NCBI GenBank assembly: GCA_944390795.1
Contig: CALXRI010000001.1
Location: 124,001 to 188,000, forward strand
Direction of reading: 5' to 3'
DNA: 64,000 nucleotides
DNA from: an uncultured Victivallales bacterium
Lineage (GTDB): Bacteria; Verrucomicrobiota; Lentisphaeria; Victivallales; UBA1829
Both the position numbers and the translations under genes were made by a program. Position 1 is the first letter of the stretch, and the number at the start of each line of letters is the position of its first letter. Positions 1-64,000 of this stretch are shown piece by piece. Below the pieces are notes generated by a model. It was not told the origin of the DNA. It saw nothing but the letters and a program-made list of their open reading frames with translations, and searched no databases.

Positions 1-2
1 AA

Positions 3-968
3 TCGCTTTTTTTTCTTGCAAATCTGCGTTCCTTCCGCACTGTGCAGACGCGGGAAATTCGGAAAATCGGATCACAGTCATTCCGGCTCGGCGTAAGCGT
101 CCGGCGCCGCGGAAGCTGGAATACGCGTCTGGAACTGGAAGCCGGCGCCGTCCGGAGTCTCAGAATTGACGGACTTCCCGTTTCCCGTGCAAGCGAGTTT
201 ACAGGCCGGATCAAGACAATCGCCTTTCTGCCGGATGATCCGCTGATTATCAACGGTCCTTCCGTGCTCCGCCGCCGCTTTTTTGATATGTTCATCTGTA
301 TGCTCGACCGGGAATATTTCACTGCGCTGCAGCAGTATTCCTCCGCGTTGAAAAGCCGAAACTTCATTCTGAAAAACCGGAACCTGAACCGCGATATCCT
401 TTTTTCCTATGATACGCTGCTTGCGGTTTCCGGGCAGAAGATCGTTGCGCTGCGTTTGAAATACAGTGCGCTTCTTTCGGATGCGATTCAGCTGCTTCTT
501 TCGGAAGTCCGGCCGGAACTTGCGGATTTTAAAATCCGCATGCGTCATGTTCCCGAAACGGAGGAACGCGAGTCTTTTCTGAAAAAACTGGAAAATGATT
601 TTGCAAAAGATGCGCAGAGAGGTTTTACCTCGTTCGGTCCTCATCTTGATGACTTTGAATTTTTTGTCGATGGCAAGCTGCTGCGTCTGTATGGTTCGCG
701 CGGACAGTGCAGAATGACATCGCTGTGTTTGAAACTTGCAGAACTGGAAATTGTCAGAAATTCTTCCTCCGGCGCCGAAGATACGGTTGTTCTGGTGGAC
801 GACGCAACCGGGGACCTGGATGAAAAGGCAAAGTTTTCCTTTCTTTCAAAAATCGCGGATGCCGGACAGATTTTTCATGCGTTTACGGAGTTGCCCGATG
901 AGGATTTTTTCCGGGAATCACAGATTTTCAAAATTGAAAACGGTAAAGCAAGGGTCAGGGACCCTTGA
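3..968 (+). CDS. recF: DNA replication/repair protein RecF, 5' partial
   Basis: This is the C-terminal 321 codons of RecF, the SMC-like ATPase that loads RecA at single-strand gaps with RecO and RecR. The frame is open to the window edge, and its first residues (FLANLRSFRT) match the RecF segment that follows the Walker A loop, so the P-loop lies upstream of the window. The GTG at 42 is an internal valine, not a start. The signature GPHLDD and the late ABC-type region (SRGQCRMTSL, then VVLVDDATGDLDE as Walker B/D-loop) are present. The family usually has about 360 residues, so some 40 are missing. A structured repeat separates it from thiI downstream. Confidence 0.9.
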   Translation, partial: SLFFLANLRSFRTVQTREIRKIGSQSFRLGVSVRRRGSWNTRLELEAGAVRSLRIDGLPVSRASEFTGRIKTIAFLPDDPLIINGPSVLRRRFFDMFICMLDREYFTALQQYSSALKSRNFILKNRNLNRDILFSYDTLLAVSGQKIVALRLKYSALLSDAIQLLLSEVRPELADFKIRMRHVPETEERESFLKKLENDFAKDAQRGFTSFGPHLDDFEFFVDGKLLRLYGSRGQCRMTSLCLKLAELEIVRNSSSGAEDTVVLVDDATGDLDEKAKFSFLSKIADAGQIFHAFTELPDEDFFRESQIFKIENGKARVRDP

Positions 969-979
969 TCCCGGGAAAA

Positions 980-1046
980 AATTGCGTCAGCAATTTGTGA
1001 TCGTGCAGGACTTCCAGTCCTGCCGCGGTCCAGCTGTGCAAGACGG
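980..1046. repeat. Multi-hairpin dispersed repeat, copy A
   Basis: A short structured element between recF and thiI. It has three consecutive hairpins: AATTGC/GCAATT (980-985 with 990-995), GCAGGACT/AGTCCTGC (1005-1012 with 1016-1023), and a decayed CCAGCT/AAGACGG arm near 1030-1046. The second and third hairpins are nearly identical in sequence to those of two copies near 52.4-52.65 kb. The end close to thiI is the more degraded part. Confidence 0.75.
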
Positions 1047-1082
1047 TCGTGCGAAGCATGAAATAAAAGAAAGGATGAATTG

Positions 1083-2294
1083 ATGTATAAAAGCATTGTA
1101 TGCCGTTATCATGAGATCGCAACAAAGGGACATAACCGTTCCATGTTTGAGAATAAACTGATTGCAAACATGCGGACCCTTTGTGAATATGACGAAATTC
1201 GGAATCTGGCCTTTCAGCGCATCCGGGGCCGGATTTTTGTAAGAAAGCTGAAAAACGGCATTTTTTCTCCGGAGGAAATGGAAAAAATGAAAGGGGTTCT
1301 TTCCCGGACATTCGGACTGGAATCCTTTTCTCCCGTGATCGAGTGTGAGCCGGAAATCGGAAAAATTCTGGATGTCATTGGAGAAAGCGCCCGTGAAACT
1401 TTTGAAAAAAAGCTGGAAACATGTCCAGTTGTCCAGTTCCGGACTCGCGCGAGACGGAGCGACAAATCCTTTCCTCTGCGTTCCCGGGATATTGAGATCG
1501 AGTCAGCGACCCGGCTTCAGGAGATATTCGGAGACAGAATCAAAGTGAACCTGGATCATCCCGAGATCTCCATCGGCGTTGAAGTCCGGGAAAAAATCGC
1601 GCTCATCTATTATGAGACCTTCAAAGGTCCTGGCGGTCTTCCGGTCGGCACGAACTCCCGGGTTCTCGCGCTTCTTTCGGGAGGGATCGACTCTCCCGTT
1701 GCCTGCCATATGACCATGAAGCGGGGCTGCCATGTGGATTTTCTCACTTTCCACAGTTTTCCCTATACGCCGATGGAATCCGTGGAAAAGGTGAAACGCC
1801 TTGCTTCCGTTCTGAACCGCTATCAGAAAAAAGGCAGACTCTATTCCTGCAATATTTCCGGACTGCAAAAGCTGATCCGCGACAACTGCAATCCGCGCTA
1901 CCGCACGATTCTCTACCGCCGCCAGATGATGCGGATTGCGGAAAAAATCTGCCGATTCCAGAAACTGAACGCAATCGTAACCGGCGAGTCGGTCGGACAG
2001 GTTGCCAGCCAGACAATCGTCAATCTTTCCATCATCAACGACGCCACGCGGATGCTGATTCTGCGCCCGCTTGCCGGACTCGACAAGCTCGAATCGATTG
2101 AGCGTGCGGAAAAAATAGGAACCTATGACATTTCCATCGAACCGTTTCCGGACAGCTGCACGGTTTTTGCTCCCCCTTCCCCGGCGGTTGCCGCAAAATT
2201 TTATCTTGTCGAAGAGGAGGAAAGGAAAATTCCGAATCTGGAAGAAGAACTGGAAAAAGCGTTTCATTCGATTGAAAAACATGAAGACCTTTAA
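1083..2294 (+). CDS. thiI: tRNA 4-thiouridine synthase ThiI
   Basis: Adenylates U8 of tRNA and transfers sulfur to it; in many bacteria it also feeds sulfur into the thiazole of thiamine. The protein has an N-terminal ferredoxin-like plus THUMP region (roughly residues 1-165) and an AANH PP-loop domain with the signature LLSGGIDSP near residue 198. At 403 residues it is the short form without the C-terminal rhodanese domain of E. coli ThiI (482 residues), so sulfur delivery must differ. The ATG at 1083 is preferred over the TTG at 1080 because AAGGA at 1071-1075 gives about 7 nt spacing. thiL and thiC occur elsewhere in the window. Confidence 0.93.
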   Translation: MYKSIVCRYHEIATKGHNRSMFENKLIANMRTLCEYDEIRNLAFQRIRGRIFVRKLKNGIFSPEEMEKMKGVLSRTFGLESFSPVIECEPEIGKILDVIGESARETFEKKLETCPVVQFRTRARRSDKSFPLRSRDIEIESATRLQEIFGDRIKVNLDHPEISIGVEVREKIALIYYETFKGPGGLPVGTNSRVLALLSGGIDSPVACHMTMKRGCHVDFLTFHSFPYTPMESVEKVKRLASVLNRYQKKGRLYSCNISGLQKLIRDNCNPRYRTILYRRQMMRIAEKICRFQKLNAIVTGESVGQVASQTIVNLSIINDATRMLILRPLAGLDKLESIERAEKIGTYDISIEPFPDSCTVFAPPSPAVAAKFYLVEEEERKIPNLEEELEKAFHSIEKHEDL

Positions 2295-2344
2295 TATATT
2301 GTTCTGCATCAAAAATTCAATCACGGAAAACAGAGGTATTTCAC

Positions 2345-3694
2345 ATGAGCATTGAAAAAATGATCGAGGAGTTGAGCGGAAGACTGGACAGTTTTAACCC
2401 CGCCGAAAGAAGAGATGCGCTGGAGCAGGTGAAAAAGGCGTTTGCCGCCGAGTCCGGATTTTCCGCTTCCGAACGGGATGACAACAACATGCATTGCCAT
2501 ACCTTTTTCTCCTTCAACGGCAACGGCTGGTCCCCGACGCACATCGTCTGCTGGGCGAAGGCGGAACGGCTGTTCTCCGCCGGACTGATTGATTTTGACG
2601 TTCTTGACGGTGTGGATGAATTTCTCAATGCTGCGCGCGAACTTGATCTCCGGGCTTCCTGCGGCGTGGAGTCCCGTGTTGTTGTCAGGGAGATGCTTGA
2701 CAAGGTAATCAATTCTCCCGGCGAACCGGGAATTGCCTATCACCTCGGCGTTGGTTTTACGACTTCGGACATTCCTCCTGAGGAGAGAAAGTATCTGAAT
2801 GCGATGAAAGCGGCCGCAAATGCGAGAACGCGCGGAATTGTGGAAAAGGTGAACCCGGCCCTTTCCCCTGTGGAGCTGGATTTTGAAACAGATGTTCTTC
2901 CGCTGACACCGGGAGGCAATGCAACGGAACGCCACGTCTGCATGGCCTATGCCGCCAAGGCTGCGAAACTGTTTGATTCACCCGTCAAACTGTCCCGTTT
3001 CTGGTCGTCAAAACTGGATATGACGGAAGAGGATGCTTCAAAACTAATTCGGAATCCTGTCAAACTTCAGGGAATGATCCGCTCAAAAATGATGAAATCC
3101 GGCGGTCCCGGCTATGTAAAACCTGATCCGTCATCATTTCCGTCATTGGAGGAGATGAACCGTTTCACCGTCAAATCCGGAGCGATTCCCGGCATTGCCT
3201 GGCTGAACGGCGATTCCGCCGGCGAGACGGATCCGGATGCCTTGCTGGATCTGCACGAATCCTGCGGCGCGGCAATCTTCAATCTGATTCCGGACCGCAA
3301 CTGGAATTTTGCCGATCCCGCCGTCAAGGCGGCGAAAGTGGCGAATATGGACAAGATCATCGCCTGCTGTCTGAAACGCGGCATGCCGGTTTTCTGCGGC
3401 ACCGAAATGAATGCCGCCGGTCAGAAGCTGATCGACACCTTTTCGGAGCCGGCTCTCGCAAAACATCTGAAAACCTTTGTTGACGGCGCCGCGGTTCTGA
3501 ATGCCCATACGATTCTGGCGCCCTTCGGCCTGGGGTTCCTGAGCGACTGGTCGAAAGCGGTGTTCGGTGGAGACAAAGCTGCCAGGAACGAATTCTTCAT
3601 CCGTTTCGGAAGAGCGGCGCATCCGTCTGTCTCCAAAAAAATGACGGGACTTGATGCAAATGCAAAAGTTTCTGACATTGAGAAATTTATATAA
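2345..3694 (+). CDS. PHP-domain-like protein with altered metal site
   Basis: A 449-residue protein with no signal peptide. Residues 48-110 look like the start of a PHP (polymerase and histidinol phosphatase) metallo-phosphoesterase domain: H50-C-H52 followed by a Gly-Trp-Ser-Pro turn, a helix, and GVE at 107-109. However, the usual second motif, an Asp-His pair, is replaced by IDFD at 82-85, so metal binding is probably altered. The rest of the chain is not recognised. RBS AGAGG lies about 8 nt before the ATG. It follows thiI by 50 nt and may be co-transcribed with it. The fold assignment is moderate; the substrate is unknown. Confidence 0.65.
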   Translation: MSIEKMIEELSGRLDSFNPAERRDALEQVKKAFAAESGFSASERDDNNMHCHTFFSFNGNGWSPTHIVCWAKAERLFSAGLIDFDVLDGVDEFLNAARELDLRASCGVESRVVVREMLDKVINSPGEPGIAYHLGVGFTTSDIPPEERKYLNAMKAAANARTRGIVEKVNPALSPVELDFETDVLPLTPGGNATERHVCMAYAAKAAKLFDSPVKLSRFWSSKLDMTEEDASKLIRNPVKLQGMIRSKMMKSGGPGYVKPDPSSFPSLEEMNRFTVKSGAIPGIAWLNGDSAGETDPDALLDLHESCGAAIFNLIPDRNWNFADPAVKAAKVANMDKIIACCLKRGMPVFCGTEMNAAGQKLIDTFSEPALAKHLKTFVDGAAVLNAHTILAPFGLGFLSDWSKAVFGGDKAARNEFFIRFGRAAHPSVSKKMTGLDANAKVSDIEKFI

Positions 3695-3996
3695 TTTGAC
3701 GGAAAATTGACGAATAGAATTTTTCCGCAGTTGTTCCCGTTTCGGGAACGTCCGCGGAACCCGGGCTCGGGGAAACTGCCCTGTATTGGTTGCGTCTGTC
3801 CCTGCATCCGGGAGAGTGTGTCATTTTCGAAATTTTCATGTTTCGATGTCGAAACAGATCGGAATTCTGATGTTAAATTTTTTTCCAATCTCCCGCCTGG
3901 AAAATTTTTCCGAACTCTTGAAGAATTGCGGAACGGGGATTATATTTTCGAGTTTGCAAAAATCTGAAAAAATCCGAAAAAATCCGGCGGGAGATC
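3695..3996. other. Intergenic region with hairpin and promoter
   Basis: About 300 bp without a gene. A perfect 7-bp hairpin, GTTCCCG-TTT-CGGGAAC (3733-3749), lies 39 nt after the PHP-like gene but has no T-run on either strand, so it is a weak terminator candidate at best. The downstream end carries the promoter described at 3918-3946. Nothing else recognisable was seen. Confidence 0.5.
3918..3946 (+). promoter_or_regulatory. Sigma-70-type promoter for the DUF1846 gene
   Basis: TTGAAG (3918-3923), 17-bp spacer, TATATT (3941-3946). The predicted transcription start near 3953 leaves a leader of about 45 nt before the ATG at 3997. Confidence 0.6.
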
Positions 3997-5514
3997 ATGG
4001 GAAAGATCGGTTTTGACAATGCGTTGTATCTTCAGCAGCAGTCTGAGGAAATTCTCAAGCGGGCAGGGCGCTTCGACAACAAGCTTTATCTGGAATTCGG
4101 CGGCAAGCTTGCCTACGATTTTCATGCCGCGCGCATTCTTCCCGGATTCGATCCGAACGTCAAACTTCAGCTTCTCCAGCGTTTGAAAGACAAGATCGAC
4201 GTGGTGATCTGCATCTATTCCGGGGATATCGAGCGGAAAAAAATTCGTGCGGACTTCGGAATTGCCTATGATGCCGATACCCTCCGGATCATTGACAATC
4301 TGCGCGAATGGAATATTTCCGTCAAGGCCGTTGTCGTGACCCGCTACGACGATCATCCCGCGGTCAACAGTTTCATCAACAAGCTTGACCGCCGCGGAAT
4401 CCGGGTTTACAAACATCGTGCAATCAAGGGATATCCTGCGGATGTCGATCTGATTGTCAGCGATGCGGGATACGGCGCCAATGAATATATTGAAAGCGAC
4501 AGGCCGATTGTGATCGTCACCGGTCCCGGTCCGAGCAGCGGAAAAATGGCGACCTGCCTTTCCCAGGTTTATCACGAGCACAGGCGCGGCGTGGCGGCGG
4601 GCTATGCAAAATTTGAAACCTTCCCGGTCTGGAGTCTTCCGCTGAACCATCCCGTCAATATCGCCTACGAGGCGGCGACCGCCGATATCGGCGATATCAA
4701 CATGGTCGATCCCTTCCATCTGGAACACTATCATACGACCACAATCAACTACAACCGCGACATTGAAATTTTTCCCGTTGTGCGGCGTATCTGCGAACGG
4801 ATCATGGGGCCGGAACAGGCCTACAAATCTCCGACGGACATGGGCGTGAACCGTGTCGGATTCGCCATTACCGACGATGCCGTTGTCTGCGAGGCGTCGA
4901 AACAGGAGATCATCCGGCGGTATTTCCGTTATCAGTGTGAATATGCGATCGGCGCGGCGGACCGGAAAACCGTAGACCGCGTCAAAGTTCTGATGGACAA
5001 TCTCGGGCTGCATGACGAGGACCGCCGTGTTGTCGCTCCCGCGCGGGAGGCCGCGCTTGCCGCTGTTTCCACGAAAGGCAAGGGCAATGACGGTTTCTAC
5101 TGCGGCGCCGCGCTGCAGCTTCCTGACGGAACGGTTGTCACCGGAAAGAATTCGCCGCTGATGCACGCGTCTTCCAGCTGCATTCTGAATGCGGTCAAGA
5201 AACTGGCGAAAATTCCGGATCCTGAGATGCTGATCGCACCGGATGTCATCAGTTCGGTCGCGATGCTCAAGCGGAATATTTTGAAAAGCCGCAGAGTCAG
5301 TCTGGATCTTGATGAAACGCTGATTGCGCTGAGCGTGAGCACGACGACCAATCCGATTGCGAAACAGGCGATGAACCAGCTCCGGAAACTTGCCGGATGC
5401 GAAATGCACATCTCCCATCTGCCGACCCCCGGCGATGAGGCCGGTCTCCGGAAGCTGGGGATCAATCTGACCTGCGATCCGAAATTCGCCAGCCGCGACC
5501 TTTTCGTCGACTGA
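3997..5514 (+). CDS. DUF1846 (UPF0371) family protein
   Basis: A 505-residue cytosolic protein matching the DUF1846 family over its whole length, close to the usual size of about 500. Recognisable stretches include the N-terminal YLEFGGKLAYDFHAARILPGF, the nucleotide-binding-like VTGPGPSSGKMATCLSQ near residue 178, and the central HPVNIAYEAATADIGDINM region. Structures of the family show P-loop-like and mixed alpha/beta domains, but the reaction is not established. The ATG follows GGGAG at a short distance. It has its own promoter and stands as a single gene before the convergent glycan operon. Confidence 0.88.
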   Translation: MGKIGFDNALYLQQQSEEILKRAGRFDNKLYLEFGGKLAYDFHAARILPGFDPNVKLQLLQRLKDKIDVVICIYSGDIERKKIRADFGIAYDADTLRIIDNLREWNISVKAVVVTRYDDHPAVNSFINKLDRRGIRVYKHRAIKGYPADVDLIVSDAGYGANEYIESDRPIVIVTGPGPSSGKMATCLSQVYHEHRRGVAAGYAKFETFPVWSLPLNHPVNIAYEAATADIGDINMVDPFHLEHYHTTTINYNRDIEIFPVVRRICERIMGPEQAYKSPTDMGVNRVGFAITDDAVVCEASKQEIIRRYFRYQCEYAIGAADRKTVDRVKVLMDNLGLHDEDRRVVAPAREAALAAVSTKGKGNDGFYCGAALQLPDGTVVTGKNSPLMHASSSCILNAVKKLAKIPDPEMLIAPDVISSVAMLKRNILKSRRVSLDLDETLIALSVSTTTNPIAKQAMNQLRKLAGCEMHISHLPTPGDEAGLRKLGINLTCDPKFASRDLFVD

Positions 5515-5541
5515 AACCGGTTTGCACGGAAAATCCCGTCT

Positions 5542-8085
5542 TCAGCGTTTGACGACTGAAACCGTATAGCTCAGTGTATGGGTCATATCCTTCCGCCATT
5601 TCCGCGGAAGCTTGACATTGAAACTGCTCATGCCGGCGGCGATGGCGCGATAGCGCAGCGGAGCTGCAATGACGATGGAACGTTTTCCATCCAGTTCGAT
5701 TTCCGCGCCGTTTCCCGAGGGTGCCGCAAGCAGGAGTTTTCTTCCGGAAAAACAGAGACTGCCGGAGAAAAAGCCTTCTGTTTCACGTGTGACGGTCTTG
5801 AGCGGTGTCACAACAGGGGCGGGCAGCGCTTTTTTCACGCCGTCAACGGCAAGTTCGCGCCGGTCGGAAAAAAACGGAATCGCCTCATAGAGGGATTTCA
5901 TGTGAAAATCCTCCTTTGCGGAAACGGTGATTTTCACACTCAGCGCAGTTTCGCGGACCTCAATTCTGCGTTCAAAACACAGCGGCGTGCCGGGAATCAC
6001 TCCTCTGCGCACAAAAAGGTTGCTGCCGGAATCGAAAGAGCCTGCCGCGTCACAATAGGCGTCTGCGGTGATTGCAGGATTCACGTTCGGAGCGGATATT
6101 TCCGCCTTCTCCCGTGTTTCCCCCCAGATGGTGTTCGCATACATGACATTGTGGTTGTTTGCCAGAATCAGCGGTCCGCAGCCGGGAATCCAGAGCGCGG
6201 ACAAGCCGCCGGATTTGTTCGGATAAGCCTGCCATCCGCCGTAGCCCATGCCGCTGAATCCGGCATATTCCATGCTGTTTCCGTCGAAGGCGGGCGCACT
6301 CCACGCCTGCCAGCGCGGATAGGACGGACCCGTGTAAAACAGCGCATAATAATGTCCCGTGTTCACCGCGAAATAACGGCCTTCCAGACTGCGGCTGAAC
6401 GGTGTTTTTTCCAGAAACGGCCAGACTTCCCCTTTTGCGGAGACGGACGGCGTTTTGTTCCGTCCGCTCCAGAGCGTGCCGTAAGGAATCAGATCCAGCA
6501 GCGCGCCGGTTTTATGCGTATAGTATCGGGTGCGGGAATTGGCGTCCGTGGGACTGCATGTGCCCTTGAAGATATTCCCCGGCACACCGCCCGTCCGGGA
6601 AAGCGTCAGATGGGTTTTCAGGCGGTAGTATGCGGACTGGTAATCAATGATTTCCGGCTGTTTCGTGATCCGGTAGACTCTGCTCATATGCGCGTCGGTT
6701 TCCAGATTGTATTCGTTGTCATGGCCGAGACATTCGCCCATGATCCCGTTGTCGATCCGTCCCGCATCCGGTTCGCGTCCCGAGAGAAAGGTGTCGGCGT
6801 CCGGATTCACGCGTCCGAGAGAATTTTTCGTGCACATGCGTTTTACATTGTAACGAAGCGCTTCCAGAATCACGGGACTGCAACTGAATTCATACATTGC
6901 CGCCATGTTTTCCAGAATCTTGGCCCACTGGTTCGTGCAGGTTCCGAGTTCCATCACGTAACGGTTGAGCGCCCATTTTTCGTAAAGGTCCGTCAGGGCG
7001 TTTCTGATATTTTCCGGGACCGGCGTTTTCGGGACGACTCCGTTTCCGTCCCAGAAGTTCCACCATGAGGAACGCCAGAGGGAGGGGTTGTTTTTTTCCG
7101 GGGCTGTCATGCCTTTTTCATCATAATCCAGAAATCCAAGCGCGGCGCCGAATCGTTTTGCCTGTCTGAGCCATGGGTCATCGGAATGGTATGCCTCCAG
7201 AATTTTCACGGCCGGTTCCGCTGTGCCTCCGGCCATTTTCCGCGCCGTTTCCGCATTTCCGCAGAGCAGGAACGGAAGGCCTTTCACGTGAAGCATTGCT
7301 CCCGTGGTACTGCCGGAACTTTTCAGCTGAAGCACTTTGCCGGAAGGAAGATTCTTCAGGACCGTGTAATTGTAAAAGCGCTTCGCACGGACCTCTCCGA
7401 TTTTTTTTCCGTCGATTTCAGCGGAAACATGCCAGTTGAACGGACGGATTTCCTCGGTCAGAGCAATGGAAACGTCCCTTGTGCCTTCCGGAATGAAGAG
7501 AGAAACGTTTTGCAGCTGGTTTCCGTGCAGGCAGATTCCTCCCTGTCCGGGATGCAGCGCGGCGGCCATTTTCCGCGAAGGCGTGATTGAAAACCAGTGG
7601 TCCCAGCACCCTGCGACGGCAAGACGGTAAACACCCCTGCCTGCATCGGGAATCCGCAAGGTAAACGTGCGCACAGGGAGTTTTTCCGGATGAGTCAGGC
7701 ACTGGGCGCGCGTTTTTCCCGGCGGATATCCGGCCGGCGCATTTTTCCGGTAATATGCGCGGTAACGGAAATCCAGTCCGATGTCCGCGCAGCCGTCCTT
7801 GTATTCCGGATTGTTTTTCGTAATGCCGTCGTCGGGCAGGAGTTTCCTCGCAAGAATTTTTCCGTCCGGGCCGATTACGAAAACAAAGGCATCGCGCGCG
7901 CCTTCACAGTAGACGTTCATGTCGCGCAGGCCAATCCTCAGATCGAATCCCCCGCCGGCAGTGTCTTCCAGATAAAAGACCATGTTTTCGCGCGGACGCC
8001 AGAATTTTTCCGGCCCGAGAAACTCCGTTGCAGTAAGAATTGCGGACGAAAGAATCATGATGCAGACAGGAATTTTTTTCAGCAT
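5542..8085 (-). CDS. Secreted alpha/alpha-toroid-like glycan protein (second paralogue)
   Basis: An 847-residue exported protein with an N-terminal signal peptide (about residues 1-20, LKKIPVCIMILSSAILTATE). Its layout is an N-terminal beta-rich region, a long helical middle rich in Trp, Tyr and His (about 300-560), and a C-terminal beta-rich part, as in alpha/alpha-toroid polysaccharide lyases and related hydrolases. It is a paralogue of the 840-residue protein encoded first in the same operon: matching stretches include SLYEAIPF against DLYEQIPF and the paired NAETARKM/DAETAKRI regions. It is last in the operon, 12 nt after the PHP gene. Substrate and catalytic residues could not be assigned. 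Confidence 0.65.
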   Translation of the reverse strand: MLKKIPVCIMILSSAILTATEFLGPEKFWRPRENMVFYLEDTAGGGFDLRIGLRDMNVYCEGARDAFVFVIGPDGKILARKLLPDDGITKNNPEYKDGCADIGLDFRYRAYYRKNAPAGYPPGKTRAQCLTHPEKLPVRTFTLRIPDAGRGVYRLAVAGCWDHWFSITPSRKMAAALHPGQGGICLHGNQLQNVSLFIPEGTRDVSIALTEEIRPFNWHVSAEIDGKKIGEVRAKRFYNYTVLKNLPSGKVLQLKSSGSTTGAMLHVKGLPFLLCGNAETARKMAGGTAEPAVKILEAYHSDDPWLRQAKRFGAALGFLDYDEKGMTAPEKNNPSLWRSSWWNFWDGNGVVPKTPVPENIRNALTDLYEKWALNRYVMELGTCTNQWAKILENMAAMYEFSCSPVILEALRYNVKRMCTKNSLGRVNPDADTFLSGREPDAGRIDNGIMGECLGHDNEYNLETDAHMSRVYRITKQPEIIDYQSAYYRLKTHLTLSRTGGVPGNIFKGTCSPTDANSRTRYYTHKTGALLDLIPYGTLWSGRNKTPSVSAKGEVWPFLEKTPFSRSLEGRYFAVNTGHYYALFYTGPSYPRWQAWSAPAFDGNSMEYAGFSGMGYGGWQAYPNKSGGLSALWIPGCGPLILANNHNVMYANTIWGETREKAEISAPNVNPAITADAYCDAAGSFDSGSNLFVRRGVIPGTPLCFERRIEVRETALSVKITVSAKEDFHMKSLYEAIPFFSDRRELAVDGVKKALPAPVVTPLKTVTRETEGFFSGSLCFSGRKLLLAAPSGNGAEIELDGKRSIVIAAPLRYRAIAAGMSSFNVKLPRKWRKDMTHTLSYTVSVVKR

Positions 8086-8097
8086 GCCGTGTTTTCC

Positions 8098-9432
8098 TTA
8101 TTTCCGATACAGTTCCCCGAAAAAGAGTTTCCGCCATTTTTCCGTCTGTCCGCCCGCTTCAGACAGGTTTTCCGCCGCCCGCGGCTTCCCTTGAAGAAAA
8201 GCCTCCATCAATTTCCCTTCTCTGCGGCAGAACGCATCATGTTCCGGGAAGTATTCCCGCAGGAGAAAATGAATATATTTTACGAACCGGAGATCTCCAT
8301 AAACCTTTGGCGGCGCGCCGGGAAGCGTTTCCAGGGCCGCACAGCGGCAGGCCAGGACGGCTTTCCGGACGTCTTCGAAGGAAAGGGATTCGGCGAAGAT
8401 CACAGTGGAGTACCAGTCGAAATTCGATTTTTCTCCACGGCAGCAGTGCGAATCGTTGACGCCCAGAGGAGGAATCATCCTCCCTTCCGCCCGGCTTTCA
8501 AACCAGCGCACGATCTGCCAGTTGTTGTATTCCGCGATGTCATAGTGGAAACCGCTGACCACTTCCATGGCGTCGTATCCTCCCCTGCGGATCAGCTCCT
8601 CGGTCACGGCGGGGGATACCATGAGTCCGGCGAGTTTGCTGTAATACCAGTAGGGATGCGCAAGGATCGCAAGTCCTCCGGCTTCGCGGATTTTTGCAAA
8701 AGCCCACTGGGTTGCGGGAATGACGAACTGTTCCATGGAGTCCGGCAGATGAAGATTCCGGCGGATTTCCTCAACTTCGCGGAAAAATCGGTCCCGGTCG
8801 GATTCCAGCAGTTCCGTGATGCTGTATTTCCCTCCGAAATTCACAATATGCTGACTCCACTGCATCGGATGCACCTCTTCTCCCGGAAACAGAACAAGAT
8901 CCGTCACAGCATTCCGGAAGGCCGCTTCCGCTTCCTGAACGGAACGGTAGCAGGAATGGTCGCTGATGGTTGTGAAATCCAGTCCGATTCTGCGGCTTTC
9001 CGCCGCCACATGCGGCGGCGTGTCTTCCGGCGCATGGCAGCAGGGACTGTTGGCGCTGTGCTGATGAAAGTTGCCGCGGTAGGGTTTCATGCCGCGCAGT
9101 TCGTCCGACAGGGAATAAATCCGGAAGGCCTCGAGCGTGACGGGCCGTCCGGAAGCGTCCCTGCGGATCAGGTCTATGGAATGTTCCTGCTCTCCTGCGA
9201 AAAATCCCTCGATCAGAATGCTTTCCCCGTCGATGTGCCAGTCCGGAAGCGGATGTTTTTCGATATCCGCGGTGATTTTTCCGTCCGCAAGCAGATTTTC
9301 ATGGGCACGGTAGGAAAGGGCAAAGTCTCCAAGTTCGCAAAGTGTATGCCCTTGGCGCGGGACAATGCGCAGAGCCGAGGTTCTGTTTGCGGGAACGACA
9401 CCCGGTAAAATCTGAAAAGACGCGCGGCTCAT
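8098..9432 (-). CDS. PHP-domain metal-dependent phosphoesterase-like protein
   Basis: A 444-residue protein with a good PHP metal site: HQHS near residue 120, ISDHS near 155, GEEVHP near 183, ILAHPYW near 253 and GVNDSH near 322. PHP proteins bind two or three metals and hydrolyse phosphoesters. No signal peptide is evident, so it probably acts in the cytosol, although an N-terminal beta-rich extension (about 1-110) precedes the domain. The frame runs open upstream to 9615, but the ATG at 9432 overlaps the stop of the pseudopilin gene as ATGA, which fixes the start. It sits between secreted glycan proteins, which suggests handling of a released sugar product (inference). Confidence 0.82.
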   Translation of the reverse strand: MSRASFQILPGVVPANRTSALRIVPRQGHTLCELGDFALSYRAHENLLADGKITADIEKHPLPDWHIDGESILIEGFFAGEQEHSIDLIRRDASGRPVTLEAFRIYSLSDELRGMKPYRGNFHQHSANSPCCHAPEDTPPHVAAESRRIGLDFTTISDHSCYRSVQEAEAAFRNAVTDLVLFPGEEVHPMQWSQHIVNFGGKYSITELLESDRDRFFREVEEIRRNLHLPDSMEQFVIPATQWAFAKIREAGGLAILAHPYWYYSKLAGLMVSPAVTEELIRRGGYDAMEVVSGFHYDIAEYNNWQIVRWFESRAEGRMIPPLGVNDSHCCRGEKSNFDWYSTVIFAESLSFEDVRKAVLACRCAALETLPGAPPKVYGDLRFVKYIHFLLREYFPEHDAFCRREGKLMEAFLQGKPRAAENLSEAGGQTEKWRKLFFGELYRK

Positions 9433-10133
9433 TCGTGATAATCCCGTTTGGCGCCGGCGACGTAACCTGCCGACATGTCCGCATGCCGGGATTCCGGCTG
9501 CGTCATGATAGTTACATGCCCGTCGAAATACATTACGTTGTTCAGCGCCTGAGGACCGTAATTCAGCGTTGCTCCCGGTGCGGGAAAATAGGTTCCTCCG
9601 TGCCTGAAATACCACCAGTTCGCACCGTCAATCCGGTAGGAGTTTCCACCCGCCCCCGCAACATGAAGCACTTTGGAGGGTTCGCGCACGGCGGATATTC
9701 TGCGCATGAAGTTTCCGTAAGTGGCGTCGGAGCGCCATGCCACGCCGGTAAACGCGCAATTGATCCCGTAACAGGTGTAAGGAAAACTTTCCGGCCTGGG
9801 TTCCGCGGGGCAGTTGAATATTTTTGCACTGTTTTTTCCTTTTTTCCCGCCGGCGTAATAGAGGATTCTTGAATGCCAGTACTGGCCCGCGCTTCCGCCG
9901 AGGACCAGTCCGCGGATGTCTCCGTTGCAGATGAATTCGGCGTTTTCCTCCTGATAATTGACCGTGCCGAGAAGGATCTGCCTGAAATTTCCGACGCATT
10001 GAATTCTTTTTGCATACTTCCGTGCCCTGCCCAGCGCCGGCAGGAACAGAGACGCCAGAATGGAGATGATTGCAATCACTACCAGGAGCTCAACAAGGGT
10101 GAAAACTCCGCGTTTCATGGAATTGTTGTTCAC
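9429..10133 (-). CDS. Pseudopilin with N-terminal methylation motif
   Basis: A 234-residue type II secretion/type IV pilin-like protein. A short basic leader is followed by Gly, the FTLVELLVV motif and a hydrophobic helix running to LPALGRARK, as in prepilin peptidase substrates. The C-terminal half has the H-G-G ... N-x-x-YFDGHV pattern of processing-associated pilin-like proteins abundant in Lentisphaerota and Planctomycetota. The GTG at 10133 is chosen because it overlaps the previous stop (GTGA) and has AAGGAG upstream; an ATG at 10118 lacks a ribosome site. It is translationally coupled to the genes on both sides. No prepilin peptidase lies in the window. Confidence 0.88.
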   Translation of the reverse strand: MNNNSMKRGVFTLVELLVVIAIISILASLFLPALGRARKYAKRIQCVGNFRQILLGTVNYQEENAEFICNGDIRGLVLGGSAGQYWHSRILYYAGGKKGKNSAKIFNCPAEPRPESFPYTCYGINCAFTGVAWRSDATYGNFMRRISAVREPSKVLHVAGAGGNSYRIDGANWWYFRHGGTYFPAPGATLNYGPQALNNVMYFDGHVTIMTQPESRHADMSAGYVAGAKRDYHE

Positions 10134-12652
10134 TTTTCCTTCTCCTTTGCAATGGTATAGGTCATGGCGACGCTCGTTCCCGCCTTGAATTCATTGCCGA
10201 GATGCAGGCGCAGCGCGCCCATCTTCTGGTTCTGGTAGCGGCATTCCGGACCGAAGTCGCAGAGAAGCGGCCTTGAGAGACGGATGAAGAGCTTATTGTT
10301 GACGCGGATACCGTCGGCGATTCCGGGTTCGCTCCGCCACTTGCCGTCTAAGAGGAACTCGAATTTCAGGTTTTTCCCTTCCATCAGAAAGGGGATCTGT
10401 TCATACAGATCCTTCACCTTGACATCTTTCCTGAAATTCACCTGCAGTTTCTGCGACACGCCTTTTGCGGAGAAATCGACAGTGCGCTCCAGATCGACGC
10501 CATCCAGATTGAACATGGTGCTTCCCGCCGAAAGTCTGGCATTTTCGAATTTTCCGGAGAAACTCCAATAGTCCGGATAGGAGCACTCTCCGTTTTCCAG
10601 ATCGGCGCGGAGCATCTGCAGGGTGTCGCCGCTCCAGTTCATGGAAAGCAGGAAGGAGCCGAACCCCGGAAACCAGAGAAGGGAAAGCCCCTGAATCTGG
10701 GTCCATTTGCTGTTGAAATGGTATTTTTCCGGTCTCCTGGGGCGCCGGGGCGCCGTCCATGAGGCGGCCGTTTTTCCCAGATAGGCAAAAGCGTAATAAG
10801 CCGGTCTCCGGACGGCGATGAATTCATGATTGAAGTTTTTTGTGAAATTGTCGTTCCGCATCACGGGGAGTTTCGCGTCTTTCAGGAGTCCGGACGGATA
10901 TTTGAATACCGAGTAATAAGGGCCGATCACACTGGTTCCGTAGAGCGCACCGCGTGTGCATTTCCCCGGTCGGAACGCTTTTTCGAAGGAGATTTTCTCC
11001 GGCTCCGTGAACCAGAGCGCCGCCTCCGGCAGTTCTCCTTTCATGAACTGAAGTCCGCCGCCGTACTGGCGGCGCACCCAGGAACCCATCGTGCGGTGCG
11101 AGAAATTGCTGGCGCCGAAAATTCTGCCGTCAGGCTCGGGAGCGACCGAGTGATTGAAGAGATCGTAGATGATTCGCAGCGTTTCCTTTGCAACCGGATC
11201 TCCGGTCATCCGGTAATAGAGCGCCAGGTAACAGCAACCGAGCCCCTGATAGGTCGCATCGGGTCCGTAAGCTTCCTGGAGATACCCGGTCTGCATGAAA
11301 CGGTCTCCGCCTTCACGGCTCATGCCGCGAATGTAATCCGCAGCCATTTCCCGGTATTTCTCATTGCCTGACGCCTGATGCAGATTCGTATAAATGAACG
11401 GCCAGTGCGCGGACTGGTTTTCGCAGGAAAGACGGAACATGGAGAAACGGTCGGCAATCCGCCGGATCGCGTCATACCAGAGTTCCGCAGCCTCGCGGTT
11501 CGCCAGAAGGCGGTAGGTCCATGCGAACATTTCGAATTTATTTACAACTCCGAGAGCGTCACCGCCGCTGTAATTCGAAGAGGAAGGGGACCAGGTTTCG
11601 TTTTCAGTCATCGTCAGATAATTTTTCAGGACGGGGATCAGAAAACGTTTTTCCAGCGCCGGATTGCGGTAATACGGGTTGTAGGGTTTGTTCATGGAAT
11701 AGGCCGCGGCAAGGGCGCCCGGATATTTCGTTGCGCAGAAATCCTTTTCGGCAGGATCGATTTTCTGCGTTTCGATGATGTCGTTCAGATAGGTGAAGAG
11801 TCCCCAGGCTCCAATCAGGCCGCGCGCGGCCTGATCCTGCTCCATTTCCGGGATGAATCTGCGCAGATCGACCGTTTTGATCTTCAAATCCGCTTTGGAG
11901 GCTTTCCGGAGCCACTCGTGGATCTTCACTTGAAACTTGTGCGGGTAGCGTGTTCCGTCCCCGGCCGTTTCCAGGCTGCCTTTGATGCGTTTTGCGGTTT
12001 CCGCGTCAGGGCAGAGGATCAGGGTGGTTCCGTCAAATCCGAAAGATCCTCCCGTGATGCTGAACTGCCAGATTTTTCCGCCGTGCCGCGTCAGATCAAT
12101 GTTTTTCAGATTCCGAACCGGGGTTCCGGTTTCGTCTTTCATCCGCATGACGGCTTTTGTGCCGTATGCGAATGCCGTCAGTTTTCCGGCGTTTTCCGGA
12201 ACGTAGAACCAGACGCTGGCAAATTGGTCGCGCGCGGAAGGCTTGACAATGCTGCGCAGCGGCATCAGACCGAAGGATTTTTCCGGAATTGCCGATGGAG
12301 TTACGGCGATGTTTGTCCCGCTGTAGCGGATCTGGTAAATTCCGGCGGGCGCATTCTTCCCGAAGTCATGCGAGAGCACGGTTTCCGCACCGGATTTTAG
12401 TTTCCGGTAGTCCCATTCTGCGAGTTTTTCATCCGCATCGAAAATGCGCCCGACGAATGCGCCGTCTTTGCGCAGATAGAGCGGATTGTTCCGGCTGATT
12501 CCCGCAGCCTTTACTTTCAGTTCCAGCTTCAGCGGTCCGCCGTCATGCACAAAATAGAATGCCATGGCTTCCGCCTGAAACGGTGGCGTGAAATCCGCCG
12601 CTCCAATGCGGAGGAATACGGACAGCAGGAACAGGAATAAAATTTTTCTCAT
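10130..12652 (-). CDS. Secreted alpha/alpha-toroid-like glycan protein (first paralogue)
   Basis: An 840-residue exported protein; the ATG at 12652 starts a clear signal peptide (RKILFLFLLSVFLRIGAA), while the longer open frame upstream to 12826 lacks one. The central region (about 300-560) is helical and aromatic-rich, with YGPDATYQGLGC near residue 461 and YRMTGD soon after, as seen in heparinase or alginate-lyase-like toroids. N- and C-terminal beta-rich parts match the paralogue at 5542-8085. It opens the operon behind a 230-bp leader holding alternative inverted repeats. A polysaccharide lyase or hydrolase role is inferred, not proven. Confidence 0.68.
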   Translation of the reverse strand: MRKILFLFLLSVFLRIGAADFTPPFQAEAMAFYFVHDGGPLKLELKVKAAGISRNNPLYLRKDGAFVGRIFDADEKLAEWDYRKLKSGAETVLSHDFGKNAPAGIYQIRYSGTNIAVTPSAIPEKSFGLMPLRSIVKPSARDQFASVWFYVPENAGKLTAFAYGTKAVMRMKDETGTPVRNLKNIDLTRHGGKIWQFSITGGSFGFDGTTLILCPDAETAKRIKGSLETAGDGTRYPHKFQVKIHEWLRKASKADLKIKTVDLRRFIPEMEQDQAARGLIGAWGLFTYLNDIIETQKIDPAEKDFCATKYPGALAAAYSMNKPYNPYYRNPALEKRFLIPVLKNYLTMTENETWSPSSSNYSGGDALGVVNKFEMFAWTYRLLANREAAELWYDAIRRIADRFSMFRLSCENQSAHWPFIYTNLHQASGNEKYREMAADYIRGMSREGGDRFMQTGYLQEAYGPDATYQGLGCCYLALYYRMTGDPVAKETLRIIYDLFNHSVAPEPDGRIFGASNFSHRTMGSWVRRQYGGGLQFMKGELPEAALWFTEPEKISFEKAFRPGKCTRGALYGTSVIGPYYSVFKYPSGLLKDAKLPVMRNDNFTKNFNHEFIAVRRPAYYAFAYLGKTAASWTAPRRPRRPEKYHFNSKWTQIQGLSLLWFPGFGSFLLSMNWSGDTLQMLRADLENGECSYPDYWSFSGKFENARLSAGSTMFNLDGVDLERTVDFSAKGVSQKLQVNFRKDVKVKDLYEQIPFLMEGKNLKFEFLLDGKWRSEPGIADGIRVNNKLFIRLSRPLLCDFGPECRYQNQKMGALRLHLGNEFKAGTSVAMTYTIAKEKEK

Positions 12653-12698
12653 AATGTTTTGCCTTGTTTTCTCCAGGGAGGAGTTTTTTTTATGATTA

Positions 12699-12773
12699 GG
12701 AAGCTGATTCTGCCGTGCGGGCGCTGACAGCCGTTCCGGACTGAAAAGACTGAAGAACAGCTTGTCAGCTTCC
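12699..12773 (-). promoter_or_regulatory. Leader with two mutually exclusive stems
   Basis: Upstream of the toroid operon one arm (12763-12773, TGTCAGCTTCC on the plus strand) can pair with either of two partners: GCTGACA at 12723-12729 (7 bp) or GGAAGCTGA at 12699-12707 (9 bp). No U-tract follows on the transcribed strand, so it is not a simple terminator. The last pairing ends about 45 nt before the ATG. Confidence 0.45.
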
Positions 12774-12896
12774 ATTCGCATTTTCACGCCGTGCGATGCG
12801 CAGATGGAAATCTCCGCGCGAATCAAAATAAATAACAGTTAAAAATTCAATAATAGTAAATAATCCACCACCTTTTGTTTTTTCATGTTCTTTCAT
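12765..12896 (-). pseudogene. Pseudopilin N-terminal remnant
   Basis: A 43-codon frame whose start overlaps the end of the regulator gene by 14 nt. It begins with a basic leader MKEHEKTKGGG and then LFTIIEFLTVI, a good match to the pilin G-x-FTL-[IV]-E-L-L-V-V-I motif, but the hydrophobic helix is lost immediately and the frame ends at 12765. Its codons are AT-rich compared with the flanking genes. It is best read as the truncated start of a pilin gene that once sat between regulator and operon; a functional short peptide is possible but less likely. Confidence 0.5.
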
Positions 12897-13962
12897 TTCT
12901 TTCACATATTTCAACAGGATACAAGCGTTTGAGGACAGGTACGGAGGGATCTTCCAGCCTTGCGGCAAGATAGTTCACCGCGTCCGCAGTCATCGAGGCA
13001 AGCGGCATCCGGACATAATGGAACGGAATCCGGTAGATCGGATAAAGATAGGCGATATCGTCGAAGCAGAGCAGCTCCAGCTCTTCCGGAACACGGATTC
13101 CAAGCCGCATACAGGCAAGAAATGTCGGCACGGCAAGACTTCCGTTCGGAATGAAAAATGCGGAAAAGTTTTTCCGTTTCCTTTTCAGGAAATCCTCTAT
13201 TTTTTCCGTGTAATAGGCATCGGATGCTCCAAGATCCACGGAACATGTCAGTTCGGGATCGAACATCTTCTGTCTCATGGCGTCCAGATAGCCGGATTCC
13301 CGCAATACAGTCGAGGGACCTGCATCTGGACGGACAGTGATCAGACCGATTTTTTCATGTCCCAGTCCGAGCAGAAAACGAACCGCCTTTTCCGACTCGT
13401 AACGGTAGTTCACCGAAACATAGGCGATCTTTTCATGAGAGAAAATGCGGTTGAAAAGAATGATTTCGAATCCTGCCTGCTGAAGTGCCAGAAGCTTTTC
13501 GCATGAGCCGTTGTAAAACAAAAGCACCAGCGCATCGGCAAATTCCTTTCCGAAACTGTCCGTGTGTTCCGCATCAATGACGCTCAGGCGCAGATTCCGT
13601 TCATTGCAGAGCGGAAGAAGCGTCGCCATGATTTTGGAACTGTACCAGTTTTCCCGTTCTTCCGGCGGCATGATATTGATTCCGACGGTCCCTACCGGTT
13701 TTTTGGACGGCATTTCTTCCGCACCGTTCCGGACAAACGTGCCCTTCCCCGGACGTTTCACCACGATTCCGCGGTTCTCAAGCAGGGTCAGCCCGAGACG
13801 CACCGAGGAACGGCTGATGCCGAACTGCTCCGCAAGAAGATTTTCCGGCGGAATCTGCTCTCCCGGCGCAAGCATGCCGCGGCGGATGGAATCCTCCAGT
13901 TCCTTCACCAGCGGGGAATAGACGACCTCGCTGTTCTTTCGGAGAGATGATTTTTTTATCAT
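12883..13962 (-). CDS. GntR-type regulator with LacI-like ligand domain
   Basis: A 359-residue repressor of the AraR-like architecture. Residues about 15-80 form a GntR winged helix (PLVKELEDSIRRGMLAPGEQIPPENLLAEQF, then ISRSSVRLGLTLLENRGIVV), and residues about 90-355 form a periplasmic-binding-like sugar sensor (VSVNYRYESEKAVRFLLGLGHEKIGLI). Such proteins release DNA on binding a sugar. Of two candidate ATGs, 13974 lies only 4-5 nt from the -10 box and would be upstream of the transcript start, so 13962 is chosen. It lies directly upstream of the toroid/pilin/PHP operon in the same orientation and probably controls it. Confidence 0.82.
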   Translation of the reverse strand: MIKKSSLRKNSEVVYSPLVKELEDSIRRGMLAPGEQIPPENLLAEQFGISRSSVRLGLTLLENRGIVVKRPGKGTFVRNGAEEMPSKKPVGTVGINIMPPEERENWYSSKIMATLLPLCNERNLRLSVIDAEHTDSFGKEFADALVLLFYNGSCEKLLALQQAGFEIILFNRIFSHEKIAYVSVNYRYESEKAVRFLLGLGHEKIGLITVRPDAGPSTVLRESGYLDAMRQKMFDPELTCSVDLGASDAYYTEKIEDFLKRKRKNFSAFFIPNGSLAVPTFLACMRLGIRVPEELELLCFDDIAYLYPIYRIPFHYVRMPLASMTADAVNYLAARLEDPSVPVLKRLYPVEICERNERT

Positions 13963-13977
13963 GGAATCCAGCATAAT

Positions 13978-13999
13978 ACTATATTTTCATACATGTATG
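13978..13999 (-). promoter_or_regulatory. Regulator promoter with palindromic operator candidate
   Basis: On the minus strand a TATAGT -10 box (plus 13978-13983) is preceded by a perfect 12-bp palindrome CATACATGTATG (13988-13999), placed where the -35/-10 spacer would be. No good -35 box is visible. The position suits autoregulation by the GntR-type protein (inference). Confidence 0.45.
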
Positions 14000-14241
14000 T
14001 TAATCTTGTTTATTAATTATATCTGCATTTCCGGAAAAAACAAGAGGGGGAATAAAAAAACTGAAAAAAATTTCCGCTGCCGGAATCAGTCTTTCCGGGA
14101 ATTTCCGGAAGACGGGCATTCCTCTGGAATTGATCTTTTTTAATTAAAAAGAGGCTTTTCCGCTTTCATCCGGGGAAAAATGTGTTAAGTTAATAGACGA
14201 AATGCTTTCACTTTCATCATTAACACAAGGGACTTGTAAAA

Positions 14242-15261
14242 ATGGCAAACGTACTGGAACAAATCCGCGAAAAGGCAAAAACGCTCGGGAAGAAAATCTG
14301 TCTCACGGAAAGTGACGATCCGAGAAACCTGAAGGCCGCCGAGAAACTCGCAAAGACGGGTTATGCGAAACCGGTTCTCGTCGGTGACGGCGATGCAATC
14401 GTCAAACTCGCCGCGGAAAACGGGATTTCCCTGGATGGCGTGGAAATCGTCGATGTCGAAAAGACGCCCGAACTTCAGAAATACATTGATCTGGTCTGCG
14501 AGCTCCGCAAGAAAAAAGGCATGACACCCGAGCAGGCGCGGGCCGCCCTCAAGGATACCTGCTTCTTCTCCGCCGCAATGGTCATGGCGGGCGACGCGCA
14601 CGGATATGTTTCCGGCGGCGGCAACCCAAAAGGCTACAACCACAACACCGCTTCCAAGACGCGTCCGGCTCTTCAGCTTTTCAAGACCGCGTCCGGCATT
14701 AAGACAGCCTCTTCTTGCTTCATCATGCAGATGCCCGACACAAAATGGGGTTGCAACGGCGTCTTTGTCTATGCGGATTGCGGCATGAACATCAATCCGA
14801 ACGCCGATCAGCTTGCCGAGATTGCCGTAACGACCGCCAGAACCTTCCGCGATCTTGTCGGCGGAGAACCCAAGGTCGGCATGATCAGCTGCTCGACAAA
14901 AGGTTCCGCGCACGACCCGATTATCGACAAGGTCGTCGAGGCGACCGCAAAGGCAAAAGCGCTTGCACCTGATCTCGCCATCGAGGGGGAACTGCAGTTC
15001 GACGCGGCAATTCTTCCTGAAATCGCCGCCAAAAAAGCGCCGGATTCCAAAATCGCCGGACACTGCAACGTGCTCGTCTTCCCAGATCTGAACTGCGGGA
15101 ACAGCATCTACAAGGCCACGGAACGGCTTGCCGGAGCGACCGCGATCGGCCCGCTGGCGCAGGGACTCCGCCGTCCGTTCATGGACGTTTCCCGCGGATG
15201 CTCCGCAGATGACATTGTCGACTGCGCATGCGTCGCCGCCATCACCGAGTGGGCGGACTGA
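14242..15261 (+). CDS. pta: Phosphate acetyltransferase
   Basis: Converts acetyl-CoA and phosphate to acetyl phosphate and CoA, the first step of acetate formation with acetate kinase. The 339-residue protein is the short, catalytic-domain-only form and matches throughout: LTESDDPRNLKAAEKL at the N terminus, the CoA-site region SGIKTASSCFIM, MISCSTKGSA, and the C-terminal GELQFDAA and GNSIYKATERL motifs. RBS AAGGGA lies 9 nt before the ATG. An 8-bp inverted repeat TGTGTTAA/TTAACACA (14181-14188 with 14220-14227) brackets the leader. No ackA gene is adjacent. Confidence 0.95.
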   Translation: MANVLEQIREKAKTLGKKICLTESDDPRNLKAAEKLAKTGYAKPVLVGDGDAIVKLAAENGISLDGVEIVDVEKTPELQKYIDLVCELRKKKGMTPEQARAALKDTCFFSAAMVMAGDAHGYVSGGGNPKGYNHNTASKTRPALQLFKTASGIKTASSCFIMQMPDTKWGCNGVFVYADCGMNINPNADQLAEIAVTTARTFRDLVGGEPKVGMISCSTKGSAHDPIIDKVVEATAKAKALAPDLAIEGELQFDAAILPEIAAKKAPDSKIAGHCNVLVFPDLNCGNSIYKATERLAGATAIGPLAQGLRRPFMDVSRGCSADDIVDCACVAAITEWAD

Positions 15262-15608
15262 AACACGCGTTTCACCAGCGCCAGATCGGACCGGGATATT
15301 CGGGAACGGCTGAAAATTGCTGGCGCCTCCGGCCGGACAGTCGAACATGTCCGGCCGTGGCTGTCTCATATCGGAAGACGTTGCCGAAATCCCCGGAGCG
15401 ACCGCGATCCGGCGGATGTTTTTTCATTCTGGACGGATTCGGCAGTTTTCCGGATCCCTCCTGGTCCGTGGCGGAATACAACCGCATGATTCGGGAGGTT
15501 TCCATACGGTCCGGGGAAAACCGCCGATCTCACGGATCGCGGAGACAAACTCCATTTCTCCGCGGAAAGTCAGCATGAACTCGGCCTGTCGCCACGGGAA
15601 AGAGTTCC
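15262..15608. other. Intergenic region between pta and rsmG
   Basis: About 350 bp between convergent genes. It contains a 10-bp perfect stem, CGGCCGGACA (15330-15339) with TGTCCGGCCG (15348-15357), loop 8 nt, but no T-run after it. A 17-base string (15393-15409) repeats one inside the end of pta (15131-15147). No convincing coding frame was found. Confidence 0.5.
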
Positions 15609-16283
15609 TCAGGCTTTTGAAGGCGTGACGCCGATCAGAAGGAAAAGACGTGTTCCGGCATTGTCCGGAAGAGAAAAGACATCGGTTGTCTCAAAACGGA
15701 TTTTTCTGTTTTTTTCCAGAAACATTCGTTCCTCCGCATACTGCTGCGGAGTCCGGTAGACGAGCAGGCGGCCCATGCCGTTCAGAAATCCCGCTCCTTC
15801 GCGGATCAGAATTTCCGCCGGGGCGACCGCGCGCGCCGTCACACTGTCATATGCGTGGCGGAAGGGTGCCTTTCGCTCCAGTTCGTTGCCTCTGGCATGC
15901 ACGGCTTTCAGATTCCGCAGACCGAGTTTCTCCGCTGCCGCACTCACGAAATCAATTTTTTTCCGTGTGGAATCCACCGGCGTGAAGGTGCAGTGCGGAA
16001 ATGCGGCGGCAAGCACAAGGGAGGGAAACCCCGCGCCGCAGCCCAGATCGCAAATCCGTTTCGGATTCCGGAAATAGTCCGGCATGGCGAATGCCGGAGA
16101 CAGGGAATCCGCAACATGTTTGCTCCAGAACACTTCCGGCTGGATTGCCGTCAGGTTGAACGATTTGTTCGCTTCATACAGAAGTGCTGCAAAGAGATTC
16201 ATTTTTTCCATGAAATCCGTGCAGTCCGCGGGACTGCAGGCATGGAGAAATGCCGTTACGGCCTCGGACGGAGGGGGGATCAT
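15609..16283 (-). CDS. rsmG: 16S rRNA (guanine-527 N7) methyltransferase RsmG
   Basis: Methylates N7 of G527 in 16S rRNA using S-adenosylmethionine. The 224-residue protein carries the SAM motif CDLGCGAGFPSLVLA near residue 75, VDSTRKK near 100, and the N-terminal NKSFNLTAI stretch typical of the family. The ATG at 16283 overlaps the stop of the membrane protein gene (ATGA); the frame extends further upstream but that part is out-of-frame sequence of that gene. It ends the long Tad-containing operon, an unusual place for rsmG, which is often next to mnmG or parAB. Confidence 0.93.
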   Translation of the reverse strand: MIPPPSEAVTAFLHACSPADCTDFMEKMNLFAALLYEANKSFNLTAIQPEVFWSKHVADSLSPAFAMPDYFRNPKRICDLGCGAGFPSLVLAAAFPHCTFTPVDSTRKKIDFVSAAAEKLGLRNLKAVHARGNELERKAPFRHAYDSVTARAVAPAEILIREGAGFLNGMGRLLVYRTPQQYAEERMFLEKNRKIRFETTDVFSLPDNAGTRLFLLIGVTPSKA

Positions 16284-16822
16284 GCCGCACCTTTCAGCTG
16301 AACCACGAGAATCAGCGAAGCTATTGCGAAGAGAATGGGCAGGACGGCGCTTGCAATCCGCCAGAACAGACTGTTTGCGATCCTGCGGATCCAGTCGCGC
16401 ATCCAGTGCGGTTTGGCGGCGATGAAAATGCCGATGGTTCCGGTGACAAAGCACAGGAAAGCGAAAAAGGATGAATAACGCAGGTCCGCGGCATAAGTCG
16501 CGTTGAGCAGGAAATGCGCGCCGAGGATCAGCGCTCCCGCGAATGCGCGGGAAAAGAGATAGTCCAGATAGAGATAGCAGAGCACGGTCAGCGCCGCCGC
16601 GGCGATGACGAGAACGGAAAGATATTCCCTTGCGGAAAACATAGGCTCCACATTCGGAATGAAAAACAGCAGCGCAAGAAAACCGAGCGCCGCTCCTCCC
16701 GCGCGGTTCCGTGGAAGCGCCTCCCACTTTTCGAGATTTGACGGACGGATCAGAAAGGCGGCCGCAAATGCGAAGAAAATGGAAACAAGAATGCAGACAA
16801 TCAAAGCAGATGCTAATATCAT
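16280..16822 (-). CDS. Polytopic membrane protein of unknown function
   Basis: A 180-residue hydrophobic protein with about five predicted transmembrane segments (near residues 1-25, 45-60, 68-88, 93-112, 118-135 and 155-175, one of which may be interfacial). No conserved catalytic motif is recognised. RBS GGAAGG sits about 8 nt upstream. It lies between the PEGA lipoprotein gene and rsmG, with an ATGA overlap to the latter, so it is co-transcribed with the Tad-type operon; a role in that machine or in the envelope is possible but only inferred from position. Confidence 0.7.
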   Translation of the reverse strand: MILASALIVCILVSIFFAFAAAFLIRPSNLEKWEALPRNRAGGAALGFLALLFFIPNVEPMFSAREYLSVLVIAAAALTVLCYLYLDYLFSRAFAGALILGAHFLLNATYAADLRYSSFFAFLCFVTGTIGIFIAAKPHWMRDWIRRIANSLFWRIASAVLPILFAIASLILVVQLKGAA

Positions 16823-16843
16823 GAAGAAACCTTCCCTGGAGAG

Positions 16844-18196
16844 TTATTCGTTGACTTTCAGCGTTTCAATGTCGCTGATCGCCGCCTTCTTATAGGACTG
16901 TTTGACGCCGGGCTCCGGCTCGAACATGATTTCATCCTTCAGCGTGGCGGCGAGCCGTCCGACACGGACCAGGCCCGACTTCAGCGTCAGTTTTGCATTC
17001 GGAATCCAGAGCGTCAGATTCTGCAGGCGCTTGATTTCGCCCTTTTTGATTTCAAAGGAGTAGGAGCGCTTTTCCGGACGGCCCCGCTTGTGCGCGACGG
17101 TGACGATATGTTTTCCCATGCTCAGATTGCGGAGCGACAGAAGTTTGGACATGCCGGGGCTGGCGGGATCCGGTTCGGTTGTGCCGACCATCTTCCCGTC
17201 CAGATAGACTGTGATATGCGGGGGAACCGTCACGAGATCGACTCCTCCGGTATTGCTGTCCAGACTGAGCGCGACTTCCAGCTCGTTGCCCGCCGTCACG
17301 GTGACTTCGCGCGTTGCCGGATCGAATCCCTCCTTTTCCAGACGGATGCGGTAGACACCGGGAAGAAGCTGCTTGAGCTCCATCGGAGTGTCCGAATACT
17401 GCTTGTCGTTCACGAATACGCGCGCGCCTTCGGGGCTGGAGGTGATTTTCAGAGTGCTTGGAATGATCTCAAGTTTGAGGTTTTTCAAAACCGTCTCCTG
17501 CCGTCTTGTCACTGTCACAACCTGCTTCAGCGTAACATAGCCTTCCCTGGCGATTTCCAGATTGTGCCGCCCCTCTTCAATACGTTCGGAGAAAGGCGTG
17601 CGCCCCATTACCGTGCCGTCCAGCGTGACGGTTGCTCCGCTCGGGCTGGAGGTGATTTTCAGCGTTCCCACGTTGGACGCAAGATCGGTCTTGAGCAGAA
17701 GCGGCCGTCCGTCCTCGTTCATTTTCCAGGATACGGTCCGCTTTGTATAGCCGCTTTTGTTCAGTTCGGCGGAATACTCCCCGTAGGGAAGATCCCTGAT
17801 GATCAGAGGGGTTTCCCCAATCTTCCTTCCCTGAAACACGACCGGCGCCGCGGAAGGCACGCTTGTCAGCATCACGGATGCCGTGACGGGATTCAGTTCC
17901 ACATTGATTTTCTGATCCGCCCCCTGTTTGATTTCGGTCCTGACCAGTTCGGTTTTGTACCCCGGCAGTTCCAGCTGGATTACATAGGTGGAAGGCGGGA
18001 GCGAACATTTGAAAGGGGTCCGGCCGCGTTCCTTTCCCAGCATGGACACCGCCGCCCCGGACGGGACGGAGGTGATCTCCAGTTTCGGCTTCGGCGCGGC
18101 AGGCTGTTTTTTCCCGCATCCGGTAACCGGAAGAACGGCGGCAATCAGCAGAGAGAGAAAGAGCATGGAAAGGATCGTTCTCATATTCATCGTCAT
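16844..18196 (-). CDS. PEGA-repeat lipoprotein
   Basis: A 450-residue lipoprotein: a hydrophobic signal ends in the lipobox LPVTGC. The mature part is a string of about five PEGA domains, each starting with a [LV]-x-[IL]-T-S-x-P-S/E-G-A type strand (LEITSVPSGA, VMLTSVPSAA, LKITSSPSGA, LKITSSPEGA, VDLVTVPPHI) and ending in a G-x-Y/H strand. PEGA repeats are beta-rich extracytoplasmic modules tied to surface-layer or envelope assembly. The start at 18196 overlaps the stop of the FHA gene (ATGA). It probably acts as the outer or periplasmic partner of the FHA membrane protein (inference). Confidence 0.85.
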   Translation of the reverse strand: MTMNMRTILSMLFLSLLIAAVLPVTGCGKKQPAAPKPKLEITSVPSGAAVSMLGKERGRTPFKCSLPPSTYVIQLELPGYKTELVRTEIKQGADQKINVELNPVTASVMLTSVPSAAPVVFQGRKIGETPLIIRDLPYGEYSAELNKSGYTKRTVSWKMNEDGRPLLLKTDLASNVGTLKITSSPSGATVTLDGTVMGRTPFSERIEEGRHNLEIAREGYVTLKQVVTVTRRQETVLKNLKLEIIPSTLKITSSPEGARVFVNDKQYSDTPMELKQLLPGVYRIRLEKEGFDPATREVTVTAGNELEVALSLDSNTGGVDLVTVPPHITVYLDGKMVGTTEPDPASPGMSKLLSLRNLSMGKHIVTVAHKRGRPEKRSYSFEIKKGEIKRLQNLTLWIPNAKLTLKSGLVRVGRLAATLKDEIMFEPEPGVKQSYKKAAISDIETLKVNE

Positions 18197-19698
18197 TTTT
18201 TCCCTCTTAAGACAGTTTCGAGTTTGATCTTGCTGGCGCGCGCCTTCTGATAGGGTTTGCTGTCCGGATCCAGATAATCCATGAGTTTCTGGCATTCCTG
18301 TGCGGCTTCGGCCAGTTGTCTCCTGCGGAGCAGGATGTTGATGTTGGTTTCCGCCTCCTTGATCATCTTCTTCAGAATTCCCTCGGCTTCCTTGAGGTGT
18401 TTTGCCGCGATGTTCAGTTCCTTCGGCGGAGGATCGAACTGTTCGTAGAACTCCACGGCGATCTGATAACGGAGGATGGCGTTGCGCAGATTTTCCGGCC
18501 GCGCCTGATAGTTGGCGAAGAGATCCTCCGCCTTCTGGAATGCCTTTTCGGCTTCGGCGCGCATTTCCTCTGCGGAAAGCGAGACCGTTTTCAGACCGTA
18601 ATCCTCGGCGAAGCGGTCGATTGCCATTTCAATCGATTCAAAGGAGTTTCTGGGATAGTTGTTGCGGACCGTGATGCTGTTCAGATAAGGTCCGTAGGCG
18701 ATTGTCAGCAAGCGCGTTTCATCCACGCCGTCTGCGGAGGGAGAGGGTTCCTCCTGCTCCAGTTTCATGAAATCGGTTTCCTTGATGGAACTGAGCAGCG
18801 TCTTTCTGTATTCCGGATTGATTTCTCCGAATTTCCGAACGAAATGCCGGCGGTGTTTCAGGTCGTCAAGCATGAAAACCGCCGAATTGTCCTTGATTTT
18901 CAACGAAAAGCGGAAGACGTTGTCTTTGGAGACAATCTGCTTTTCATAATTCAGATAGAAGGGATTGCGGTCGGAAATGGAAAGCCGTGCGGGCGGAGGC
19001 GTCTTCTGTGCAGGCGCATTCCCGAACATGAGAAAAAGTGAGACGACAATGACCGCAACGCCGATGACTCCGACCGTGAACAGGAGATTCCCCCGTCGGA
19101 GGAAGTGATGTTCGGCTGTGTTTTTCTGCTCTTTTTTTCCGGAAAAGAGATTGTTGATGTCGGGGGCGGGGGAGGCAGTTGCCGCCGGGGCGTTTTCCCC
19201 TGCCTTCGCGGAGGGAAGGGATCCCTTGAAAATTTTTTTCTTCTGTTCGTTCCGGCCTGTTTCCGGAGAGGGGTCCTTCGGAGGCTGTTCCGGCATTTCC
19301 GGCGGCGCAGACGCCGGACGGGATGTATGGAAAATCACCTGCGGCTTCTTCTTTTTCCGGGTCTGGTCCTCAAGGATTTCCGCGGTTTTTTCCGCGGCAG
19401 CCGCATTTTCCTCTCCGAAGCGCAGCACCTGGTCTCCGACAAGAATCACATCCCCGTCTTTCAACGGGGTGGACATCGTAAGCGGATTGCCGTTGAGCGT
19501 GGTGCCGTTGGTGCTTCCGAGATCTTCAATGCACCATTTTCCCGCCGGATTCCTGCTGATTTTCGCATGGTAGCGCGACACGCCGCCGATCAGAAGCTGG
19601 ATGTCGTTGTCGGTCTCCCTTCCGATTCTGACGCCGTCCGGCGCAATTTCCTGCGATTGTCCTGTTCTGGGGCCGTTCAGAAAATAAAGTTTTATCAT
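18193..19698 (-). CDS. FHA-domain single-pass membrane protein
   Basis: A 501-residue protein with an N-terminal cytosolic forkhead-associated domain (about 20-95; VRIGRETDNDIQL, SRYHAKI, DLGSTNGTTLNG, all key phosphothreonine-binding residues kept), a charged Pro-rich linker, one transmembrane helix (about 204-226), and an extracytoplasmic part with a helical C terminus (about 380-500) that may form a tetratricopeptide-like or coiled-coil bundle. FHA domains read phosphothreonine, so a Ser/Thr kinase outside the window may control it. RBS AAGGA lies 8 nt upstream; the DUF192 stop is 3 nt away and the PEGA gene overlaps its end. Confidence 0.85.
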   Translation of the reverse strand: MIKLYFLNGPRTGQSQEIAPDGVRIGRETDNDIQLLIGGVSRYHAKISRNPAGKWCIEDLGSTNGTTLNGNPLTMSTPLKDGDVILVGDQVLRFGEENAAAAEKTAEILEDQTRKKKKPQVIFHTSRPASAPPEMPEQPPKDPSPETGRNEQKKKIFKGSLPSAKAGENAPAATASPAPDINNLFSGKKEQKNTAEHHFLRRGNLLFTVGVIGVAVIVVSLFLMFGNAPAQKTPPPARLSISDRNPFYLNYEKQIVSKDNVFRFSLKIKDNSAVFMLDDLKHRRHFVRKFGEINPEYRKTLLSSIKETDFMKLEQEEPSPSADGVDETRLLTIAYGPYLNSITVRNNYPRNSFESIEMAIDRFAEDYGLKTVSLSAEEMRAEAEKAFQKAEDLFANYQARPENLRNAILRYQIAVEFYEQFDPPPKELNIAAKHLKEAEGILKKMIKEAETNINILLRRRQLAEAAQECQKLMDYLDPDSKPYQKARASKIKLETVLRGKK

Positions 19699-19701
19699 CT
19701 T

Positions 19702-20130
19702 TTATTCCTTCTCCTCACAACGAACCGCGCCTTCCGCCGTTTTCCGGCGCATCAGCGCATCAGCCAGTTGTCTCTCCATTCTCGCATCCGCCACCGCCGC
19801 CAGATCGACGATATCGCCGGCGGTGCTGGAAGTCCGTTCGATTGCTCCAACCGGTAACTCTATCACATAAAACGCCTTTTTGCAATGTACAAACGGATTC
19901 CAGGGGCGTAAATTCGGCACTGTTTTCAGGATTTTGTGATCCGGTCCGACAAAAATCACATCCAGGGGAATTGACATGAAACAGGTGTGAATCGAACTGC
20001 AGCGGTCGAAGACCATGGCGTCGAATCCGTCGAATTTCCTCCGGATCATTCCCCGGGCCCGCTGGAAAGGTCCCAGCGCGCAAACCGGCCGGGTGGAGAT
20101 CACTGTTTTTTTTGTCAGGTTGCAGATCAT
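19702..20130 (-). CDS. DUF192 family protein
   Basis: A 142-residue protein matching DUF192 from about residue 10 to 105: a short beta start, MVFDRCSSIHTCFMSIPLDVIFV, then VPNLRPWNPFVHCKKAFYVIELPVGAIE. In many members the domain is exported, but here no signal peptide is seen. The family is often found next to Tad/Flp pilus genes, and this copy lies 10 nt after tadC and 3 nt before the FHA gene. Its biochemical role is not established. The C-terminal 35 residues are charged and helical. Confidence 0.82.
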   Translation of the reverse strand: MICNLTKKTVISTRPVCALGPFQRARGMIRRKFDGFDAMVFDRCSSIHTCFMSIPLDVIFVGPDHKILKTVPNLRPWNPFVHCKKAFYVIELPVGAIERTSSTAGDIVDLAAVADARMERQLADALMRRKTAEGAVRCEEKE

Positions 20131-20140
20131 CGCATCCTCG

Positions 20141-21016
20141 TCAGGAAAGGGTTTTCAGCGCCTCATATGCAATCGGGCCGATCAGGATGAGGAACACGCA
20201 CGGGAAAATGAACACCACAACCGGAAAGAGAATCTTGACAGGCGCTTCGTTGGCGAGCTTTTCCGCCCGGACAAAACGCTTGTTGCGCAGCTGGTCGCCC
20301 TGAATGCGCAGAAGCTGCCCGATGCTCACGCCGAGTTCGTCCGCCTGCACGATCGCGTTGACGACGGAGGCGAGTTCCGGCTGCCGCACCCGGTCGCTCA
20401 TTTCCTTCAGAGCCGCCGAGCGGCCTTTCCCGAGCTGGATTTCATGCAGAGCACGGTTCAGTTCCTCGCCGAGAGGATCGTTTTTGCGCCGCGCCATGAT
20501 GTCCCGGAGCGCCGTCAGGAAATCTTTTCCCGCCTCCACGGAAAGCGTCAGAAGATCCAGCACGTTCGGAAGCGATTTCAGAATGGACAGATGCCGTTTC
20601 GCCACCACCTGTTTCAGCCAGACCGAGGGATAGCAGGCAAGCGCAAACCAGAGCAGCAGACCCGAAAGCGCATTGTTGCCCAGGGCAAACAGAATGAAAA
20701 CCAGAAAGCCGAAAATCGCCATGAACACTTTCAGCGCGAAAAACCGCTCTCCCGAAACCGCCTGGTCCAGACTTGCCATCTGGATCAGCTCTTCCGTCTG
20801 CCTGCGTGAAGGTTCAAAGAAGGATGCGTCGGAGAGAAAGCGCACGTTGGAAACCAGCGGAAGGAAAATACGGAAAAACAGCGGCAGCCTGGCATATTCA
20901 TGCATTTCGTCCTCCTGTTTTTCAATTTCGATCATGCGGAACAGATCAAAAACCAGAAGGAAAAGGCATCCGGCCGCCACCGCGGCGCAGAGACTGGCGA
21001 GCACTGTAAAAAACAT
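20141..21016 (-). CDS. tadC: Type II secretion F-domain protein TadC
   Basis: A 291-residue inner-membrane platform protein of the Tad (tight adherence) system. It has an N-terminal membrane helix, a pair near 110-145, and a C-terminal hydrophobic segment (ILFPVVVFIFPCVFLILIGP), with the T2SSF domain between them (SLPNVLDLLTLSVEAGKDF ... LGVSIGQLLRIQGDQLR). TadB and TadC form a heterodimeric platform that couples the TadA/CpaF ATPase to pilus or secretion assembly. It lies 14 nt after tadB in the same operon. Confidence 0.9.
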   Translation of the reverse strand: MFFTVLASLCAAVAAGCLFLLVFDLFRMIEIEKQEDEMHEYARLPLFFRIFLPLVSNVRFLSDASFFEPSRRQTEELIQMASLDQAVSGERFFALKVFMAIFGFLVFILFALGNNALSGLLLWFALACYPSVWLKQVVAKRHLSILKSLPNVLDLLTLSVEAGKDFLTALRDIMARRKNDPLGEELNRALHEIQLGKGRSAALKEMSDRVRQPELASVVNAIVQADELGVSIGQLLRIQGDQLRNKRFVRAEKLANEAPVKILFPVVVFIFPCVFLILIGPIAYEALKTLS

Positions 21017-21030
21017 GGGATTCTCCTTTG

Positions 21031-21912
21031 TCAGATGTCAATGGAGGTTATTTTCCGGATCAGCAGGAAGCCGGCGAGGTCAAGCACGATCACAAGAATG
21101 ATGCACAGGATTCCCGGCAGACTGGAAAAGAAATTCGTCATCATGTCCGTGGCGATGTACATCATGGCGATGAAAAGCGCCCACGGCATGAGACCGATGA
21201 TAACCGCCTGCATCCGTCCCTGCGCGGTCAGCGCCCGAATCCGTCCGGTGATGCGTACGCGTTCCCGGATCACGGAGGCGAGCCGTTCCAGAATCGAGGT
21301 CAGTTCGCCGCCGGTCTGCCGCGCTGTGACGATCGCGATTGCGACCAGTTCGAAATCCGGGCAGTTCAGACGCGCGGCCATTTTATCCAGTGCGTCGTCC
21401 AGCGAAACGCCGAGATGACTTTCATGCATCAGGAGGCTGAATTCGGAGGAGAGCGGCTTGCGGTTTTCGTTCGCGACCACCTCCAGAGCCTGGTTGATGC
21501 TGAAGCCTGCCTTCAGCGAACCGCTGATGGAAAGCAGGGCGTCTTCCAGCTGTTCGTTGAATTTCGTCAGACGCTGTTTCCGCAGGTGGCGCAGAAGCAG
21601 GCGCGGTCCCGGGAAGGATGCGCCTCCCGCAAGCAGTGCGGCGACCACGCCTTTGGTCAAAGTCATGTTTTCGACGAAAAACGCAACCGCCATTACTGCG
21701 ACGGCCGCGCAGAGAGCGGAAATCGCGAAGCTGATATCCAGAATTTTCGACGGCGGCATGTTCAGAAGCACGTCGTCCATTTCCACGGAAGCCTCCTGAA
21801 TGAAGCGTTCCCGGTAGCGTGCGGAAAATGCCGAAATGAATTCGACGAAAATGAGCGCCGTGCAGGTCGCGGCGATTCCGGCGCAGAGACTGGCGAGGAT
21901 GGTGAAGTTCAT
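21031..21912 (-). CDS. tadB: Type II secretion F-domain protein TadB
   Basis: A 293-residue inner-membrane protein, the partner of TadC. It shows a first membrane helix, a pair around 65-110, the T2SSF core (FNEQLEDALLSISGSLKAGFSINQALEVV, then ARQTGGELTSILERLASVIRERVRI) and a C-terminal helical hairpin. The order TadB before TadC and the 4-nt ATGA overlap with the ATPase gene are as in classical tad/cpa operons. Its first residues resemble those of TadC (FTxLASLCAxxAA), pointing to an old duplication. Confidence 0.9.
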   Translation of the reverse strand: MNFTILASLCAGIAATCTALIFVEFISAFSARYRERFIQEASVEMDDVLLNMPPSKILDISFAISALCAAVAVMAVAFFVENMTLTKGVVAALLAGGASFPGPRLLLRHLRKQRLTKFNEQLEDALLSISGSLKAGFSINQALEVVANENRKPLSSEFSLLMHESHLGVSLDDALDKMAARLNCPDFELVAIAIVTARQTGGELTSILERLASVIRERVRITGRIRALTAQGRMQAVIIGLMPWALFIAMMYIATDMMTNFFSSLPGILCIILVIVLDLAGFLLIRKITSIDI

Positions 21913-23675
21913 CGCGCACCTCCGTTTCCGGAGCTCTTGTTGTTGAACATCGAAATGTCCAGATTCATTCCCGCACGCCTGATGTCGTCCATGAAGGTCG
22001 GGATGCTGCCGGTCGGGACATAGCGCCCGGTCATTTTCCCGTCCTTGTCCCAGCCGTCCTGCTTGAAGACGAAAATGTCCTGCATCGTGATGATTTCGCC
22101 TTCCATCTTGGTGATTTCGCTGACATGGGTGACTTTGCGCGAGCCGTCCTTTTCGCGGGAGATCTGCACGATGATCGAGATGGCCGAGGCGATCTGCTCG
22201 CGGATGGCGCGCAGCGGAAGATCGAATCCCGCCATGAGCACGAGCGTTTCGAGGCGGGAAAGGGCGTCGCGCGGAGAATTCGCGTGAATCGTCGTCAGCG
22301 ACCCGTCATGACCGGTGTTCATCGCCTGGAGCATGTCGAGCGCCTCGCCGCCGCGGCACTCGCCGATGACGATGCGGTCCGGACGCATGCGCAGCGCGTT
22401 CTTCACCAGGTCGCGGATGCTGATTTCACCCTTGCCTTCGATGTTGGCGGGACGCGCCTCCAGACGCACGACATGATCCTGCCGCAGCTGCAGTTCGGCG
22501 GCGTCCTCAATTGTCAGGATGCGTTCGGTGTCCGGCAGAAAGCCGCTCAGGATGTTGAGCAGCGTCGTTTTTCCGGAACCGGTTCCGCCGGAGATCACAA
22601 TGTTCTTGCGCAGTTTCACGCAGACATCGAGAAAGTGCGCGATGTCCGCGGAGATCGAGCCGAAGCGGATCAGATCCCCGACCTGCAGAGGCACCTTCGA
22701 GAATTTCCGGATCGTGATGGAGGGGCCGACAAGCGAGAGCGGCGGGATGATCGCATTGACGCGCGAACCGTCCTTGAGTCTGGCGTCCACCATCGGGGAA
22801 CTTTCGTCGATGCGTCTGCCGAGCGGAGAGACGATGCGTTCGATTGCCGCGATCACCTGGTTGTTGTCCGCGAACGCCATGTCGGTCCGGTGGAGCTTGC
22901 CCTTGTATTCCACATAGATGTGGTCGGGACCGTTCACCATGATTTCCGTGATGGAGGGCATTGCGATCAGCTCTTCAAGCGGACCGAGTCCGATCGCCTC
23001 GTGAAGCAGTTCCCGTTCGATCAGTTCCTTGGAAATGCTTTTCGGAAGCGGAATGGAGATTTCCTCGACGATTTCGTGAATGGTGTTGGCGGCCTTCCGG
23101 TTCAGGTCTTTTTCCGATGCGCCGCTCATGACAAGACGTTTCAGGTTCAAACGCTTGATGAGTTCGGCGTGAGCGCGTTTCTTGATTTCCTGCAGGAGCG
23201 GACGATCCTCGAACGGCACGCCGGAAACCGCGAGGATTTCCACGCCGGAATGTCCGGGCGAAGAGATTGTTTCCAGACGGTTCTCGAGGTAATTCTGCGG
23301 TTCTTTCACAGGATTTTCCTCTTCCTTCTCCGGAGGTTCCGGGGCGGAAACTGTAAGCGGCTGCGCGTCAATTGGTTCCGGTTCCTTTGCGGGGAATTCG
23401 ATGAGAATGCTTCCGATGCGGATTTCGTCGCCCGGCAGAACTTCTTTCGGTGTTGCGCCGACGCGTTCGCCGTCCAGAAAGGTCCCCGTGTCGGATTCCA
23501 GATCCATCACGCGGATTCCGTCTTCCGCCACCAGAAGCTGGCAGTGGCGCACGGAAACGCCGTCGGCGTCCAGCTGGATGTGGGAATCCGCGCCGGAGCC
23601 GATCACGTAGACCCCGTTTCCGAGCTGTCCCGTGACGGGTTCGTTTTCCGGAATTCTGATCAGGATGTCATGCAT
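21909..23675 (-). CDS. cpaF: CpaF/TadA-type secretion ATPase with N-terminal FHA domain
   Basis: The motor of the Tad-type machine: a 588-residue hexameric ATPase with Walker A GGTGSGKT at 363-370, Walker B RIVIGE at 434-439 and the TTIHANS His-box after it. Unusually, residues about 15-95 form an FHA domain (VSVRHC, SDTGTFLDG), replacing the shorter N terminus of typical CpaF (about 400-500 residues); a Pro/Glu-rich linker joins the two. This suggests phosphothreonine-dependent control or recruitment. It lies 14 nt after cpaB and overlaps tadB. Confidence 0.93.
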   Translation of the reverse strand: MHDILIRIPENEPVTGQLGNGVYVIGSGADSHIQLDADGVSVRHCQLLVAEDGIRVMDLESDTGTFLDGERVGATPKEVLPGDEIRIGSILIEFPAKEPEPIDAQPLTVSAPEPPEKEEENPVKEPQNYLENRLETISSPGHSGVEILAVSGVPFEDRPLLQEIKKRAHAELIKRLNLKRLVMSGASEKDLNRKAANTIHEIVEEISIPLPKSISKELIERELLHEAIGLGPLEELIAMPSITEIMVNGPDHIYVEYKGKLHRTDMAFADNNQVIAAIERIVSPLGRRIDESSPMVDARLKDGSRVNAIIPPLSLVGPSITIRKFSKVPLQVGDLIRFGSISADIAHFLDVCVKLRKNIVISGGTGSGKTTLLNILSGFLPDTERILTIEDAAELQLRQDHVVRLEARPANIEGKGEISIRDLVKNALRMRPDRIVIGECRGGEALDMLQAMNTGHDGSLTTIHANSPRDALSRLETLVLMAGFDLPLRAIREQIASAISIIVQISREKDGSRKVTHVSEITKMEGEIITMQDIFVFKQDGWDKDGKMTGRYVPTGSIPTFMDDIRRAGMNLDISMFNNKSSGNGGAR

Positions 23676-23689
23676 GTTGATTCCATCCG

Positions 23690-24490
23690 TTATCTTCCGG
23701 AGCGGAGCATTTTTTCCCGCTCGGCGTTGTAGCTCATGATGTTTTTCTGCAGGAAATTCCAGTTGACGCTCTGAAGCTTCTGCGTGATCGCGGATTCCTC
23801 ATAATTGCGCAGGCTCATGGTGATGCGTCCCTTCTGGGAGGCGAAGATGATCATTTCCACTTCCTTGGGTGTCAGTTCGAGCGTCACGGTGCTGTAGCTT
23901 CGCGGCACATAGACGTTCTGTCCGCCGGAGGAGAGGAATCCCATGTCGGTTCCGGTGGCAATTACCCGGACGCGCTGGAGAATGGTCATTGTGATCGTGT
24001 CAAGCGAGGAGTCCCCGCGGGTGTCCGGAAAGCGGAACGTCCCGATCAGGTCCACATAATTGTTAGGCTGCACAAGGCCTGTCACGGAGCTTGTCGCGTC
24101 CACGGAGATCGAGACGGCACGGTAGCCGGGACGGATCAGGGAGGTGAGACCGGTTTTTCCGGAAGAAAGGGAGACCTTGAGATCGCTCCACTGAAGCAGC
24201 GTTCCCGCCCGGATCAGCGACTGCGCCTCCCGTCCGATCACCAGGGAGCGTCTGTCATACGGAATCTCCCGTTCGTATTTCGCATTGCGGAAACGCTGGA
24301 CAAGCTGTTTGCGGATCATGTCCTCCGTGATCTTCTCCCCTTCCGGAATGTCCCTGGTGACCTGGATCAGATAGATCTTATAGGTTTCGCCCTGAAGACG
24401 CGCCTTTTCCCTGTTGATCTGCGTAAAGGTGAACATGAAAGCCAGCACGCCGAACAGCACGGCGCCGAGAAGCAGCAGTTTCTGTTTCAT
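23690..24490 (-). CDS. cpaB: Flp pilus assembly protein CpaB (RcpC)
   Basis: A 266-residue periplasmic protein anchored by one N-terminal helix (about 5-22), with a SAF domain starting at YLIQVTRDIPEGEKITEDMI and the RPGYRAVSISVDATSSVTGLVQPNNYVDLIG core of CpaB. In Tad systems CpaB sits near the secretin in the periplasm. The ATG at 24490 has GGGGA 5 nt upstream and is preferred over the in-frame ATG at 24544. It is the first gene of the operon, behind a 173-bp region with a palindrome and a 20-bp tandem repeat. No cpaC secretin gene follows, where one would be expected. Confidence 0.88.
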   Translation of the reverse strand: MKQKLLLLGAVLFGVLAFMFTFTQINREKARLQGETYKIYLIQVTRDIPEGEKITEDMIRKQLVQRFRNAKYEREIPYDRRSLVIGREAQSLIRAGTLLQWSDLKVSLSSGKTGLTSLIRPGYRAVSISVDATSSVTGLVQPNNYVDLIGTFRFPDTRGDSSLDTITMTILQRVRVIATGTDMGFLSSGGQNVYVPRSYSTVTLELTPKEVEMIIFASQKGRITMSLRNYEESAITQKLQSVNWNFLQKNIMSYNAEREKMLRSGR

Positions 24491-24570
24491 TTGTATCCCC
24501 GGGATTTCTTGTTGTGATGCAAGACATAAATTCCATACCTTCAAACGGAATATACATTCCTCTCCCCCGG

Positions 24571-24593
24571 TTTTCCATGGACGGCATGGAAAA
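24571..24593. promoter_or_regulatory. Palindrome in the cpaB promoter region
   Basis: A perfect 9-bp inverted repeat TTTTCCATG-N5-CATGGAAAA. On the minus strand it overlaps the place where a -35 box would lie for a TATATT -10 (plus 24549-24554) ahead of cpaB. No T-run follows it in the uvrB direction, so an operator is more likely than a terminator. Confidence 0.4.
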
Positions 24594-24600
24594 AAGCGGA

Positions 24601-24640
24601 TTTTTTCTCCGAACTTCCGTTTTTTTCTCCGAACTTCCGT
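24601..24640. repeat. 20-bp exact tandem duplication
   Basis: Two adjacent identical 20-mers, TTTTTTCTCCGAACTTCCGT, lie between the end of uvrB and the cpaB promoter. Phased direct repeats like this can be activator sites; a replication slip is the plain alternative. Confidence 0.7.
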
Positions 24641-24663
24641 TCCCGGGAAATCTACCGCGTGTT

Positions 24664-26760
24664 TCAGCGGTTTTCAAGGGCCCGGATCCTGTCGCGCAGC
24701 TGGGCGGCGCGCTCGAATTCGAGATTGTCGGCGGCTTCCAGCATTTCCCGCTCGAGTTCCGCGAGAATCTCCTCGAAGTCGAGCCCTTCGAGATCCGCAG
24801 TTCCTGCGCGTGTGACTTTTCCTTTTTTCGCAGCGCGTCCGGAGGCGGATTTTTTCCCGTAGGAGGCGCGCTCCTCCCGGATGGCGAACGCTGCGGTTTC
24901 CGCGTCGAATTCGCGTGACGCCCGTTTCGTGCCGGAGGACGTTGTCTCTTTTCCCTTTGAGGAAAGTCCCATGACGTCGGTGATCGTTTCGCGGGCGGCC
25001 TTGATGATTGTCCGGGGCGTGATGTGGTGTTCCCGGTTGTATTCGGACTGTTTCCGCCGGCGTTCCTCCGTGGTGTCGATCAGCGACTTCATGCTGTCCG
25101 TAATGACATCGCCGTAAAGGATTACCCTGCCGTCGGCGTTCCGCGCGGCGCGCCCCGCCACCTGGATCAGGGAGCGCGAGGAGCGCAGGAAGCCCTCCTT
25201 GTCCGCGTCGAGAATCGCGACAAGCCGGATTTCCGGCAGGTCGATTCCCTCCCGCAGGAGATTGATTCCGACAATGCAGTCGAAATCGCCGCGCTTGAGT
25301 TCGGACAGGATGCGGACGCGTTCGATCACGTCGATTTCCGAATGCAGGTATTTCACCCGCAGCCCGAGCTCGCAGAGATAGTCGGAGAGCCGTTCCGCGC
25401 TCTTTTTGGTCAGCGTCGCGATGAGCGATCTTCCGCCGTGCTCGGTGCATTTGCGGATCTCCTCGATCACGTCGTCCACCTGCCCTTCGAGTTTCCGCAC
25501 TTCCACCGGCGGGTCGAGCAGTCCGGTCGGGCGGACGACCTGTTCGACGACCCGTCCGCCGGAGAGTTCCAGCTCGTAACTTCCCGGCGTGGCGGAGACG
25601 AAGATCACATCGCCGAGCAGCGACTGGAACTCCTCGAACTTGAGCGGACGGTTGTCCAGTGCGGAGGGCAGGCGGAAGCCGTGGTCCACGAGCGTCTGCT
25701 TCCTGCTCCGGTCGGCCTTGTACATCGCCTGCAGCTGCGGAATCGTCACATGCGATTCGTCGATGATCATGACGTAGTCCTTCGGGAAGAAGTCGAGCAG
25801 GCAGAACGGACGCGAACCGGGGGCGCGGCCGCCGAGATGGCGCGAATAGTTCTCAATGCCGGAGCAGTATCCGATCTCGCGCATCATTTCAACGTCGTAG
25901 TTCACGCGCTGGTAGAGGCGCTGCGCCTCGACGAGTTTTCCCTGGGATTCGAACCGTTTCACCTGTGCGCGCATCTCGGAGAGAATGCCCTCCATCGCGG
26001 CGTCGATCCGTTCCTGCGGCATCACGAAGTGGCGCGCGGGAAAGATCATGACGCGTTCCGGGCGGGACTTGACGCGTCCCGTGAGCAGTTCGCAGCGGGA
26101 GAGAGAATCGACCGAGTCGCCCCAGAACTCCACGCGGACGTACTCCTCCTTCTGGGCAAGATAGATGTCCACGCAGTCCCCGCGCACCCGGAACTGTCCG
26201 CGCTCGGGGGAGACGTCGTTCCGTTCGAACTGCACTTCGACCAGCTTCCGCAGGAGATCGTCGCGGTCGAGCGTCATGCCGACGTTCAGCGGGATGCACA
26301 TCTCCTCGTAGTCTTCGCGCGCGGTCAAGCCGTAAATGCACGATACGCTGGCGACTGCCATCACATCGCGCCGTTCCAGGAGCGACGCCGTCGCGGAGAG
26401 CCGCAGACGTTCGATGTTCTCGTTGATGCTGGCGTCCTTCGCAATGTAGGTGTCGGTCTGCGGGATGTAGGATTCCGGCAGATAGTAGTCGTAATAGCTG
26501 ATGAAGTATTCCACCGCGTTGTTCGGGAGGAATGACTTGAATTCGCTGTACAGCTGCGCCGCCAGCGTTTTGTTGTGGGAGAGCACCAGCGCGGGCCGGT
26601 TCACGGCGGTGAGCACGTTCGCCAGCGTGAACGTCTTGCCCGATCCGGTCACTCCGAGCAGTGTCTGATAACGCCGTCCTTCGCGCAGTCCCTGCACGAG
26701 TTCCCGGATTGCCTTCGGCTGATCGCCGGCGGGCTTGTATTCCGAAACCAGTTCAAACAT
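24664..26760 (-). CDS. uvrB: Excinuclease ABC subunit B
   Basis: The damage-verifying helicase of nucleotide excision repair, working with UvrA and UvrC. All hallmarks are present in 698 residues: Walker A GVTGSGKT (36-43), the beta-hairpin YYDYYLPESYIPQTDTYI, helicase motifs (DESHVTIPQLQAM, LVATLTKK-type IATLTKKSAERL, LREGIDLPE, QVAGRAARN), and the C-terminal UVR domain (EILAELEREMLEAADNLEFERAAQLRDRI), which binds UvrC. Its start overlaps the end of the epimerase-like gene by 8 nt, so it is translated from the thiL-tsaE operon. Confidence 0.97.
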   Translation of the reverse strand: MFELVSEYKPAGDQPKAIRELVQGLREGRRYQTLLGVTGSGKTFTLANVLTAVNRPALVLSHNKTLAAQLYSEFKSFLPNNAVEYFISYYDYYLPESYIPQTDTYIAKDASINENIERLRLSATASLLERRDVMAVASVSCIYGLTAREDYEEMCIPLNVGMTLDRDDLLRKLVEVQFERNDVSPERGQFRVRGDCVDIYLAQKEEYVRVEFWGDSVDSLSRCELLTGRVKSRPERVMIFPARHFVMPQERIDAAMEGILSEMRAQVKRFESQGKLVEAQRLYQRVNYDVEMMREIGYCSGIENYSRHLGGRAPGSRPFCLLDFFPKDYVMIIDESHVTIPQLQAMYKADRSRKQTLVDHGFRLPSALDNRPLKFEEFQSLLGDVIFVSATPGSYELELSGGRVVEQVVRPTGLLDPPVEVRKLEGQVDDVIEEIRKCTEHGGRSLIATLTKKSAERLSDYLCELGLRVKYLHSEIDVIERVRILSELKRGDFDCIVGINLLREGIDLPEIRLVAILDADKEGFLRSSRSLIQVAGRAARNADGRVILYGDVITDSMKSLIDTTEERRRKQSEYNREHHITPRTIIKAARETITDVMGLSSKGKETTSSGTKRASREFDAETAAFAIREERASYGKKSASGRAAKKGKVTRAGTADLEGLDFEEILAELEREMLEAADNLEFERAAQLRDRIRALENR

Positions 26761-27526
26761 TTTCCTGCGCTCCTTTTCTGCAAAACAGCTCGGGGACGCC
26801 TTCCTTCAGCATGTCGCGGACGATCTCCTCGACGCCGCGTTCCGGCCGCCAGGTAAAATACTTCTCCAGACGTCCGGTGTCCAGTGAAAAAACGGGAATT
26901 TCCCGCCGGCTTTCGTCGTCGGTGATCCGCAGGACATGGCCTGTTGCGCACTCGCAGACGGCGGTCAGCTCCAGCAGCGAAACGCTCGCCCGGGGTCCGC
27001 CCGACACGTGATACACTCCCGGGCGGAACGACCTGATCTGCTCGGCGACCAGTGCGGCGAGGTCCGCAGCGTGCAGAAGATCGAACACCTGTTTCCCGCT
27101 GCCGCCGAAAGACACGTAGCGCAGCGTGTTTGTTCCGTGAAGATGGGCGGAGAGCCATGCGAGACTTGTTCCCGTTCCGCCGATTTCGCAGCAGCGGTCG
27201 AGTATGACGTTGTCCGGCACGTTCCGCTCCTGGAAGCGTTCCGAAATTCCTTTGGAAGAAACGCCGGGCGTCGGTTGCTCCTCCGAGAGCATGAAGCGGG
27301 TTTCGTATTCGTCATAGTTTTCCCCGAAGAGACGCTTCCGGTCGAGACTGCGCGCCGCGTCGGCGAGAAACACGATCCGGCCGGGAAAATCCGCCGCGAC
27401 CGTTTCCAGTTCCGTTTCCGCGCCGCAGAAGACCAGCGTCTCCGTTTCAGCGGACACGTTCGCGAGCGCCGCGCCGAGACACTGCGCGAGAAAACCGTCC
27501 GTCCCCGTTACCGTGACATTCCGCAT
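26753..27526 (-). CDS. Shortened, probably inactive NAD-dependent epimerase-like protein
   Basis: A 257-residue short-chain dehydrogenase/epimerase relative. The N-terminal Rossmann motif is VTGTDGFLAQ, with the third glycine changed to Ala. A later stretch, YVSFGGSGKQVFDLLHAADLAALV, is close to CDP-paratose 2-epimerase-like enzymes, but the segment that should hold the catalytic Tyr/Ser-x-x-x-Lys is missing: the chain passes from GISERF directly to VPDNVILDRC. It is about 90 residues shorter than active relatives of about 345. The start at 27526 follows the tsaE stop by 11 nt. A ligand-binding or structural role, or decay, is inferred. Confidence 0.7.
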   Translation of the reverse strand: MRNVTVTGTDGFLAQCLGAALANVSAETETLVFCGAETELETVAADFPGRIVFLADAARSLDRKRLFGENYDEYETRFMLSEEQPTPGVSSKGISERFQERNVPDNVILDRCCEIGGTGTSLAWLSAHLHGTNTLRYVSFGGSGKQVFDLLHAADLAALVAEQIRSFRPGVYHVSGGPRASVSLLELTAVCECATGHVLRITDDESRREIPVFSLDTGRLEKYFTWRPERGVEEIVRDMLKEGVPELFCRKGAQENV

Positions 27527-27537
27527 CGGCAGAGCTC

Positions 27538-27972
27538 TCAGTCCGGCTGTTCCACGGTGATGACGCGTTCTTCCTCCGTTTCGCCGCGCCGGATGTCCAC
27601 GTAGACCGTGTGCGGGGGAAAAAGCCCCTGAATCCGCTCCGGCCACTCGATCAGCGCGACGCCGTCCGCCGCATAGAGGAATTCGTCGATCCCGAAGGCC
27701 AGCGCGGCATCCGGACTGTCGATCCGGTAGAGATCGAGATGGAAGAAGATTCCCTTTTCAAACGGATATTCCTGCACGATCGTGAAAGTGGGACTGGAGA
27801 CCGGCTCCGTGATGCCGAGTGCGTGCGCGAATCCCGAGGCGAACACTGTTTTCCCTGCGCCGAGATCGCCGTGCAGGGCGTAAACCGAACCGGGGCGTGT
27901 CCGAGCGGCAAGTGCTGCCGCCACGGCTTTCGTCTCCTCCGGCGAGGAGGTCCTATACAGTTTCTTTTTCAT
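27538..27972 (-). CDS. tsaE: tRNA t6A biosynthesis ATPase TsaE
   Basis: Part of the TsaB-TsaD-TsaE complex that makes N6-threonylcarbamoyladenosine at position 37 of ANN-decoding tRNAs. The 144-residue protein has the P-loop GDLGAGKT near residue 35, the SSPTFTIVQEY motif and LDLYRIDSP near 80, and LIEWPERI near 108. It overlaps the thiL end by 20 nt and precedes the epimerase-like gene. A Sua5-type protein for the preceding step of the pathway is encoded at 57.5 kb. Confidence 0.94.
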   Translation of the reverse strand: MKKKLYRTSSPEETKAVAAALAARTRPGSVYALHGDLGAGKTVFASGFAHALGITEPVSSPTFTIVQEYPFEKGIFFHLDLYRIDSPDAALAFGIDEFLYAADGVALIEWPERIQGLFPPHTVYVDIRRGETEEERVITVEQPD

Positions 27973-28858
27973 GGAAATGATCGAATCCTGTCTTCAGTTT
28001 GTTCCATTTCAAATGCTCCAGACCGGAAACGGCGCCCGGTGCTCCTTCGGTAAAACGCCCGATGCAGCTGAGCGGCGTTTCAGGGAACGGCCATGCCGCC
28101 TCCAGCTCCTCGGAAAGCGGAGGAGGAAGGGCGAAAATCAGTTCATAGTCCTCGCCGTCTCCGAGTGCGCCCTCGATTGTCGCGCCGCGCCGCAGGGGAA
28201 TCCGGAGCGGATCCAGCACAAGCGCGCATCCGGACGCGTCGGCGATCCGCGCCGCATCCTTGAGCAGCCCGTCGCTGACATCCATCATCGCATGCGTGAA
28301 ACGTCCGGCGAGAAAACGAGCCTCCTCCAGACGCGGTTTGAATTCAAGATGATGCCCGGAATGAAATGCGTTGCCGAACGCGCCCGTGGCATACAGGAGA
28401 TCGCCGGTTTTCGCGCCGGAGCGCAGGCAGAGCTTTCCGCGTTCGACGTTTCCGAGAATTGTCAGGGAGCAGACCTCCCCTTTCGTGAACAGGCGCGCAA
28501 TGTCACCGCCGATCACGGAGACGCCGTGCGCCGCCGCCGTTTCCGCGAGAGATGAATGAAAATCCGTGAGCCAGATTTCATCCACGGGGTTCAATGCCAG
28601 CGTCACCAGCGCATGAGTCGGAACTCCGCCCATTGCGGCAATGTCGCTGATGTTCCGGTGCAGCAGCTTTCTTGCGGCATAGGCCGGGGGGCATCCTTCC
28701 AGATAATGAACCGAGGAAACAACCTGATCCGCGGCGGCAAGCAGCAGACGGTCCGATCCCGTGTCAAGCACGGCGCAGTCGTCGCCGGGTCCGACCAGAA
28801 TGTCCGGTCCCTGCGCAAACATTCCGGCAAGTTTCTTTGTGAAATCTTCTTCGTTCAT
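27953..28858 (-). CDS. thiL: Thiamine-monophosphate kinase
   Basis: Phosphorylates thiamine monophosphate to the cofactor thiamine diphosphate with ATP. The 301-residue protein carries the ThiL/PurM-like motifs GPGDDCAVLD near residue 23, NISDIAAMGGVP near 69, SVIGGDIAR near 115, MMDVSDGLLKDAARIA near 190 and GDGEDYELIFALP near 235. RBS GGAGAA lies just upstream. It is the first gene of thiL-tsaE-epimerase-uvrB. thiC lies in another operon at 39 kb. Confidence 0.95.
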   Translation of the reverse strand: MNEEDFTKKLAGMFAQGPDILVGPGDDCAVLDTGSDRLLLAAADQVVSSVHYLEGCPPAYAARKLLHRNISDIAAMGGVPTHALVTLALNPVDEIWLTDFHSSLAETAAAHGVSVIGGDIARLFTKGEVCSLTILGNVERGKLCLRSGAKTGDLLYATGAFGNAFHSGHHLEFKPRLEEARFLAGRFTHAMMDVSDGLLKDAARIADASGCALVLDPLRIPLRRGATIEGALGDGEDYELIFALPPPLSEELEAAWPFPETPLSCIGRFTEGAPGAVSGLEHLKWNKLKTGFDHFHEKETV

Positions 28859-28883
28859 TGCGTTCTCCGATTCTGCAACCTTG

Positions 28884-28913
28884 ATAATCTACTGATTTTT
28901 TCCCGCCCATCAA
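28884..28913 (-). promoter_or_regulatory. Promoter candidate for thiL
   Basis: On the minus strand TTGATG (plus 28908-28913), 18-bp spacer, GATTAT (plus 28884-28889), 26 nt before the thiL ATG. The -10 box is weak. Confidence 0.35.
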
Positions 28914-28944
28914 ATAAAAAATGAAATATTTCACACTTTTTTAT

Positions 28945-28973
28945 TTGAATCCTTTTCCGCGCGGGAATATCTT
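28945..28973 (+). promoter_or_regulatory. Promoter for the 180-residue exported protein
   Basis: TTGAAT (28945-28950), 17-bp spacer, TATCTT (28968-28973). It diverges from the thiL promoter and gives a leader of about 35 nt before the ATG at 29015. Confidence 0.5.
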
Positions 28974-29014
28974 TGGAAACAGAAAGTCCGAATCCGGTGT
29001 TTCAGAGAGGCATT

Positions 29015-29557
29015 ATGAAGAAGAATCCGTTCCTGATCTGCGGCATTGCGTTTTTTTTCTCCGCATTTCCATTTTCCTTTCCCGGAGCCGGAGCTCCGCT
29101 TGAAGATCCGTTCCGTTTGGAGGAGAGTCTTGCGCGGGAACTTTCCGCGGCCGCCCGGCGCGGCGTGCGTCATCTTGCTTCGCTGCAAAAGCAAAACGGC
29201 GCATTTTCGGACGATCCGGATTCCGACCGCCGGATTGCGGCTTTGATCGGAGCGTTTGCCGGTGAGGAGGAGGATCTGAAAACGGCTCTGCGGAATCACC
29301 GTCCGCCGGAAGGAACGGCACGCACCGGAAAGAAATCCGCGCCGGATCCGGAATCGGAAGGCTGCCGCGAACTGTTTGAACTGGTCCGCGCACTTCGGAA
29401 AGCGGAGAAAGGCCCTCTGTTTCCGAAGCGTTTCCGTGCGTGGCGGCGCGATGCGGCGGAACGTCTGCTGGAAACTCAGAATGCCGAAGGCGCATGGGGA
29501 AACGCGCGCGGCACATTTTACGCCCTTTGTGCGATCCGTCTGATTTTTCTGATTTGA
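29015..29557 (+). CDS. Exported protein with terpene-cyclase-like repeats
   Basis: A 180-residue protein with a signal peptide (about 1-26, KKNPFLICGIAFFFSAFPFSF). The ATG at 29015 has GAGAGG 4 nt upstream; an earlier in-frame ATG at 28973 lies in the promoter and lacks a signal. Two stretches, HLASLQKQNGAFSDD and LLETQNAEGAWGN followed by FYALCAI, resemble the QW/prenyltransferase repeats of alpha6-alpha6 toroids, but only about two are present, too few for a full enzyme. A lone binding or structural module is likely; function unknown. Confidence 0.6.
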   Translation: MKKNPFLICGIAFFFSAFPFSFPGAGAPLEDPFRLEESLARELSAAARRGVRHLASLQKQNGAFSDDPDSDRRIAALIGAFAGEEEDLKTALRNHRPPEGTARTGKKSAPDPESEGCRELFELVRALRKAEKGPLFPKRFRAWRRDAAERLLETQNAEGAWGNARGTFYALCAIRLIFLI

Positions 29558-29582
29558 CTCTTGACGGACCGCGGGATATTGT
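29554..29582 (+). promoter_or_regulatory. Strong promoter for the Lys-rich exported protein
   Basis: TTGACT (29554-29559), 17-bp spacer, TATTGT (29577-29582). The -35 box overlaps the stop codon of the preceding gene. The ATG follows at 29626. Confidence 0.6.
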
Positions 29583-29625
29583 ACAGGCATTTTCACTAAA
29601 AAAATACAGAAAAAAGGAGTGTTCC

Positions 29626-30198
29626 ATGTCGTTTCTCAAACACATTCTTCCGGCGGCTCTTTTTGCCGTGTCCCTCGTTTTCGCGACTGAAACCGGCGCT
29701 CAGGAAACGCAGGAGAAAAACCCGTTTTCCCGTGAGATCTCCGCGGTAAAACGTGCGGAGAAACGTCTCCAGAAGGCGAAAAGCGCCTCGGCTAAGAAAA
29801 GAGCCGAAGCCAATTTGAAAAAAGAACAGGAGAAACTGGCGGAAGCGTTGAAGGAGGAGACGGAAAAATACGAGAAGACTCTGAAGGCGGTCGAGGAAGA
29901 GCTGAAACAGAAGACGGAAAAAGAAGGCGACAGCGAAAAGAACGCCGCACAGATTGAAAAGCTGGAGGCAAAAAAGGCGGCCTGCGAGGAAAGGATCGAA
30001 AAGCTGAAAGCCTTTGCAGCCCTTGATTCCGCTGCTGAAAAGTCCGCCAAAAAGGATGACAAGGATACGAAGAAAGAGACAAAGTCCGAGAAGAAGGATA
30101 CGAAGAAAGAGACAAAGTCCGAGAAGAAGGATACGAAGAAAGAGACAAAGTCCGAGAAGAAGGATACGAAGAAAGAGAAGAAATCAAAAAAGAAATGA
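29626..30198 (+). CDS. Exported coiled-coil protein with Lys-rich repeat tail
   Basis: A 190-residue protein starting at an ATG with AAGGAG 6 nt upstream. A signal peptide (FLKHILPAALFAVSLVFATETGAQ) is followed by a long, highly charged coiled coil (about 35-130) and a C-terminal tail of three full copies plus a partial copy of KDTKKETKSEK, coded by a 33-bp tandem repeat. The tail is strongly basic and could bind nucleic acid, peptidoglycan or LPS phosphates in the periplasm (inference). No enzyme domain is visible, and repeat number may vary between strains. Confidence 0.72.
   Translation: MSFLKHILPAALFAVSLVFATETGAQETQEKNPFSREISAVKRAEKRLQKAKSASAKKRAEANLKKEQEKLAEALKEETEKYEKTLKAVEEELKQKTEKEGDSEKNAAQIEKLEAKKAACEERIEKLKAFAALDSAAEKSAKKDDKDTKKETKSEKKDTKKETKSEKKDTKKETKSEKKDTKKEKKSKKK
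30061..30177 (+). repeat. 33-bp coding tandem repeat
   Basis: Three exact copies at 30061-30093, 30094-30126 and 30127-30159, then the first 18 bp of a fourth. Each codes for the 11-residue unit KDTKKETKSEK. The copies are identical at the DNA level, which points to recent expansion. Confidence 0.92.
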
Positions 30199-30216
30199 TC
30201 CGGCATTTCTCTTCCA

Positions 30217-31743
30217 ATGCCTCATTTTGAATGGATTCATCTGATCTGTGCCGGCGCAGTTGCAGCTGCGGCGCTTCTGGTCGTGCTGCATATCCTTTTC
30301 ACGATGCGCGACGATTCCGAACGGGCATCCATGTGGATCATTCTCGTCCTCTGTCTGCCGGTTGCCGGCATTGTGCTTTATCTGCTTGCCGGGATCACGC
30401 GCCGGAATACCCTGGGAAAACGGATTTCTCACGCGGTTGAGGAGTTTCTCAGGAACCGCGGCGAGGCGGAACACCGCGGACTCAGGGAGTACCGGGACGC
30501 CATGGAACGTTTTGTCAGCGACGGCGGTTCCCGGGAAAGCACCATGAGTCACCGCCGGATGCTGGATGCGCTGATCCGCGCTTCGCTTGAGGACCCCGCG
30601 TCAGCGTCCATGATTCCCGGAACCGTTCCGCTTTCCGGCAACCGCCTGGAACTGCTGTGCGACGGTTCCGCCGCATATCCGGCCATGATCGAATGCATCC
30701 GTTCCGCCCGTCACAACATCAACATGCAGACTTTCATTTTCGCGGACGACCGTTTCGGACGGATCATGATGGGGGAACTTCGGAAAAAAGCGCTCGAGGG
30801 CGTTCAGGTGCGTGTGATCTGTGACCGCTTCGGCAGCTTCAAGTCTCTCTTTTCCCTGTTCTTCCTTCCCTACCTGAAACGGACTCCGAACCTGCATGTG
30901 ATCCCCTTTTCCAACACATCGCTCCTGACTCCGTGGCGGATTCAGCTCCGGAACCACCGGAAACTGCTTGTCGTCGACGGCCGAACCGCGTTCATCGGCG
31001 GGCTGAACATCAGTGAAGAGAATTTCAAGTGGTTCACGCGTCCGGAAAGGGAAATCCATGATTTCCACTGCCGTCTGACCGGTCCCGCCGTCGGGGAGCT
31101 CCAGTATGCGTTTCTCTGCGACTGGTTCTACGCGTCGCGCGACCGCGAAGCGCTTTTCACACGCGATTTCTTTCCCGTTCCGGAAGCGTGCGGAGACTCC
31201 GTTGTCCGCACGGTTCCAAGCGGGCATGGCTACTTGTTTGAAGGTTCGGAGAAAGTGTTTTTCACAGCCGCTTCCACCGCGCGGAAATCCATCTGGATCA
31301 TTACGCCTTACTTTGCTCCGTCGAAGGATTTCTCCAAGGCGCTCCGGATGGCGTCCGCGCGCGGTGTGGATGTCCGCCTGATCGTGCCGCGCAACAACAA
31401 CCACTGGTATGTCAAGATGGCGGCGCGCAGTTTCTACGAGTCGCTGACCGGAAACGGCGTGCGGATCTTCGAGCGGCTCGGAACCTTCACGCATGCGAAA
31501 GCGATGCTGGTCGACGGGGAGTGGGCATATTTCGGTTCCAGCAACTGCGACATCCGCAGTTTCAGACTGAACTACGAGCTGGATCTTCTGGTCTCGCAGG
31601 GAGATTTTCCGGAAGTTCTTCACCGCCAGTTCCTGGAAGAACTGAGGAATTCCGCGGAGATCACCCCGCGCGATCTTGCCTCCCGGAGCGTTCCGCAGAA
31701 GCTTCTGGAAAGCATCTGCGCCCTGATGACGCCGGTGCTTTGA
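30217..31743 (+). CDS. cls: Cardiolipin synthase (phospholipase D family)
   Basis: Makes cardiolipin from phosphatidylglycerol at the inner membrane. The 508-residue protein has two N-terminal membrane helices (about 8-28 and 38-60) and two PLD domains with HKD motifs NHRKLLVVDG near residue 247 and THAKAMLVDGEWAYFGSSN near 425, as in bacterial ClsA. The start lies 18 nt after the preceding gene and has no clear Shine-Dalgarno site, so it may depend on translational coupling. No later Met would keep both helices. Confidence 0.92.
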   Translation: MPHFEWIHLICAGAVAAAALLVVLHILFTMRDDSERASMWIILVLCLPVAGIVLYLLAGITRRNTLGKRISHAVEEFLRNRGEAEHRGLREYRDAMERFVSDGGSRESTMSHRRMLDALIRASLEDPASASMIPGTVPLSGNRLELLCDGSAAYPAMIECIRSARHNINMQTFIFADDRFGRIMMGELRKKALEGVQVRVICDRFGSFKSLFSLFFLPYLKRTPNLHVIPFSNTSLLTPWRIQLRNHRKLLVVDGRTAFIGGLNISEENFKWFTRPEREIHDFHCRLTGPAVGELQYAFLCDWFYASRDREALFTRDFFPVPEACGDSVVRTVPSGHGYLFEGSEKVFFTAASTARKSIWIITPYFAPSKDFSKALRMASARGVDVRLIVPRNNNHWYVKMAARSFYESLTGNGVRIFERLGTFTHAKAMLVDGEWAYFGSSNCDIRSFRLNYELDLLVSQGDFPEVLHRQFLEELRNSAEITPRDLASRSVPQKLLESICALMTPVL

Positions 31744-31788
31744 ACTCCGTTCGGAAATTCTGTCCGGATCTTCCTTTCCGTGCGGACG

Positions 31789-34700
31789 TTATGAATGCAG
31801 CAGTTTCCAGACGCGATAGTATTCCGAAATTCCCCATGCCTGCGCGCCGCAGCCGCGCTGCGCATGCGGATAATCGCCGTCGAGAATTTCAGCCAGCTGG
31901 GAAATGCATCCGTCGTTCATGATCAGCGAACACGAGGAGAGCAGTGCGCGGGCGGTCCGCCGTCCCGCCTGTCCGTAAGTCATGAAATACGCTTCGCAGT
32001 AGGCGGGGAATTGCCAGGTCCATGCGGTTCCGTTGTGATAAGCCACTTTGCGCCGGGTGTCCTCGTCGCCTTCATAGTGTCCCTGATAGGGATGACGCGG
32101 ATCATTCAGCAGCGTTCCGGAGGCGCTGTAAATCGCGAGTGCATAGTCGGTTTTCCGGTCCGCCAGACTGCGGATCGCGCCCGGAATCAGAAGTCCGGAA
32201 CAGGCGTTCAGCATCCGCACCGCCCTGTCATGGTCGCGGAGTGCCCCAAGCGTCAGCGCGTAGAGCTGGTTCGGGCGCAGGTGGTCGTCCGCCACGGCTT
32301 CGGCCGCCGGAGTGCCGGGTTCGCAGTGAAGACAGTCGGAAAGGTAGCCGCGTTCCTCCGAGACATAATATTTCGCAATGGAGTCGGCGACACGAAGCGA
32401 ACGCGCTTTCCATTGCGCTCCCCCCCCTTCGCCGAGAGCCTCGGAAAGGAAACGCAGCGCACCGAACCACAGCGCCTGGATTTCAATCGGGTAGCCCTGG
32501 CGCGGCGTGCCGGCCGGATAATTCGTATCCATCCATGTGAAATGGGACGGACTGAAGACAAGCATGGAGTCCGGATCGACGGTGATTCCGTTTGGCGTGC
32601 CGGCGAGCAGCCCCTCCGCAAGGGCGACGAGTGTTTCGAGAAGCGTTTTCCCGTTTTTCACCCGTTCGCGCAGAAAATCATGTCCGCCTTCCGCGAGGCA
32701 GAGATCGCGGCACGCTGTGAACAGCCAGAGCTGTGCGTCGGAGGTGTCGCGGTTGTCGGCGTTTCCTCCGAAGATCATGTTCGGAATGGTGCCGTTCTGA
32801 GCGTATGAGGCGAACTGGAGGAGAATCGCCTTGACATGGGTCCGGAATTCCGGCGCGGCAATCAGTCCGCGTGCCGCGATCAGCGTATCGCGTCCCCAGT
32901 CGAGAAACCACGGATAACCTGCGATTACCGTTTTCAGGTCTCCGCGCTTCACGATGAACTGTGAAAGCGCGGTCAGCATGGTGTTTTCCACGGAGGTGTC
33001 GCGCTTCCGGTCGAATGCCGCCTCGCTGACCATGGCCGGAGGAATTTTCGGCGAGTCGGGCGAAGTCAGCATCTGGCCTGCGATATGGAGCGCTTCGCCT
33101 CCGGCGAGCTGCACCGAGAAATAGCCGGGACTGAAAAGATCGCTGTTGGGCTCCAGTCCGCGCGAAGCCTCTTTTTCCTGCCAGATCATGTAGGTCCACT
33201 CGTCATCGCGCTGGAAATGTCCTTTTGACGCGCTCACGGAGAGAATCCGGTCCGGAGCGGGATGGAATTCAAATCCGGCTTCGGAATTTTTGACGAGTCC
33301 GGGCCAGTAGCGTTCGGGTCCCATGGAGGCTTTGGTTTCCTCGTGGAACGAACGGTCCTCGATATCGGGCCGGATGATGATCTTTACCGGCGTGTCGTCG
33401 CAGAGCCGGCGGCTTTTTCCCTCGCAGGAGGAGCGCGACAGCGTCAGCATCACGGCGTTTTCATCATAAAGGATCTCCTGCTTGACACGGATTTCCACGA
33501 ACATGCCGTTTCCGACGGGCAGTTCATATTCCCAGACGCCTCCTCCGTTTCCGGCAATGTGAAACTCCCTCAGACAGTCGATGGAAAACTCCTGAATGCG
33601 TGCATGATGCACCGCCCACATCCGGAAACGCCGGAGCATGATATGGCGGTTGACCGGATAATCGGGATTCAGATTGCCGAGCAGAAGCGCGTCGTAGCGG
33701 CTCCGCAGCTCGCCGGGTTCCACGGGCATCCAGATCAGGGCGCCGCGCCCGTTCGCCTGAAGGAAGTTGCGTTTGCCGCGCCGCAGTTCCTCCGTGCCGT
33801 AGGAGAGTTTGAACTCTTTCACATCCTCGGCCAGAAACACGACGGGGGAAACCATCCGTTCCAGTTTGTCCGTTCCGAATACCGAAAGAATGAGACTTGC
33901 CTTCCGGTGTTCGCGCGGAACCGGCACGGGAGGCAGCAGTGCGAAAAATCCTCCGGATGTTTCCCGCAGGCTGTTCGTGAGCGAAATGATCTTTCCGTCG
34001 ACTGAAAAACAGACGCGGAAGCGGCATGGGGCCTTGACCAGCAGGAAATGTTCCGGGGGAATCATGACGGCGCGTTTAGCGTCCTCCGGCCAGTTCCAGG
34101 TTGCAAGCGGCGTTTCCGTTTCTTCGCCGCAGAGTCCGCGCAGGAACTTCTCCGGAGAGTGCAGCAGCTGTTCCGCCGCGGATGCCGCATCCGGGCCGCA
34201 GGCGATGATGGAATGGTTTCTGGCGACTAGTGCGCGGAACGCCATTGCGGAGGCTTCCTGACGCTCCAGTTTGTCCGGCAGGAAACGATCGCGCGCCTCC
34301 AGTTCGATGATGCGTTCCAGCACGTGTTTGTCCGCGCACAGGCAGACGATCTGGCCGCCGGCGAGCATCAGGGAACGCCGTCCGCCGGAGGTCCGGACAA
34401 GGCTGATCCGTCTTCCGCTGATCAGGTCATGCACGGTTTCAGCGTCGAACGGCGCGGAATAGATGTTCCATGTCACATTGGTGCTTTTCCCCGTTTCCAG
34501 GTTGATTGCGACAATCACGGAGTGTATCCCCTCCGCGTCGCTTCTGCCGACAATCACGCCGTAGGGCGTGCCGGAGTCGATGAAGTTCACCGTCGCGCCG
34601 TTGTGGAACGCCGGATGCGCCGCAAGAATTGTGTTGAGGCGGCCGATCAGCTCGATCTGATTGGGAACCGCGCCCCAGTTCAGGGCGGAGGATTCGTGCA

Positions 34701-36084
34701 CGTCGATTTTTTCCGTGGCGAACCATTCGACGCCGTTTGCGAACCCGAATGCGCCGTTGGTGGATGTCAGTGCGCAGAGCGCCGTCCGCATGCGCGCATA
34801 TTCCGGCGAGACGGCGGCAAGACGGCTGTTGTCATGGGTTTCCGCGTAATGCACCATGACTCCGTCTCCGGAACTGCGCATCCACGCGTAGTTCAGGTAC
34901 CCTTCGATCTGTTCGCGGGAGTAGTTCTGGAACAGTTCGGAGTAGGCCCAGTTCATGTTCGCCTGATCGAGGAGATTCGCTGTTACCGCCGGATCGCCCC
35001 CCAGCCCTTCAAGCAGGAAGATCGTTTCCGGGAATTCCTCGCGGACGCAGGCTGTGATGTACTCCCATGCCGCTTCGGGAATCATGTATCCGGCGTCGCA
35101 GCGGAAGCCGTCCACGCCCCGCATGCACCAGATTCGGAAGACTTCCGCAAGATATTTCCAGAGTTCCGGCTTGGAGTGGTCCAGTTCGGTCAGGTCGCCC
35201 CAGACGACGCCCCATGCGCCGGGGGAATGAATCGTGCCGTCCTTTTCCCGGACCAGCCATTCCGGATGCGTCTCATGGAGTTTTGCCGCCCAGCCGGTAT
35301 GGTTGATCGCGATGTCGATGAAAAGCTTCCCGTTTTTCCGATGGACCGCGTCGACCAGCTCCCGGAACTGGTCCAGCGGGGTCGCCTTGCGGTCGAACTC
35401 GGCAAGTTCGGGATTGACCGCGGTGAAATCAAGCGCCGCATAAGGACTGCCGTAGCGTCCCATGCGTCCGTAGACCGTCGGCGCCGGATGGATCGGCAGG
35501 AGATGCAGAATCCTGCAGTTCAAGGTGTCGAAGATGTGATCCAGTTCCTTGATCAGATCGCGGAAAGTTCCCGACGGAGGGATTACCGCATAGGCGTTTC
35601 TGTCAAGGCGCGCAAGATCGGAGGCGTCCACATTCTCCGGCAGTCTGGAAACAGGATTGTTCTTGTTCATTCCGAACTGGCGGACGAAAGCGCAGTAAAT
35701 GCTGTTGGAGCAGCAGTAGGTGGCCGGTTCCACGTTGATATGGACATTTTCGCCTTCAATCCAGGCGGGTTCGCCGTCCTTCTCCCCGGCAATATAGCAT
35801 TTCGCCTCGAAGTGTCCCTCCTCGGTCAGCATGAAAGTGAGGCTGAACGTATAGTCGTCGATTTTGTTCATCCGGACGTTGTGCCAGTCCTGAAAACCGG
35901 GCGTGACGCCTTTTTCCACTTTTGCGATTGTCTCCGCGCGCTTCCACGCGGCGTTTCCGAGATTTGTCATCAGACAGGCTGCGCCGGGAATCACAGTGTC
36001 GCTTTCGATCCGGAATTCCAGCAGATCCCCGCAGTGGAGCAGACAGTGTTTTCCCTGAGGCGGAGTCTGGATGTATTTTGCCAT
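31789..36084 (-). CDS. Two-domain glycogen debranching enzyme (GH13-like plus GH133)
   Basis: A 1431-residue cytosolic protein that joins two catalytic parts. An N-terminal beta domain precedes a GH13-type barrel (about 170-560) with its conserved residues: INHTG at 260-264, nucleophile D330 in DGFRCD, acid E359 in FLLEG and HD at 417-418. The C-terminal part is an amylo-alpha-1,6-glucosidase (GDE_C) domain with YPWFLDWGRD near 1056 and FTWMDTNYPAG near 1181. This resembles the bifunctional transferase/glucosidase arrangement of eukaryotic debranching enzyme. glgC at 56 kb belongs to the same glycogen pathway. RBS AAGGA lies 9 nt upstream. Confidence 0.88.
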   Translation of the reverse strand: MAKYIQTPPQGKHCLLHCGDLLEFRIESDTVIPGAACLMTNLGNAAWKRAETIAKVEKGVTPGFQDWHNVRMNKIDDYTFSLTFMLTEEGHFEAKCYIAGEKDGEPAWIEGENVHINVEPATYCCSNSIYCAFVRQFGMNKNNPVSRLPENVDASDLARLDRNAYAVIPPSGTFRDLIKELDHIFDTLNCRILHLLPIHPAPTVYGRMGRYGSPYAALDFTAVNPELAEFDRKATPLDQFRELVDAVHRKNGKLFIDIAINHTGWAAKLHETHPEWLVREKDGTIHSPGAWGVVWGDLTELDHSKPELWKYLAEVFRIWCMRGVDGFRCDAGYMIPEAAWEYITACVREEFPETIFLLEGLGGDPAVTANLLDQANMNWAYSELFQNYSREQIEGYLNYAWMRSSGDGVMVHYAETHDNSRLAAVSPEYARMRTALCALTSTNGAFGFANGVEWFATEKIDVHESSALNWGAVPNQIELIGRLNTILAAHPAFHNGATVNFIDSGTPYGVIVGRSDAEGIHSVIVAINLETGKSTNVTWNIYSAPFDAETVHDLISGRRISLVRTSGGRRSLMLAGGQIVCLCADKHVLERIIELEARDRFLPDKLERQEASAMAFRALVARNHSIIACGPDAASAAEQLLHSPEKFLRGLCGEETETPLATWNWPEDAKRAVMIPPEHFLLVKAPCRFRVCFSVDGKIISLTNSLRETSGGFFALLPPVPVPREHRKASLILSVFGTDKLERMVSPVVFLAEDVKEFKLSYGTEELRRGKRNFLQANGRGALIWMPVEPGELRSRYDALLLGNLNPDYPVNRHIMLRRFRMWAVHHARIQEFSIDCLREFHIAGNGGGVWEYELPVGNGMFVEIRVKQEILYDENAVMLTLSRSSCEGKSRRLCDDTPVKIIIRPDIEDRSFHEETKASMGPERYWPGLVKNSEAGFEFHPAPDRILSVSASKGHFQRDDEWTYMIWQEKEASRGLEPNSDLFSPGYFSVQLAGGEALHIAGQMLTSPDSPKIPPAMVSEAAFDRKRDTSVENTMLTALSQFIVKRGDLKTVIAGYPWFLDWGRDTLIAARGLIAAPEFRTHVKAILLQFASYAQNGTIPNMIFGGNADNRDTSDAQLWLFTACRDLCLAEGGHDFLRERVKNGKTLLETLVALAEGLLAGTPNGITVDPDSMLVFSPSHFTWMDTNYPAGTPRQGYPIEIQALWFGALRFLSEALGEGGGAQWKARSLRVADSIAKYYVSEERGYLSDCLHCEPGTPAAEAVADDHLRPNQLYALTLGALRDHDRAVRMLNACSGLLIPGAIRSLADRKTDYALAIYSASGTLLNDPRHPYQGHYEGDEDTRRKVAYHNGTAWTWQFPAYCEAYFMTYGQAGRRTARALLSSCSLIMNDGCISQLAEILDGDYPHAQRGCGAQAWGISEYYRVWKLLHS

Positions 36085-36096
36085 ATCGCTGATCCT

Positions 36097-36651
36097 TTAT
36101 TTTACGGTGATTTCAAACGGGCGGCTCTCCACGTCCACGGACTGGAGATTCAATTTCCCCTTGATGGTGTAGGGCTCGTGCCGTCCCGTGTCGCGCAGAT
36201 CCTTCAGAAACGCCAGCGGAACCACAATGAGGGCCTGATTGGTTCCCGGGTTCAGCACCAGCGGGGAACGGATGTGTAGGCCTCTGGCTTTCGGGTCGCA
36301 GGTGGGGCTCTGCTTCCACCGGTCCGGCGGAAGGTCCGCGGTGCGCTTCAACGTGCCGGGCGCGTAATAAATGTTGAGGTTCGCGTTTTCCACCATGTGC
36401 CATTCGTCCAGCGTGACCGGTGTCATCCCCGCGTTCTTCAGGGAAAACGTGATTGTCACATTTTCCTCTCCCGCGTAATATTCCGTGCGCGGCGAGACCA
36501 CGGACAATTCAAGCGCATAGTCCGTCAGCTTCGGGAAGCGGGTTGCGGAAATCGTGCGTTTGTTCCGGTTCCGGTCCTGTTCCGAGGAACAGGAGACCGC
36601 GAGAAACGCCGCGGCAAGCGCAAGCAACAGTGGAACCATCCTCTTTCTCAT
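36097..36651 (-). CDS. Lipoprotein of unknown function
   Basis: A 184-residue protein whose start at 36651 overlaps the tadA stop (ATGA) and has AGGGG upstream. The signal peptide ends in a lipobox (LAVSC, Cys about 20). The mature part looks like one beta-sandwich domain: EYYAGEENVTITFSLKNAGMTPVT resembles the NVTV/I-type strands of immunoglobulin-like BsuPI domains. No catalytic residues are recognised. It precedes the debranching enzyme gene by 12 nt, but a role in glycogen metabolism is unlikely for an envelope protein. Confidence 0.75.
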   Translation of the reverse strand: MRKRMVPLLLALAAAFLAVSCSSEQDRNRNKRTISATRFPKLTDYALELSVVSPRTEYYAGEENVTITFSLKNAGMTPVTLDEWHMVENANLNIYYAPGTLKRTADLPPDRWKQSPTCDPKARGLHIRSPLVLNPGTNQALIVVPLAFLKDLRDTGRHEPYTIKGKLNLQSVDVESRPFEITVK

Positions 36652-37217
36652 CTTTTCCCCTTTCCTTCTTCCTCCGCAGTGGAGTTTCCCTTTTCCGGTT
36701 TTGCAGTTTTCGCTCCCCGGACGCGCGCCTTCCGGAAAAATTCCTGCATAAGCGCCTTGCATTCAGGTTCCAGAACGCCTCCTCTGACCGCGACGTTGTG
36801 GAGCATTCCTTTGAATCCGGTCACATCCAGAGCGGAGCCGCATGCGCCGCAGCGCGGATCGGCAAGTCCGTAGACCACCCGTTCCACCCGCGCGTTCACC
36901 ATTGCCCCGGCGCACATTGCGCAGGGCTCCTTTGTCACGAAAACCGTCACGCCGTCCATCCGCCAGTCGCCGATCGCATTCGCGGCGGCTGTCAGGACGA
37001 GAATTTCCGCGTGTGCCGTGGCGTCCTTGAGCATTTCAACCTGATTCCATGCTTTTGCAATCACCGCGCCGTCCTTGACCGCGACCGCGCCGACGGGAAC
37101 TTCCCCTTCCGCCGCCGCGCGTTCGGCAAGACGCAGCGCCGCGCGCATATGGGATTCATCGGAAAACAGTCCGAAGGAATCCTCAGCGGATGTCGAGCTC
37201 TTTTTTTCTGACTTCAT
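36648..37217 (-). CDS. tadA: tRNA-specific adenosine deaminase TadA
   Basis: Deaminates A34 to inosine in tRNA-Arg(ACG). The 189-residue protein has the zinc-binding and catalytic motifs HAE near residue 69 and PCAMCAGAM near 99, and the family stretch VPVGAVAVKDGAVIAKAWN. The ATG at 37217 has GAGAGGAAG upstream and overlaps the ATPase gene by 35 nt; an internal ATG at 37148 is the alternative and would remove a non-conserved 23-residue leader. A charged C-terminal tail of about 25 residues is unusual. Not related to the TadA ATPase of pilus systems. Confidence 0.93.
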   Translation of the reverse strand: MKSEKKSSTSAEDSFGLFSDESHMRAALRLAERAAAEGEVPVGAVAVKDGAVIAKAWNQVEMLKDATAHAEILVLTAAANAIGDWRMDGVTVFVTKEPCAMCAGAMVNARVERVVYGLADPRCGACGSALDVTGFKGMLHNVAVRGGVLEPECKALMQEFFRKARVRGAKTAKPEKGNSTAEEEGKGKR

Positions 37218-38628
37218 CGATGGCTTCCTCTCCGTAAAGCGCGCGCAGCAGTTTCATGTTCATTTCGTAAAAGACCTGCGAATCGGGTTTTGTAATGACC
37301 TCTCCGCGGGAAAGCTCCAGCATGCGCCGCCGCTTCGCGGGATTGTCCAGATACAGTTCCAGATAGCGCGCCAGCGTCCGCGGGCTGAGTTCCTCGAATT
37401 CCTTCTGACCGAACGCCTCCACATAGTCCGCCGCGATTACGGACAGGAGATCCGGCGTGACATGTTTCATCCCGCGCGAAAGAAACAGATCCTCGATCAT
37501 CTCCTGACAGCGGATCTCGTCGAAGAGCGGGAAGTTGAACACCCGCCCGCGGCTGGAGATGTTCGGCGGGAAACTGTAGTTCGAGGCAAGCACCACCAGG
37601 ATGTGGCCCGGCAGGGAGAATGATCCGCCGATATGGGTCCGGAAATAATACCAGTTGATCGCCCGCGTGTCGATATCGTCGAAGAACAGGATGAATTTTC
37701 TGTTGCGGCAGGGTGTCAGTTTCGCAATCAGGCTCTCGAGCCCCTCCTGCAAATCCTCCGGACCTGCCAGAATGAGCGTCGTTTCCGGCGATTTCAGCGC
37801 ATAGGCAATCGTCATCTGGGTTTTTCCCAGTCCCGGCAGTCCGCTGACCAGAAGCGGCAGATTGTGTTTTCCCGCAACGAATGCGCTGAAATGTTCGGAA
37901 AGCACGTGCCTGGCCTCCTTGTATCCGTAAAATTCCTCCGGCGCGCGGATGGATTTCAGGGCTACCGGCTGGAACTCTCCCCGGACATAACGGAAGGTCC
38001 TTCCCGACGAGAAAATGTCGTTTTTCACGAAGCGCGCATCCAGCTCCATGGCGATTCCCTTCAGCGTGGAGCGCAGAAACAGCGAGGTGGAGAGCGAGAA
38101 TTTCTTCACTTCCGGATTCAGGCGCGAGAGCTCCGGGATCCCTTCGGCATGGATCAGCGGCAGATAAAGCGAGAGCATCCGGTCGAATGCCTTTGCGAAA
38201 TTCACCGCGTGACGCGCCGATGCGCCGATCACGGTATCGGGATTGTCCACGGCCTTGAGCATTTCCGGGGAAAAACGGATTGCCTGATTGATCCGCATCA
38301 ATGCCTCGAAAAGCGCGTCGTCCACGTTTTTGCGAAATGCCGCCGAAGAGCAGTGCAGGGCGATTTCATTCCATGCGTCAACGGAATCCGGAACATCGGA
38401 GGAGAGCGATTCCAGACGCGGCGAAATGGTCGCCGTGCCGAGGAGCGCAAGTTCTCCGCGCAGTTTTCCGAAGAGAATCCGGAATATCGCAAGCAGCTCC
38501 CGGTGTTCCCCTTCGCAGATTGTCCGCGCGGAGCCGTCCGCATTCATTTTTTCGAACAGAACGTGAAAGGAGGTTTCCGCTTTCGTCAGAGCGTCTTCCA
38601 GGGTCCGGATCTCGGATGATTCGTTCAT
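37183..38628 (-). CDS. DUF815-like AAA ATPase
   Basis: A 481-residue cytosolic protein. The N-terminal half (about 1-210) is helical and unrecognised; the C-terminal half is an AAA module resembling DUF815: a lead-in EEFYGYKEARHVL, Walker A GLPGLGKT (263-270), Walker B FILFFDD (312-318), and ASNYSFPPNISSRGRVFNFPLFDE with a sensor-like Arg. DUF815 proteins are predicted ATPases without a firm role. RBS GGAGAAAG precedes the ATG. It lies between thiC and the tRNA deaminase gene in one operon. Confidence 0.78.
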   Translation of the reverse strand: MNESSEIRTLEDALTKAETSFHVLFEKMNADGSARTICEGEHRELLAIFRILFGKLRGELALLGTATISPRLESLSSDVPDSVDAWNEIALHCSSAAFRKNVDDALFEALMRINQAIRFSPEMLKAVDNPDTVIGASARHAVNFAKAFDRMLSLYLPLIHAEGIPELSRLNPEVKKFSLSTSLFLRSTLKGIAMELDARFVKNDIFSSGRTFRYVRGEFQPVALKSIRAPEEFYGYKEARHVLSEHFSAFVAGKHNLPLLVSGLPGLGKTQMTIAYALKSPETTLILAGPEDLQEGLESLIAKLTPCRNRKFILFFDDIDTRAINWYYFRTHIGGSFSLPGHILVVLASNYSFPPNISSRGRVFNFPLFDEIRCQEMIEDLFLSRGMKHVTPDLLSVIAADYVEAFGQKEFEELSPRTLARYLELYLDNPAKRRRMLELSRGEVITKPDSQVFYEMNMKLLRALYGEEAIDEVRKKELDIR

Positions 38629-38665
38629 GTCTTTCTCCGTGTTTCCGCCGTGAAGCGAAAGGGAA

Positions 38666-39982
38666 TCACTCCTGTTTCACGGCCTCTTTCAACCGCGCGC
38701 TGATGCGCACGGAACAGAAGTCGGGCCCGCACATGGTGCAGTATTTCCCGTCATGCTTTTTTGCAATCTCCTCGGCGGAACTCTCGCGGATGGCCTCGGC
38801 CCGGTAGGCGCGGGCGCGGTCCTCGTCCAGCGCGCAGGAGAACTGTTTGTCCCAGTCGAATTCCGCGCGGGCGTCGCTGATTGCGTCGTCGCGCCGGCGC
38901 GCGCCGGGCTTCCCAAGTCCGATGTCGGCGGCGTGCGCGGCGATCTTGAAGGCCACGACGCCCCGCCGGACATCCTCGTTGTTCGGCAGTCCGATGTGCT
39001 CCTTGGGCGTGACATAACAGAGCATCGCCGCTCCGTGATACGCGCCGAGCATGCCGCCCATCGAAGCGACGAGGTGGTCGTATCCGGGCGCGCAGTCGAT
39101 GACGACGGGGCCGAGGATGTAGAACGGCGCGTCGCCGCAGACCTCCCGCTCCCGCTTCATGTTCATTTCGATTTCATTCATCGGAATGTGGCCGGGGCCT
39201 TCGACCATCGCCTGAACGCCGGCCTTGCGGCAGCGGAAAACCAGTTCCCCGAGGGTGTCGAGTTCCGCGAACTGCGCCTCGTCGCTGGCGTCCGCGAGAC
39301 ATCCCGGGCGCAATCCGTCGCCGAGGGAGAGTGTCACGTCGTATTTCAGGCAGATCTGAAGAATGTCGTCGAAAAACTCATAGAACGGATTCTCTTTACC
39401 GTGTTTCATCATCCATCCGGCGAGCAGCGCGCCTCCGCGGCTGACGATTCCGAGCTTCCGTTTCATGGCGAGCGGCACATATCTGCGAAGCAGCCCCGCA
39501 TGAATCGTCATATAGTCGACGCCCTGACGCGCCTGCTCCTCAATGACCTGGAGCATCAGTTCGCGCCCGATTCCGTCGGCGCCCGCCCGGGCGACCATTT
39601 CGTACACGGAAACCGTCCCGACCGGAGCGGGGCACTTTGCCAGAAGGTCCGCGCGGATCTTCACGATGTTGCCGCCGGTGCTCAGGTCCATCACCGTGTC
39701 CGCGCCGTATTTCAGCGCGGTCCGGAGTTTCTCCTGTTCCTCCTTCGGGCAGCTGGAGAGGGAGGAGTTTCCGATGTTGGCGTTGATCTTGGTCAGGAGC
39801 TCGCGCCCGATGCCGACCGGATCCAGATTCGCATGATTGACGTTTGCCGGGATGACGACCCGCCCGTCGGCGACCCGTTCGCGGATGAACTCTTCGCTGC
39901 GCCCCTCTTTTCCGGCAACGCGTTTCATCTGTTCGGTAATCTTTCCCTCCCTGGCAAGAAGGGCCTGCGTCAAGCCTGACAT
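38666..39982 (-). CDS. thiC: Phosphomethylpyrimidine synthase ThiC
   Basis: A radical SAM enzyme that converts aminoimidazole ribotide to the hydroxymethylpyrimidine phosphate of thiamine. The 438-residue protein has the NANIGNSS and ADTVMDLSTGG motifs, the EGPGHIPMNEIE and GPVVIDCAPGYDH segments, and the C-terminal cluster motif CTMCGPDFC (CxxCxxxxC). RBS GGAGGAG lies 8 nt upstream. It overlaps waaA by 13 nt, so no TPP riboswitch can sit directly before it, and none was seen upstream of waaA. Confidence 0.96.
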   Translation of the reverse strand: MSGLTQALLAREGKITEQMKRVAGKEGRSEEFIRERVADGRVVIPANVNHANLDPVGIGRELLTKINANIGNSSLSSCPKEEQEKLRTALKYGADTVMDLSTGGNIVKIRADLLAKCPAPVGTVSVYEMVARAGADGIGRELMLQVIEEQARQGVDYMTIHAGLLRRYVPLAMKRKLGIVSRGGALLAGWMMKHGKENPFYEFFDDILQICLKYDVTLSLGDGLRPGCLADASDEAQFAELDTLGELVFRCRKAGVQAMVEGPGHIPMNEIEMNMKREREVCGDAPFYILGPVVIDCAPGYDHLVASMGGMLGAYHGAAMLCYVTPKEHIGLPNNEDVRRGVVAFKIAAHAADIGLGKPGARRRDDAISDARAEFDWDKQFSCALDEDRARAYRAEAIRESSAEEIAKKHDGKYCTMCGPDFCSVRISARLKEAVKQE

Positions 39983-41253
39983 GATAAATTCTCCTCCAAA
40001 AGTTTAATTGTCTTTTCCAATGCCCCGGCATGTCTGGAGACAGCCTCCTTCGCCTTTTTCCCGAGCCTGTGCCGCGCTTCGGGATCATCTGCCAGAGCTT
40101 CCACGGCGGAAGCCAGCTGCGCATCGGAAGCGATGCGCAGCACGCCGCCGTTCCGGCTCAGCGCGTCGAACGCCTGGCGGAAGTTCTTCATTTCCGGGCC
40201 TGTGATGATTGTTTTTCCCAGGCTGGCTGGTTCAATGATGTTCTGTCCCTCGCAGTTCCCCGCGAAGGTTTTTCCCATCAGCACAATTTCCGAGGACTTG
40301 ATGAATTTCAAAAGTTCGCCCGTCGTATCCGCAAGCAGACAGTCCACAAGAGAGGACGGCGGCGTTTTCGCGGTTCTCCGATGGTAGCGGAGCCCGGAAG
40401 CCTTCAGCATTTCCTCCAGTTCGTTTCCGCGCTCGGCGTGGCGCGGCACGATGACGAGTTTGAGTTCCGGACGGTGTCTGCGCGCTTTCAGAAAGGTTTC
40501 CAGAATCAGTTTTTCCTCCGGTGCGTGGGTGCTGCACGCGAGCAGCGCGAGAAAATTCTTCCCGAAGAACGGCGCAAGATCGATTCCCTCCAGATCCGGG
40601 GGCGGACACTGATCGAACTTGATGTTGCCGGTCACGACGACACGCGCTTCCGGCGCGACGGAAAGAAACCGTTCGCGGTCGAGTTCGGTCTGCACGCCGA
40701 TCCGGTCGAAGGCCGACAGCACGGGCGCGAAGAAGGCGCGGAAACGCCGGTAGCCTCTGATGGAACGGTCGGAGAGCCGTGCATTCACGAGAAATACCTT
40801 CGCGCCGCTTTTTTTCGCCAGAAGCACCAGGTTCGGCCAGATTTCCGTCTCGAAAATCACCAGCGCCGACGGGCGGATCATCCGGAGCGCGGTGCGGACG
40901 AACATCCCCATGTCCACCGGACAGAAGAACACCTCGACTCCGGCGGGAACCTTGCTCCACGCGATTTCCTGTGCGGTCGTGGTGGTCGTGCTGAACACGA
41001 ATTTCCGGTCCGGATGTTCCGCAATCCACTTCTTCAGCAGGGAGAGCGCCACATTGGTTTCCCCGACGCTGACTGCGTGAATCCAGACCGCCCCCTCCAT
41101 GTTCCGGAGCGCGGCGCGCCGTTCCGGGGAAAAGATTCCGAAACGCTCCGGATAGTTGCGTTTCCTTCCCGGGCGACGGATCAGCTTGACGATCAGTCCG
41201 GGCAGAAAAAACAAAAAGACCAGCGGAAAAAAGATTCTGTATAAGACGATCAT
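39970..41253 (-). CDS. waaA: 3-deoxy-D-manno-octulosonic acid transferase
   Basis: Adds Kdo to lipid A precursor at the inner membrane, showing that the organism makes LPS. The 427-residue protein has an N-terminal membrane anchor (LYRIFFPLVFLFFLPGLIV), the WIHAVSVGETN motif near residue 57 with the catalytic Glu, the FETEIWPNL stretch and the C-terminal GKTFAGNCEGQNIIEPA region for CMP-Kdo. The ATG at 41253 (GGTGAG upstream, 9 nt) is preferred over 41274, giving the standard family start. It heads the waaA-thiC-ATPase-tadA-lipoprotein-debranching operon. Confidence 0.95.
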   Translation of the reverse strand: MIVLYRIFFPLVFLFFLPGLIVKLIRRPGRKRNYPERFGIFSPERRAALRNMEGAVWIHAVSVGETNVALSLLKKWIAEHPDRKFVFSTTTTTAQEIAWSKVPAGVEVFFCPVDMGMFVRTALRMIRPSALVIFETEIWPNLVLLAKKSGAKVFLVNARLSDRSIRGYRRFRAFFAPVLSAFDRIGVQTELDRERFLSVAPEARVVVTGNIKFDQCPPPDLEGIDLAPFFGKNFLALLACSTHAPEEKLILETFLKARRHRPELKLVIVPRHAERGNELEEMLKASGLRYHRRTAKTPPSSLVDCLLADTTGELLKFIKSSEIVLMGKTFAGNCEGQNIIEPASLGKTIITGPEMKNFRQAFDALSRNGGVLRIASDAQLASAVEALADDPEARHRLGKKAKEAVSRHAGALEKTIKLLEENLSCQA

Positions 41254-41291
41254 TTCCGTTTGCTCACCTTCCATCGTTCCAAAAATGCGGT

Positions 41292-41320
41292 AATATATCT
41301 CCTGCGTCGATTATATGCAA
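41292..41320 (-). promoter_or_regulatory. Promoter candidate for the waaA operon
   Basis: On the minus strand TTGCAT (plus 41315-41320), 17-bp spacer, TATATT (plus 41292-41297). An extra perfect TATAAT lies just upstream. It is back-to-back with the lepB promoter, the -35 boxes only 7 bp apart. Confidence 0.5.
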
Positions 41321-41327
41321 ACCCCGC

Positions 41328-41356
41328 TTGACCTGGAAACAAAGATGTGATATTGT
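41328..41356 (+). promoter_or_regulatory. Promoter for lepB
   Basis: TTGACC (41328-41333), 17-bp spacer, TATTGT (41351-41356), about 40 nt before the lepB ATG. Confidence 0.6.
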
Positions 41357-41395
41357 TTTTATGAAATATTTTCAAAGAGGAAAGAGACTGCAACC

Positions 41396-42586
41396 ATGCT
41401 TCTGACATTTTTCAAAAACAGGAAACGCAGGAAACTGCTCAGGGAACTCCGGAACACCGTGCGCGGCACGCTGGCGGCCGACGACGACATCCTGGAGGAC
41501 AAGACGAAAACCGAACTCTCCCTCTTGAAAAGCGAGCTCGATCAGGTCCGCCTCGCCGACACGGACGACGCCGCGCTCGCGGAATTCGACCGGAGGCTCG
41601 ACCGCATTCTTCCCCGGCACGGCTTCGCCCATTCGATGCGCGCGTTTCTGGATGTGCTTGTCGTCGCCTGTTCCGTCGCCGGCGGGATCCGCGCGCTTTA
41701 CATCCAGCCGTTCAAGATCCCGACCAGCAGCATGCAGCCGACGCTGTTCGGCATTCACTATATCGACCGGCAGCTTGCCGAACCGCATCTCGGACCCGTC
41801 ACGCGCGCCGTGATGCCTCTTCAGGCGCGGCGTGCGAAACTTACCGTCGAGGAGGACGGCTTTCTCAGCGGTGACTACCGCATGAGGAATTCATATTTCA
41901 TCTTCACGGATTCGGTTTTCAACATCGGAAACCGCACCTATGCTCTTCCGGGAGATCTTCTTCAGAACATCCGGCGCTATCTCGCCAAGACCGGCGATTA
42001 CTACGAGCGGGGCGAAACCTTCGCGGACGGCTGGCTCTCCACAGGCGACCATGTTTTCGTCGAGCGCCTCAGCATCCATTTCCGCGACATCCGGCGCGGC
42101 GACGTAATCGTCTTCACCACGGAAGGGCTTTCCTCTCCCGTACAGCCGCTCAGCGGATTCTACTACATCAAACGCCTTGCCGGACTGCCCGGCGACACGC
42201 TGAAAATCGAAAACAACATCCTGATGATCCGTCCGAAAGGCGAAAGCGCATTCCGGCCCGCATACGAGTTTTCGGAAAAATTCAACAAGCTGTATTCGTT
42301 CAAGGGCGGATATCAGGGGCACAGGGCGGACGGTCTGCTTGCACCGGGGCAGGAGATCACTGTGCCGGACAACCACTATTTCGTGCTGGGCGACAATACA
42401 AACCACAGTCTCGACGCGCGGATGATCGGGTTCATCCCGCGGAAAAACATCATCGGGCTGGCGGTTGCCATCTTCTGGCCGGTTTCGCGCCGCTGGGGCA
42501 TCGTCGACCGTCTTCCGCCGCTTGACACGCCGACCGTCCTTCCGGACGATCCCCGTTTTCAGCCGACCGCGATGAGCATGCAGTAA
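41396..42586 (+). CDS. lepB: Signal peptidase I with large insertion
   Basis: Cleaves signal peptides of exported proteins at the inner membrane. The 396-residue S26 peptidase has one membrane helix (about 82-100), the nucleophile S112 in PTSSMQPT, the general base K259 in YYIKRLAGLPGD, and the LGDNTNHSLDAR box near 340. Between the Ser and Lys boxes there are about 145 residues, far more than in minimal signal peptidases, and the N terminus carries an extra 80-residue charged, helical cytosolic part. It has its own promoter. Confidence 0.93.
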   Translation: MLLTFFKNRKRRKLLRELRNTVRGTLAADDDILEDKTKTELSLLKSELDQVRLADTDDAALAEFDRRLDRILPRHGFAHSMRAFLDVLVVACSVAGGIRALYIQPFKIPTSSMQPTLFGIHYIDRQLAEPHLGPVTRAVMPLQARRAKLTVEEDGFLSGDYRMRNSYFIFTDSVFNIGNRTYALPGDLLQNIRRYLAKTGDYYERGETFADGWLSTGDHVFVERLSIHFRDIRRGDVIVFTTEGLSSPVQPLSGFYYIKRLAGLPGDTLKIENNILMIRPKGESAFRPAYEFSEKFNKLYSFKGGYQGHRADGLLAPGQEITVPDNHYFVLGDNTNHSLDARMIGFIPRKNIIGLAVAIFWPVSRRWGIVDRLPPLDTPTVLPDDPRFQPTAMSMQ

Positions 42587-42618
42587 TTGCATCACAAATA
42601 AAAAACAAGGAGCCGATC

Positions 42619-43374
42619 ATGCCGAACAAACTGCCGGCCGGGAAAAAGTACAATTTCTTCATTGATGACAACATCTTTTTCTTCAACGACATTCAGAAGC
42701 ACTGCCCCCCTTCGGTCTTCGACAATTTTTATCTGGCCGGTCTCAGGAAGGCGCACGAGAAGTACGGGACGAAGTTCACGCTGAACTGTTTCTGGCGGAA
42801 TTCGCACAATCCGGCCTTCGATCTGGGCCAGTTCCCGGACAAGTACCGTCCGGAGTTCGAACAGAACTCCTCCTGGCTGAAATTCGCCTTTCACGGTTTT
42901 GCGGAATTTCCCGAGTATCCGTATTCCCGCTCCTGCCCGGAACAGCTTCCCGCCCATTATGAGCTGCTGATGACGGAACTTGCCCGGATCGTCGGAAAGG
43001 ATTCCCTGATCGCTCCGGTCATCATGCACTATTTCGAAGTCACGCCGGAGAACCGGATTTTCATGCGGAACCATGGAATGAAATTTTTTGCGGTTCCCCA
43101 GGGGGAAGCCATCGCATGGAACCGGGATTACGCCATGTACGACATGCCCGTGGATGCAATTCTGAATCTCTTCAAGGACGATATCTCCGGAATCCGGGAA
43201 CGGCTGCGGAGGCGCATCGCCGCCGGAAAAAACCTGATCTGCATCGGTTCCCACGAACAGTATGCCTGGCGGAGTTACTCCAACTATATTCCATCGTATT
43301 TCGAGGAGATCGACGCGGCTCTGGAGGTGATGGCGGAAAACGGTTATGAGAGCGTTTACTTCCATGAGCTGTAA
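42619..43374 (+). CDS. Polysaccharide deacetylase-like protein
   Basis: A 251-residue cytosolic protein resembling NodB-type (beta/alpha)7 barrels: FIDDNIFFFNDI near residue 14 recalls the catalytic Asp-Asp motif, KFTLNCFW is a barrel strand, and KFAFHGFAEFPEYPYS near 88 has a His as in the metal-binding H-x-x-x-H region. The canonical H-x-x-x-H/D spacing is not clear, so activity is uncertain. RBS AAGGAG precedes the ATG. It follows lepB by 32 nt and may be co-transcribed. Similar proteins of unknown substrate are, to my knowledge, common in Lentisphaerota. Confidence 0.55.
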   Translation: MPNKLPAGKKYNFFIDDNIFFFNDIQKHCPPSVFDNFYLAGLRKAHEKYGTKFTLNCFWRNSHNPAFDLGQFPDKYRPEFEQNSSWLKFAFHGFAEFPEYPYSRSCPEQLPAHYELLMTELARIVGKDSLIAPVIMHYFEVTPENRIFMRNHGMKFFAVPQGEAIAWNRDYAMYDMPVDAILNLFKDDISGIRERLRRRIAAGKNLICIGSHEQYAWRSYSNYIPSYFEEIDAALEVMAENGYESVYFHEL

Positions 43375-43426
43375 GTCCGTGCAGGGAAAATAATCGGTTC
43401 ATTTTTCATCCTTTTCAGTTTTTTTC

Positions 43427-43455
43427 TGGACAAGCGGGAAAAACGGTGTTATAGT
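43427..43455 (+). promoter_or_regulatory. Promoter placing the transcript start at the aroQ ATG
   Basis: TGGACA (43427-43432), 17-bp spacer, TATAGT (43450-43455). Only 7 nt separate the -10 box from the ATG at 43463, so transcription should begin at or next to the A of the start codon, and there is no Shine-Dalgarno sequence. This is the pattern of a leaderless mRNA. Confidence 0.6.
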
Positions 43456-43462
43456 AAGCGCC

Positions 43463-43921
43463 ATGAAGGTTTTAGTATTGAACGGACCCAACCTGCAGCT
43501 GCTCGGGCGCAGGAAAGTGGAAGTGTATGGGGTCGTGCCTCTTCCTGAGATTGAGGCCCGGCTGCGGGCTGTCGCGTCTGAACTCGGGGTGGAGATCGGT
43601 TTTCTGCAGAGCAATCACGAGGGGGTGCTCGTCGACGCCATCGCGCAGGCGCTGGCTGACGGCGTGGACGGTCTCGTCATCAACCCCGCCGCATATACGC
43701 ATACGAGCGTCGCGATCCGGGACGCCATCGAGGGAGTCAAACTCCCGGCTGTGGAGATTCACCTGAGCAACATTCACGCGCGGGAGGGATTCCGCCATGA
43801 TTCCCTGACCGCGCCGGTCTGTATCGGGCAGATCGCGGGACTGGGGGCTGACGGCTACGAGTGGGCGCTGCGCGCCCTTGTCAGATATATCAACAACAAA
43901 ACAACAAAAGCACAAGGCTGA
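43463..43921 (+). CDS. aroQ: 3-dehydroquinate dehydratase, type II
   Basis: Third step of the shikimate pathway: dehydrates 3-dehydroquinate. The 152-residue protein, the normal dodecamer-forming size, has NGPNLQLLGRR at the N terminus (family usual NGPNLNLLGxR; the second Asn is Gln here), QSNHEG near 52, NPAAYTHTSVAIRDA near 74 with the catalytic His region, and EIHLSNIHAREGFRHDS near 98. The usual catalytic Tyr of the N-terminal lid is the Tyr in VEVYG. The gene appears leaderless and is 3 nt from accB. Confidence 0.94.
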   Translation: MKVLVLNGPNLQLLGRRKVEVYGVVPLPEIEARLRAVASELGVEIGFLQSNHEGVLVDAIAQALADGVDGLVINPAAYTHTSVAIRDAIEGVKLPAVEIHLSNIHAREGFRHDSLTAPVCIGQIAGLGADGYEWALRALVRYINNKTTKAQG

Positions 43922-43924
43922 GAG

Positions 43925-44446
43925 ATGAAAATTGAAGAGATAAAAACCATCGTCAAGCTCATGTCCGAAAACGATCTTACAGAGTTCAAAATCGAGGCGG
44001 AGGACATGCATCTCTGCATCCGGAGAGGCAGTCAGCAGAGCGCCGCGATGGCTCCTCAGACCGTAATTGCCGCACCGGCGGTCGCCCCTGTTGCTGCGGC
44101 GCCTGCCGCCGCGCCTGCCGCTCCCGCGCCTGCCGCTCCCGCGCCTGCCGCTCCCGCGCCTGCCGCTCCCGCACCTGCCGCCGCTCCGGCTGGTGCCGGA
44201 CCCGTGGACGCGAGCAAGATTGTGGAATCTCCCATTGTCGGAACGTTCTACCGCTCTTCCGCGCCGGGCGCGGATGCGTTTGTCAAGGTCGGATCGAAAG
44301 TTGACGCGGACACGACCGTCTGCATCATCGAGGCGATGAAGGTCATGAATGAAATCAAGGCGGAGAAGTCCGGCGTGATCAAGGAGATCCTCGTCGAGAA
44401 CGGCCAGCCTGTCGAATTCGGCCAGCCCCTTTTCATTCTCGAATAA
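43925..44446 (+). CDS. accB: Acetyl-CoA carboxylase biotin carboxyl carrier protein
   Basis: Carries the biotin of acetyl-CoA carboxylase, the first step of fatty acid synthesis. The 173-residue protein has an N-terminal helical region, a long Ala/Pro linker (about 50-92) and a C-terminal biotinyl domain with the EAMKVMNE motif; the biotinylated residue is K139. The linker is coded partly by a 15-bp tandem repeat. It sits between aroQ (3 nt) and accC (31 nt). Confidence 0.96.
44111..44170 (+). repeat. 15-bp tandem repeat in the accB linker
   Basis: Four exact copies of GCGCCTGCCGCTCCC, flanked by degenerate copies, code for the APAAP-type swinging-arm linker. Linker length may vary between strains. 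Confidence 0.9.
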
Positions 44447-44477
44447 GACCAATGTTTTTACTTACCCCGGGTGAATT

Positions 44478-45860
44478 ATGTTCAATAAAATCCTAATTGC
44501 CAACCGCGGCGAAATCGCGCTCCGCATCATCCGCGCGTGCAAGGAGATGGGAATCAAGACCGTCATCGCGTATTCGCAGGCCGACGAGGATTCCCTGCCG
44601 GTCCGTCTCGCGGATCAGGCGGTCTGCATCGGAAGCGCGCCGTCCAGCGCAAGTTACCTGTTAATCGAACGGATCATCAGTGTCGGCGAAATCTGCGACG
44701 TGGATGCGATCCATCCGGGATACGGCTTTCTTTCCGAGAACGCCCATTTCGCCGAAATCTGCAAAAGCTGCAACATCACCTTCATCGGCCCCGGTCCGGA
44801 GCAGATGCGCGCGATGGGCGACAAATCCAATGCGCGGGAGACCATGCGCAAGGCCGGCGTTCCGGTCACACCCGGAAGTCACGGCGTGATCAACACCGAG
44901 GAGGAGGCGCTCAAGGAGGCGCACGCCCTCAAGTATCCGGTCATTGTCAAGGCTTCCGCCGGCGGCGGCGGACGTGGAATGCGCATTGCGCACAACGACC
45001 ACAGTCTGATTCAGGGTTTCCATGCCGCGAAGACGGAGGCGGAAAGGGCCTTCGGCGACGGGGAGGTCTATATCGAGAAATACATTGAGAATCCCCGTCA
45101 TATCGAAGTGCAGATTCTGGCGGATTCCTACGGGAATGTCCTGCATCTCGGCGAACGCGACTGCAGTCTCCAGCGCCGACACCAGAAGCTGATCGAGGAG
45201 TCCCCCTCTCCGGCGCTCAGCGCTTCGCTCCGCAGGAAAATGGGCGAGGCCGCCGTCAAGGCCGCAAAGGCCGCAAAATATGTCAGCGCCGGAACGATCG
45301 AGTTCCTTCTCGGGCCGAACGACCAGTTTTATTTCATGGAAATGAACACCCGCGTGCAGGTGGAACATCCGGTGACGGAAATGATTACCGGCGTGGACAT
45401 CATCAAGGAGCAGATCCGGATTGCGGCCGGCGAGAAACTCTCTCTCACGCAGAAGAACGTGGCGTTCCGCGGCCATGCGATCGAATGCCGCATCAATGCG
45501 GAGAATCCTTACAACAACTTTTCCCCGTGCCCCGGCCGGATCGAGTTCTATGCCGCGCCCGGCGGCCCCGGCGTCCGCGTGGATTCGCATGCCTACAACG
45601 GTTATCGCATTCCGCCGCATTACGACAGCATGATCGGAAAACTGATCGTCCACGGGGACACCCGCGCGGAGGCCATTGCGAAATGCCGCCGCGCCCTGGG
45701 CGAATATTTTATCGAGGGAGTCAAAACGACGATCCCGTTCGAGCAGTTCATCATCGACACCCGGGAGTTTATTGAAGGCCATTACGACACCGGGTTTATT
45801 GAACGGCTCATCAAGGGCGGACACTTCAACAAGCAGGATAAGAAAGAAAATCCGGCATAA
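44478..45860 (+). CDS. accC: Acetyl-CoA carboxylase biotin carboxylase subunit
   Basis: Carboxylates the biotin on AccB with ATP and bicarbonate. The 460-residue ATP-grasp enzyme shows the N-terminal [23 protein letters not shown], the glycine loop [12 protein letters not shown] near residue 163, [15 protein letters not shown] near 200, [21 protein letters not shown] near 230 and [18 protein letters not shown] near 284 with the catalytic Glu and Arg. The carboxyltransferase subunits accA and accD are not in the window. Confidence 0.97.
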
Positions 45861-45878
45861 CTCCAGGGAAGATGAAAA

Positions 45879-46310
45879 ATGGCAAGACTGACATCCGGAA
45901 CAACTTCCAGAAAACACGCTTCGGCAAGTTCCGTTGCGGAGCGCGGCACGCAGTACGGACAGATCAAAATCCATGAGGGCGCGATTGCCACGATTGTCCG
46001 GAAGGCCGCCTGCGCGGTGCCCGGCGTCACGCGCATTACGGGAAACAGTTTCGTCGACAACATCGCCGAGATCGTCGGCAGCAAGAAGATTCAGGACCGG
46101 TCGATTCAGATCGCGATGAACAACGCTTCCGTGGCGGTGGAGCTTTCCATCAACATTCAGTACGGGGTTCAGCTTCCAGCGGTTGCGGCTGCGGTTCAGG
46201 ATGTCGTGTCAAAGGAAATCAACGCGATTACGGGTCTGAATGTCACGAAAGTCAACGTGATCGTTCGTGAAATGGAAGACGCCGCCGACGACGAGTCGGA
46301 AGAGCTGTAA
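45879..46310 (+). CDS. Asp23/Gls24 family protein, first copy
   Basis: A 143-residue Asp23 (DUF322) protein. The core (about 27-130) holds VRKAACAVPGVTRI, NIAEIVGSKKI and the VELSINIQYGVQLPAVAAAVQDVV ... VNVIV strand-helix pattern of the family. In Firmicutes such proteins include YqhY, encoded beside accB-accC, where it affects acetyl-CoA carboxylase. Here too it directly follows accC (18 nt). The N terminus is basic and disordered, the C terminus acidic. Confidence 0.9.
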   Translation: MARLTSGTTSRKHASASSVAERGTQYGQIKIHEGAIATIVRKAACAVPGVTRITGNSFVDNIAEIVGSKKIQDRSIQIAMNNASVAVELSINIQYGVQLPAVAAAVQDVVSKEINAITGLNVTKVNVIVREMEDAADDESEEL

Positions 46311-46330
46311 GCAGAAGGAGATCATCATCC

Positions 46331-46759
46331 ATGAATAAGGAAGAGAAGAAGACCAGTCAGAGCATTCTCCCCGCGCAGGCCGCAATGGCGGAGGCGGCGC
46401 CCTGCTCCGGAACGGTGAAGGTTCATGAAAGCGTGATTGCCTCCATTGTTCGGAAGGCCGCCTGTGCGGTTCCCGGCGTTGTCCGCCTTGCGGGGAGCAG
46501 TCTTGTGGACAACCTTGCCGAGATTGTCGGCAGCAAGAGAATGTATGACCGCGCCATTTCCATCAGCATGGGCGAGAACTCCGTGCAGGTCGAAGTCAAG
46601 GTCATTCTTGCCTACGGGACGCATATTCCCGAGATCGCAGAAACGATCCAGCTTGTGGTGGTTGAGGAGATCACCCGGATTACAGGCATGCGGGTCTCCA
46701 AGGTCAATGTCGTCATTATCGACCTGGAAGACGGGCAGGAACAGAGTGATTCGGAATAA
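46331..46759 (+). CDS. Asp23/Gls24 family protein, second copy
   Basis: A 142-residue paralogue of the preceding gene, with VRKAACAVPGVVRLAGSSLVDNLAEIVGSKR almost unchanged and VEVKVILAYGTHIPEIAETIQLVV in place of the second block. RBS AAGGAG lies about 9 nt upstream. The two copies are adjacent and similar enough to suggest a tandem duplication; they may form hetero-oligomers. The downstream gene codes for a membrane protein of the same superfamily. Confidence 0.9.
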   Translation: MNKEEKKTSQSILPAQAAMAEAAPCSGTVKVHESVIASIVRKAACAVPGVVRLAGSSLVDNLAEIVGSKRMYDRAISISMGENSVQVEVKVILAYGTHIPEIAETIQLVVVEEITRITGMRVSKVNVVIIDLEDGQEQSDSE

Positions 46760-46780
46760 CACACGGGACACAGCGGGCGT

Positions 46781-47266
46781 ATGACGGCGAAAATCACTGA
46801 AATGGTTCGGAATTATCTCTTTGATGTCAGCGACTCTGAAATCTTTGCATTTCAGTGCGGTTATCTGACCGGCGCGATGGTCGCTCTGATTTTCGTGCTT
46901 GTGCTGGGGCTTCTGCTTGCCGTTCTGCGCTGTCCGCGCCGTGCCCGGGGGGTGGCTCTCGCATCCGACCATGGGAGGATTCTGATTTCCGCGACGGCGA
47001 TTGCGGATCTGGTCAAGTCCGTCGGCGCGGAGTTTCCCGCGCTTGACATTCTGAAAGTCGGGCTTTACCATGACCGGAAAAAGGCGCTGCGTCTTGCCGT
47101 GGCTGTTTCCTTTCCCTACAATCCGGACGGCGAATCCATTCTTGCTGTTGCCGACGGTTTCAAGAGCCGTCTTCTTGCCGCGCTGAAACACAATCTCGGG
47201 ATAGAGAATATCCGGAACATTGAAATTGATGTCCGCAAGGGGCGGCCGAAACCCGGTTTTTATTGA
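46781..47266 (+). CDS. AmaP-like membrane anchor of Asp23 proteins
   Basis: A 161-residue protein with one membrane helix (about 27-50, YLTGAMVALIFVLVLGLLLAVL) and a cytosolic C-terminal domain with GRILISATAIADLVKSVGAEF and the strand pattern of the Asp23 superfamily in degraded form. Staphylococcal AmaP has a comparable plan (membrane hairpin plus Asp23-like domain) and tethers Asp23 to the membrane. The match is at the level of layout and context, so the assignment is moderate. It ends the aroQ-accB-accC-Asp23-Asp23 operon. Confidence 0.7.
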   Translation: MTAKITEMVRNYLFDVSDSEIFAFQCGYLTGAMVALIFVLVLGLLLAVLRCPRRARGVALASDHGRILISATAIADLVKSVGAEFPALDILKVGLYHDRKKALRLAVAVSFPYNPDGESILAVADGFKSRLLAALKHNLGIENIRNIEIDVRKGRPKPGFY

Positions 47267-47278
47267 GGAATCCGCGTT

Positions 47279-47318
47279 GACGGCTTTGTCCGGTTTCGCC
47301 TGTCATCGTTTTCTTTTT
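47279..47318 (+). terminator. Weak intrinsic terminator candidate of the acc operon
   Basis: GACGGC (47279-47284) can pair with GCC-T-GTC (47298-47304) with one bulge, followed by a T-rich stretch (47308-47318). The stem is imperfect. Confidence 0.3.
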
Positions 47319-47362
47319 CCGCCTGAAGGGAGAGTTTTTTATTTTTTTCCTCGGAAAACGGC

Positions 47363-47390
47363 TTGATTTTCCTGTTTTTCATGATAAATT
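47363..47390 (+). promoter_or_regulatory. Promoter for tRNA-Lys
   Basis: TTGATT (47363-47368), 16-bp spacer, TAAATT (47385-47390), about 35 nt before the mature tRNA 5' end. Confidence 0.5.
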
Positions 47391-47424
47391 ACTGTCTTTG
47401 TTCCACTTGAGAGACATTTTCCGT

Positions 47425-47500
47425 GAGCTGGTAGCTCAGTCGGTAGAGCATCGCCCTTTTAAGGCGGTGGTCCAGGGTTCGAGCCCCTGCCGGCTCACCA
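47425..47500 (+). tRNA. tRNA-Lys (anticodon TTT)
   Basis: A complete 76-nt cloverleaf: acceptor GAGCTGG pairs with CCGGCTC (one G-U), D arm GCTC/GAGC, anticodon stem TCGCC/GGCGG with loop CTTTTAA (anticodon TTT at 47458-47460), variable loop, T arm CAGGG/CCCTG with TTCGAGC loop, discriminator A and an encoded CCA end. It reads AAA and AAG with U34 modification. Confidence 0.97.
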
Positions 47501-47668
47501 TTTCCTTTTCTTTTCCCCCAGGCAGGTCGCTGTTCAGATTGTCTGAATTTCCGGCTGTTTTTGAGCGTAAATGCTCTTGTGCGGGGATTGCGGCCGGCCC
47601 CGGGAACCGGGCAAGACGATCTTGTGTAAAATGCCCGTTAGATTAACCTGGACGGGGAGGGCGTTTTT

Positions 47669-47777
47669 ATGAAAAAGTCGTATGACTCCAAGTTCAAAGC
47701 CGTGTGGCATTGGAAGCGCTGCACGGGGAACTGACCGTGGGCGAGATCGCGGGAAAATATCGGTCTTGCAGCCGACT
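47669..47777 (+). pseudogene. IS3-family transposase OrfA fragment, frameshifted
   Basis: An ATG with GGGGAGG upstream begins MKKSYDSKFKA, the usual OrfA start, then a one-base loss shifts the frame; the reading continues as ALEALHGELTVGEIAGKYR, the next part of the OrfA helix-turn-helix. The rest of OrfA and all of OrfB are gone. The fragment lies about 170 bp past tRNA-Lys and is flanked by a direct repeat TGTAAAAT (47625-47632 and 47780-47787), which may be a deletion scar or target duplication. Confidence 0.8.
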
Positions 47778-47790
47778 CCTGTAAAATCAG

Positions 47791-49044
47791 CTATTCCGCA
47801 TTCCAATACCGGTCGGCGAAGTCCAGGTAGAATTTCCAGTCTTCCGGCGTGACGTCATGCTCGCCGCTCCGGACATGATAACCGATCTCCCTGCCGATGG
47901 AGACGTCGCGGGGCGGAAGGCTGTCCGGCTGGAATTCCCTGCATTCCGCGCCGAAGAGGCGGTAGACTTCCGCCGCCGAGGCGATGGAAAGATACTCTCC
48001 TCTCGGGTCGGAGTGCAGATCCCCGGCTGCGCTGGCGACATAAAGCGGCCGCGGCGCGATCAGGGCAAGCAGGAAATTCTGATCAAACGGCAAGGTGTTT
48101 TCCCTGTTGCGGTAGCGTTCGAATGCGGAGCTGAACCAGTAATCGCGCCAGAAGAGCAGAAAATCAATGGTTTCGCCGAAAATGTGCCGTGAAAGAGACG
48201 CTCCGCCGCATCCGGATTCATTGGAAATGACCATGGCGAAACGCGGATCGCAGGCGCCCGCCCAGAGCGCCGTTTTCCCGAGACGGGAATGGCCGTGGAC
48301 AGCCGCCTTTTGCGCGTCAATTTCCGTTTCATGCTCCAGGCAGTCCAGGGCGCGTGAAAGTCCCCAGGCCCATGCTCCGATCGCACCGAATTTGTGTTTG
48401 GACTTCCGCAGCGCGTTCTCCGGCAGGAAGAGGCGGTAAATGCTGCTTGCAAATCCTTCGGGGGAATCGTAAAAAATTTCGCTGATGCACAGTGTCGCAG
48501 CGGCATAACCGCGTTCCAGAATTTCCCGGAAGTTCCAGAATTCGCTCTGGACGCCGCGGGTTGATTCATCCGGCGGTTCGGTGGCGAACGCCTCGTGCGT
48601 GCTCCAGTTCACGACCGGTTCCCTGGTGATCCGGATCTCTTTTTCCGGAGTCGCCGCATGATTGCCGCGGCCGTTGAGCCCAAGGAAGACGGGCGCCGGC
48701 GTTTTCCGGTTCTTCGGCAGATAAAGAAGCAGGTCGAAAGCCTTGTGTTTTCCTTCGTTTTCGCAATGAATCCGGATTTCCCGGCGGATCGCAAGGCCGT
48801 CGAACGCCGCCGGATTTTCGGAGAGGAGTTCGAAGCGCATCCGTTCCGGGCGTGGCGGCATCCAGCCGTACATTTCCTCCCGGAACAAACGCAGAATGAC
48901 ATCGCGGCGGAAGTTCATCCACTCAAAAGGCGTCTGAACTGTGCTGCCGTCCGGCATTGTCAGCGGAGAGGGAATTTCGAAAGGAGGCACTCTATCTTCT
49001 TCCGTATTGTAAACTCCGTGATAAGGTCTGTCTGAAATCTTCAT
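47791..49044 (-). CDS. CE15-like (glucuronoyl methylesterase-type) alpha/beta hydrolase
   Basis: A 417-residue alpha/beta hydrolase resembling bacterial CE15 enzymes, which cleave methyl-glucuronoyl esters linking xylan to lignin or occurring in other uronic-acid glycans. The nucleophile elbow is GHSRLGK (S253, R254, K257), followed by SNESGCGGASLSRHIFGET, both CE15 hallmarks; the late His is H396 in SGEHD. There is no signal peptide, unlike most secreted CE15 members, so it may act on imported oligosaccharides. It diverges from an AraC regulator whose site candidate overlaps its promoter. Confidence 0.85.
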   Translation of the reverse strand: MKISDRPYHGVYNTEEDRVPPFEIPSPLTMPDGSTVQTPFEWMNFRRDVILRLFREEMYGWMPPRPERMRFELLSENPAAFDGLAIRREIRIHCENEGKHKAFDLLLYLPKNRKTPAPVFLGLNGRGNHAATPEKEIRITREPVVNWSTHEAFATEPPDESTRGVQSEFWNFREILERGYAAATLCISEIFYDSPEGFASSIYRLFLPENALRKSKHKFGAIGAWAWGLSRALDCLEHETEIDAQKAAVHGHSRLGKTALWAGACDPRFAMVISNESGCGGASLSRHIFGETIDFLLFWRDYWFSSAFERYRNRENTLPFDQNFLLALIAPRPLYVASAAGDLHSDPRGEYLSIASAAEVYRLFGAECREFQPDSLPPRDVSIGREIGYHVRSGEHDVTPEDWKFYLDFADRYWNAE

Positions 49045-49097
49045 AGTATCTTCTGATCCCGTTCCAAAGAGTTGTTTTCTTCTGTCGATGTGTCCAT

Positions 49098-49138
49098 ACT
49101 ATAGCGGGGGAAATCCGCTTTGAAATGGCAGATATGGG
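49098..49138 (-). promoter_or_regulatory. Esterase promoter with 16-bp regulator element
   Basis: On the minus strand the element CCCATATCTGCCATTT (plus 49123-49138) ends 19 bp before a TATAGT -10 box (plus 49098-49103); the -35 is poor (TTTCAA), as expected for an activated promoter. The same element with the same 19-bp spacing occurs before the gene at 50139. Confidence 0.6.
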
Positions 49139-49179
49139 CTTTTGCTGACATTTATGGTATTTTTTTGAAAGAACCCGTC

Positions 49180-49207
49180 TTGCCATTTCCGTTCCGGACA
49201 TTATATT
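49180..49207 (+). promoter_or_regulatory. Promoter of the AraC-family gene with embedded TGCCATTT
   Basis: TTGCCA (49180-49185), 16-bp spacer, TATATT (49202-49207). The -35 box is part of TGCCATTT (49181-49188), the core of the element found at the two neighbouring promoters, which would allow negative autoregulation. Confidence 0.5.
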
Positions 49208-49238
49208 CTTCGAAAACCGTTGGGAAAGAGGAATGCGA

Positions 49239-50051
49239 ATGGGATATTTCGATGATCTGGAAATCGTCCAGGCAATGCAGAAACTGCATGGTTACCACGT
49301 TTCAAAGCCGATTAATCCGCCTTACTTCAGTCTCTGCCTCCTGCGGAGGGGAGAACTGGTTGTGACAATGGACGGCGCAAGACATCATCTGAAGGCTCCG
49401 TTTATTTTCTGGGCGCTTCCCGGGCATGTGTATCAGTTCCTGTCCGCGGAGGCACGGTTCCGCAAGGAGACGATCTGGCTGGATATGGGAGGTCCCCGGG
49501 CAAGACGGATCAGCAGGGGACTGGCGCAGCTTTCGTCAGCCGGCGGTCTGGGACTGCCTCTCGCCAGCAGCATGGAGATGGCGCTTCTCATGCTCCGGAT
49601 CATCAATTTGAACAGACATGCCTCGGAACAATCCATCCGGCACCGGATTGTGGTTTATGTGGAGGAGCTGATCGGTCTGATTTATGATGCGGCTTTCTGC
49701 GGAGAGACGGGTGTTCCTGCGTGTTTCCCCATTCTGGAAGCGGCGGAGCAGTTCAAAAAATATCCTGCAGTCCGGTATGATCCGGAGGCGCTGGCAGGAA
49801 AGTATGCCATGTCTTACGAAACATTCCGGAAAAAGTTCAGGCGTTATATCGGACAGCCTCCGCATGAGTTTCTGCTCAGCTGCAGAATGAAGCTGGCCGT
49901 TGAACTGATGCGGAGCGGAGAGCGTCCGATCAAGGAGATCGCCGACGCCTGCGGATTTGACGACGCATCCAGTTTCTCCAGAATGTTCCGGAAAAAAAAC
50001 GGGGTCTATCCCAGGGAGTTCCGGAAGAAAATGACGGAAAATATCCGCTGA
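49239..50051 (+). CDS. AraC-family transcriptional regulator
   Basis: A 270-residue regulator. Residues about 1-130 form a cupin-like sensing half (SLCLLRRGELVVTMDGARHHLKAPFIFW); residues about 165-265 form the double helix-turn-helix with PEALAGKYAMSYETFRKKFRRYIGQPPHEFL and IKEIADACGFDDASSFSRMFRKKNGVYPREFR. The ATG at 49239 is preferred over 49233, as AGAGG would be only 1 nt from the latter but 7 nt from the former. It lies between its two likely targets, the CE15-like esterase (divergent) and the TIM-barrel-like protein (downstream). Confidence 0.92.
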   Translation: MGYFDDLEIVQAMQKLHGYHVSKPINPPYFSLCLLRRGELVVTMDGARHHLKAPFIFWALPGHVYQFLSAEARFRKETIWLDMGGPRARRISRGLAQLSSAGGLGLPLASSMEMALLMLRIINLNRHASEQSIRHRIVVYVEELIGLIYDAAFCGETGVPACFPILEAAEQFKKYPAVRYDPEALAGKYAMSYETFRKKFRRYIGQPPHEFLLSCRMKLAVELMRSGERPIKEIADACGFDDASSFSRMFRKKNGVYPREFRKKMTENIR

Positions 50052-50075
50052 ATATCCCGGAAAAATCAACTTTTT

Positions 50076-50116
50076 CCCATTTATGCCATTTATATCGGAC
50101 TCTTTTCCGGTTATCT
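50076..50116 (+). promoter_or_regulatory. Promoter with 16-bp regulator element before the TIM-barrel-like gene
   Basis: CCCATTTATGCCATTT (50076-50091) ends 19 bp before TTATCT (50111-50116). The element contains a direct repeat CCATTTAT at 50077 and 50086. It matches the element in the esterase promoter at 13 of 16 positions with the same spacing. Confidence 0.6.
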
Positions 50117-50138
50117 TAAGGGAAAAAAGGAGAACAGG

Positions 50139-51908
50139 ATGATTTACCGGATCTGGCGTTCCCCCTGGAGCCGCTTCGGCGGAACAACTGCCGAATATCC
50201 CGACGACCGGACGGATGAAACCTTCACCGCTCCGGAGCATTACAGCGATGCGGAGCTTGCCGGTATTGCCGCGGCAGGTTTCAACGGCATCTGGCTTCAT
50301 GCCAGATTCGCCCATATTGTCCGGACGGAGGAATTTCCCGAACTGGGGATTCATGCCGAAGAACATGTCGAGAAACTTTCCGGACTGATCCGGCGTGCGG
50401 AAAAACACGGCATCAAGGTCTTTCTGTACGGTCAGGCGCTGCGTGCCGTTCCGGAATCATACCGCTGCTTCTGGCGCAGCCATGCGGAGTGCGCAGGGCA
50501 GAGGGAGTATCTGACGGAGGAATCGCCTCTGACCGGAGAAAGGCGAAGATATCCGACGGTTTCGCTCTGTTCCTCGGTCCCGGCGGTGAAACGATTCGTG
50601 GAAGAATCCGCCGCGCAGATCGCGGAGAAACTTCCGGATCTGGGAGGTGTCATTCTGATTACCGCGACGGAATTTCCGGGGCATTGCTACCAGCGGCGTC
50701 GGAAAGAGAATCCGAATGCCTGCTATCCCCTTGTGGAATGTCCCCGCTGCCGGGAACGCGAGCCGTGGGAGGTCGCCGCGGAACTGATTGCGCTGTTCCG
50801 GAACGGAATCCGCAGGCATTCCGCAACGATGGCCGTCATCGCATGGAACTGGAGCTGGCAGGGATGGCTGCCCTCTCCGTGCCGCCCTCTGCTGGAACTG
50901 CTGCCGCGCGATGTTGTCGTGATGGCGGATTTCGAGCGCGGCGGCGTGACAGACCTTCCGGAACGTCCGGGATTTGAAATCGACGAATATTCCCTGCTGT
51001 ATCCGGGACCGTCGGAACATTTCCGCAGGACCGCCGCCGTCTGCGGGGAAATCGGACTGCCCTTCATGAGCAAACTGCAGATCGGGGCGACGCACGAACT
51101 CGGAAGCGTCGTATCGATTCCGAATCTTCTCAGCATAAGGGAAAAGGCGCTCTGGCACCGGGCGCACCCGGACACGGGATTCCTCGGGTGCTGGAACTTC
51201 GGCAATTTCCTCAGCGCCAACACGGCGGCCTTTCACCACTTTCTGCATCTCCGGACGCTCTCCGGGGAGGAGGAGGAACTCCGCGCGTTTGCGGAATCGT
51301 ATTTTCCCGGATGCGACAGCCGTCTTGTGTATCATGCCTGGCGTCTGTTCGCCTCGGCAATGCGTCATCTTCCATTCTGCATCGGCCCGCTGTATTACGG
51401 TGTGCAGAGTCATGCGCTTGCATACGACGCGGTCTACCGGCCCGGCCCGCTGGAGAAGACGTATGCCGGATGTTCCTACCTGGAGTCCGCCGTCCGCGGA
51501 GACGATCTTTCTCCCGCCTGTGAAATGCTGCATCACGAATTTTCCCTTCCCGAGCTGATCGGCGCATATGCCAAATGCGCCGCGGTCTGGATGAGCGGCG
51601 TGTTGCTGCTGGAAGCCGGACTGGAAAACTGCGACGACCGACTTGAACTCGGCAATGCGGTAATCTGCGGAATGTGCTGGACCAGCACGGAGAATGCCTT
51701 GCGCGCCTATGCGCTGCGTCTGGAGTGGAATCCCGGGAAAATTCATGAGTTCCGGCATATTGTGAATGCGGAACTGGAGGTGCTCCGGACCGTGCTTCCA
51801 TATGTGGAAAACGATTCGAGACAGGGATTTCATGCGGAGGCCGGCTGCCGTCTCTTTGACCCGGAGAGGATTCGGGCGAAAATCGGGATGCTTGAGCATT
51901 GCATTTGA
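50139..51908 (+). CDS. Predicted TIM-barrel glycoside-hydrolase-like protein, family unknown
   Basis: A 589-residue cytosolic protein with no signal peptide. The N-terminal two thirds look like a (beta/alpha)8 barrel: a strand-helix rhythm with GFNGIWLHARF, AEKHGIKVFLYGQAL, LGGVILITATEFPGHCY, ATMAVIAWNWSWQGW and FMSKLQIGATHELG, where the Thr-Glu near residue 180 and conserved Trp residues suit a glycosidase pocket. The C-terminal part is helical. It lacks a family signature I can name. RBS AAAGGAGAA precedes the ATG. It shares its promoter element with the CE15-like esterase, so both may act on one substrate. Confidence 0.6.
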   Translation: MIYRIWRSPWSRFGGTTAEYPDDRTDETFTAPEHYSDAELAGIAAAGFNGIWLHARFAHIVRTEEFPELGIHAEEHVEKLSGLIRRAEKHGIKVFLYGQALRAVPESYRCFWRSHAECAGQREYLTEESPLTGERRRYPTVSLCSSVPAVKRFVEESAAQIAEKLPDLGGVILITATEFPGHCYQRRRKENPNACYPLVECPRCREREPWEVAAELIALFRNGIRRHSATMAVIAWNWSWQGWLPSPCRPLLELLPRDVVVMADFERGGVTDLPERPGFEIDEYSLLYPGPSEHFRRTAAVCGEIGLPFMSKLQIGATHELGSVVSIPNLLSIREKALWHRAHPDTGFLGCWNFGNFLSANTAAFHHFLHLRTLSGEEEELRAFAESYFPGCDSRLVYHAWRLFASAMRHLPFCIGPLYYGVQSHALAYDAVYRPGPLEKTYAGCSYLESAVRGDDLSPACEMLHHEFSLPELIGAYAKCAAVWMSGVLLLEAGLENCDDRLELGNAVICGMCWTSTENALRAYALRLEWNPGKIHEFRHIVNAELEVLRTVLPYVENDSRQGFHAEAGCRLFDPERIRAKIGMLEHCI

Positions 51909-52021
51909 ATGCGTGCACTTTTTTCATAAGGGCCGGTCCCGGCGGGGATTGCCATGTATGGCGTTTGCTTTTCCGGAAGAAAAATATTCCTCTGAAATTC
52001 CTGCCGCGTTTTTCGTTCCGC

Positions 52022-52049
52022 TTGCTTTTTTGAAAATCCTTGATATAGT
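52022..52049 (+). promoter_or_regulatory. Promoter for the small exported protein
   Basis: TTGCTT (52022-52027), 16-bp spacer, TATAGT (52044-52049). The predicted start leaves a leader of only about 6 nt before the ATG at 52062, with no Shine-Dalgarno sequence. Confidence 0.5.
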
Positions 52050-52061
52050 AACAGATATCTT

Positions 52062-52385
52062 ATGAAAACGAAATATCGATTATGTCTGCTTCTGTTCCTC
52101 TGGCTGGGATGTCTTTTTTATGCGGCGTCCGGAACGGCCGGAGATTTTTCCGTCTGCGCAAATGTTCCTTTTGAAACTTTTTCCTCCGTGGAGGAAAAGC
52201 TCAATGACGATCTTCCCGCACTGCGGCAGACGGTTTCCGGAAAGACTCTGAATGCGTCTTCCGGCAGCGGCGGAACGGAATACGGCATTCCCGATCTCCG
52301 GATCTCTTTCTCCAAGGTGGACCGCGGATTCGGAACGTCCGCCGTCAAGAGTTCCTCGCTGATTTTCATTCCCCTCAGATGCTGA
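52062..52385 (+). CDS. Small exported protein of unknown function
   Basis: A 107-residue frame with a convincing signal peptide (KTKYRLCLLLFLWLGCLFYAASGTAGD) and a short mature part of about 80 residues containing two Cys and a Ser/Gly-rich loop. No homologue is recognised. It has its own promoter but lacks a ribosome site, so translation would be from a near-leaderless transcript. A repeat array begins about 20 bp after its stop. Real expression is likely but not certain. Confidence 0.5.
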   Translation: MKTKYRLCLLLFLWLGCLFYAASGTAGDFSVCANVPFETFSSVEEKLNDDLPALRQTVSGKTLNASSGSGGTEYGIPDLRISFSKVDRGFGTSAVKSSSLIFIPLRC

Positions 52386-52403
52386 TTTCCGGGCAGATTC
52401 ATG

Positions 52404-52500
52404 CCACGATGTTTTGCATCGTCGAAATAGCTTCGTGCAGGACTTTCAGTCCTGCCGCGGTCCAGCTGCGCAAGCTGGTCGCCGGAGGCGAAATCTCCGA
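52404..52500. repeat. Multi-hairpin dispersed repeat, copy B
   Basis: The most complete copy, with four consecutive hairpins: ACGATG/CATCGT (52406-52411 with 52417-52422), GCAGGACT/AGTCCTGC (52437-52444 with 52448-52455), CCAGCT/AGCTGG (52462-52467 with 52473-52478) and CGGAG/CTCCG (52483-52487 with 52495-52499). Symmetric stems with changed bases between copies point to a structured nucleic acid. Confidence 0.8.
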
Positions 52501-52545
52501 GACCGCGTATGCTTGCATCGCGGTAATTCATGTAAAAAAATCGGG
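52501..52545. repeat. Truncated repeat unit between copies B and C
   Basis: Holds only the first hairpin, ACCGCG/CGCGGT (52502-52507 with 52519-52524) around TATGCTTGCAT, and a diverged tail. The GCTTGCATCGCGG string matches the start of copy C, suggesting a tandem array with an internal deletion. Confidence 0.55.
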
Positions 52546-52550
52546 GTGAC

Positions 52551-52650
52551 AGTGCGATGCCTTGCATCGCGGAAATTACTTCGTGCAGGACATCCTGTCC
52601 TGCTTCGGTCCGGCTGAGTAAGCTGGTTGCCGCAGGCGAAATCCCCGATA
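52551..52650. repeat. Multi-hairpin dispersed repeat, copy C
   Basis: Hairpins GCGATG/CATCGC (52554-52559 with 52565-52570), GCAGGAC/GTCCTGC (52585-52591 with 52597-52603) and CCGGCT/AGCTGG with one G-U pair (52610-52615 with 52621-52626), then a GGCGAAAT string shared with copy B. Loop sequences differ from copy B while stems are kept by paired changes. Confidence 0.8.
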
Positions 52651-52725
52651 CGAGCGCGTGCTCTGCGCCGAAACAGTTCACTTTCGCCTGGAATAGGATT
52701 CATCGGAAGGAGTTTTTTTCATTTT

Positions 52726-53694
52726 ATGACACTTTTCATTGTCAGTATCGCCGTTGCATTAGGTGTTTCGTTCTTATGTTCCATTATGGAAGCCGCTCTT
52801 CTGAGCATCACCCCCAGCAAAATCGCCGTCATCTCGGAGCGTCATCCGAAGATCGGGAAAATCTGCCGGGATTTCAAGAAAGACATTGAAAAACCCATTG
52901 CCGTGATTCTGATTCTGAACACGGCGGCTCACACGTTCGGCGCTTCCATCGCTGGCGCCGAGTTTGACGAACTGTTCGGGAATCGCTATATCTGGCTGTT
53001 TTCCCTCGCGTTTACCGTCATGATGGTGCAGTATACCGAGATTCTGCCCAAGACGCTCGGGGTCCGTTTCAATTCACTGGTCATTGCCTGCACGGCGAAA
53101 ACGCTGCAGTATCTTGTCTGGCTGATGACGCCGCTGATTGCGCTTGTTCATCTGATCAACCGTCCCTTCGACCCGCAGCACAGGAGCGGAAAAGACGATA
53201 AAATCAACATCGGCGAGATCACCGCCCTCGCCGCCATGGCGCGCGAGGCGGAACAGATCACAATGACGCAGGAGCAGATCATCCGCAACACGCCGATGCT
53301 CGGCAAGCGGACGATCGAGGAGCTGATGCTTCCGCTGGAGAAGGTCTGCATGATTCCGGAAAATGCGTCGAGACAGGAGATTCTGGACCGGATGCGGAAC
53401 GATCCGCATTCCCGTTATCCCGTCCTCGCAAAGGACGGCACGATCACAGGATGTCTCTATGCCAAAGACCTTCTGTTTCATCAGAAGGAGGAGTGGAAGG
53501 TTCTGGTGCGCCCGGTGAAATTCATCGACACGAACCTCTCTCAGCTTGAACTGATCGAGAATGTCGTGAAACTGGATTCCAAACTGCTGATGGTCCGTGA
53601 CCGGAAGAGGAAAATCATCGGCATGCTGACGGTGAACGATGCGCTGCTTGAACTTGTCGGGCAGGAGTTCCCCGAGGCCGCGACCGCCGCGTAG
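52726..53694 (+). CDS. CNNM/DUF21 transmembrane protein with CBS domains
   Basis: A 322-residue inner-membrane protein of the CorC/HlyC-related CNNM family: three to four membrane segments (about 2-22, 62-80, 90-110, 120-140) in a DUF21 domain (CSIMEAALLSITPSKIA, VQYTEILPKTLGVRF) followed by two CBS modules (RTIEELMLPLEKVCMIP, and MLTVNDALLELVGQEF). The family is linked to magnesium or other cation transport. The start at 52726 is 13 nt from GGAAGGAG, a long spacing. It is shorter than CorC-type proteins and lacks the C-terminal CorC_HlyC domain. Confidence 0.87.
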   Translation: MTLFIVSIAVALGVSFLCSIMEAALLSITPSKIAVISERHPKIGKICRDFKKDIEKPIAVILILNTAAHTFGASIAGAEFDELFGNRYIWLFSLAFTVMMVQYTEILPKTLGVRFNSLVIACTAKTLQYLVWLMTPLIALVHLINRPFDPQHRSGKDDKINIGEITALAAMAREAEQITMTQEQIIRNTPMLGKRTIEELMLPLEKVCMIPENASRQEILDRMRNDPHSRYPVLAKDGTITGCLYAKDLLFHQKEEWKVLVRPVKFIDTNLSQLELIENVVKLDSKLLMVRDRKRKIIGMLTVNDALLELVGQEFPEAATAA

Positions 53695-53696
53695 TC

Positions 53697-55148
53697 CTAC
53701 CGTTTCGCGGCCGCCGGGCGCCCCGATGCGAAACTGAAAAGATAACAGAAGGCGACGGTGAGAATCAGATTCACCACAGCATAGTATTGCAGAGCCAGGC
53801 TTCTGACGCAGAAGGAGACTGCGAGACTTGCGGCAAGTCCGCAGAGTCCGCCTGCAAACATGCCGAAGGCGTTGACCCGTTTCGAGAACATCGCCAGCGC
53901 CACCAGCGTCAGAAGCGGTCCGCCGAGTCCGTTCACGAATTTGTTGACGATCATGAACAGGGTGTTCGTCCGTCCGACCAGCGGCACGGCGGTCAGCGCA
54001 AGAAGCGTGACCGCGCTTCCGATGGCGGCGGTTAGCAGATGCCCCGGCAGACGGAAGCGGAAGAGCCGGTTGTGAAAGTCCGTCAGATACGCGGCACTGC
54101 AGCTGTTGATGCCGGAGTCGATGCTGGACATCGTGGCGGCCAGCAGCGCGGCGGCGATCACTCCGGTCACGCCGGCAGGAAAGCTGCGGATGAGTGCGGC
54201 GATCTGCTGCAGGGCTGTCCCGTTCATGATGCGGGTTCCGGACAGCGCACCGCTTGTGATCGCATGAACGTAGACCGCCAGTCCGAAAAGGACCAGAAGG
54301 GAAAGCGAGAGAACCGAGACAAACGCATTCAGCCAGAGTCCGCGCTGCGCCGCGCGGAGGTCTCTGGCCGTGAAGTAACGCTGGACGACCATCTGATCCG
54401 CGCCGTAGCGGGCGAGAAAAGCGACCGTGACGCCGATCAGGCCGCTCCACAGCGTCATCCGGATTCTCGGATCGAAGGAGAGATAGGCGGGATCGAACGG
54501 AAGAAACGGTTTGAGCCGTCCGCCTTCGAGCGCGATCCGGAACGCATCCGCGTCCCCGCGCAGCGCGAATGCCAGCCCGAGCACGATCCCCCCGAACAGG
54601 ACGAAGAACTGGAGCACGTCGGTCCACATGACCGCGCGCATTCCGCCGACGGTTGTGTAGATGGTCGCCACGATGCCGCCCGCCAGAATGACCGCCTGGA
54701 GCGAAACGCCCGTCAGACGGCTCATGATCTGGGCGGAGGCGTAAAGCGCCGTCGCCATCCAGAAGAAGCGCCATGCCAGAAACAGCCCGCTTGCGAGCGC
54801 GCGCACCCTGTAGTCGAACCGTTCTTCCAGGAATTCATAGAGACTGACCATTTTTTTTCCGTGAAAAAACGGCATCCAGACTTTTGTGATGATCCATGCG
54901 GCAAGAAAGAAGACCGGAAACGAGGCGAGCACATAGAGCCCGAAGCCGAACACCTCGCCCGGCAGCGCGAGATAGTTGATCGCGCTGAAGGTTGTCACCA
55001 TGACCGAGAGTCCGATCGGGAACCATCCCATGCGCCGCCCCGCCAGAAAATACTCCGCCGGATTTTCCGAACGTGTCCTGAACTTCCAGCCGATCAGAAG
55101 CAGAAGCGCCAGATAAACAGCAACCACAGCATAGTCAAGGAGTGTCAT
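53697..55148 (-). CDS. Sodium:solute symporter (SSS family)
   Basis: A 483-residue inner-membrane transporter with about 13 predicted helices and the SSS pattern: an N-terminal LDYAVVAVYLALLLLIGW helix, NPAEYFLAGRRMGWFPIGLSVMVTTFSAI near residue 33 (sodium-site region), GGMRAVMWTDVLQ near 167, and AALLAATMSSIDSGINSCSA near 337. Substrates in the family include sugars, sialic acid, amino acids and vitamins; none can be chosen here. It converges with the CBS protein gene, with 2 bp between their stops, and follows the HD hydrolase gene by 101 bp. Confidence 0.9.
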   Translation of the reverse strand: MTLLDYAVVAVYLALLLLIGWKFRTRSENPAEYFLAGRRMGWFPIGLSVMVTTFSAINYLALPGEVFGFGLYVLASFPVFFLAAWIITKVWMPFFHGKKMVSLYEFLEERFDYRVRALASGLFLAWRFFWMATALYASAQIMSRLTGVSLQAVILAGGIVATIYTTVGGMRAVMWTDVLQFFVLFGGIVLGLAFALRGDADAFRIALEGGRLKPFLPFDPAYLSFDPRIRMTLWSGLIGVTVAFLARYGADQMVVQRYFTARDLRAAQRGLWLNAFVSVLSLSLLVLFGLAVYVHAITSGALSGTRIMNGTALQQIAALIRSFPAGVTGVIAAALLAATMSSIDSGINSCSAAYLTDFHNRLFRFRLPGHLLTAAIGSAVTLLALTAVPLVGRTNTLFMIVNKFVNGLGGPLLTLVALAMFSKRVNAFGMFAGGLCGLAASLAVSFCVRSLALQYYAVVNLILTVAFCYLFSFASGRPAAAKR

Positions 55149-55249
55149 ATTTGTCTGTTTTCCTCGTTCGCCGCATTTTCTGCAGGATGTTGTCTCCGCA
55201 TGGGAAAGATAACTGACGATCTGTCATGCTTCAAACGGATTCCTGCTGT

Positions 55250-55915
55250 TCATTCCATATGGCACTCCCCGTTCATGCGGCGGAAAAATTCGTGCATGAA
55301 CGCGGCACGATCGGAAGCGAGACGCCGTCCCGTTTCCGTCAGCATCCGCTCCGGAACGGAACGCAGTTTGACCAGATATTCCCGGTAGGCGGAGTCTTCC
55401 GCGCTGTAAGCGGGAGCCCCGAGCGCGGCCTCCGCCGTATTGTGGAGTTTTGCGCCGATGCGGCCGGCAAAATGAAAGGCGCGTCCGACGCCGACGGCTC
55501 CGATGGAGTCGAGCTTGTCCGCGTCATAGACGATCTTCTCTACAAGCGTCTGCGGAGCGTCGTCTCCCCGGTAACGGTGGCGCGCCACGGCACGGCCGAC
55601 CGCTGCGATCAGGGATTCATCCTGACAGCCGAGACGCCGGAGCAGGGCGGGAGCTTTGTTCCCTCCCTCCTTTGCATGGCAGATTTTCCCTCCGGAGTTC
55701 AGTTCTTCCGGGCGCGCAATGTCATGCAGGAGCGCCGCAAGACGGACCGCAAACGCTTCGAAGTCCGTATGTGTCTCTCCGGAAAGGATCTCCTCGGCGT
55801 TGTGCAGGACGCGCAATGTATGGGCGAAATCGTGGCAGCCGGGCGCGTTGCCGAGAATCCGCTCCGTTTCCGTGCGGACCGCCGTAAAAAGCTGTTTTTC
55901 TTCAGATGTTGTCAT
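55250..55915 (-). CDS. HD-domain metal-dependent phosphohydrolase
   Basis: A 221-residue cytosolic HD protein: HDFAHTLRVLHNAEEI near residue 27, LAALLHDIARPEE near 62 with the His-Asp metal pair, and a later DADKLDSIGAVGVGRAF that includes the second Asp. It belongs to the uncharacterised branch near YedJ/YpgQ-type nucleotide or phosphate-monoester hydrolases. The ATG at 55915 removes an upstream extension that crosses the terminator, which cannot be coding. No strong ribosome site is visible. Confidence 0.85.
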   Translation of the reverse strand: MTTSEEKQLFTAVRTETERILGNAPGCHDFAHTLRVLHNAEEILSGETHTDFEAFAVRLAALLHDIARPEELNSGGKICHAKEGGNKAPALLRRLGCQDESLIAAVGRAVARHRYRGDDAPQTLVEKIVYDADKLDSIGAVGVGRAFHFAGRIGAKLHNTAEAALGAPAYSAEDSAYREYLVKLRSVPERMLTETGRRLASDRAAFMHEFFRRMNGECHME

Positions 55916-55961
55916 AAGATTATGAAATGATCCGGATGGCGGAATGATTCTGCGGAGAAAG

Positions 55962-55998
55962 AAAAAGGCGGGAGGTTTCCGCAACACCCCGCCTTTTT
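55962..55998. terminator. Bidirectional intrinsic terminator after glgC
   Basis: An 11-bp stem AAAAAGGCGGG (55962-55972) with CCCGCCTTTTT (55988-55998), 15-nt loop. The A/T ends give a T-run on either strand, so it terminates glgC and would stop readthrough from the other side. Confidence 0.85.
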
Positions 55999-56015
55999 CC
56001 GGAACCGTTTTCCCG

Positions 56016-57332
56016 TCAGAGCTGATGCGTCTCCAGGCTCTTCGGAAGTTCCAGCATCTGGTAGTGCCGGTCTTTCGGGATGACGGTCAGCCACGCGTCC
56101 GGCCCGTACTCGGGTCCGAGATCGACGACCATATAGCGTTTCGCATCCTCCTCGCGGTCGTAACCGATGATCGTCCCGCGCGGAATGACGTTGTGCTTGT
56201 CGATGATGCAGTTGCGGATGCGGCAGTGTTCGCCGATGTCCACGTCGTTGAGCAGGATCGAGTTGTGCACGGTGGCATAGCTGTGGACAAACACCGAGTT
56301 GAAGAGAATCGAGCTTGTGACCGTGCTGCCGGAGACGATGCACCCGTCGCAGACGATGGAGTTGATCGCCTTGCCGATGCGCGGCAGTCCGTGGACGTCC
56401 ACCTCCTCGTTGTGAACGAATTTCGCGGGGGGAAGACTGAAATGGTAGTTGTAGATCGGCCATTTCGGATTGTAGAGATCCAGCTGCGGATTGGTGGAGC
56501 GCAGATCCATGTTCGCCTCGAAATAGGATTTGAGCGTTCCGACGTCGCGCCAGTAGGGTTTTTCCTGCACGGACTGTCCGGGAATCTTGTTTGAGTAGAA
56601 ATTGTAGGCGAAGAGCCGTCCGGTCGGAACAAGCGAAGGAATGATGTCCTTGCCGAAGTCGTGCGAGCTGTCCGGACGGGTGTGATCCTCCTGAAGCAGA
56701 TGCAGAATGTCGCCCGCGCCGAAGATGTAGTTGCCCATTGAGGCGAGCGCCATGTTCTTGTCATTCGGCAGCGGCGCCGGGTTCTCGGGCTTCTCCTGGA
56801 ATCCGACGATGCGCCACTCCTCGTCGACCTGGATCACGCCGAACTGTTTCGCGTCCTCGATCGGAACCGGAATGGCTGCGACTGTCGCAATGGAGTTCTT
56901 GTTCACATGGAAATCGACCATCTGGCTGATGTCCATGCGGTAGATATGGTCGCCGCCGAACACTGCGACGAGATCGGGGCTGAAATCCTCGATCAGATGC
57001 GCGTTCTGGTAGATCGCGTCCGCGGTCCCCATGTACCAGGTTTTGTCCGCGGTCTGCATCTGCGCAGGAACCGGTATGATGAAGCGGCCGCGCACATGTG
57101 TGCTGGCGATGTTCCATCCGTTGATGATATGCTCCATCAGACTCTGGGATTTGAATTGCGTTAGGACGAAAATGCTGTCGATTCCGCTGTTGATGAAGTT
57201 GCTGAGCACAAAGTCGATGATTCTGTATTTCCCCCCGAAAGGAACGGAAGGTTTGGCCCTCTGGTCTGTGAGCGGTGCCAGCCTGCGCCCCTCGCCTCCG
57301 GCCAGAATCATGGCAAGAACTGATGTCCTCAT
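56016..57332 (-). CDS. glgC: Glucose-1-phosphate adenylyltransferase
   Basis: Makes ADP-glucose, the committed step of bacterial glycogen synthesis. The 439-residue protein has the nucleotide-binding [33 protein letters not shown] at the N terminus, [20 protein letters not shown] near residue 100, the [12 protein letters not shown] motif, and a C-terminal left-handed beta helix ([11 protein letters not shown]). The ATG at 57332 has AAGGAGG 9 nt upstream. The debranching enzyme at 31.8 kb acts in the same pathway; no glgA or glgB is in the window. Confidence 0.96.
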
Positions 57333-57375
57333 TACGGTTTCCCTCCTTGTTTTGCCCATTAATACCATAGCATGA

Positions 57376-57407
57376 AATCCGGAAACTTAAAATCAAAATT
57401 CCGGATT
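57376..57407. promoter_or_regulatory. Inverted repeat upstream of glgC
   Basis: Perfect 9-bp arms AATCCGGAA (57376-57384) and TTCCGGATT (57399-57407), 14 bp apart, about 45 bp before the glgC start and near its weak -35 region. An operator is possible. The TCCGGA string is common in this genome, which weakens the case. Confidence 0.3.
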
Positions 57408-57451
57408 AAACAGGGATATTACCGAATTTTATTGATTTTCCTGCAGTTTTA

Positions 57452-57479
57452 TTGAAAAAAAGCGTTGATGCTGTATCTT
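57452..57479 (+). promoter_or_regulatory. Promoter for the Sua5-type gene
   Basis: TTGAAA (57452-57457), 16-bp spacer, TATCTT (57474-57479), about 65 nt before the ATG at 57550. Confidence 0.45.
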
Positions 57480-57549
57480 TTCCGCGTGCGGAATTCGGCA
57501 CGAGCGTAATTCCCGTCTGAAGTTCCGCAGCGTTTGAGGAGTGTTGAAA

Positions 57550-58149
57550 ATGATTGTGCGAAGAACCGAGTCCGCGCTGGAATCCTGTCTTGAAGCGCTC
57601 GACCGTTCCGGCAGTGTCCTGCTGGTGCCGACGGAAACCGTTTACGGTCTTGTCTGCGACTGGCGCGACATGGCGGCGCGTACCAGGATTTACCGTCTGA
57701 AACACAGGAGCGAGACGAAACCGTTCGCAGCTTTTCTTCCGTCTGTCGACGCGGTTTCCGTCTGTATTCCATGTCTGCCCCCCGCAGCGCGGATTTTTGC
57801 CGAAAACTTCTGTCCCGGCCCGATCACGCTTGTCGTTCCGGACGGAACCGGTTCCACGTTCGGGTTCCGCATTCCGGATCATCCGTTCATTCTGGAACTT
57901 CTGAACGCTTACGGTGCGCCTCTGGCATCGACGAGCGCGAACCGTTCCGGAATGGCTCCCGCGCTTTCCGTTTCCGAGGCGTTGGAAACCATTGACGGAG
58001 AACCGGATGTCACGGTCGACGGCGGTGTTCTGACGCCCGGTTCAAAAGCCTCCACCGTTGTGCTGGTGAATGCCGATTCCTCCTGGAAGATTCTGCGCGA
58101 GGGGCCGGTCACGAAGTCGATGCTGGAAAACACTTTGAGGGACCGGTAA
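57550..58149 (+). CDS. tsaC: L-threonylcarbamoyladenylate synthase (Sua5/YciO/YrdC family)
   Basis: Makes threonylcarbamoyl-AMP from threonine, bicarbonate and ATP, the first step of t6A tRNA modification completed by TsaBDE. The 199-residue protein carries VLLVPTETVYGLVCDW near residue 18, KHRSETKPF near 52, CPGPITLVVP near 88 and PLASTSANRSGMAP near 124. GAGGAG lies 8 nt before the ATG at 57550; the in-frame GTG at 57541 overlaps that site. tsaE is encoded at 27.5 kb. Confidence 0.9.
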   Translation: MIVRRTESALESCLEALDRSGSVLLVPTETVYGLVCDWRDMAARTRIYRLKHRSETKPFAAFLPSVDAVSVCIPCLPPAARIFAENFCPGPITLVVPDGTGSTFGFRIPDHPFILELLNAYGAPLASTSANRSGMAPALSVSEALETIDGEPDVTVDGGVLTPGSKASTVVLVNADSSWKILREGPVTKSMLENTLRDR

Positions 58150-58269
58150 AAGACGGCTCATGCACTGCGGCAGGTGTGCGGAGCGGATTCCGCGTGAATA
58201 AAACGGAGGCGTGCAGAATGCGGCATGCCTGCACACATCCGTCTTTGCATCCTGTCGGGACATCTTTTC

Positions 58270-59427
58270 TTATTTCACGCCGAGAAACTCCCAGTCAACC
58301 GCTGCCGATGCGGTTTTTCCCGTCTCGTCGGCAAACACGGCCTTCCCCGGTTCGAATGTGACATCCGCAACTTTTCCGAATCCTTCCGGAATGAGTGCAA
58401 TGCCTTGAATATGATGAATTACAGTGGGGGAATTTCTGCTGAATTCTCCGCAGGTTTTCCAGCCTTTCCGCGTCAGTGTGTTTTCCTCAATGGACGGTTT
58501 GCATCCGTCGGCGAAATACGAACATGTCTCCTCAATGCCGATGCAGCGGGTGTTGCCGTTCCACGGCACGGCGTAGCGTCCGCTGTTGGAGGTCCATACG
58601 GTTGTGGAGGGCAGCTCCTCCGCGTTTTTCAGGGAGAAGAAAAGATAGCCGCGATCCGGATAGACCGCCGCCGCCCACGCCGGTTTGCCGGACGGCTTCC
58701 GGAGCATGGCGAAAAGATCGACATAGCCGACGGGAGACGGCATGACGGAATAGTCATGGACGGGGTCGGCCTTGAACTGCGTCGGAAGAGCCTCCAGGCT
58801 GGTGAATTCCTCTCCGGAGGCGAGATACTGGTATTCCAGATTGACGGGACTGGCGAAAACGCCGGGGCAGGTCATGCCGAGATCGAATTTTCCGACGGAA
58901 AAGAACATTTTTTCGTCTTCCGCCGGCATTTCGATGATGGTGTGGTGTCCGTAAGGCATTTTCCCCTCGAAATCGCGGATGGTGTGCGTGAGGTAAACGG
59001 CATCGGCGCCGTTGCGCATTTCAATGCGCTTGACCACGTTTGCTCCAGAAACGGCACAGTTCATTTCAAATTCGAATACGGCCCCGTCCGGGGTTTCCTC
59101 GGCTTTCACAGGCGTCCATCGGAAGGCCGCCGTCTCGCCGTGCGGTGGAAAGGTTCTGCCGTCTACGGGATCGGCGTTTCCGCCGAACGGAAGACAGAAG
59201 AAATCGCCCCGGAGGTTCTGAAGGAGCGGAACCGAGGAAAGGTCGGGACGCTGATCCTGCCACGGGCTGATGAAATAGGGCTGAACCGGTTTCTCCGTAT
59301 TTCTGCGGAAGGTTACAGGGGCGTGCTGTCCGCCGTCTTCCGTGAGAAACAGTTCAATGGCTCCGGATGTCAGATACCAGCCGGGGGTCCGGTGATTGAT
59401 GTCCTTTCTGAGCAGTTTGTCATTCAT
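58270..59427 (-). CDS. Galactose-mutarotase-like protein
   Basis: A 385-residue beta-rich cytosolic protein resembling the aldose 1-epimerase superfamily: FFCLPFGGNA near residue 78, YGHHTIIEMPAE near 160 with a His pair, then LEYQYLASGEEF and WDFR-type beta strands, in the order seen in mutarotase-like uncharacterised proteins. The catalytic His and Glu cannot be placed with confidence. RBS AGGAGA lies about 7 nt before the ATG at 59427. It has its own strong promoter with a palindrome at the transcript start, so it is regulated apart from the upstream operon. Confidence 0.6.
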   Translation of the reverse strand: MNDKLLRKDINHRTPGWYLTSGAIELFLTEDGGQHAPVTFRRNTEKPVQPYFISPWQDQRPDLSSVPLLQNLRGDFFCLPFGGNADPVDGRTFPPHGETAAFRWTPVKAEETPDGAVFEFEMNCAVSGANVVKRIEMRNGADAVYLTHTIRDFEGKMPYGHHTIIEMPAEDEKMFFSVGKFDLGMTCPGVFASPVNLEYQYLASGEEFTSLEALPTQFKADPVHDYSVMPSPVGYVDLFAMLRKPSGKPAWAAAVYPDRGYLFFSLKNAEELPSTTVWTSNSGRYAVPWNGNTRCIGIEETCSYFADGCKPSIEENTLTRKGWKTCGEFSRNSPTVIHHIQGIALIPEGFGKVADVTFEPGKAVFADETGKTASAAVDWEFLGVK

Positions 59428-59456
59428 GATCTCGTCTCCTGTGATTGTTGTGGATC

Positions 59457-59499
59457 GAAGCGCTTCCGTGACTATAACGTGGTTCCCTGCAAAAATCAA
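59457..59499 (-). promoter_or_regulatory. Strong promoter with operator-like palindrome
   Basis: On the minus strand TTGATT (plus 59494-59499), 17-bp spacer, TATAGT (plus 59471-59476). A 10-bp palindrome GAAGCGCTTC (59457-59466) lies over the predicted transcript start. Its AAGCGCTT centre is like those of LacI-family operators. No LacI gene is adjacent. Confidence 0.6.
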
Positions 59500-59560
59500 G
59501 CTGAAGGAGACGGGAAGCTTTTCAAAAGCCGGACATTCGGGGTGTTTTCCCCGCCGCCGC

Positions 59561-60460
59561 TCATTGCTCCGGAGTGTGAATTACCGTGAAATCCTTTTTC
59601 CTTTCCTCGAAGAGCCGGAAAAAGTCCTTGTTGGGAATCGGCGCCTTGTTCTGCCAGATTCCAAGCGTGAGTTCCCGGAAATCCGCCTTCACATCCAGAA
59701 TCACCGATGCAAGAGTGTCATCCGGCAGAATCAGCTCGGCCCTGTTCAGGTTTGAGAAGTCCTGCGGCAGAAGCAGGAAAGAGGGTCCGAATCCCTTGTC
59801 TTTCCCGGACCCGTCAAGTTTCCTGTCGTAAAAAATCAGCCACCGGTCTTCGGGATTCAGCATGTTTTTCGCCTGTTTCCATGGTTTTCCGGCAAGTTCG
59901 CGCGCCGCGGTCCGGACGGCGGTGTCTTCCGCCTTCAGGATCCCGTTGATTCCTCCGACCTGAACAGCCAGGTGAATCCGGAATTTCCGCAGGGGTTCCA
60001 GCTGCGTTTCCGCCGGACGGAAACGCAGGAAAAGCATCGGGGAATCCGCTGCCATATAAGCGCTCAGTATGATGTTTGTCCCGTCGAAGCGGAATGTCAT
60101 GTCAGCTCCCGCGGTTCTGCCTTTTTTCCAGATTTCGAAGTCCCGTTCCTGCGGCATGATCCGCTGCATGTCGATTCCGTTGACCTCCATGCGCAGAAAA
60201 CGGCACTGGTGCTGGCCGAATCCTCCCTGCCGGCGCGGTTCGGTGAGAACCATGTAAAACGAGGTCTCTCCGTTTCCGCCGGGTTTCTGCTGGCAGAAAT
60301 TGACCCCGCAGGTGTTCCGGGGCCCTGCGATCAGCGCCTGTCTGTTGAAGATCAGGTTGCCGGAGTTCCAGCCGGTGTATTTCTGGGCCGTGACGTTCAT
60401 GTCCTGTCCGCAGAGCATTCCGGCGGCGGACAATGCTAGAAACAGGGAAATTTTTTTCAT
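59561..60460 (-). CDS. Exported protein of unknown function
   Basis: A 299-residue protein with a signal peptide (KKISLFLALSAAGMLCGQ). The mature part is beta-rich with many Trp, Tyr and Phe residues (QKYTGWNSGNLIFNRQ, FLRMEVNGIDMQRIMPQE), in the style of carbohydrate-binding or sandwich domains, but no family is recognised. AAGGAG lies 9 nt upstream. It follows the DUF4838 gene by 137 bp on the same strand and may be the last gene of that operon. Its extracellular or periplasmic partner is probably the DUF4838 protein (inference). Confidence 0.6.
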   Translation of the reverse strand: MKKISLFLALSAAGMLCGQDMNVTAQKYTGWNSGNLIFNRQALIAGPRNTCGVNFCQQKPGGNGETSFYMVLTEPRRQGGFGQHQCRFLRMEVNGIDMQRIMPQERDFEIWKKGRTAGADMTFRFDGTNIILSAYMAADSPMLFLRFRPAETQLEPLRKFRIHLAVQVGGINGILKAEDTAVRTAARELAGKPWKQAKNMLNPEDRWLIFYDRKLDGSGKDKGFGPSFLLLPQDFSNLNRAELILPDDTLASVILDVKADFRELTLGIWQNKAPIPNKDFFRLFEERKKDFTVIHTPEQ

Positions 60461-60597
60461 GACGGGAATCTCCTTTCAAAAAAAAATAAACGGATGGGAG
60501 AGATGACGGAACAGAAGTGTTTCCGCTTCCGCATTCCTCCCGTTCTCATGAGAGGACGCCTGTCTGCCCCGTGAACGGCTGCCGGAATGTTTTTCCG

Positions 60598-63096
60598 CTA
60601 ATCTCCTTTCCCCATGAACTTGATGATTCCATGGAGATTGATGTCGTGATTGTTGCCGAGGCACATGGAAGATGCGGAAACCTCCCGCGGTTCGGAAAGC
60701 TTATTGTTCACAAAGTTGAAGCGCCAGGACTGATAGGCTTTCGGGGACGGTTCCCCGAGCCCTGAAAAAGGCAGAAAGAATTCCAGAGTCCACTCGTTTT
60801 CATTGAATGCGGAAGCCGAACGGAAACCCCGGCATTTCCATTGGAAGTCGCGCGCCATGAGGAAGGGTTTCAGCTGCTGTTTCATCATGCAGGCGCGGTT
60901 CTCCGGATCCAGCGCGATCTGAAAATAGACTTTTTTCTCTGTTCCGGGGGAGAAGAACAGCTCGACGACGGAATTCCGCCACATGTCCTTGTTTCCGGAT
61001 GCCGGCGGATAGGGCATGTGGATTTTCCCGTAGATGCCGTTCGGATTCCACAGCAGCCGGAGATCCGCGGGATAACGCGGTTTTTCTCCGGTTCCGTTGG
61101 GTTCCAGCATGGGGACGGGGACGCATTTCTCCCATTCCGGCTCGTCTCCCTTTCCGTCGATCCTGATTTCCGCATCGCCGAAAAGACGCCGGACGGTGGA
61201 AAGCGGCGGGTTGTAGGCATGCTGGCCGCGCTGTGATTTCAGTTCGAATTTCAACGCCCTGCTCATAAGATCGTAACGTCTGCGCTCCACGGAACCGGCT
61301 TTCAGATGGCGTTCCGCCTCCTTCAGGCACTGTTCCATGCGCTCCAGCGTTTTCGGAGGGAACAGGGCTTTCGGATTCTGCGCCGGAACGGCATATTTCA
61401 GGAAGCCCTCCTTCAGGACGCGGTGCATTTCCTTCAGATGTTTTCCCGCCTCCGGTCCGTAAAAGAGAGTCCAGTGCTCGTCGAGAGCGGCATCCACGTC
61501 GAAATCGGGATTCCACATGGCCCGCATGCCCGCGTACGTTGCATAATAGAAATGCCAGTGTCCCTGTTCGGGAAACGGACGCGGCCACATGCTGAACTCA
61601 TGAAAGATCTCCACGTTTCCCAGAGTTTTTCCCAGCGCCTTCGGAATTTCTCCGAGGAACTGCGTGGCGATCGCCTGTGCAAAGCAGTTGTTGCCCGCAT
61701 TGTAGGTCCAGAGCATCTGAACCGGCCGGTTTCCGAGCGCCTCGTACCAGCGGTTCATCTGGTCGCGGTACTGTGCGAGAACCTCCGGATTCCGGATGAA
61801 ACGGGGAAATTTGCCGAGACAGACTCCCGCTTCCACATTGTCCGGCAGATAATATTTTTTCTGGAACGGCGCGTGAGTGTAGCTTGCGTAGGGCATGATG
61901 ATCAGTTTCTTGTCCGGAAACTCCTTTTTGACGCGTTCGGCGAAATACCGGTAGAAACGCCCGTAGACATCGCTGAAGTAGGCGCCTTCCCCGTGCGAGA
62001 TGTTTTCCTGTGTGATCAGGTTTTCCCGCCGGACCGTCGGATTGTTCCGCATTTCCGGGAGCTGGAGTTCGTTGTCGCACTGCCCGAACACGATGTAGTA
62101 GCCGTTGTTGTAAGCCCAGCCCTGCTGATCCTTTCCGCCGGTCGCGTAAAAACGCTTCAGGGAGTCGATCAGATTGTCCGCGAACTGCAGGCTGGTGACG
62201 TCAAAGTAGTTGGAAGCGTGAGAGATCCGGCTGTAATACAAATGTCCCGTTCCACTGCGGAAAAAACTGCTTTCAATCCGGTCCGGATTGCTCTGCGCCC
62301 ATTTTTCCGGATACGGGGAGTGCATGGAGGTGAACGGCAGAATCTTTGACCAGCGCTGCGACTGATAGTACTTCTCCAGATCCTCCTGCTTCAGTCCGGC
62401 AATGCTTCTGCGGATGCGGGACAGATCGATTTTCAGGTAGTGCGTCCCCCGGTTCTGGAAGTACGGTGCGTCCGTGTAGGCGAGCGGCGGAAGGCGCAGT
62501 TCCGCGACCGCGGGATGCACACTGCCGTCCGGACCCGGATAGTAAAAACGGCAGTTGAAAAAACGCTCCAGAAAATCATAGGCTCCCCACAGCGTTCCCT
62601 TCCGCGCGCCGAGCATGTAGAGCGGTCCCCTTGTGTTGAAAGACCGATCGGTGGAGGAGTCGTTTCCCACAATGGCCGCGCCGTTCCGGAAACTCCGGAC
62701 AAGGAATCCCTCCTGCGGAAGTTTCCGCGCATCGATTCCCAGTTTCCGCGTCAGCGGACTTTCCCCGACCAGAAGCAGATGGCGGGTTCTGACGGCGTCC
62801 GCCTTTCTCCAGTCTACCGCCTCGACCTCCTTTCCGGTGGCCTTGCGGATGTTTTCCCTCAGGACGGCGATTGCCGGCTCGATGCTTTTCCATGCGGGAT
62901 GTTTCAGATGCGATTCCGCCTGCGCGTCATACACGATGGTGAAATCCGGCGTTCCATCACGGACCATCTGCACTTCCGCATGCTGTTCCGGCGGAGAAAG
63001 GATTTTCACTTTGTTCAATGCGGGATTTTCCAGGACGGAGGCGTCCGCCGTCAGGACGGCGGAACAGAAAAAAAGGACATTCAGCGGGAACTTCAT
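60598..63096 (-). CDS. Exported DUF4838 protein with C-terminal CBM9-like domain
   Basis: An 832-residue exported protein. The ATG at 63096 has AGGAG upstream and begins a signal peptide; the upstream frame starts only at a TTG without a ribosome site. Residues about 20-190 resemble the N-terminal domain of alpha-glucuronidase/hexosaminidase-like enzymes (LRENIRKATGKEVE, DFLERFFNCRFYYPG), followed by a DUF4838 barrel (about 220-560) and a C-terminal CBM9-like domain (IRIDGKGDEPEWEKC ... WTLEFFLPFSGLG). Its likely role is binding or cleavage of a host or plant glycan. It follows a pseudopilin gene by 48 bp. Confidence 0.78.
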   Translation of the reverse strand: MKFPLNVLFFCSAVLTADASVLENPALNKVKILSPPEQHAEVQMVRDGTPDFTIVYDAQAESHLKHPAWKSIEPAIAVLRENIRKATGKEVEAVDWRKADAVRTRHLLLVGESPLTRKLGIDARKLPQEGFLVRSFRNGAAIVGNDSSTDRSFNTRGPLYMLGARKGTLWGAYDFLERFFNCRFYYPGPDGSVHPAVAELRLPPLAYTDAPYFQNRGTHYLKIDLSRIRRSIAGLKQEDLEKYYQSQRWSKILPFTSMHSPYPEKWAQSNPDRIESSFFRSGTGHLYYSRISHASNYFDVTSLQFADNLIDSLKRFYATGGKDQQGWAYNNGYYIVFGQCDNELQLPEMRNNPTVRRENLITQENISHGEGAYFSDVYGRFYRYFAERVKKEFPDKKLIIMPYASYTHAPFQKKYYLPDNVEAGVCLGKFPRFIRNPEVLAQYRDQMNRWYEALGNRPVQMLWTYNAGNNCFAQAIATQFLGEIPKALGKTLGNVEIFHEFSMWPRPFPEQGHWHFYYATYAGMRAMWNPDFDVDAALDEHWTLFYGPEAGKHLKEMHRVLKEGFLKYAVPAQNPKALFPPKTLERMEQCLKEAERHLKAGSVERRRYDLMSRALKFELKSQRGQHAYNPPLSTVRRLFGDAEIRIDGKGDEPEWEKCVPVPMLEPNGTGEKPRYPADLRLLWNPNGIYGKIHMPYPPASGNKDMWRNSVVELFFSPGTEKKVYFQIALDPENRACMMKQQLKPFLMARDFQWKCRGFRSASAFNENEWTLEFFLPFSGLGEPSPKAYQSWRFNFVNNKLSEPREVSASSMCLGNNHDINLHGIIKFMGKGD

Positions 63097-63144
63097 TTTG
63101 CCGGTTCTCCTGTGGGGTTTCAATGATTTGCCGTTTCGAACCGT

Positions 63145-63918
63145 TCAGTTGTAAGGCCAGTAATCATAGATGAGGGAGGGGGTGACGAAAATTTCCTCCG
63201 TGGCGTCTCCCCGCCAGGGCAGACCGTTGAACGACCTTCCCAGCAGTTCATAGTATCCCCCCTGGCCTGCGTGACCGTCGAGATAAACGATATTGGCCTT
63301 CCGGGAATGACGCAGGGAAACATGCTGCTGCTGGGAAATTTCAAACCGCCCGTGGCTTCTCGGGCTGCCCGTATTGCTTGATCTGGAATCCAGGCAGCCC
63401 ATGACTTTTGACGGAATCCTGACCCATGAGATCTTCTGTCCCGGTTTCACGCTTGCTCCTGTTCCTCCCGGATTCCAGGCGAACACCTGGGATGCGTTGG
63501 ACAGTCCGTAGGGGATGTTGTTTGCCGCGTAGCCCTCCTTGTTCGGACGCACCGGACTCTGGGTCGGACATCCGAGAATGCTGTTTGCCGGAATGTAATA
63601 GGTCGCGACTTTCCGGATCCGGAAGGCATCCGTCACCAGCGTCACCCAGGAGTTTGTGGCATTCCCGTAATCCCCCGTGTAGTTCAGGACGGGATAGTAA
63701 TCGCTGTTTTCCCCCGTGTATGCATAAATGAACTGGCCGATCTGCTTCAGATTTGTCGAACAGGATACGGACTGGGCCTTCTTTTTCATCGAATTCAACG
63801 CGGGAAGCAGCAGGGAGGCCAGAATTGCGATGATCGCCGTCACGACCAGAAGCTCGATCAGTGTGAAAGTTCCGCACTGGCGGCGGAAAAGAAAAACAGT
63901 CTTTTTTGCGGGTTTCAT
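63145..63918 (-). CDS. Pseudopilin with N-terminal methylation motif, second
   Basis: A 257-residue pilin-like protein: basic leader, Gly, then [31 protein letters not shown], the prepilin peptidase recognition and assembly helix. The C-terminal part has [15 protein letters not shown], the D-G-H end motif of processing-associated pilin-like proteins. The ATG at 63918 (GAGAG upstream) is preferred to a GTG two codons earlier. It heads the operon with the DUF4838 protein, repeating the pilin plus glycan-protein pairing of the 5.5-12.7 kb operon. Confidence 0.9.
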
Positions 63919-63955
63919 GACCACTCTCTCTTTTTATGCAGGCTCCTATTTTTTA

Positions 63956-63983
63956 AGTATAATGTTTTTTTCCTTGAAAACAA
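63956..63983 (-). promoter_or_regulatory. Promoter of the second pseudopilin operon
   Basis: On the minus strand TTGTTT (plus 63978-63983), 16-bp spacer, TATACT (plus 63956-63961), about 38 nt before the ATG at 63918. Confidence 0.55.
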
Positions 63984-64000
63984 TACTCTTTTTGTAGATA

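Follow-up and report, generated by a model that had tools for sequence, protein, structure and literature searches.

Within the window, the whole 64,000-nucleotide stretch of DNA analysed here, an AraC-type regulator gene lies between the genes of an esterase and of a barrel protein, and one 16-bp element stands in both enzyme promoters. The locus raises the question of whether the three genes make up one regulon, how far it extends and in which direction the control acts. Judged from sequence, it is very probably an AraC-type activator regulon, larger than first proposed and of a known mechanistic kind. The element is taken, at a probability of about 0.8, for one half of a tandem AraC operator, through which a dimer of the AraC protein of the intervening gene would activate the esterase gene, the barrel gene and a GH20-like operon. 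Directly supported are the anatomy of the operator, its retention beside orthologous genes, its specificity when genomes are searched, and the clustering of the genes in operons.

The window's own genome, G000, has a size of 3.44 Mb in 66 contigs. The related bacteria compared are gut and environmental Lentisphaeria; all genomes are drafts with many contigs, several of those named being MAGs. G002 (95% complete) and G003 belong to the same genus as G000. G003 is the nearest relative used for promoter alignment, and its orthologues at locus G003:C76 are 79% (AraC), 83% (esterase) and 84% (barrel) identical to the window proteins. AraC identity to the window protein is 42% in G010 and 45% in G020.

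Anatomy of the operator

The element, CCCAT-N3-TGCCATTT, is present exactly where the preliminary description placed it, at 49123-49138 (minus strand) and 50076-50091 (plus strand). These are its only exact copies in the 3.44-Mb genome; one-mismatch copies occur at five further places. With up to three mismatches, 25 matches are observed in the window against 18.4 expected, which is no enrichment, so only exact copies are informative. The sequence of the proposed 16-bp site stands, but its extent does not: when the window promoters are aligned with G003:C76, each copy proves to be preceded, at a distance of exactly 20 bp, by a second half-site. This makes the full unit 36 bp long, a tandem operator with a -10 box 19-20 bp further on, of which the element is only the promoter-proximal half.

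In the esterase promoter (minus strand) the upstream half-site is ACCATAAATGTCAGCA at 49143-49158 (ACCGGAAATATCAAAA in G003), 20 bp from the proximal half-site CCCATATCTGCCATTT at 49123-49138, which has drifted to ACCAGTTCTGCTATTT in G003. In the barrel promoter (plus strand) the corresponding half-sites are CCCGGAAAAATCAACT at 50056-50071 (CCCGGGAAAGTCAACT in G003) and CCCATTTATGCCATTT at 50076-50091 (CCCATTTCCGCCATTT in G003). The consensus is mCCrnAAAnrTCA for the upstream and CCAnnnnnGyCATTT for the promoter-proximal half-site. Spacing between half-sites is 20 bp at every cluster promoter compared.

The -10 box of the esterase promoter is TATAGT (49098-49103, minus strand; TATAAT in G003), 19 bp downstream of the proximal half-site. 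An identical spacing of 19 bp had been given for both promoters; it holds for the esterase, but the barrel box had been set one base off. TTATCT, at 19 bp, shares 2 of 6 letters with TATAAT, and TATCTT, at 20 bp (50112-50117, plus strand), shares 4 of 6, TTATCTTA being conserved in G003. Most other operator copies likewise stand 20 bp from the -10 box. The -35 hexamers are poor, with about 3 of 6 matches (ATTTCA for the esterase, about TTTATA for the barrel), and a promoter scan of these two promoters reported no acceptable -35/-10 pair. If the -10 box is set at about -12 to -7, positions near -68 to -53 and -48 to -33 result for the half-sites.

Tandem direct repeats 20 bp apart, the proximal one at a weak -35 region and ending 19-20 bp before the -10 box, are thus found at both promoters; AraC-type proteins usually activate from such a position. 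The poor -35 hexamers fit dependence on an activator, and the position of the operator fits activation without proving it. Half-sites 20 bp, or two helical turns, apart would lie on the same face of the DNA. We infer that the binder is the AraC protein encoded between the targets, and that it would bind the tandem site as a dimer upon sensing an inducer, probably a sugar acid or oligosaccharide. With the proximal half-site extending into the poor -35 region, the protein would be held beside RNA polymerase and would activate the CE15 esterase, the barrel glycosidase and the unlinked GH20-like operon.

Comparable layouts are known from other bacteria. Escherichia coli AraC at araI1-I2 (araBAD) occupies two direct-repeat half-sites about two helical turns apart, the proximal half reaching -35; the window operator is like it in the type of protein, the tandem direct repeats and the proximal half at -35. 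The E. coli half-site, TAGC-N7-TCCATA (PMC4514859), is unlike the CC-N8-TCA and CCA-N5-GyCATTT of the window, where no looping and no CRP site are shown. MtlR of Pseudomonas fluorescens activates sugar genes at PmtlE through two direct-repeat blocks of 15 bp, at -72 to -58 and at -50 to -36, which adjoin -35 on its upstream side (PMC4514859); its blocks are close in position to the window half-sites but differ in their 22-bp period, sequence and substrate. SphR of Pseudomonas aeruginosa governs a small AraC-family regulon of three promoters through two direct-repeat half-sites (PMC3900636). It differs in half-site, ligand and phylum, and is experimentally proved, whereas the window regulon is predicted only. 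Nothing relevant was found in the literature on an AraC operator of Lentisphaeria or on AraC control of CE15.

Since the site extends to the -35 region, polymerase could also be blocked by a protein sitting there, and the operator could be that of a repressor which closes the enzyme promoters until an inducer releases it. This reading is quite improbable, as -35 hexamers of such quality are the usual sign of activator dependence and tandem repeats about two turns apart that end at -35 are an activating AraC-type layout (AraC, MtlR; PMC4514859).

Conservation and specificity

The preliminary description had staked the regulon on finding the element upstream of orthologues in related genomes, and the operator is indeed conserved in G003, G010 and G020. 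The tandem layout with its -10 spacing occurs at the esterase, barrel and GH20-like promoters of G000, at the esterase and barrel promoters of G003 and at the GH20-like promoter of G002. In G010 an apparent operon on one strand (barrel, esterase, GH20-like, prepilin, DUF4838, araC) lies behind the operator TCCAAATATGCCAACAAATGGCCAAAAACACCATTG, which has its TATAGT box at 20 bp. G020 has TCCAGAAATGTCAATAAAAATCCAAAAATGTCATTT with TATAAT at 20 bp ahead of a GH20-like gene, and a second copy, also with TATAAT at 20 bp, ahead of a prepilin-DUF4838-CE15 operon; a GH10 xylanase gene adjoins the araC orthologue of G020. A CE15 gene stands behind the operator in all four genomes with an AraC orthologue and a linked CE15 (G000, G003, G010, G020). 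Just upstream of the barrel paralogues G000:C25 and G003:C190 (57% identical) and the barrel G020:C13 (54%) no such site is present. Prepilin-like proteins (N-methylation motif; DUF1559 in L111) recur within the enzyme operons (L111:4171-4950, L112 about 4270-5050, L139:5612-6514).

A regulon of both enzymes, as first described, holds as to joint control, probably by activation, and is incomplete, at least one third operon (GH20-like, contig C13) belonging to it. A pattern search of G000 returned three zero-mismatch tandem sites, all at cluster promoters. The third, G000:C13:75998-76031, has TATAAT at 20 bp, lies upstream of the GH20-like gene and was left out when the pattern was defined. Orthologues of this gene are 87% (G002), 76% (G003), 50% (G010) and 46% (G020) identical. 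It directly follows the esterase gene in G003 and is unlinked but operator-bearing in G000. In the window that place is taken by a tRNA-Lys gene (47425-47500, directly downstream of the esterase), which indicates that the cluster was rearranged. A tandem site with one mismatch, CCGCAAAAGTCAACTTCAGGCCATTTCTTCCATG, occurs at G000:C13:76204-76237 (plus strand; L125/L139), some 200 bp upstream of the GH20-like operator and oriented the other way. No evident -10 box or gene start accompanies it; it may be a distal operator or what is left of a barrel-type promoter.

Across 36 genomes of the family, the zero-mismatch pattern occurs at eight places: the six that define it, the GH20-like site and one inside an ORF of G006. 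Matches at G006:C155 and G000:C37 were rejected as operators, both lying inside ORFs and lacking a clear -10 box where one would be expected. Restricted to CATTT plus TATAAT or TATAGT, the pattern matches only G020:C71 and the window esterase promoter among 137 genomes of the order, both belonging to the training set; the reversed pattern with the -10 box has zero matches in the same 137 genomes. When fetched loci totalling 1.96 Mb are scanned with a profile that gives no weight to the linker, cluster promoters score 26-40 and the best reversed-sequence control 15.5. Most sites served to define the pattern and are not countable as independent matches; independent support comes from the GH20-like sites of G000 and G002, the second G020 site and the controls.

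A chance origin of the site was rejected on the whole-genome, reversed-pattern and reversed-sequence controls. That the match arose by accident in AT-rich promoter DNA, or was left behind by a duplication, is barely credible. The esterase and GH20-like operators of G000 are very alike, as a duplicated promoter could explain, but three genera keep the site, each time with the same genes, the same spacing and the -10 box, and the controls are far lower or empty.

The regulator gene and its paralogues

The proposed activator (49233-50051, plus strand) has 272 aa. It possesses the AraC DNA-binding domain with two helix-turn-helix motifs (Pfam HTH_18 5.5e-22, residues 187-265; HTH_AraC 2.7e-11) and an N-terminal ligand-binding and dimerisation domain (AraC_binding, PF02311, 1.8e-5, above the gathering score). 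The recognition helices SYxxFRKKF and FSRMFRK/R are retained in G003, G010 and G020. A genome_contigs search with this protein gave no match.

The preliminary description had one protein activate both enzymes and repress its own gene through TGCCATTT in the araC -35 box. Autorepression is common among AraC-type systems, and TGCCATTT is present within the araC -35 region, at 49181-49188 (plus strand). It overlaps the -35 box TTGCCA (49180-49185, plus strand; 5 of 6 matches), which lies 16 bp from the -10 box TATATT (49202-49207, plus strand; conserved in G003). Repression through it is nevertheless highly improbable: the half-site stands alone, there being no second one 20 bp upstream, and an element here would leave 13 bp to the -10 box, against 19-20 bp elsewhere. 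The G003 promoter reads AATCATCTTGCCATTC, in which TTGCCAT is kept and the CC half is lost, as constraint on a -35 box alone would predict. An operator overlapping the regulator's own promoter was thus not found, and TGCCATTT is best read there as a -35 box.

Control of the operator by the window regulator has also to be weighed against cross-talk, in which several AraC paralogues of the same subfamily would read the site and the genes would share a response without forming a one-regulator regulon. In G002 the operator is kept at the GH20-like gene (G002:C18:12607-12640; L171:7608), and no orthologue of the window AraC, esterase or barrel was found in this 95% complete genome; a paralogue may bind there, or the regulator was lost or missed. 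Some paralogues have similar recognition helices (SYSGFRKFFK and FSSFSRLFR, as in L009/L182), L009 adjoins a related tandem site (TCAAAACAGTCA / TCATTTCAGCCATT), and related sites lie near other AraC genes (G020:C23, G003:C246). Against this, exact tandem sites in G000 occur at the three cluster promoters only, despite at least 62 AraC-like matches, and the half-sites of other paralogues clearly diverge. Cross-talk is accordingly regarded as unlikely, if well worth keeping in view, and a regulon of the window AraC is preferred.

The genomes of the family contain very many AraC-type matches each (often at least 62), with 20-21-bp tandem repeats in some divergent promoters. The regions upstream of 56 other AraC homologues were scanned, with no motif given, for direct repeats of 14 bp that are followed in the divergent direction, after 20-21 bp, by a -10-like box. 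Of 22 periods tested, 20 and 21 gave the highest means (2.11 and 2.71), with eight loci above threshold at each and 0-3 at the others; the effect is moderate and pertains to these 56 loci. Half-sites differ between paralogues (CCTAATTTTGCAT and TTCGTTTTGTGCA, for example). A related tandem site is conserved beside a different AraC-type gene at G003:C246:5213 (GCAGAAAAATCCATTTATTTGCCATTTAATCTATTT, TATAAT at 20 bp) and at G000:C9:5197, the latter ahead of a Gfo/Idh-like gene.

Enzymes, pathway and wider promoter plan

The first target (47791-49044, minus strand; 417 aa) is, from its sequence, a CE15 glucuronoyl esterase (Pfam PF22244, E 2.9e-35). It aligns with OtCE15A (PDB 6syr, E 1.4e-96) over the full catalytic domain, with the Ser, Glu and His positions conserved in GHSRLGK (S253), SNES (E276) and EHDVT (H396); the activity is predicted.

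The second target (50139-51908, plus strand; 589 aa) is a predicted glycosidase, characterized by a structure model (pLDDT 90.0, pTM 0.90) and Foldseek. The model resembles 6hze (GH138, 2.4e-10), 2vca (GH89, 2.3e-9), 1gql (GH67, 2.2e-8) and 7pxq (GH115, 9.8e-6), and also GH20 structures. The overall fold is common to the GH138, GH89, GH67 and GH115 enzymes, at about 11% identity and a TM-score of at most 0.54 over the query. The protein had been called unclassified. This stands at the level of family profiles, there being no significant Pfam, NCBIfam or PDB sequence match and no membership of GH67, GH115 or GH138, but the modelled fold can be placed among GH138/GH89/GH67/GH115-type glycosidases. 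E178, E266 and E320, candidates for catalytic residues, are invariant among 22 homologues. The closest homologues come from Lentisphaeria MAGs, and distant ones from Armatimonadota, Planctomycetota, Spirochaetes and Clostridia.

GH67 and GH115 contain alpha-glucuronidases, and a role of the barrel protein beside a glucuronoyl esterase is therefore reasonable. The proposed link of the two enzymes in one pathway gains support from G010, where their genes share the apparent operon, and on the modelled fold it is plausible. The substrate, we infer, is a glucuronate-bearing plant polysaccharide such as glucuronoxylan.

The switch is probably a new example of a well-known kind, in which one regulator would switch on a few enzymes that digest plant sugars. 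More tentatively, at somewhat less than even odds, the AraC expansion of Lentisphaeria (tens per genome) may consist of paralogous activators that all work on a single fixed promoter plan, in which half-sites spaced by 20-21 bp are followed after about 20 bp by the -10 box, the half-site letters diverging as the paralogues split. The window regulon would be one readable case, including an unclassified glycosidase family, that of the barrel protein, acting with CE15 on glucuronate side chains. For bacteria whose regulation has hardly been studied, the switch itself offers a defined operator together with a predicted regulator and its targets, and the code that ties dozens of AraC paralogues to their sites becomes testable. 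The tie between an unclassified glycosidase-like family and glucuronoyl esterases suggests substrates to assay.
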